DNA of 35,118 nt from NCBI GenBank assembly GCA_015492515.1, contig WGEZ01000061.1, positions 1 to 35,118 of the forward strand, in the 5' to 3' direction. Both the position numbers and the translations under genes were made by a program. Positions 1-35,118 of this stretch are shown here, piece by piece. Within the stretch, counting starts at the first letter, position 1. The number at the start of each line of letters is the position of its first letter. Source of the stretch: Nitrospirota bacterium. Its GTDB lineage: Bacteria; Nitrospirota; Thermodesulfovibrionia; Thermodesulfovibrionales; JdFR-85. Below the pieces are notes generated by a model. It was given only the letters and a program-made list of their open reading frames with translations. It made no database searches and was not told the origin of the DNA.

Positions 1-863
1 CTCACAAGCCGCCCGTCCTTCACCCTGCCCACGGCGAAGAAGAGACCGGAAGGGCTCTTCAGCCTGAGGATGCATCCATCGGGCATCAGCGAATCGGCGA
101 AAAAGGCCGTTCCGTGCCTGGCGAGCCTGAACTGTCTTCCGCTCAGGGTGAGCTCTTCAACGTGGCTCAGGGCCTCGTCCATGCTGTAGAGACGGAAGTC
201 CCCTCTCCTGAGGTCCTCGAAAGAGGCGGCCCCCTCCTCGTTGAAGCCTCCTATCGCCGTCCTCTTCAGCGCCTTCAGGACGGCGCCCACCCCGAGGACC
301 CTCCCGATCTCGTGGGCGAGGCTCCTGATATAGGTCCCCTTGGAGCAGCGGAGCCTTATAAGGACCTCGGGCTTGCTGTACCTGAGGAGCTCCAGCCTGT
401 GGATCACCACCTTCCTCTCCTCCCTGGGGACGATTATCCCCTTCCTGGCGAGCTTGTACAGCGGCACCCCCCTCAGCTTAATGGAGGAGTACATCGGCGG
501 AACCTGGGTTATCTCACCGCGGAACCTCTCGAGCGCCCTCAGCACGTCTTCCTCTGATATGCGGGATGGATCGGCCTCCTCCGTGGTCTCACCGGTGAAG
601 TCGTAGGTGTCCGTCGTCCTGCCGAGCTCGATGGAGGCGATGTATTCCTTGTCGAGCCACGAGAGGTATTCGGCGATCCTCGTGGCTTCATTGAGACAGA
701 CCAGGAGGAGACCCTCTGCAAAGGGATCGAGGGTGCCGGTATGACCGGCCCTGGAGGCACCGAGTATCCTCTGCACCACCCTGACGGCCTGGTGCGAGGT
801 TATACCGGGAGGCTTGTACAGGTTCACAACACCGCTGTCTTTGAACCCTCTGCCGTCGCTCAT
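1..863 (-). CDS. truB: tRNA pseudouridine(55) synthase TruB (3' end truncated at window edge)
   Basis: Minus-strand open frame from ATG (CAT at 861-863): MSDGRGFKDSGVVNLYKPPGITSHQAVRVVQRILGASRAGHTGTLDPFAEGLLLV..., containing the TruB motif GHTGTLDP; runs off position 1, so it is absent from the ORF track. Confidence 0.93.
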   Translation of the reverse strand, partial: MSDGRGFKDSGVVNLYKPPGITSHQAVRVVQRILGASRAGHTGTLDPFAEGLLLVCLNEATRIAEYLSWLDKEYIASIELGRTTDTYDFTGETTEEADPSRISEEDVLRALERFRGEITQVPPMYSSIKLRGVPLYKLARKGIIVPREERKVVIHRLELLRYSKPEVLIRLRCSKGTYIRSLAHEIGRVLGVGAVLKALKRTAIGGFNEEGAASFEDLRRGDFRLYSMDEALSHVEELTLSGRQFRLARHGTAFFADSLMPDGCILRLKSPSGLFFAVGRVKDGRLV

Positions 864-944
864 CCTCTCTGCGTCACACGGCTGACACCAGCAGGCGCCT
901 GCATAAGCATCCGGTCCGGTTGTCATCAACCCTCTTCGTTCCCG

Positions 945-1943
945 TCATATATGACCACCTCCTGACCACCCCCTGACCGCCTCCAGGAGCCGCTCCTTCA
1001 CCTCCTCAATCTCTCCGTGCACCTTGTATCCGGCGGCGTTCCTGTGTCCGCCGCCCTGGAAGAGGGAAGCGACGGCCGCCACGTCGAACGCCCCCTTGCT
1101 CCTCAGGCTCGCCTTCCAGTGCCTGGGCCCGATCTGCCTGAACATCACGGAGATATCCACGGAACGGATCATCCTCGGGAAGTTCGAGAAGTTCTCCGTC
1201 TGTGATGCATCGGTCCCGGTCTTCCTGAACATCTCCTCGGTGACGGTGGTGATGGCCACCGTAGGGCCACCGTCCCGGCCGGGCCGGATCTCGAGGGTGT
1301 TCAGCATCTCGATGAGGAGCCTGAACCGGTTGACGGTCCATGACTCGTAGAGCCTCCTGGAGAGCTCACCGGGGACGGCGCCCGCATCGACAAGATCGGC
1401 GGCCGCCCTGAGGACCTCCGCCGTGGTGTTGTCATACCGGAAGGTCCCGGTGTCCACCGCGATAGCCGTGTAGAGGTTTGTGGCCATCTCGGCGTCTATC
1501 TCCACCCCGAGCCTCCCCAGGAGGCGGTAGACCATGAGGCCTGTGGCAGGGGAGGAAGGCTCTATCCATGAGAGGACCGGCGGCCGGGAGGCCGGCGCCT
1601 CACCGGGCTCCTTCAGGTGATGATCGATGACGAGGATGCTTCTGCAGTCGACGGCTTCGATCCCCACCCTGTTGAGCTCGTTACAGTCGAGGACAACCAA
1701 GACCGACCCTTTCAGCCACCCGGCGTCCAGCTCGGTCTCGACAAGATCGGCACGGGGCAGGAACCCGTATATCCCTGGCACGCCGTCCTTGTTGAAGACC
1801 CTGGCCCCCTTGCCCATCTTCTCGAGGCCGAGGGCGAGGGCTATGGATGAACCGAGGGCGTCACCCTCCGGGTTCTCATGAGAGGTGATCGTGAAGCTTC
1901 TCTCCCTCTTCAGGAGATCGGCTATCCTTTCCGGAATCTCCAA
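945..1943 (-). CDS. nrnA: DHH-family bifunctional oligoribonuclease/PAP phosphatase NrnA-like
   Basis: 332 aa; SHENPEGDALGSSIAL, VIDHHL and GGGHRNAAG motifs of DHH/DHHA1 phosphoesterases. Confidence 0.9.
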   Translation of the reverse strand: MEIPERIADLLKRERSFTITSHENPEGDALGSSIALALGLEKMGKGARVFNKDGVPGIYGFLPRADLVETELDAGWLKGSVLVVLDCNELNRVGIEAVDCRSILVIDHHLKEPGEAPASRPPVLSWIEPSSPATGLMVYRLLGRLGVEIDAEMATNLYTAIAVDTGTFRYDNTTAEVLRAAADLVDAGAVPGELSRRLYESWTVNRFRLLIEMLNTLEIRPGRDGGPTVAITTVTEEMFRKTGTDASQTENFSNFPRMIRSVDISVMFRQIGPRHWKASLRSKGAFDVAAVASLFQGGGHRNAAGYKVHGEIEEVKERLLEAVRGWSGGGHI

Positions 1944-1973
1944 GACCTGGCCGACCCTCCTTCTTGATATACA

Positions 1974-2336
1974 CTACTTCTCCTCTTTTATCTCCCTGAG
2001 GAGCCTCTCTATCCTTTCGCCGTAATCGATCGATTCGTCAACGTGGAATTCAAGCACCGGCAGTGTCTTCATCCTCACCCGCTTGCCGAGCTCCGCCCTG
2101 ATGAACCCCTTTGCGGAGTTCAGTATCCTGAGTGTATCGGCCGTTTCGGCCTTCCGGAGCACGCTGACATAGACCCTGGCGAGCCGGAGGTCGTCCGTCA
2201 CCTCAACGGAGGTGACGGTGAGGAACCCTACCCTGGGGTCCTTCACCCTCCTCATGACTATCTCGGCGATCTCCTCCCTCAGGAGGTCGCCGACGCGTTT
2301 TGAACGTTTGTACGGCAACACCATCGTATCCTCCAT
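1974..2336 (-). CDS. rbfA: 30S ribosome-binding factor A
   Basis: 120 aa; YKRSKRVGDLLREEIAEIVMRRVKDPRVGFLTVTSVEVTDDLRLARVYVSV; located in the infB-rbfA-nrnA-truB context. Start may be the Met at 2324. Confidence 0.93.
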   Translation of the reverse strand: MEDTMVLPYKRSKRVGDLLREEIAEIVMRRVKDPRVGFLTVTSVEVTDDLRLARVYVSVLRKAETADTLRILNSAKGFIRAELGKRVRMKTLPVLEFHVDESIDYGERIERLLREIKEEK

Positions 2337-2402
2337 TCAGCTGTCAAGACAGGGATTGTGAATCGAACCCGCCCCCTCCGTCTCCGGATCCAGCCGAGGA
2401 GT

Positions 2403-2678
2403 TCACAGGAGCTCGATCTCGCGGTTGAGGACCTCGACGGAGGTCTCCCTGAGAAGCATGTTGTTTATCTTCTCAAAGGTGCTGTACAGATGGGACGCAT
2501 CGTTGGTGACGCAGGCGATCGATATGGTACTCCTCTGCCACAGGTTGTTCGCCTCCTCAGCCACCGAGACGTTGAACTTCTTCAGCCTGTCCTTGATCGA
2601 ACGTATGACGAATCGCTTCGACTTCAGTGAACCGGCCTCCGGGATGTACAGCTCAAGGGTCAGGATGCCGACTACCAT
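2403..2678 (-). CDS. DUF503 (YlxP-like) family protein
   Basis: 91 aa; MVVGILTLELYIPEAGSLKSKRFVIRSIKDRLKKFNVSVAEEANNLWQRSTISIACVTND; typical DUF503 between infB and rbfA. Confidence 0.88.
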   Translation of the reverse strand: MVVGILTLELYIPEAGSLKSKRFVIRSIKDRLKKFNVSVAEEANNLWQRSTISIACVTNDASHLYSTFEKINNMLLRETSVEVLNREIELL

Positions 2679-2813
2679 GATGACGTTGATCGACAGCCCG
2701 ATGATGCCCGGGCGCTATCGTGGTGCTTCTCCGCCGTTGCGTCCACCCGGCCCTTCCGGACCCGGGCCCCCGCGGTTTTGGAGCGAGGTCCCTCCGCATG
2801 GTTCGTCATGATC

Positions 2814-5090
2814 TCAGAGTTTGGCGGCCACCTTCTCGATCACGAAGTTCTCAAGCCTGTCGCCGACCTTTACGTCGTTGAAGTTCTCGATCAGTATGCC
2901 GCACTCGTATCCAGCCTGGACCTCCCTGACGTCCTCCTTGAACCGCTTGAGGGAGGCTATCTTTCCCTGATATACGACGATGTTGTCCCTCACCACCCTG
3001 ATACCGTCGCTTGCACGGAGTATCGTGCCCTCGAGCACGTAGCAGCCTGCCACGGTTCCGATCCTCGAGATGGGGAAGACCTCCCTCACCTCCGCCACCC
3101 CGATGACCCGCTCGTGAAGCGTGGGCTCGAGGAGTCCCTCGAGGGCCTTCCTCACGTCCTCGATGGCCTCGTATATCACCGTGTAGAGCCTGATATCGAC
3201 GCCCTCCCTCTCCGCTGCCTCAGCCGCCTTCGGTTCCGGCCTGACGTTGAAGCCGAGGATGATGGCGTTGGATGCGGCGGCGAGCATCACGTCCGACTCG
3301 TTGATCCCGCCGACGGCGGTATGTATCACCCTCACCTTCACCTCAGGGTGGGTTATCTTCTCCAGGGCCCCCCTTATGGCCTCGACGGAGCCCTGGACGT
3401 CGGCCTTGATGATGATGTTCAGCCCCTTGATCTCTCCTTCACGGATCTGTGAATAGAGATCGTCGAGCTTGACCTTCTTCGTCCTTGCCATCTCGGCGAG
3501 CTTCTCCTTCTGGAGCCTCGCCATGGCTATCTGTTTGGCCTTCCTCTCGTCGGGCACGACCACGAAGGTGTCACCGGCCTGGGGGACCTCGGAGAAGCCG
3601 ATCACCTCCAGGGGCATCGACGGTGTGGCCTCTTCGACCTTCCTTCCCCTGTCGTCGATGAGGGCCCTCACCTTCCCGAAGGTCCTGCCGGAGACGAAGG
3701 CGTCGCCGATCCTGAGCGTGCCGGACTGTATGAGTACCGTTGCAACCGGTCCCCTCCCCTTGTCGAGCCTCGACTCGATGATCACGCCCTTCGCCGGTCT
3801 CTTCGGGTTCGCCTTCAGCTCCATGATCTCGGCCTGAAGCAGTATCATCTCCAGAAGGGCATCGATCCCTATCTGCTTCTTCGCCGATACGTCCACGAAT
3901 ATGTTCTTACCCCCCCATTCCTCGGGGACGACCCCCAGCTCGGCGAGTTCGTTCCTCACCTTCTGGGGGTTGGCCTCGGGCTTGTCGATCTTGTTGACCG
4001 CAACGATGATCGGTACGCCGGCGGCCTTTGCATGGTTGATGGCCTCCACCGTCTGGGGCATCACGCCGTCGTCAGCGGCGACCACGAGGACCACTATATC
4101 CGTCGCCTGGGCACCCCTGGCCCTCATGGCCGTGAACGCCTCATGGCCTGGTGTGTCGAGGAAGACTATATCCTTCCCCTTGAGCCGGACCTTGTAGGCA
4201 CCGATATGCTGGGTGATGCCGCCGGCCTCGGTCTCCGTCACCCGCGTCTTCCTGATCGCATCGAGCAGTGAGGTCTTCCCGTGGTCGACATGACCCATTA
4301 TGGTCACAACGGGTGCCCTCGGCATCAGGTCTTCAGGCCTCTCCTCGACCTCGGCGACCTCCTCCGCAGCGACCTCTATGGGAGCGGGCTCCACCTTGAT
4401 CCCGAAGCTCTCGGCGACGATCATCGCTGCATCTATATCGACGGGCTGGTTTATGGTGACCATCGTTCCGAGCTCCATGAACCTCTTGATCACCTCAGAG
4501 ACCCTCTGGCCGATCAACTCGGCGAACTCCTTGACCGTGACCCCTTCGGGAAGCCTTATCGCCTTCTTCCTCGGCGCCGTCGTCGAGACATGGGGTTGAG
4601 CAGCTGTCTGATGTCCCCTCGGATGAGGGGCCCTCATCCTTCCGGACCTCTTCATCCCCTTCGGCTCGATCCACTTCTTCGGCTCTATCTTTCTTATCGC
4701 CTGAAAGGCCCTCTGCATGCTCTTCTTCTTCAGTTTCTCCACCTTCTGGTCGACGATCTGTTTCTTGAACCTGTCGGGGATCGTGATCTCCTCCTCGATC
4801 TCCAGTGCCGGCGCCGGCTCGACCTCTTTCAACGTCTCGGGCGCCTTCTCCTCCCGTTTCCGGGCCGCAGCGGTCTTCTTCGCCTCCCGGGGTCTCTTCT
4901 TCGGCCGCTCCTTCTTTTTTACGGAAGGGACCTCCTTCCTGAAGCGTGCCTTGAGTTTGGACGCCAGTTCCTCATCGATGCTCGAGGAGTGGGTCTTGCC
5001 GGTGATCCCCATCTTCCCGAGCTCCTCAAGGATCTCTTTATTTTCCACTCCCAGTCTTCTGGAAAGCTCGTAGATCCTGATCTTCTTCAT
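2814..5090 (-). CDS. infB: Translation initiation factor IF-2
   Basis: Start chosen at [14 protein letters not shown] (CAT 5088-5090, preceded by AGGAGAAGGG); G-domain [41 protein letters not shown]. Confidence 0.97.
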
Positions 5091-5146
5091 CCCTTCTCCT
5101 TTGTCCTGCAAGATGTACTCACCTGTAGTGGGAGGATATAGAGTAC

Positions 5147-5175
5147 TTGCCAAGGTTATTCTAAAATGTTATCAT
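5147..5175 (+). promoter_or_regulatory. Candidate sigma-70 promoter for rpmB (TTGCCA-17-TATCAT)
   Basis: TTGCCA at 5147-5152, 17-nt spacer, TATCAT at 5170-5175, in the divergent infB/rpmB intergenic. Confidence 0.5.
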
Positions 5176-5304
5176 AAACAGCGTCCCTGCGGCAAGCGCG
5201 GGGACCCGCGGGTTTTGCAGGTTCCCTTTTCTCCGGTTGTCTTCTTTCCTGCAGACCCGGGACTCTCTGTGGCACGATCATCAACCCGAACGAGGAGGAC
5301 GACG

Positions 5305-5493
5305 ATGGCGGCATGTCATGTCTGCGGCAAGAGCCGTGCTGTTGGATACAACATCAGCCATTCCAACAGGAAGACCAAGAGGACCTTCAAACCGAACCTC
5401 CAGAGGATCAGGATCCTGACGGACCGGGGACCGAGGAGGACCTACGTCTGCACCAGGTGCATCAGGTCCGGCAGGGTCAGGAAGGCGATCTGA
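5305..5493 (+). CDS. rpmB: 50S ribosomal protein L28 (Cys-containing form)
   Basis: MAACHVCGKSRAVGYNISHSNRKTKRTFKPNLQRIRILTDRGPRRTYVCTRCIRSGRVRKAI; the upstream extension of the track ORF is not supported. Confidence 0.95.
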   Translation: MAACHVCGKSRAVGYNISHSNRKTKRTFKPNLQRIRILTDRGPRRTYVCTRCIRSGRVRKAI

Positions 5494-5533
5494 GACCGCC
5501 GGAACCCGAGACGCGTGGACCACTCCTGCTGAG

Positions 5534-5965
5534 ATGAGAGGCCTCTCCTCCGATCTTGAGGGCATAGTCAGGGACCTCGGGCTGTACGAAGAGTTCAGCC
5601 TTGAGATCATCAGAAGGGAGATCGACACGCTCCTGCCACCTCCGCTGGGTGAACATCTCTACCCCTGGAGCCTGAGGAGCGGTCAGCTCGTGATCCTCGT
5701 AGACTCCCAGGAATGGCTGAACGAACTGAGGATGCAGAGGGGGGAGGTCGAAAGACGGCTCTCGGCCCTGGGGGTCAGGTCGGTCAGGTTCAAGCTGGGA
5801 AGGCCGCCCACACGGCGGAGGAGGAGCACCCGGGCTGTGAAGGCCCCCTCCGTAGAGGCACCGCCTGAGCTGGTGGAGCTGGTGGAGGGGAAGATCAAGG
5901 ACCCCGATCTGAGGGAAACGGTGCTGGGCGCGATCAGGTCGTCCCTCCGTCGGAGGGAGACCTAA
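5534..5965 (+). CDS. DUF721/DciA-like protein
   Basis: 143 aa; [40 protein letters not shown] resembles the DUF721 core; basic linker follows. Confidence 0.72.
5942..5958. terminator. Candidate bidirectional hairpin at convergent dciA-like/clpX 3' ends
   Basis: Perfect TCCCTCC-GTC-GGAGGGA inverted repeat just before overlapping stop codons; no U-tract. Confidence 0.35.
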
Positions 5966-7197
5966 GCCGACTCGGCCGCCTTCTCGTAGAGCAGGATGGG
6001 CCTCTCCTTCCTGGTGATGCACTCCTCGTTGATGACGCATTCCCTCACCTCCTTATGGGAGGGTATCTCGTACATCACGTCAAGCATCACCTCCTCGAGC
6101 ACCGCCCTCAGCCCCCTGGCGCCCGTCTTTCTCTCTATGGCCTTCCTGGCGATGGCATGGAGGGCGGCGTCGGTGAACCTGAGTTTGACGTCGTCTATGG
6201 AGAGGAGCTTCTCGTACTGTTTGACGAGGGAGTTCTTCGGCTCCACCAGGATCCTGACGAGGGCGGCCTCGTCCAACTCATCCAGTGTGGCCACCACCGG
6301 AAGCCTCCCTACGAACTCGGGGATCATCCCGTACTTGACCAGATCCTCGGGCTCGACGATGCTCAGCATGTTGTCCACCTTCCTCTTTTCTCCGACGTCG
6401 GCGCCGAAGCCGACGGTCCTCTTGCCGAGCCTCCGTTCGATGATCTCCTCCAGCCCCACGAAGGCACCACCGCAGATGAAGAGGATGTTCGTCGTATCCA
6501 CCTGGATGTATTCCTGCTGGGGGTGCTTCCTGCCGCCCTGGGGCGGTATGTTGGCCACCGTGCCTTCGATGATCTTCAGGAGCGCCTGCTGAACGCCCTC
6601 TCCCGAGACGTCCCTCGTGACGGAGGGGCTGTCAGCCTTCCTGCTTATCTTGTCTATCTCATCGATGTAGATTATCCCCCGCTGGGCCCTCTCCACGTCG
6701 TAGTTGGCGGCCTGCAGCAGCTTCAGCACGATGTTCTCGACGTCCTCGCCGACGTAACCGGCCTCCGTGAGGGTGGTTGCATCCGCTATGGTGAAGGGGG
6801 CGTCGAGGATCTTCGCCAGGGTCTGGGCGAGGAGGGTCTTCCCCGTGCCGGTGGGACCTATCAGGAGGATGTTGCTCTTCTGTATCTCCACGTCGCTCTT
6901 GACCGGGTAGCCTATCCTCTTGTAGTGATTGTGGACGGCGACGGAGAGGACCTTCTTCGCCTTCTCCTGTCCGATCACATAGTCATCGAGTATCTTGTGG
7001 ATATCCTTCGGGGTGGGCAGCTTCTGGGAAGGGACCCCCTTTGTGTAGACCTCCATCTCCTCTGCGAGTATCTCGTTGCAGAGCTCGACGCACTCGTCAC
7101 AGATGTACACGGTGGGGCCGGCGATCAGCTTCCGCACCTCTTTCTGGCTCTTTCCGCAGAACGAGCACTGCATCCTCTCATCCTCTCTCCTGGACAT
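5962..7197 (-). CDS. clpX: ATP-dependent Clp protease ATP-binding subunit ClpX
   Basis: 411 aa; N-terminal zinc finger [11 protein letters not shown]...CDECVELC, Walker [23 protein letters not shown]. Confidence 0.98.
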
Positions 7198-7828
7198 CTC
7201 CTGCCTCCGGTGGTCGGTCTTTGCCGCGCTCCTCTTTCTTCAGGGAGTAGATCACCTCATCGACGATGCCGTATCCCTTCGCCTCTTCGGCGGCCATGAA
7301 GTAGTCCCTCTCCGTGTCGGCCTGGATCTTCTCGTAGGGCTGTCCCGTGTGTCTGGCGAAGATCCTGTTGAGGGTCTCCTTCATCTTGAGTATCTCCCTG
7401 GCGTGTATCTCCACATCAGTGGCCTGGCCGTGAAAGCCGCCCATGGGCTGATGTATCATGATCCTCGAGTGGGGAAGGGCGAACCTCTTCCCCCTGGTGC
7501 CTGCCGACAGCAGCAGTGCACCCATGCTCGCCGCCTGTCCGAGACAGTAGGTGGCGATGTCGGGCTTGACGTACTGCATGGTATCGTATATGGCGAGCCC
7601 GGAGGAGACGATCCCGCCCGGCGAATTGATGTACAGGTGGATGTCCTTCTCGGGGTCCTCTGTCTGGAGGAAGAGGAGCTGGGCGATGACCGTGTTGGCC
7701 ACGTTGTCGTCTATCGGGGTGCCCACGAAGATGATCCTGTCCTTCAGAAGCCTGGAGTAGATGTCATAGGCCCTCTCCGTCCTCCCGGTCTGTTCTATCA
7801 CGATGGGAATCAGATTCATCTGTTTCAT
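7178..7828 (-). CDS. clpP: ATP-dependent Clp protease proteolytic subunit ClpP
   Basis: 216 aa; [21 protein letters not shown] catalytic Ser, [12 protein letters not shown] catalytic His; overlaps clpX by 20 nt. Confidence 0.97.
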
Positions 7829-9105
7829 TCTCCTTTCCGCTGCCCTTCGGTGCCGCTGGAGTTCCCCCTCCTGACGGCCTTCCGGAACATGACCTCCACG
7901 GCCTTCTCCCTCATCATGCTCTGTCTCAGGGCGTCTATAGAACCCTCCCTCTGCATGTAGAGGTTCATGAAACTCTCCGGATCGAGATACATACCCCTGG
8001 CAAGCTCCGATATCTTCCTCATCAGCTCCTCCTCTGAGACCTCCACCTTCTCCTTCACGGCGATCATGTCAAGGAGCATGTTCGCCTTCACGTTGTCGAC
8101 GGCGCGGCCTCTCAACTCCTCCATCGCCTTCTCTACGTCGACATCGGGGTTCTTCCTCTTTTCATCCTCCAGAAGGGCCCGGAGTTCCGGCTTGAGGAGA
8201 CCCTCCGGCACCTCGAGGTCGTGCCTCCTGACGAGCTCCCTGACGAGCTCTCCCTTCTGCCTCTCCTCGAGGAGCTCCCGCTTCGCCCTGGCTATGGTCT
8301 CCCTCACGGCCTCCCTCAGCCCCTCCGTGTCCTCATAGCCGAGGTCCCTGGCGAGGTCATCGTTCAGCTCGGCCTTCTTCAGCCTCTTGACCTCTTTGAT
8401 CGTTCCCTTGAAGGTGAGCGTCCTGCCGCCCATCTTCCTGTTCGGATACTCCTGGGGAAAGGTCGCCGTCGCCTCGAAGGCCTCTCCGACCCTCTTTCCC
8501 CTGAGCGCATCGGATATCTCCGCCGGGATTATCTCGCTCCCGACCTTTATGTACTGGTTCTCCACCTTCTCGCCCTCTTCGATTATCTCGTAATCGACGG
8601 TCACGAGGTCATCGTCGGCCACCCCGTCCTCGACGGTCTCGAAGCTCGACTTCTCGAGCTGAATACGGCTCAGGGCCCTCTCCACGTCCTCCTCGGTGAC
8701 CTCGATCTCCTCGTCCTCTATCGTATAGCCCTCGTACCGGAGGTCCTTCACCTCGGGATAGACCTCGAGGGTGAAGGTCATCCTGAAGGGGGCCTTCCGC
8801 TTGAAGTCATAGTGCTCGAAGACGGGCGCGGCAGCGGGTATCACATCCTCCTCCCTGACGGCCCTCAGGTAGTACTCCGATATAACACGCTCTACGACCT
8901 CTGCCTCGACGTCCTTTCCGAACCTCCTCTCAAGGAGCGAGAGGGGCGCCTTACCGGGACGGAACCCGGGGATCTTCGCGGTCCTGCCGATGCTCCTGAG
9001 CCTCTGGATTATCCTCTCCTCGAGGACGTCCGCAGGGACCTCGACGGTGAACCGTCTCTTGGTCGGGTTGATCTCCTCAACGGTCTTCTGCATCTCTTCA
9101 TCCAT
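7825..9105 (-). CDS. tig: Trigger factor
   Basis: [24 protein letters not shown]..., [20 protein letters not shown]; PPIase and C-terminal domains; upstream of clpP-clpX. Start chosen at MDEEMQKTV (CAT 9103-9105); the track ORF begins at 9117. Confidence 0.95.
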
Positions 9106-9185
9106 AATACAAAGCACCCCGACAGGACGGCACCAGGCAGGCGGAAGGCCTCCCTGGATTGCGGTGTCGGGGCTTGTCAGATTTC

Positions 9186-9215
9186 ATTGTAAAAATACAG
9201 CCCCTCCTTTGTCAA
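9186..9215 (-). promoter_or_regulatory. Candidate sigma-70 promoter for tig-clpP-clpX (TTGACA-18-TACAAT)
   Basis: Minus-strand TTGACA (plus 9210-9215), 18-nt spacer, TACAAT (plus 9186-9191), just after the EF-G2 stop. Confidence 0.6.
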
Positions 9216-9220
9216 ATCCT

Positions 9221-11308
9221 TCACTCGGCCTCCTTCTCGGCCTTCCTCTCCTCGATCAGCTTCTGGGCGATGTGGCCCGGCACCTCTTCGTAGTGGGAGA
9301 ACTCCATGGTATAGAGCCCCCGGCCCGAGGTGAGGCTGTGGAGCTGGTTCGCATAGGTGAGCATCTCGGCCATCGGAACGAGGGCGGTGATCTTCTGACT
9401 CCCTGCCTGTGGTTCGACGCCCTGGACCTTGCCCCGCTTCGCGTTCAGGTCACCGATGACGGCACCGAGGGCGTCGTCGGGGGTGATGACCTCGACCCTC
9501 ATGATCGGCTCGAGCAACACGGGTCTGGCCTCCGCCGCGGCCTTCTTTATGGCGAGGGACCCCGCGATCTTGAAGGCCATCTCCGAGGAATCGACAGAGT
9601 GGTAAGAGCCGTCATAAAGCGTGACCTTCACGTCCACCATCGGGTAGCCGGCAAGGACCCCTTCCTTCATCGCCTCCACTATGCCCTTCTCCACCGCGGG
9701 TATGTACTGCCTGGGTATCACACCGCCGACGATCCTGTCCACGAACTCGAAGCCGCCACCCCTGGGCAGCGGTTCTATCTCTATCCAGCAGTCTCCGTAC
9801 TGTCCCCTTCCGCCTGACTGCTTCTTGTACTTACCCTGCGCCTTCGCCCCCTTCTTGATCGTCTCGCGGTAGGGGATCTTGGGTGTCTTCATCTCCACGT
9901 CGACCCCGAACTTCCGCTTCAGCTTCTGGAGCGCGACCTCGATATGGACCTGCCCCATGCCCGATATTATCATCTCCTTCGTCTCGTTGTCCCTGTGGAA
10001 CCTCAGCGTCGGGTCCTCCTCCAGTATGCGCTGGAGCCCGGTGCTGACCTTCTCCTCGTCGCCCTTGCTCTTCGGTGCAATGGCATAGGATATGATCGGC
10101 TCGGCGAAGCGCACCTTCTCGAAGACCACCGGTGCCGCCTCGTCACAGAGGGTGTCGCCCGTGCAGGTGGCCTTCAGCTTCGCCACCACGCCGATCTCTC
10201 CGGGGCCGAGCTTCTGGGCCGGCACCTGCTTCTTCCCGAAGAGGTAGAAGACCTGACCGATCCTCTCCTTCGTCTCCCTCGAGGAGTTGTAGACGTTCGA
10301 GTCGGCCTTCAGCAGACCGGAGTAAACCCTCATCAGGGTGAGCTTCCCGGCGAAGGGGTCGGCTACGGTCTTGAAGACGTAGGCAGAGAATGGTTCATCC
10401 TCGGAGGGATTTCTGACGACCTCGGAGCCGTCTCTCGGGTCCCTGCCCTTCACAGGGCTTATCCGCGCCATCTCCGCCGGCGAGGGGAGGCACTGGACGA
10501 TCGTCTCCAGCAGAAGATCAACGCCTGCACCCTGAACAGCCGAGCCGCAGACCACCGGGATGAACCTCCTCGTAAGGGAGCCCTCCCTCACCCCCTTCAA
10601 TATCTCCTCTTCGGTGAGCTCACCCCCTTCGAGGTAGCGCTCGAGAAGCTCGTCGTCGGCCTCTGCGATCTTCTCAACGAGCTTCTTCCTGTACCGCTCG
10701 ATCTCTCCGGAGAGTTCCGGGGGCATCTCCCTCTCCCTGGACCTCCCGTCCTCGAACCCGTAGGCCTTCATCCTCACGACGTCCACCACACCCTCGAAGG
10801 ACGGACCCTCGCCGATCGGTATGTTCAGCGGTATCGCCTCGGACTCGAAGGAGCTCTCTATCTCGCTCACGGCACGGGAGAAGCTGGCGTTCTCCCTGTC
10901 CATCTTGTTGACGAACATGATCCTCGGCAGTTCGAACTCACAGGCATAGCTCCATATCCTCTCCGTCTCGGCCTTCACCCCCGAGATGGCGCTCACTATT
11001 ATCACTGCACCGTCGGAGACCCTCAACGCCCCCCTCATCTCCTCTATGAAGTTCATGTACCCGGGGGTGTCGATGATGTTCAGCCTGTGGTCGTTCCAGT
11101 CGCAGAAGGCGACCGCTGAACCAATGGTGATCTTCCTCTCGATCTCCTCGGGATCGAAGTCCGTCACTGTATTGCCTGCATCAATGCTTCCCATCCTGTC
11201 GACGGCACCGGCACTGTACAGCATGGCCTCCACCAGCGTGGTCTTGCCCGCTCCTCCATGGGCCACGACAGAAAAGTCCCTGATCCTGGAAACATCCACC
11301 TTAGCCAT
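9221..11308 (-). CDS. Elongation factor G-like protein (EF-G2 type)
   Basis: Start at MAKVDVSRIRDFSVVAHGGAGKTTLVEAML; G motifs HGGAGKTT, DTPGYMNF, NKMD; EF-G domains II-V. HGGAGKTT instead of HIDAGKTT points to the EF-G2-like group. Confidence 0.92.
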   Translation of the reverse strand: MAKVDVSRIRDFSVVAHGGAGKTTLVEAMLYSAGAVDRMGSIDAGNTVTDFDPEEIERKITIGSAVAFCDWNDHRLNIIDTPGYMNFIEEMRGALRVSDGAVIIVSAISGVKAETERIWSYACEFELPRIMFVNKMDRENASFSRAVSEIESSFESEAIPLNIPIGEGPSFEGVVDVVRMKAYGFEDGRSREREMPPELSGEIERYRKKLVEKIAEADDELLERYLEGGELTEEEILKGVREGSLTRRFIPVVCGSAVQGAGVDLLLETIVQCLPSPAEMARISPVKGRDPRDGSEVVRNPSEDEPFSAYVFKTVADPFAGKLTLMRVYSGLLKADSNVYNSSRETKERIGQVFYLFGKKQVPAQKLGPGEIGVVAKLKATCTGDTLCDEAAPVVFEKVRFAEPIISYAIAPKSKGDEEKVSTGLQRILEEDPTLRFHRDNETKEMIISGMGQVHIEVALQKLKRKFGVDVEMKTPKIPYRETIKKGAKAQGKYKKQSGGRGQYGDCWIEIEPLPRGGGFEFVDRIVGGVIPRQYIPAVEKGIVEAMKEGVLAGYPMVDVKVTLYDGSYHSVDSSEMAFKIAGSLAIKKAAAEARPVLLEPIMRVEVITPDDALGAVIGDLNAKRGKVQGVEPQAGSQKITALVPMAEMLTYANQLHSLTSGRGLYTMEFSHYEEVPGHIAQKLIEERKAEKEAE

Positions 11309-11581
11309 ACAACCCCCTGTTTGATTGATTATGCGCCCGGATCCAGCGACGGCTGACGCCATGGGCCGGCACGCCGGCCCAGGCATTCTCGCCCTGCCAT
11401 TCCGTCGGGGCTCGTGAATCCTGCTGTTTCAAAGAGGCAAGGTCCATAAACCCTTCAGACCCGGCCGTGCTGCCCGATGCCCCTTGCCGGCCCCTGAAGG
11501 CCCGTGGTTCGCGAAAATATACGGCTGTTGTGATTCGGTGATCTCTCTGCCAGATCGTCAGCGGAACGTCCGAACCCGGGC

Positions 11582-12013
11582 TCAGTCCTGACCGAGTATC
11601 TCCTCGACAACGGGTTTGTACTCCGTCTTCTTCTCCATCCATCTGCTCAGGAACCTGACACCCGCAAAGGCGACGGCGAAGAGTCCGAAACCCCCGATGG
11701 CGCTGAGCAGCTCGGGATCAATACCGGTTATGAACGCCCCGAGGACCTCCTTGCCCAGGATTGCACCGATTACGAGAGCCACCGTGGGGATGCCGTAGAC
11801 GATGAGAGAGCCCTTGAGGTACGTGTAAGGTCTGAACTGGACCCTCACGCGCTGTCCCTCTTTCGCCCTGGCGGTATTGACGGCCTCTATGATCGCACCG
11901 TCGTCGGTGACGTGGCATTTCCCCGCGGTGCACTTGTCACAGATACTCTTCCGTTCCACGAGCACCCTGGCGATGACGCCGTCGATGCTCTTCACGACCC
12001 CGATCTCTTCCAT
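11582..12013 (-). CDS. RseC/MucC-family (SoxR-reducing system) membrane protein
   Basis: 143 aa; N-terminal Cys cluster CDKCTAGKC, two hydrophobic helices, RseC-like layout. Confidence 0.75.
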   Translation of the reverse strand: MEEIGVVKSIDGVIARVLVERKSICDKCTAGKCHVTDDGAIIEAVNTARAKEGQRVRVQFRPYTYLKGSLIVYGIPTVALVIGAILGKEVLGAFITGIDPELLSAIGGFGLFAVAFAGVRFLSRWMEKKTEYKPVVEEILGQD

Positions 12014-12021
12014 CTATAGAG

Positions 12022-12051
12022 ATTTTAACATAAAGGGCATACCACTGCCAA
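12022..12051 (-). promoter_or_regulatory. Candidate sigma-70 promoter for the rseC-like gene (TTGGCA-18-TAAAAT)
   Basis: Minus strand TTGGCA (plus 12046-12051), 18-nt spacer, TAAAAT (plus 12022-12027), just after the ligase stop. Confidence 0.45.
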
Positions 12052-12066
12052 TGAAGCAGGGAGGGC

Positions 12067-13020
12067 TCATTCCTCGATCACGCATTCCTCCGCCCCCTTG
12101 TCCGGGCGGACACGGACGAAGACGGGCGCCCTCAGCTTTCCTCCATCCGTCCAGCGCATGGCCGAGACCCTCACCACCAGCTCCGGACGGACCCAATGCA
12201 CATCCCCCCTTATCCTCGGAACCGCTCCGAAGGGTGAGACAGGGGTCTCGAGCCTTCCGAGGACCCTCCCGATCTCCTCAAAGTCGTCCCTGCTGAAGCC
12301 GGAGCCGACCTGCCCTATATGGCGGAGTCCGCCTTCCTGATAGAGCCCGAGGACCAGTGAGGCGAAGGGCCTCCTCCCCGAGGCGATCCAGCCGCAGACG
12401 GCGGCATCCACGTCAAGCCCCCGCTTTATCTTGAGCCAGTGACCGGACCGCTGTCCGGGAAGGTAGGGACTCGACACCTCCTTCGCCATCACCCCCTCGA
12501 AGCCCCTCCTGACGGCCTCCTTGAAGAGCCTCCTTCCGGCGCCGTATCCCTCGGAGTAGAGGATGGCCCCTTCCTCCGCAACGATCTCCCGCAGGACCTC
12601 CCTCCTGCGCTTCAACGGTTCCGCAAGGACCTCTCTGCCGTTGAGATAGAGGATGTCGAAGACAACGTAGGTTGCGGGGTTGGCGATGGAGAGGATCCTT
12701 ATCCTGTCGGGGTCATCCGTCTGCTCACGCATCTGGAGCCTTCGGAAGTCGGTCCTGGCCTCCCTGAAGACGACGATCTCTCCATCGAGGATCGCCTCCC
12801 TGACGGAGGCCGAGAGGGGCAGCCTCCCGAGCTCGGGATACCGGTGGGTGATATCGGTGAGCCTCCTGTTCTGGAGCCTCACCTCCCCGGCCTGGACGAA
12901 GGCGATGCATCTCGTGCCGTCCCACTTCAGCTCGAATACATGCCTCTCCGAGTCAAAGGGCCCCTCGGCCCTCCTGGCGAGCATCGGCCTCAGGGGCCAG
13001 TATCTCTCAATCAACGGCAA
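12067..13020 (-). CDS. ATP-dependent DNA ligase (LigD-ligase-domain-like, standalone)
   Basis: 317 aa; nucleotidyltransferase motif I ELKWDGTRCIAF, LDGEIVV, EGVMAKEVSSPYLPGQRSGHWLKIK; adjacent to ku. Confidence 0.93.
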   Translation of the reverse strand: MPLIERYWPLRPMLARRAEGPFDSERHVFELKWDGTRCIAFVQAGEVRLQNRRLTDITHRYPELGRLPLSASVREAILDGEIVVFREARTDFRRLQMREQTDDPDRIRILSIANPATYVVFDILYLNGREVLAEPLKRRREVLREIVAEEGAILYSEGYGAGRRLFKEAVRRGFEGVMAKEVSSPYLPGQRSGHWLKIKRGLDVDAAVCGWIASGRRPFASLVLGLYQEGGLRHIGQVGSGFSRDDFEEIGRVLGRLETPVSPFGAVPRIRGDVHWVRPELVVRVSAMRWTDGGKLRAPVFVRVRPDKGAEECVIEE

Positions 13021-13237
13021 TGAAGGTCTCTGTCCGGGTGATGCCCTTTATCTTCCTTATCTTCTTCAGGATCCTGGAGAAGATATCGTTCAGATCCTCG
13101 GCCTCCAGGACCGCGACTATATCGAACTGCCCCGTGACGACGTCTGCATTCACCACTCCGTTGATACCCCTCAGGGTATCGCGGATGTCCCTGTCCTTCC
13201 CGGGCAGGACGTTTGCGAGCATATAGACCCTTGCCAT
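13007..13237 (-). CDS. Lrp/AsnC ligand-binding (RAM) domain protein, no DNA-binding domain
   Basis: 76 aa; MARVYMLANVLPGKDRDIRDTLRGINGVVNADVVTGQFDIVAVLEAEDLNDI..., a typical RAM/SAM-like ligand-binding module; overlaps the ligase by 14 nt. Confidence 0.87.
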   Translation of the reverse strand: MARVYMLANVLPGKDRDIRDTLRGINGVVNADVVTGQFDIVAVLEAEDLNDIFSRILKKIRKIKGITRTETFIAVD

Positions 13238-13267
13238 GGGGACCTCCTTCCATCGAAGATCGGGCGC

Positions 13268-14053
13268 TCACCTGGCGGCCCTCTTTTTCGTCTTCCCTTC
13301 CTCAAGGCTCTTCTTCAGTGCATCCATGAGGCTTATGACCTTGCGCACCTCCTTCTCAGGGGTGACCTTCACCTCTCCGCCCTTGACCTTCGTCGTGATC
13401 AGGTCCATGAGGGCCTGCCTCGACTCATCGCGGTACGCGCTGATGTCAAAGGCACCGGTGAATCGTCTCATCAGGCTCTTCGCAAGCTCGTACTCCTTCC
13501 TGTCCAGCCTCACCTCCTCGGGCACCCTGATGAAGTCGGGCTCTATGATCTCGTCCATGAAATGGAGCGTCTGAAGGACGAGGACGTCTCTGAAGACCCT
13601 CAGCACGCCGATATGTTCCCTCTCCCTCAGGGCCGTCCTTACGAGCGCCACCTTTCCGGTCCCCCTCAGCAGCTCCCGGAGCAGGAGGTAGGCCCTCTCC
13701 CCGCCCTCGGCAGGCTCGATGTAGAAGGCACTGTCGTACAGTATGGGTTCGATTCCGGAGGCGTCGATGAACCTCAGGATCTCCATCGTCTTCCTCCCGC
13801 CACGATGGACGGACTGGAGCTCCTCGTCCGTCAGCAGCACGTACCTTCCCTTGTCGTATTCGTAGCCGTGAATGACATCCTCCCAGTCCACCTCGGCGTC
13901 GCACTCCGGACAGTACCGTTCGTACTTCAGCGGGGTGGAGCACCTCCTGTGGAGGAGATGAAGCGGCACGCCGGCCTTCCTGACCGCTGAGTAGAGTTTC
14001 ACCGGTATGGACACAAGGGCGAAGGTGATGCTCCCCTTCCAGATCGCCTTCAT
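13268..14053 (-). CDS. ku: Non-homologous end-joining protein Ku
   Basis: MKAIWKGSITFALVSIPVKLYSAVRK...; YEYDKGRYVLLTDEEL; bacterial Ku signature. ATGA overlap with the upstream amidohydrolase. Confidence 0.96.
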   Translation of the reverse strand: MKAIWKGSITFALVSIPVKLYSAVRKAGVPLHLLHRRCSTPLKYERYCPECDAEVDWEDVIHGYEYDKGRYVLLTDEELQSVHRGGRKTMEILRFIDASGIEPILYDSAFYIEPAEGGERAYLLLRELLRGTGKVALVRTALREREHIGVLRVFRDVLVLQTLHFMDEIIEPDFIRVPEEVRLDRKEYELAKSLMRRFTGAFDISAYRDESRQALMDLITTKVKGGEVKVTPEKEVRKVISLMDALKKSLEEGKTKKRAAR

Positions 14054-15387
14054 GATGCGATCCTCTCCTTCCACTCCCCGGCCTTCCGGATGATCTCGTC
14101 CTCCTCGAGGGTGGTGAGCCGACCGTCGTTTATCACCACCCTGCCGTTGACCATCACGGTCTCCACATCCGACGCCTTTGCCGAGTACACCATGTGGGAG
14201 TAGATGTCGTAGATCGGGGTGAGGTGAGGGCTGTGGAGGTCGACCACCACGACGTCAGCGAGCCTCCCCGGCTGGAGGCTGCCCACCCGCTCTCCGAGGC
14301 CGAGGGCCTCTGCACCCCATCTTGTGGCCATCAGCATCGCTGTCCGGGCGGTCAGGGCGGTGGGGTCTTCCGAGACCGCCTTGTGGAGCTTTGCAGCGGT
14401 GGCCATCTCGCTCATCACGTCAAGGTCGTTGTTGCTCGCTGCACCGTCCGTTCCGAAGGTGACCCTCACGCCGGCCCTCAGCATCTCCGTCACAGGTGCA
14501 ATGCCTGACGCGAGCTTGAGGTTGCTCTCAGGACAGTGGGAGACGCTCACACCCCTCTCGGCAAGGATCTCCATCTCCCGGCCGGTCAGCCATACGCAGT
14601 GGGCGGCGAGGACACGGCTGTCAAGCAGCCCCTCGGAGTGGAGGAGCTCCACAGGGCTCTTCCCGTACCGTCTCTTTATCTCCTCCACCTCCCAGCGGGT
14701 CTCGTGCAGATGGGTATGAACAGCGACGCCGTGGCGGTCGGCTATCTCGAGCGCCCTCCCGTATGTCTCAGGGCTGCAGGTGTAGGTGGCATGGGGGGCT
14801 ATCGAGGGGGTCACCAGCTCGTCGCCGGCCCACCTTCCGATGAACTCATCGGCATTGGCGAGATAACCCTCGGTGGTCTCCGCCGCGGCGGTGGGGAAAT
14901 CGAGGATCCCCACGCCGAGGACCGCCCTCATCCCGATCCGCTTTACAGCCTCTGCAGAGGCGTCCTCGAAGAAGTACATGTCGTTGTACAGGGTGACGCC
15001 CGCCTTCAACATCTCCAGACAGGCGAGCTCCGTCGCATCGGCAACGAATCCGGGACTCAGCCATCTCGTCTCCGCGGGCCAGATATGCTCCTCGAGCCAG
15101 ACCTTCAGCGGCAGGTCGTCGGCCATGCCCCTGAAGAAGACCATCGCTGCATGGGTGTGGGTGTTGACGAAGCCGGGCATCACCGCCTTCGCCTTCCCCC
15201 CGAGAGTCCTCTCAGCGGAGTACCTCTTCTCTATATCGGCGGAGGGTCCGACATGGACGATACGCTCACCCCTCACGGCCACTGCACCGTCCCGGATGGG
15301 GTCCAGCGAGTCCGCCATCGTCAGCACGTAATCGCCCTTCAGTATGTAGTCGACCTTCTCTGCTGTCATTCCACCTCCCCCTGACAT
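14050..15387 (-). CDS. Amidohydrolase, MTA/S-adenosylhomocysteine deaminase-like
   Basis: 445 aa; PGFVNTHTHAAMVFFRGMADDLPLKVWLEEHIWPAE, VHTHLHETRWEVEE, AHCVWLT, FGTDGAASNNDLDV. Confidence 0.88.
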   Translation of the reverse strand: MSGGGGMTAEKVDYILKGDYVLTMADSLDPIRDGAVAVRGERIVHVGPSADIEKRYSAERTLGGKAKAVMPGFVNTHTHAAMVFFRGMADDLPLKVWLEEHIWPAETRWLSPGFVADATELACLEMLKAGVTLYNDMYFFEDASAEAVKRIGMRAVLGVGILDFPTAAAETTEGYLANADEFIGRWAGDELVTPSIAPHATYTCSPETYGRALEIADRHGVAVHTHLHETRWEVEEIKRRYGKSPVELLHSEGLLDSRVLAAHCVWLTGREMEILAERGVSVSHCPESNLKLASGIAPVTEMLRAGVRVTFGTDGAASNNDLDVMSEMATAAKLHKAVSEDPTALTARTAMLMATRWGAEALGLGERVGSLQPGRLADVVVVDLHSPHLTPIYDIYSHMVYSAKASDVETVMVNGRVVINDGRLTTLEEDEIIRKAGEWKERIAS

Positions 15388-15394
15388 ACGATCG

Positions 15395-18300
15395 TCATCC
15401 GGCCCCCTTCCCGTGGTACTCCTGGATCGAGAGGATGGTAAGCTCCTTCTCCTTCAACCCCTTGAGGGCCCTGGCAACGGCCCTGGCACCGGAGATCGTC
15501 GTCGTGTAAGGGACCCTGTACTTCAGAGCGCTCTCCCTGATGTAGAAAGAGTCCTTCTGGGCGCGTGCGCTCTCCACAGTGTTTATTATAAAACTAATCT
15601 CCTTGTTTTTGATCAGGTCCACGATGTTCGGTCTGCCCTCGTTCAGTTTGTACACGAAATCCGCGGGGATGCCCTCTTCCCTGAGGAACGCCGAGGTCCC
15701 CCTCGTTGCCACGATCTTGAGGCCCTGCTCCAGAAAGGTCCTGGCGATATCGAGGATGCCGGGCTTGTCCTCGTCCCTGACGCTTATGAACACCTTGCCC
15801 CTCAGCGGTATCTGGTTCTTCGCCGAGGCCTCCGCCTTTGCGTAGGAGAGCCCGAAGTCCCAGTCGATCCCCATCACCTCGCCCGTGGACTTCATCTCGG
15901 GGCCGAGGATCGTATCCACACCGAAGAACCTGTCGAAGGGGAAGACGGCCTCCTTCACGGCCACATGCCGGGGGGCCGGATCGGCTACGATGCCGAGCTC
16001 GGAGAGCCTCCTGCCGGCCATCACCTTTGCGGCCACCTTGGCAAGGGGGATGCCGGTCGCCTTGCTCACGTAGGGAACGGTCCTCGAGGCCCTCGGGTTC
16101 ACCTCGAGTATCAGGATATCCTCACCCTTCACCGCGAACTGTACGTTCATCAGCCCCACCACGCCGAGCTCCCTGGCGAGGGCCCTCGTCTGCCGCTTTA
16201 TCTCCTCCACGACCCTCTCAGGGAGTGAGAAGGGCGGCAGGGAACAGGCCGAATCCCCGGAGTGTATACCGGCCTCCTCGATATGCTCCATCACGCCGCC
16301 TATGACCACGGCCTCTCCGTCGGAGACCGCATCCACGTCCACCTCGGTGGCATCCATTATGTACTTGTCGATGAGCACGGGGTGCTCCGGGGACGCCTTC
16401 ACGGCCCTCTCCATGTATCCCCTCAGGCTGCCCTCGTCATAGACGATCTCCATCGCCCTGCCCCCGAGCACATAGGATGGCCTCACCATCACCGGATACC
16501 CGATATCTCCGGCCACCCTCACCGCCTCTTCCGGGCTCATGGCGGTTCCGCTCTCGGGCTGCCTCAGACCGAGCTTCTGGAGGAGGGCCCTGAACCTCTT
16601 TCTGTCCTCCGCCCTGTCGATCGCATCGGGCGGGGTGCCGAGTATCCTCACCCCTTCCCTCTCGAGGGGGACGGCCAGCTTCAGGGGGGTCTGCCCGCCG
16701 AACTGTACCACCACCCCATCGGGCCTCTCCACCTCGATTATGTTCAGGACATCCTCAAGGGTGAGGGGCTCGAAGTAAAGCCTGTCCGATGTGTCATAGT
16801 CGGTGCTGACCGTCTCGGGGTTGCAGTTCACCATGATCGTCTCGTAACCGAGCTCCTTGAAGGCGAAGACTGCGTGCACACAGCAGTAGTCGAACTCTAT
16901 CCCCTGCCCGATGCGGTTGGGACCGCTGCCGAGGATCACCACCTTCCGCCTGTCCGAGGGGTTCGCCTCGCATTCAGGCGACTCCGGGCCTTCGATCCTG
17001 TACCGGGGCCTCTCGTACGTGGAGTACAGGTAGGGCGTGTAGGCCTCGAACTCGGCGGCACAGGTGTCGACCATCTTGTAGGCGGCGCGCATGCCGAGGT
17101 CTCTTCTCAGCCTCCTGACGTCGGCCTCCTCCCCACCTGCGAGCAGGGCTATCCTCCTGTCCGAGAACCCCCATGACTTGGCCCTGAAGAGGAGCTCCGG
17201 CGAGAGGGAGGAGTTCCGGATCTCCGCCTCCATCTCCACGATCTCCCTGATGTTGTGGAGGAACCAGGGATCGATGCCCGTAAGGTCGTGGATCTCGCTG
17301 ATCCCGAGGCCCTCCCTGAAGCCCTGGGCGATGTACCAGAGCCTCTCCGCGTTCGGCCTCTTCAGCCCTTCCGTTATCCCTTCGGGTCCGGCGGCCCTCT
17401 CCTCGAGGCCGTAGCTGTCCACCTCGAGGCTCCTTATGGCCTTCTGGAGGGACTCCTTGAAGGTCCTGCCTATGGACATCACCTCACCGACGGACTTCAT
17501 CTGTGTCGTGAGGGTGGGGTCTGCCTCGGGGAACTTCTCGAAGGCGAACCGCGGCACCTTGGTCACCACATAGTCGATCGTAGGCTCGAAGCTCGCCGGT
17601 GTCTCGCGGGTTATGTCGTTGGGTATCTCATCGAGGGTGAGACCCACGGCGAGCTTCGCCGCTATCTTGGCTATGGGGAATCCCGTGGCCTTCGATGCGA
17701 GGGCGGAGGACCTCGAGACCCTGGGGTTCATCTCTATCACGACCATCCTGCCGTCCTCCGGATTGACGGCGAACTGGATGTTGCTGCCTCCCGTATCGAC
17801 CCCGATCTCCCTAATGACCGCGACCGCCGCATCCCTCATCCTCTGGTACTCCCTGTCGGTGAGGGTCTGCGCCGGTGCAACGGTGATGGAATCACCGGTA
17901 TGGATACCCATGGGGTCGAGGTTCTCGATCGAGCATATGATCACCACGTTGTCCTTTCCGTCCCTCATCACCTCGAGCTCGTACTCCTTCCACCCGAGCA
18001 CCGACTCTTCCACAAGGACCTGTCCCACGGGGCTCAGCTCGAGGGCCTTCTCCAGGAGCACCCTGAACTCCTCCATGTTGTATGCCACGGCCCCGCCCGT
18101 CCCGCCGAGGGTGAAGGCGGGCCTCAGGATGGCCGGGAAGCCCACATGCCCCATGGCCTCGACACCCTCCTGCAGACTGTGGACAGCGGCGGAACGGGGC
18201 ACCTCCAGGCCGATCCCGAGCATCGCCTCCTTGAAGAGGTCACGATCCTCGGCCTTCCGGATGGCCTCTATCTTCGCCCCGATCAGCTCGACACCGTACC

Positions 18301-18628
18301 GGTCGAGGACGTCCGACTCCGAGAGGGCCACGGCCAGGTTAAGGGCCGTCTGCCCTCCCATGGTCGGCAGCAGGGCGTCGGGCCTCTCCCTGGCGATGAT
18401 CAGCTCGAGGATGTCCGGTGTGAGGGGCTCTATGTAGGTGACGTCCGCCATCTCGGGATCCGTCATTATGGTGGCGGGGTTGGAATTCACGAGCACGACC
18501 CTGTAGCCCTCCTCCCTGAGGGCCTTACAGGCCTGCGTGCCGGAGTAGTCGAACTCACAGGCCTGCCCTATCACTATCGGGCCTGAACCGATCAGCAGTA
18601 TCTTCCGAATATCATCCCTCTTCGGCAC
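15395..18628 (-). CDS. carB: Carbamoyl-phosphate synthase large subunit
   Basis: 1077 aa; duplicated ATP-grasp halves, [25 protein letters not shown] and [24 protein letters not shown]. Confidence 0.98.
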
Positions 18629-18631
18629 TGA

Positions 18632-19303
18632 CTACCTCGATGATCTCCCATCCCTGCCGCCGTCCTCCCGCTTCGGGCCTTCTACACCGATATATCGCTT
18701 GAGCTTCTCGACCACATCCGCTGCCTCGGACTCTGTACGGGTCGTCAGGATTGTGTAACTCCCTGAATCATGCACCAGGAGGACGTTGTAGAAATCCTGC
18801 ACCTCTCCGAACCCGGGTATGACGGTGCCGTGCTGCAGTGCGATCCTCTCGACAAAGGCGACGGCGTCAGGGTTGTCTGGCTCGATCCTCACGTGCTCCA
18901 CCTTGATGTCCCTCACCGAGCCGATCGGCATGCTGAGCCCCCTGCTCAGTATGGGCCTTCTGAGGGTCATCGAGACCGTGCCGGATGTCTTATCGAAGAC
19001 GGTCTCCAGATAAGGCTCCCTGAACAGATAGATCCTGCAGAGGGGAAAGACCACGACGAGGACGAGGGCTGCAGCGATGTAATGCAGAAGGCCGAGCTCG
19101 TACCGGACGGCGAAGAATATGAGGAGGAGCACCGCGGCGACGACGGCGACGAAGCTCGATGCAAGCTCCCTGCTGAATATCCCGCTGTGAAGGACGCTGC
19201 CCTTTTCCGCCTTGAAGGACGACGTCCTGAGGATGACCCTGCCTTCCTCCAGTTCGATCCTGTATGTCTCGTTCCCTTTCATCCCTTTTTCACCTCCCCT
19301 CAT
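18632..19303 (-). CDS. Hypothetical membrane protein (two TM helices, PH-like soluble region)
   Basis: 223 aa; hydrophobic segments FVAVVAAVLLLIFFAV and YIAAALVLVVVFPLC, then a beta-rich region; contiguous between carA and carB. Start may be the Met at 19282. Confidence 0.75.
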   Translation of the reverse strand: MRGGEKGMKGNETYRIELEEGRVILRTSSFKAEKGSVLHSGIFSRELASSFVAVVAAVLLLIFFAVRYELGLLHYIAAALVLVVVFPLCRIYLFREPYLETVFDKTSGTVSMTLRRPILSRGLSMPIGSVRDIKVEHVRIEPDNPDAVAFVERIALQHGTVIPGFGEVQDFYNVLLVHDSGSYTILTTRTESEAADVVEKLKRYIGVEGPKREDGGRDGRSSR

Positions 19304-20447
19304 GCCCCCCTATCATCTGCCTGAACCTCTGGAAGAGATGCCTTGAGTCATTGGGACCGGGCCCCGCCTCGGGATGGTGCTGTACGGAGAGCAACGGCAG
19401 CTCCACATGTTCCATCCCCTCCTCGGTACCGTCGTAGAGGTTCCTGTGGGTGAGCCGGACCTGTCCGCCGAGGCTCTCGATATCGACGCAGTAGTTGTGG
19501 TTCTGGGAGGTTATCTCGACCCTGCCCGTTGAGAGGTCCTTCACCGGATGGTTTCCTCCGTGATGACCGAACTTGAGTTTATATGTCCTGCCGCCCATGG
19601 CGAGCCCCAGTATCTGATGGCCGAGGCATATCCCGAAGACCGGGATCCTCCCGATGAGCCTCCTTGCATTGTCGATGCCGTAGACCACGGCCTCCGGGTC
19701 TCCCGGGCCGTTGCTCAGGAGCACGGCGTCGGCCCCCGTCTCCAGGACGGCCTCGGCAGGGGTCCTGGCCGGCACGACCGTTATATCGAAGCCCGCCTCA
19801 GCGAGGCAGCGGAGTATGTTCAGCTTCACACCGAAGTCATAGACAACGATAGAGGCCGAAGGGGCGGGTCTCTCGGCCCTCCTCTCACCCGTCCATCTCC
19901 AGAGCCCCTCGCTCCATCTGTAGGGCTCCTTCGCTGTAACGTGGCGGACGAGGTCGATCCCGCCGATCCCTGGATCGTCCTTTATCCGCTCGTGCAGGCG
20001 GCGGGCGTCGTGCTCTTCCGTGGATATGATGCCCATCTGGGCGCCGCGGTTCCTTAAATGCCTCGTGAGCGCCCTCGTATCGATGCCCTGGACCCCGACC
20101 ACCCCGTGTCTACGGAGATAGGCGTCGAGACCCTCCCTGCAGCGCCAGCTGCTCGCATATCCGGAGCATTCCTTCAGCACGAAGCCCTCGACCTTCGGCC
20201 CTCCGGCTGACTCCACATCCTCGTCGTTCACGCCGTAGTTGCCGATCTGGGTGTAGGTCATCACCACTATCTGCCCCTTGTACGACGGATCGGTGAGTAT
20301 CTCCTGGTAGCCGGTCATGGATGTGTTGAAGACCACCTCACCCTTCGTCTCCCCCCTGGCACCGAGAGGCTCTCCCTCGAAGACCGTACCGTCGGCAAGT
20401 ACAAGCAACGCCTTCCCCGTGCGAGCGCCTCCGTTCACCTGCAACAC
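19290..20447 (-). CDS. carA: Carbamoyl-phosphate synthase small subunit
   Basis: 385 aa; ALLVLADGTVFEGEPLGA, class I GATase VFGICLGHQILGLAMGG, HHPEAGPGPND. Confidence 0.97.
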   Translation of the reverse strand: MLQVNGGARTGKALLVLADGTVFEGEPLGARGETKGEVVFNTSMTGYQEILTDPSYKGQIVVMTYTQIGNYGVNDEDVESAGGPKVEGFVLKECSGYASSWRCREGLDAYLRRHGVVGVQGIDTRALTRHLRNRGAQMGIISTEEHDARRLHERIKDDPGIGGIDLVRHVTAKEPYRWSEGLWRWTGERRAERPAPSASIVVYDFGVKLNILRCLAEAGFDITVVPARTPAEAVLETGADAVLLSNGPGDPEAVVYGIDNARRLIGRIPVFGICLGHQILGLAMGGRTYKLKFGHHGGNHPVKDLSTGRVEITSQNHNYCVDIESLGGQVRLTHRNLYDGTEEGMEHVELPLLSVQHHPEAGPGPNDSRHLFQRFRQMIGGHEGR

Positions 20448-20466
20448 CCCTCGGCATCTCCGGACA

Positions 20467-21798
20467 TCAGTCGTCCCATCGATACAGCCTCCCCTTCACA
20501 ACGGTCATCAGCACCGCGCCCTTCAGCAACCAGCCGTCGAAGGGTGTATTCTTGCCGAGCGACAGGAGCCTCTCCGACTCCACCCTGAACTCCCGACGGG
20601 GGTCAAGGATCACGATATCGGCATCGGCACCGGCTTTGAGGGTGCCCCTCCCTATGCCCAGGATCGCTGCAGGGGTAAGGGCCATCTTCAGGACAAGCTG
20701 GCCCATGGTGAGCACCCCTTCCTCGACCAGCCTCAGAGAGAGGGGAAGGGCCGTCTCCAGGCCGGAGATCCCCGAGGCCGCCCTGTCGAACTCGCAGAGC
20801 TTCTCGTCCCTGTGGTGCGGGGCATGGTCGGTGGCTATGACGTCTATGGTGCCGTCGGCGAGCCCCTCCTTCACGGCCTCGACATCCCTCTCCGTCCTGA
20901 GGGGCGGGTTCACCTTCGCATCGGTATTGTAGTCCCTGACCGCCTCCTCCGTGAGGGTGAAGTAGTGGGGGCAGGTCTCCGCGGTAACCGCTATCCCCCT
21001 CTTCTTCGCCTCCCTGAGGGCGTCGATCCCTCCGGCGGTCGAGACATGCGCTACATGCAGCCTCCCGCCGGTGAGTCCGGCGAGCTCGATGTCGCGCTTT
21101 ATCATTATCACCTCGGCCTCGGCAGGCACCCCCCTCAGCCCGAGCTCCACCGACAGCGGACCCTCGTTCATCACACCGCTGGAGGAGAGACTGAGGTCCT
21201 CGGCATGGGAGATTATCGGCACACCGAAGGCCTTGGAGTACTCGAGGGCGCGCCTCATCAGGAGGCTGTTCATCACCGGACGACCGTCGTCGGAGAAGGC
21301 GACGCATCCGGCCTCCCTCATCATCCCCATCTCGGCCAGCTCTTCGCCGTCCTGTCCCTTTGTGACAGCCCCCACGGGGTATATGTAGCATGCGCTCTCG
21401 GCATAGGCCTTCCTCAGGATGAACTCCGTGACCGTCTCGTTGTCATTGACCGGCTTGGTGTTGGGCATGCAGCAGACAGAGGTGAACCCGCCCCTCACTG
21501 CAGCCATGGTCCCGGTCCTTATGGTCTCCTTGTGCTCGAACCCCGGCTCCCTCAGGTGCACGTGCATGTCGATGAGCCCCGGCAGGACGTACATGCCAGA
21601 GGCATCGATCACCTGGTACGGACCGCCTTCAGCCGCGCCGAAGCCGGAGCCCTCCGTCTCGATCCCGCGGACCCTTCCTTCCTCCACCAGGATATCGCCG
21701 ATGCCGTCGATGCCCTGCGAGGGATCGACGATATGCCCCCCACGGATTATCAGGTTCAACCCCGCGCCGCCGTCCTTCCCGGTGCTGCCCTTCATCAC
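20467..21798 (-). CDS. pyrC: Dihydroorotase
   Basis: 443 aa; LPGLIDMHVHLREPGFEHKETI, CMPNTKP, ATDHAPHH. Confidence 0.96.
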   Translation of the reverse strand: MMKGSTGKDGGAGLNLIIRGGHIVDPSQGIDGIGDILVEEGRVRGIETEGSGFGAAEGGPYQVIDASGMYVLPGLIDMHVHLREPGFEHKETIRTGTMAAVRGGFTSVCCMPNTKPVNDNETVTEFILRKAYAESACYIYPVGAVTKGQDGEELAEMGMMREAGCVAFSDDGRPVMNSLLMRRALEYSKAFGVPIISHAEDLSLSSSGVMNEGPLSVELGLRGVPAEAEVIMIKRDIELAGLTGGRLHVAHVSTAGGIDALREAKKRGIAVTAETCPHYFTLTEEAVRDYNTDAKVNPPLRTERDVEAVKEGLADGTIDVIATDHAPHHRDEKLCEFDRAASGISGLETALPLSLRLVEEGVLTMGQLVLKMALTPAAILGIGRGTLKAGADADIVILDPRREFRVESERLLSLGKNTPFDGWLLKGAVLMTVVKGRLYRWDD

Positions 21799-21800
21799 TA

Positions 21801-23353
<1,553 letters not shown>

Positions 23354-23399
23354 CACAGAATCGGTCTAAATTCCTTCAATCCTTATGTCCTCCTGCCTT

Positions 23400-23419
23400 A
23401 CCGGCCTCACCGTGCCGGT
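23400..23419 (-). promoter_or_regulatory. Candidate PyrR-binding loop (anti-antiterminator)
   Basis: Minus strand ACCGGC-ACGGTGAG-GCCGGT; the loop region CGGTGAGGC matches the core CNGNGAGGY of the PyrR-binding consensus. Confidence 0.65.
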
Positions 23420-23518
23420 TTAAAGGCAACTATATTGAAGCATAAAGCGCCCTCTTTTTGCAACCGTCTTCAGCTCACCGACGCCTCCGGGACAGAGGGC
23501 CCCTCCACCGTCGGGCAA

Positions 23519-23929
23519 TCACTTTATCCCCCTCTTCTCGGCGACCTGAAGTCTCATCATCGCCCTCTCAAGGGCCGCCTGGGCCCTTGCAAAGTCGATC
23601 TCAGCCTCCTTCCTCAGCCTCTCCTCGGCCCTCTTCATGGCCGCCCTCGCCCTCTCCACATCTATGTCCTCGGCCCTCTCGGCGCTGTCGGCGAGTATCA
23701 GCACGGTGTTATCGTACACCTCTGCATACCCCGAGTTGGCGAAGAGATAGGCGACGGAGCCGCCCTTCTTGTACACCACCATCCCTATCTTGAGGGTGGT
23801 CACGAAGGGCACGTGCCCGGGCAGCACCCCGAACTCTCCCTCCGAGCCGGGGGCCACCACCTCGTCCACCTCTTCCTTCAGGACCGGGCCGTAGGGTGTT
23901 ACCACTTCAAGGGTCAGTTTATCGGCCAT
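23519..23929 (-). CDS. atpC: F1Fo ATP synthase epsilon subunit
   Basis: 136 aa; [43 protein letters not shown]. Confidence 0.95.
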
Positions 23930-23953
23930 CCCCGTCTCCGTATCCTCCCTTGG

Positions 23954-25393
<1,440 letters not shown>

Positions 25394-25486
25394 TTATGCG
25401 AAGATACGTCAGGGGAGAACAGGCCATGCATTGCCTTCTCCGTATCCTCATATTCCGTATCCCCGTACAATCGTATTTTCCGTCAA

Positions 25487-26350
25487 CTATTCTTTCAGTG
25501 CCTCCGCACCGCCTACGATGTCCATGAGCTCCTTCGTAATGGACGCCTGGCGTGCCTTGTTGTACTCGAGGGTCAGCCTGTCGATCATATCCTCGGCGTT
25601 CTTGGTGGCGTTCTCCATGGCCGTCATCCTCGCCGCCTCCTCCGAGGCCTGGGACTCGAGCATGGCCCTGTAGACGAGTATCTCCAGGCTCTTCGGCAAC
25701 AGCCTCCTGAATATCTCCTCCTCGGAGGGCTCGAACAGGAAGTCCTTCATCTGGCCCTCCTCGTGCTCCACCCCACCGATCGGCAGGAGACGGACCTCGG
25801 TGATCCTCTGGGAGATGACGCTCTTGAACTCGTTGTACACGAGATAGACCTCGTCGAAGGTCTCGTCGATATAACCCTCCATGAGGGCTGCAGCCACCTC
25901 CTGTGCAGAGGTGAAGGTCACCCTCCCGGAGAGCCCTGTCCAGGCCTTTCTCACGGGGATGTTCCTCCGCTTGAAGTAATCCCTCGCCTTCCTCCCTATG
26001 GTGCTCACACTCGTCTCGAAACCCTCCCTCTTCTTCCGATCGATGAGGTTCACACCCGCCTTGATTACATTGGCGTTGAAGGCGCCGCAGAGCCCCTTGT
26101 CGCTCGTGAGGATCAGGACCTCGACGGTCTTTCTCGGCCTCACCCTGAGCAGGGGATGCATATCCTCGCCGCCGGGCTGTGCCAGGGAGGAGAGGACAGC
26201 GCTGATCTTGTCCGAATAGGGCCTCAGTGCGAACATCCTGTCCTGGGCCCTCCTGAGCTTGGCGGCGGAGACCATCTTCATGGCCTTCGTTATCTTCGCC
26301 GTGCTCTTGATCGAGTTTATCCTTCTCTTGATGTCCCTTAAGGTAGCCAT
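25487..26350 (-). CDS. atpG: F1Fo ATP synthase gamma subunit
   Basis: 287 aa; RDIKRRINSIKSTAKITKAMKMVSAAKLRRAQ, TSDKGLCGAFN. Confidence 0.97.
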   Translation of the reverse strand: MATLRDIKRRINSIKSTAKITKAMKMVSAAKLRRAQDRMFALRPYSDKISAVLSSLAQPGGEDMHPLLRVRPRKTVEVLILTSDKGLCGAFNANVIKAGVNLIDRKKREGFETSVSTIGRKARDYFKRRNIPVRKAWTGLSGRVTFTSAQEVAAALMEGYIDETFDEVYLVYNEFKSVISQRITEVRLLPIGGVEHEEGQMKDFLFEPSEEEIFRRLLPKSLEILVYRAMLESQASEEAARMTAMENATKNAEDMIDRLTLEYNKARQASITKELMDIVGGAEALKE

Positions 26351-26407
26351 CGAATGCCTCTAAAGATCATCTGTCATTTGCCGATGGAAAAGGAGCGACG
26401 GAAAACA

Positions 26408-27919
<1,512 letters not shown>

Positions 27920-28023
27920 AGAATCACCCCTTTTCCCTTCTATTTACTGATTCATTACCTGCGAAAAGGCACCGGCGGAGACAGGGCTATGAACGCCGCC
28001 GGAGGGAGGCACCCCTCCGGCGT

Positions 28024-28569
28024 TCACCCTCTCAACATCTCCTCCTTCAGCAGATTCAGTTGACCGATCAGGCTGCTGTCGTACATGGTGCTGCCGACCT
28101 TCACCACAACCCCTCCGAGGAGGTCCGGATCATAGAGGTACTCGACGTCGACGTCCCTGCCGGTCAGCCTCTTGAGGGACTCCACGAGCCTCGCCTCGTA
28201 GCCGCCGTTGAACCTGAGGGGCGTGATCACCGTCGCCTTCACCTTCCTCTTCTTCTCGAGGTATATGGCGGTGAAGTGCCTGATCACCTCCGACAGCACG
28301 TGCACCGCCCTCCGCTTCGCCATGAAGAGCAGGAACCTCCTGACCTCCCTGGCAAGGCCGATCCTCCTGCAGACCTCCTCGATCGCGCCGTTCCTCTCGG
28401 CCTCTCCGATGAGGGGGCTGACGAAGAAGTTCTTTATCTCCCTGCTTGACTCGATCAGCTCGTTGACAACAGTCAGGTTCTGCAGGGCCTCCTCTGCCCC
28501 TTCCAGCCCTGTGGCGTTGAAGAGCATCCTGGCGTATCTCCTGGCAAGCCTCTTCTCCCTCTCCGCCAT
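28024..28569 (-). CDS. atpH: F1Fo ATP synthase delta subunit
   Basis: 181 aa; RRYARMLFNAT..., C-terminal LLGGVVVKVGSTMYDSSLIGQLNLL. Confidence 0.95.
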   Translation of the reverse strand: MAEREKRLARRYARMLFNATGLEGAEEALQNLTVVNELIESSREIKNFFVSPLIGEAERNGAIEEVCRRIGLAREVRRFLLFMAKRRAVHVLSEVIRHFTAIYLEKKRKVKATVITPLRFNGGYEARLVESLKRLTGRDVDVEYLYDPDLLGGVVVKVGSTMYDSSLIGQLNLLKEEMLRG

Positions 28570-28570
28570 C

Positions 28571-29170
28571 CTAACCCTCCAGCCTCTTTATCGACTCCTC
28601 CAGGAGCTTCAGCTGATCCTCTTCCGTCAGCTTCTCCCTCAGCCTCTTCTCGGCAAGCTTCACCGCGAGTTCAGCGGCCTCGGCCCTCAGGGCGGTCTTG
28701 GCGTTCCTCAGTTCCAGCTCGATATTGGCCCTCGCCTGTTCCTTTATCTTCTCACTCATCTGCATCCCCTGTTCGACGAGGCTGTCGCGCTCCGCCTCGC
28801 CGGAACGCCTCGCAGAGGCGACGATACGCTCTATCTCGTGATCCTTGAGCTTCAGCTTCTCCTCCACCTCCCTGAGCGCCTTCTGGGCCAGCTCCTTCGC
28901 CTCTCTCGCCTCGGCAAGGGACTTCTCTATCAGCTCCGTCCTCTGCCTGAAGTAGTTCTTCATCGGCTTGGCGAGAAACTTCACCAGGATGAAGAGGAGG
29001 ACGGCGAAGTTTATGATCTTCCAGAGCCAGTCCTTCCAGTCAGGGGCGTGACCGCCACCGCCTCCAGCGGAAGCGAATACCGCCGCGGCATACAGGGTGG
29101 CAACAACAAGGACCGCTGCGAAAAGAACCGGACGGAACAGCCCGGCACACTGATCACCCCTGTCAGACAT
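28571..29170 (-). CDS. atpF: F1Fo ATP synthase b subunit
   Basis: 199 aa; TM segment, then a long charged coiled coil; adjacent to atpH. Confidence 0.92.
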   Translation of the reverse strand: MSDRGDQCAGLFRPVLFAAVLVVATLYAAAVFASAGGGGGHAPDWKDWLWKIINFAVLLFILVKFLAKPMKNYFRQRTELIEKSLAEAREAKELAQKALREVEEKLKLKDHEIERIVASARRSGEAERDSLVEQGMQMSEKIKEQARANIELELRNAKTALRAEAAELAVKLAEKRLREKLTEEDQLKLLEESIKRLEG

Positions 29171-29590
29171 TCACACCTCTATCAGTTTCCTGACGATCTC
29201 CTCCGAGAACCTCTCCGCATACTCGGCGAGCCGCTCCCGGGCCTTCCCGGTCTCGCTCCTGATCTCCTCTCTGGCCTTCTCTATCTCCCGGAGGGCTTCC
29301 TCGTGGGTCCTCCCGATCAGCTCCTTCTGCTTCCGGAGACCCTCCTGCCTCAGCGAGTTATAGATCTCCTTCGCCTTCTCCCTTGCACCGGCGAGCTCGT
29401 CGTTGTACCTCTTCAGCTCCTCGTCCTTCTGCCTGTTCAGCCTCTTCGCCTCCTCGATCGACCCCTCTATGCTCTCCCTCCGCTCCTTGAAGAGGTTGAG
29501 CAGGGGCCTGAAGAGCAGGAGGTTGAGCAGAAAGACCAGTATAAGGAAGTTGGCCAGCTGGACGAAAAACCATTTGTTCAGTTCAAGCAT
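29171..29590 (-). CDS. F1Fo ATP synthase b' (second b-type) subunit
   Basis: 139 aa; N-terminal TM FFVQLANFLILVFLLNLLLFRPL, then charged coiled coil; first gene of the atp operon. Confidence 0.9.
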   Translation of the reverse strand: MLELNKWFFVQLANFLILVFLLNLLLFRPLLNLFKERRESIEGSIEEAKRLNRQKDEELKRYNDELAGAREKAKEIYNSLRQEGLRKQKELIGRTHEEALREIEKAREEIRSETGKARERLAEYAERFSEEIVRKLIEV

Positions 29591-29633
29591 TCCTCAAATC
29601 CTGAGTCTCTGTGAAGAGTGGAAAGTGTCGTGA

Positions 29634-29663
29634 AATTTATCACATATATTCTTGCTTTGTCAA
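29634..29663 (-). promoter_or_regulatory. Candidate sigma-70 promoter for the atp operon (TTGACA-18-TAAATT, TGn-extended)
   Basis: Minus TTGACA (plus 29658-29663) and TGATAAATT (-10 at plus 29634-29639), about 45 nt from the b' start codon. Confidence 0.6.
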
Positions 29664-29725
29664 GGATTCAAGGAAAAAATTTTTTTATAGAATCAAAAGT
29701 TTTTTAAATTGGCGCCCTGACTTTA

Positions 29726-29734
29726 TGTTATAAT
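29726..29734 (+). promoter_or_regulatory. Candidate extended -10 promoter (TGTTATAAT)
   Basis: TGn-TATAAT about 40 nt upstream of the 29775 start, with AT-rich sequence upstream. Confidence 0.55.
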
Positions 29735-29774
29735 CTTAGGCAGAATGGTCAAATAAAAATCTCAAGGAGGACTT

Positions 29775-30200
29775 ATGGGTTTCTGGGATGAACTGAGGAA
29801 GGACATCAAGAAGGGCATCGACGAGGGGCTTCACGTCTTCAAGGAAGGGACGGCGGCGATCATGAAGAAGACGGGCATCCTCACCGACGACGTCAAGAAG
29901 AAGATCGCCGTCTTTGAGCTGAAGCAGAAGATACAGGTCAACCTCACCGAGCTCGGCGGCAGGGTCTACGAGATCGCATCGGACAGGAGGAAGAACCCGC
30001 TTACGGATGCCAGGGTGAAGGGGATCGTGGAGAGGATCAAGAAGATCGAAGGTCAGATCGCGAAGATAGAGGGGAAGAAGCCGGCTCCGAAGGCTCGGAA
30101 GACCGGTGCAAAGGGGAAGGCGAAACCGGCCGCGGGAAAAACCGCAGCGAGGAGACCGCAGAGAAAGGCTGCGGCATCCGGGAAGACGACGGAGAAATGA
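29775..30200 (+). CDS. Hypothetical protein with Lys/Ala/Pro-rich histone-H1-like C-terminal tail
   Basis: 141 aa; preceded by AAGGAGG; helical N-terminal region, then tail KKPAPKARKTGAKGKAKPAAGKTAARRPQRKAAASGKTTEK; overlaps the next start (ATGA). Confidence 0.8.
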   Translation: MGFWDELRKDIKKGIDEGLHVFKEGTAAIMKKTGILTDDVKKKIAVFELKQKIQVNLTELGGRVYEIASDRRKNPLTDARVKGIVERIKKIEGQIAKIEGKKPAPKARKTGAKGKAKPAAGKTAARRPQRKAAASGKTTEK

Positions 30201-30445
30201 AGAGGGTCGTCGTATATACATCGCCTACGTGAAGCGACTGTCAGGCACTGAAAGGGTTCCTTTCGGAAGAGGGTGTGGAGTTCGTCGACAGAGACGTTTC
30301 AGCCGACGAGGCGGCGAGGACTGAACTCCTCGAAAGACATGGAAGGCTCGCAACCCCGACCATAGTGATAGACGGAAAGGTCTTCGTAGGGTTCAAGGAC
30401 AACAGGCAGGAGATAGAGAGGGCGCTTGCCGGCTCGCTGACCTGA
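30197..30445 (+). CDS. Glutaredoxin-like protein, candidate selenoprotein (in-frame TGA as Sec at codon 12)
   Basis: Reading through TGA 30230-30232 gives MKRVVVYTSPTUSDCQALKGFLSEEGVEFVDRDVSADEAARTELLERHGRLATPTIVIDGKVFVGFKDNRQEIERALAGSLT: Grx fold with TPT and GF motifs and UxxC in place of CxxC. Missing from the ORF track because of the TGA. Confidence 0.78.
30248..30266 (+). promoter_or_regulatory. Candidate bacterial SECIS hairpin
   Basis: CTGAAAGG-GTT-CCTTTCGG (8-bp stem with one G-U); the apical loop starts 23 nt after the TGA and its first base is G. Confidence 0.65.
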
Positions 30446-30460
30446 GCCGGGGATGCCTAA

Positions 30461-30488
30461 CAGGAGAAGGGGACGTCCCCTTCTCCTG
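30461..30488. terminator. 28-bp perfect palindrome between convergent genes, likely bidirectional terminator
   Basis: CAGGAGAAGGGGACGTCCCCTTCTCCTG, between the Grx stop (30445) and the ferredoxin stop (30495); no strong U-tract. Confidence 0.55.
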
Positions 30489-30494
30489 CGGTTC

Positions 30495-30731
<237 letters not shown>

Positions 30732-30836
30732 TCACAATTTATTCATTAACAGGTAGTATATAATAATAAAGAACCCGGCGGCAAGCTCTCGTCCGGGGCG
30801 GTTCAGGCCCTGGTCGTCGCAAACAACGGAGATATC

Positions 30837-33242
30837 ATGAGGACCTTGACGATACCGGTGAAGGGGATGACCTGTGCATCCTGCGTGAAGGCCGTTGAGA
30901 ACGCCCTCCGCAGGATCGACGGTGTGACGGACGTCTCCGTGAACTTCGCCTCCGAGAAGGCGACGATCAGCGTGAGTGAAGACGTCCCTCTGGAGAGCAT
31001 CGTACAGGCCGTCAAGGCCGAGGGATACGACGTGGCCACGTTGAAGACGGAGTTCGCCGTGAAGGGGATGACCTGCGCTGCCTGTGTGGCCGCCGTGGAG
31101 CGGGCCCTGAAGGGGCTTTACGGGGTGGTGGGCGTGAACGTGAACCTGGCCTCCGAGAAGGCGTCCGTGGAGTATATACCCACACTCACCGGTTTCGAGG
31201 AGTTCAGGAAAGCGATAAAGGCCCAGGGCTATGAGGCCGAGACGATAACGGAGGAGTTCACCGACAGGGAGAAGGAGGCCCGTGAGAGGGAGTTCCGTGA
31301 TATCCTCAGGAGGTTCCGGCTGAGTGCCGTCCTCTCCGTCCTGATCCTCCTCGGAAGCCTCACGGGCATCCCCGTGCTGTCGGAGAGGTTCGTGCTCTTC
31401 GCCCTTGCCACACCGGTTCAGTTCTGGGCGGGTCTCAGGTTCTACAGGGCCGCCTGGGCCGCCGCCAGACACTTCTCGACGAATATGAACACCCTCGTCG
31501 TGGTGGGCACCTCCGCGGCATACCTCTACAGCGTGGTGGCCACCTTCCTGCCCGGTATATTCGAACGCGGCGGGCTGGAGGCCCATCTCTACTTCGATAC
31601 CTCAGCGGTGATAATCACCCTCATCCTGCTGGGCCGCCTCCTCGAGGCGAGGGCGAAGGGCAGGACGTCCGAAGCGATAAGGAAGCTGATCGGCCTCCAG
31701 GCGAAGACGGCGAGGGTCGAGCGTGACGGCAGGGAGGTGGAGGTACCGATAGGAGAGGTCGTGGTCGGTGACATCGCCGTCGTCCGGCCCGGTGAGCGTA
31801 TACCGGTGGACGGTGTCGTGGTGGACGGATACTCCTCGGTCGATGAATCAATGCTGACCGGTGAGAGTATGCCTGTAGAGAAGTCCGTCGGCGACCAGGT
31901 CTTCGGCGGGACGATCAACAAGGTCGGCAGTTTCAAGCTGAGGGCCACCAGGATCGGCAAGGACACGGCCCTGGCGCAGATAATCCGGCTTGTGGAGGAG
32001 GCCCAGGGGAGCAAGGCCCCGATACAGAGGCTCGCCGACAAGGTGGCCTCCATATTCGTGCCGACCGTGATCGGGATAGCTGCGGTCACCTTCCTTGTAT
32101 GGAACTTCCTCGGCCCTGAGCCTGCCTTCACCATGGCCCTCATGAACTTCATCGCCGTCCTTATCATCGCCTGCCCCTGCGCCCTCGGTCTCGCCACACC
32201 GACGGCCATAATGGTGGGGACCGGGAAGGGCGCCGAGCGGGGCATCCTGATAAGGGATGCCGAGGCCCTCGAGACGGCCCACAAGATCGACACGGTGGTT
32301 CTGGACAAGACGGGCACCATCACGAAGGGCGAGCCTGAACTGACCGATATCCTGAGCACCGATACCACCGAGGAAGAGAGCGTGCTGCAGATTGCGGCCT
32401 CGGCCGAGAAGGTCTCGGAACACCCCATCGCCGAGGCCATCGTGAGGAAGGCCAGGGACCTCGGGCTCGACCTGGTCGAGCCCGATGACTTCAAGGCCAT
32501 CCCCGGTGGTGGGATCAGGGCGAGGGTCGGCGTCGACGAGGTCTTCATCGGCAATCCCTCCCTGCTCGCCAGGGAGGGTATAGACCCGGCACCGGTCTCG
32601 GGCATCGTCGACAGACTCACCTCGGAGGGCAAGACAGCCGTCCTCGTCTCCGTGAACAGGGAGCTGAAGGGGGTCTTCGGGATATCGGACTCGTTGAAGG
32701 AGGGCTCCGTGGAGGCCATCGCCGAACTCCGGGCGATGGGGATCGAGGTGGTGATGCTGACGGGAGACAACGAACGGATGGCGTCCCGCATCGCCGGGGC
32801 CGTGGGTATCGAGAGGTTCTTTGCAGAGGTCCTTCCCGAGGGGAAGGTGGATATCATAGAGCGGCTGAAGGCCGAGGGGAAGGTGGTGGCCATGGTCGGC
32901 GACGGTATAAACGATGCACCGGCCCTTGCAGAGGCGGACGTCGGTATAGCGATCGGCACAGGAACCGACATCGCCATGGAGGCCTCGGACATCACCCTCA
33001 TAAAGGGCGACCTGAGGAGCGTGGTGGAGGCCGTCAAGCTGAGCAAGCTGACCCTCAGGACGATCAAACAGAACCTCTTCTGGGCGTTCTTCTACAACGT
33101 CATCGGCATCCCCATAGCCGCCGGTGTGCTCTACCCCTTCGGCGGTCCGCTGCTGAACCCGATGTTCGCCTCCGCCGCCATGGCCTTCAGTTCCGTCTCC
33201 GTGGTGAGCAACTCCCTGAGGCTGAGGAAGAAGTCCCTCTGA
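30837..33242 (+). CDS. copA: Copper-translocating P-type ATPase with two N-terminal HMA domains
   Basis: 801 aa; GMTCASC and GMTCAAC metal-binding motifs, CPC ([15 protein letters not shown]), [29 protein letters not shown]. Confidence 0.96.
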
Positions 33243-33372
33243 GGCCTCCTGTTGCTTTTGACCGAACGATTATGTCAGAATCTCATGAACGGCCGGTGAG
33301 TCTCTCTTCTGCAGGGGCTCCGGCACGGATGACGGAAAAGCCGACGATCATACGGAAAGGGGACCCATATCG

Positions 33373-34329
33373 ATGTCAAGGCTTCTGTCTCTGCCAGCGG
33401 CACTGACGACCCTCCTCTTCCTTGCAACCGCCGCTGCTGCAGGCATCCTTCTGGACAGGATCGTTGCCGTCGTGGACGAGGACGTGATCACCTGGAGCGA
33501 GCTCTACAAGACCATGGAGTTCGAGCTCTCGGACAGGCTCGCCGGGCTGAGTCCGGAAGACAAGAGGAGGCGGCTCAAGGGACTCGAACGGGAGTACCTC
33601 GAGAGGCTGATCGACCTGAAGGTGCAGCTCCACGAGGCGAGACGTCTCCAGATCGGTGCAACGGAAGAAGAGGTGGATTACGCCCTCGCCCAGATACGCC
33701 GGAAGCACGGGTTGACGGAAGAGACCTTCCTCGAGGCCCTCCGGAAGGAAGGGCTCGCCCTGGAGGAGTACAGGGAGATGATCGCCGAACAGATCATCAT
33801 CAGCAAGCTCGTGGACCTCGAGGTGCGCAGCAAGCTCATCCTGCCCGAGGAGGAGATAGAGAGATACGCCCGGCAGAAGGGGGAAGAGCTCGACCTCTCC
33901 GAGGGCTACAGGATACGACAGATATTCTTCCCCGCCGCAACGCCCCGGGAGAGGAAGGAGGCCGAGGAGAAGGCACGGGAGGTGATCGAACTGCTGAAAA
34001 GCGGCGAACCCTTCGAATCCCTGGCAAGGAGGTACTCGAAGGGCCCCAACGCCTCAAACGGAGGCGACCTCGGGTTCATCAGAAAGAAGGACCTTGCAGG
34101 GGAGTTCCTCGCCCTCGTCGAGGAGATGGAGGTCGGAGAGTATCGAGGCCCCTTCCAGACCGACAAGGGGATACATATAATCAAGCTCGAGGGCAGGAGC
34201 GGCACGGGCCCGGAGGTCTCCGCAAAGGAGCGTGCGGGCAGGCTGCTGCTGAAGGAGAAGTTCAGGGAGGCCCTCAACGACTGGCTCAGGTCACTGAGGA
34301 GCAGGGCCCATATAGAGATAAAACTCTGA
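33373..34329 (+). CDS. SurA/PpiC-type periplasmic peptidyl-prolyl isomerase
   Basis: 318 aa; signal peptide, ILLDRIVAVVDEDVITWSEL (SurA N-domain), rotamase RQIFFPAATPRERKEAEEKAREVIELLKSGEPFESLARRYSKGPNASNGGDLGFI. Confidence 0.92.
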   Translation: MSRLLSLPAALTTLLFLATAAAAGILLDRIVAVVDEDVITWSELYKTMEFELSDRLAGLSPEDKRRRLKGLEREYLERLIDLKVQLHEARRLQIGATEEEVDYALAQIRRKHGLTEETFLEALRKEGLALEEYREMIAEQIIISKLVDLEVRSKLILPEEEIERYARQKGEELDLSEGYRIRQIFFPAATPRERKEAEEKAREVIELLKSGEPFESLARRYSKGPNASNGGDLGFIRKKDLAGEFLALVEEMEVGEYRGPFQTDKGIHIIKLEGRSGTGPEVSAKERAGRLLLKEKFREALNDWLRSLRSRAHIEIKL

Positions 34330-34368
34330 GCATCCATCCCTTCCAGGGAGGTGCCCCTTCATCCAGGC

Positions 34369-35118
34369 ATGAAGACAGCCCTCACCATAGCCGGCTCTGA
34401 CCCGACGGGGGGTGCCGGTGTGCAGCTCGACATCAGGGTCTTTCACCGCTTCGGCGTGCACGGCCTCTCGGTGATCACATCGATAACCGCACAGAACACC
34501 ACGGGGGTGAGGTCCATACGACCCCTGGAGGCCGCTGCGGTGAGAGAGCAACTCGCCGTACTGCTCGAGGACGTCCGGGTGGATGCACTCAAGACAGGCA
34601 TGCTCTACAGCCCCTCCGTCGTGGAGGTGATCGCCGATGCGATCAGCGGCAGCGGCATCGGGAGGGTCGTCGTGGACCCGGTAACGGTCTCCTCATCGGG
34701 GACCCCCCTCATCGAGGATGCAACCCTGGAGAGGATGACGGAACTGCTCTTCCCCCTGACCACCGTCGTGACCCCGAACATCTACGAGGCCTCCCTGCTC
34801 ACGGGCGTCAATATCGAGAGGCCCGAGGACCTCGAGGAGGCCGCGGTGAAGATCAAATCCCTGGGAGCGGAGGCCGTGATAATAACGGGCGGGCACTTCC
34901 CTGATCTCACCGGAGGCCACTCCGGGACGGAATCCGCCGTCGACCTCTACTACGACGGCGGTAAGTTCCACAGGTTCGAGTCGAGGTTGTTCAAAGGACA
35001 ATACCACGGAACGGGCTGTGCATTCTCCTCGGCACTGACCGCGAATCTCGCCTTAGGGTATTCGGCGCTGGAGTCCGCGAGAAGGGCGAAGGAGCACACG
35101 ACGGAGGCGGTCCGGAGG
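34369..35118 (+). CDS. thiD: Hydroxymethylpyrimidine/phosphomethylpyrimidine kinase ThiD (3' end truncated)
   Basis: MKTALTIAGSDPTGGAGVQLDIRVFHRFGVHGLSVITSITAQNTTGV..., KTGML, TPNIYEASLLTG, GTGCAFSSALTANLA; runs off the window end. Confidence 0.94.
   Translation, partial: MKTALTIAGSDPTGGAGVQLDIRVFHRFGVHGLSVITSITAQNTTGVRSIRPLEAAAVREQLAVLLEDVRVDALKTGMLYSPSVVEVIADAISGSGIGRVVVDPVTVSSSGTPLIEDATLERMTELLFPLTTVVTPNIYEASLLTGVNIERPEDLEEAAVKIKSLGAEAVIITGGHFPDLTGGHSGTESAVDLYYDGGKFHRFESRLFKGQYHGTGCAFSSALTANLALGYSALESARRAKEHTTEAVRR

Follow-up and report, generated by a model that had tools for sequence, protein, structure and literature searches.

A predicted selenocysteine glutaredoxin encoded beside a copper-pump gene in Nitrospirota

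The window, by which we mean the whole 35,118-nucleotide stretch of Nitrospirota DNA analysed here, contains a short gene that continues through an in-frame TGA codon and lies upstream of the gene for a copper-translocating ATPase. The genes and features of the locus are these:

29775–30200, + strand: upstream gene, 141 aa with a Lys/Ala-rich tail, whose stop overlaps the ATG of grx; a neighbour kept in family f1
30197–30445, + strand: grx, predicted selenocysteine (Sec) glutaredoxin gene; taking the in-frame TGA as Sec gives 82 aa, and the frame closes at TGA 30443–30445; identified from Pfam and orthologues
30230–30232, + strand: TGA codon predicted to specify Sec; as residue 12 it opens the UxxC motif (here U-S-D-C); identified from the alignment, with Cys in L025 and L032
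30239–30241, + strand: codon for the second, resolving Cys (Cys15), invariant in alignment A1
30248–30266, + strand: SECIS-type hairpin, CUGAAAGG-GUU-CCUUUCGG, 8 bp with apical loop GUU; identified from bSECIS limits and covariation
30495–30683, − strand: gene for a small 4Fe–4S ferredoxin of 62 aa, lying between grx and copA; kept in family f1
30837–33242, + strand: copA, P1B-type copper-translocating ATPase (CopA type) that begins with two HMA domains (GMTCASC and GMTCAAC); a neighbour of grx in both f1 and f13

The initial annotation had proposed a glutaredoxin gene of the NrdH-type fold starting at ATG 30197, crossing TGA 30230–30232 and ending at TGA 30443–30445. Reading the sequence and translating it with TGA as U reproduced these positions exactly, together with the proposed ATGA overlap between the grx start and the upstream stop (30197–30200). 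The gene is, as had also been remarked, absent from the mechanical list of open reading frames. The read-through product, 82 residues beginning MKRVVVYTSPTUSDC and ending RALAGSLT, has Sec (U) as residue 12, and matches the Pfam Glutaredoxin profile (PF00462) with 60.8 bits against a gathering score of 22.9 (E = 1.5e-16), which upholds the fold assignment. The features expected of a glutaredoxin are all there: a profile score above the gathering score, a thioredoxin fold, a C/UxxC motif that opens helix 1 (the helix runs from residue 13 in the AlphaFold model, pLDDT 88) and a proline loop, TPT, whose residues T53-P54-T55 are invariant in alignment A1. The TGA does fall on the first active-site Cys, with the second retained, as had been claimed. 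Among NCBIfam models the nearest are YruB, UXX-star, Grx3 and NrdH, each scoring under its own curated cut-off. YruB (TIGR02196) scores best and matches 11 of the 11 members of A1; we nevertheless reject membership of that family, the score being 71.6–71.7 bits against a curated cut-off of 88.55. The product of the locus is a glutaredoxin of NrdH/YruB type.

Glutaredoxins with Sec at the first position of UxxC are an established bacterial selenoprotein family, as the initial annotation had noted. Members within PF00462 are described from Geobacter, Moorella, Alkaliphilus and a Sargasso Sea set, with a bacterial SECIS just 3' of the codon, as here (passages in PMC13188914, PMC1088965 and PMC1794560). 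The best match in the PDB, by both sequence and fold, is cGrx1, glutaredoxin-1 of Clostridium (Alkaliphilus) oremlandii (7c10; 49% identity over 73 aa by sequence, 48% identity and TM 0.86/0.93 in the structural match), a native selenoprotein (PMC7642778) that shares the position of Sec as well as the fold. It differs in coming from another phylum (Firmicutes), in having MsrA as its proposed partner (PMC7642778), and in its motif, U/CPxC, whereas the window protein has U-S-D-C and the Asp ahead of the Cys is invariant among the Nitrospirota sequences of A1. The passages on Sec-glutaredoxins in PMC13188914, PMC1088965 and PMC1794560 name neither Nitrospirota members nor a copper-ATPase neighbour, and a search of open-licence papers found no report of a Nitrospirota Sec-glutaredoxin, nor of any Sec-glutaredoxin paired with a copper ATPase. 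What is new, then, is the Nitrospirota lineage and the conserved place beside a copper-pump gene; the Sec-glutaredoxin itself is a known kind of protein.

Orthologues were sought first in 100 relatives and then in 396 genomes of the phylum. Among 20 close orthologues, counting the window's own, 18 have TGA at residue 12 and two have a Cys codon (TGC in L025, TGT in L032). The Cys homologues that the initial annotation had suggested looking for at this position thus exist, and close orthologues have Cys or Sec there and nothing else. Sec/Cys12, Asp14 and Cys15 are invariant across A1, and three of the matches are contigs of public Nitrospirota metagenome-assembled genomes. More distant relatives, family f15 (L071–L075), have TGA in all five cases. 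Seven Cys glutaredoxins (L035–L040 and L077) were considered and rejected as orthologues; they belong to other families and form a separate, deeply split group in the tree.

The host genome, of 2.19 Mb in 148 contigs and with a listed completeness of 100%, has the full set of genes whose presence had been put forward as a check: selA (E = 1.7e-182), selB, selC and selD. A single tRNA-Sec scores above the Rfam cut-off (71.9 bits, anticodon TCA). The selB gene is present, although broken by contig ends (L012 and L016, on G000:C69 and G000:C117). The selD gene (L019:1501-2412, on G000:C131) has an in-frame TGA of its own, within the active-site stretch UAGK, and with grx this makes at least two selenoprotein genes in the genome. 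Counting against the Sec reading, a strong tRNA-Sec match was lacking in two other genomes with the TGA, G002 and G075, though both have selA; both assemblies are fragmented, and the absence probably reflects assembly gaps.

The window hairpin begins 15 nt past the UGA, with its GUU loop 23 nt past it. The limits given for bSECIS elements in a passage of PMC13188914 are a stem of 4–16 bp, a loop of 3–9 nt, a G in the first two loop positions, a distance of 16–37 nt from the UGA and an MFE ≤ -7.5. In stem length, loop size, loop G and distance from the UGA the hairpin conforms to these values, and its energy (-7.7 to -8.8 kcal/mol, varying with the flanks) is near the limit; several orthologues, including several of f13, have hairpins weaker than the published energy limit. 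Shuffled sequences fold nearly as well (z = -0.64 for the window hairpin), and a hairpin passing the same rules follows 7.8% of the sense codons of the window's genes. Folding energy in the window is uninformative by itself, and the case for a putative SECIS element is one of conservation and covariation only. Across 22 TGA-bearing sequences, 93.8% of the cells of the in-register hairpin are paired, against 43–65% with the partner strand shifted out of register, and double (compensatory) changes occur at four of its pairs (e.g. the basal C-G becomes G-C in four of five f15 sequences, and an A-U becomes G-C in L069/L070). Of the two Cys orthologues, L025 has lost the hairpin and L032 has a different, shifted one. 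The window stem contains codons of low usage in window genes (AAA, 6% of Lys; CTT, 8% of Leu), and synonymous recoding folds as well in 3% of draws for the window and in 0.4–16% for seven other Sec orthologues, L029 being the exception. Searches of the window itself for Rfam families and for tRNAs returned nothing.

What comparison of sequences establishes is the gene itself, a predicted Sec codon followed by the hairpin, selection on the frame, and a genome equipped with the Sec machinery. A selenoprotein glutaredoxin is, in our estimate, encoded at this locus with a probability of about 0.95, and that the gene specifies a selenoprotein of some kind is a shade more certain still. Other readings of the TGA fare poorly. 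It might be a genuine stop, or a misread TGC or TGT, with the downstream frame a relic: a single-base error is always possible in a metagenome assembly, and the two Cys orthologues place TGC and TGT one change away. Yet the same TGA stands in 17 other close and five distant orthologues from separate assemblies, it is the only type of stop seen inside the gene, and 3' of it the frame is open and under purifying selection (pN/pS 0.19–0.43). Recurrence in separate genomes and purifying selection therefore exclude sequencing error or a pseudogene; conservation across genera refutes that reading, to which we give next to no weight. Since an open frame through UGA cannot by itself identify the amino acid, the codon might also be read as Trp or Cys, through a variant code or near-cognate read-through. 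This is scarcely more credible, because TGA ends 11 of the 15 genes counted in the window and so does act as a true stop, no component of the Sec machinery is missing, the SECIS-type hairpin covaries, and homologues have Cys, not Trp, at the site. A further alternative accepts Sec and places the protein in the UXX-star group, whose Sec may serve to bind a metal and not as a redox residue. The UXX-star families (NF041212, NF041211 and NF041114) are likewise small glutaredoxin-like selenoproteins for which a metal link has been proposed, the neighbourhood here is metal-related, and NF041212 (Uxx_star) scores 55.4 bits. That score is, however, below the curated cut-off of 66, and we reject membership; the window protein is under the cut-offs of these families and retains the resolving Cys, which is invariant here (UxxC), whereas UxxT is listed for UXX-star family 1 in the relevant part of PMC13188914. 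We consider the UXX-star alternative improbable, if less so than the two readings before it.

The predicted Sec-glutaredoxin gene keeps company with a copper ATPase gene, a link that the initial annotation, sound on the gene and on its Sec reading, overlooked. All 12 of the 12 f13 loci have copA immediately after grx. In family f1, copA lies 3' of grx beyond the inverted ferredoxin gene in five of the seven loci with enough sequence; in the other two (L026 and L032) its place is taken by another gene, putatively radical-SAM-like. The absence of CopA from these two argues against an obligate copper link. Upstream, f1 loci retain the 141-aa gene between ATP synthase genes and grx; it has no match in Pfam or NCBIfam. 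Both HMA domains of the window ATPase have CxxC sites. The distant f15 sequences form a second Sec-glutaredoxin group, with U-x-F-C and the same hairpin, and two of the five lie near copper or metal genes: close to L087 are genes for an HMA protein and a P1B ATPase, and close to L091 those for a metal-sensing repressor, DUF302 and a CopA-like ATPase.

If the Sec-glutaredoxin is made as predicted, the hairpin, 23 nt past the codon, would guide SelB in bringing Sec-tRNA(Sec) to UGA 30230; Sec12 would act as the attacking selenolate of the U-S-D-C site, and Cys15 as the resolving thiol. As to what recharges it, searches of the genome with two models, for a GCS2-type glutamate–cysteine ligase and for the ATP-grasp domain of glutathione synthetase (GSH-S_ATP), gave no match. 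The gshA/gshB genes that a glutathione-dependent glutaredoxin would call for in its host were thus not detected by these two models, which weighs against feeding by glutathione and not against the fold. Thioredoxin reductases (TrxR) are present. Because of these two observations, TrxR appears likelier than glutathione as the source of electrons, and the protein is probably a TrxR-fed redoxin, that is, a dithiol/selenothiol reductant. A possible donor is a 533-aa TrxR with a fused N-terminal thioredoxin/glutaredoxin-like domain (L080:820-2421, on G000:C6).

What such a reductant would serve is more conjectural. One proposal, suggested by gene neighbourhood and analogy, is copper handling: the protein might keep the CxxC metal sites of CopA (or of a copper chaperone) reduced, or hand Cu(I) over to them. 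Human Grx1 transfers copper to the metal-binding domains of ATP7B (PMC7057996), and there too a copper P1B-ATPase has a glutaredoxin acting on its HMA domains; Grx1 is eukaryotic and Cys-based, however, and the likeness is one of function, not of membership. The competing view is that the protein is a general-purpose Sec-glutaredoxin (for peroxiredoxin, MsrA or ribonucleotide reductase, for example), its adjacency to CopA being inherited gene order with no functional meaning. The proposal that C. oremlandii cGrx1 reduces MsrA (PMC7642778) speaks for a general role, as do the opposite-strand ferredoxin gene that parts grx from copA in f1 and the two f1 loci in which CopA is missing. Harder to reconcile with it are the recurrence of the pairing in two families whose neighbours otherwise differ (the upstream genes are those of ATP synthase in f1 and different ones in f13), the direct adjacency throughout f13, and the HMA, CsoR-type or CopA genes close by in two f15 loci. 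We rate the general-purpose role at even odds and a functional link to copper at somewhat below that. More doubtful is the fullest version of the copper proposal, in which a dedicated, TrxR-fed selenothiol redoxin would reduce or load the CxxC domains of CopA in bacteria that lack glutathione. If true, it would be a selenium-based bacterial counterpart of Grx1 and ATP7B. The conserved pairing with CopA suggests that selenium may take part in copper handling, a role open to testing. The locus is, besides, a clean case of a selenoprotein gene invisible to standard gene finders, and we found no earlier report of a Sec-glutaredoxin from its phylum.

One orthologue is informative about the loss and recovery of Sec. 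L029 (L029:1501-1734, minus strand, G001) is without the common hairpin and has instead AGGCCU-GUA-AGGCCU, with a loop 16 nt past the UGA, which fits the bSECIS model. In the tree it clusters, with moderate support, with both Cys orthologues. By count on the tree, two losses of Sec account for this as well as a single loss and a later regain through a new SECIS; because the SECIS has moved, the evidence leans towards regain in L029. A tree of three neighbour genes gave weak support for how the f1 members with Cys are ordered. Apart from these orthologues, weak redoxin matches with one in-frame TGA occur at G028:C4:106134-106358, at G083:C15:85455-85655 and in L047 (G079:C458), and are possibly other selenoredoxins.
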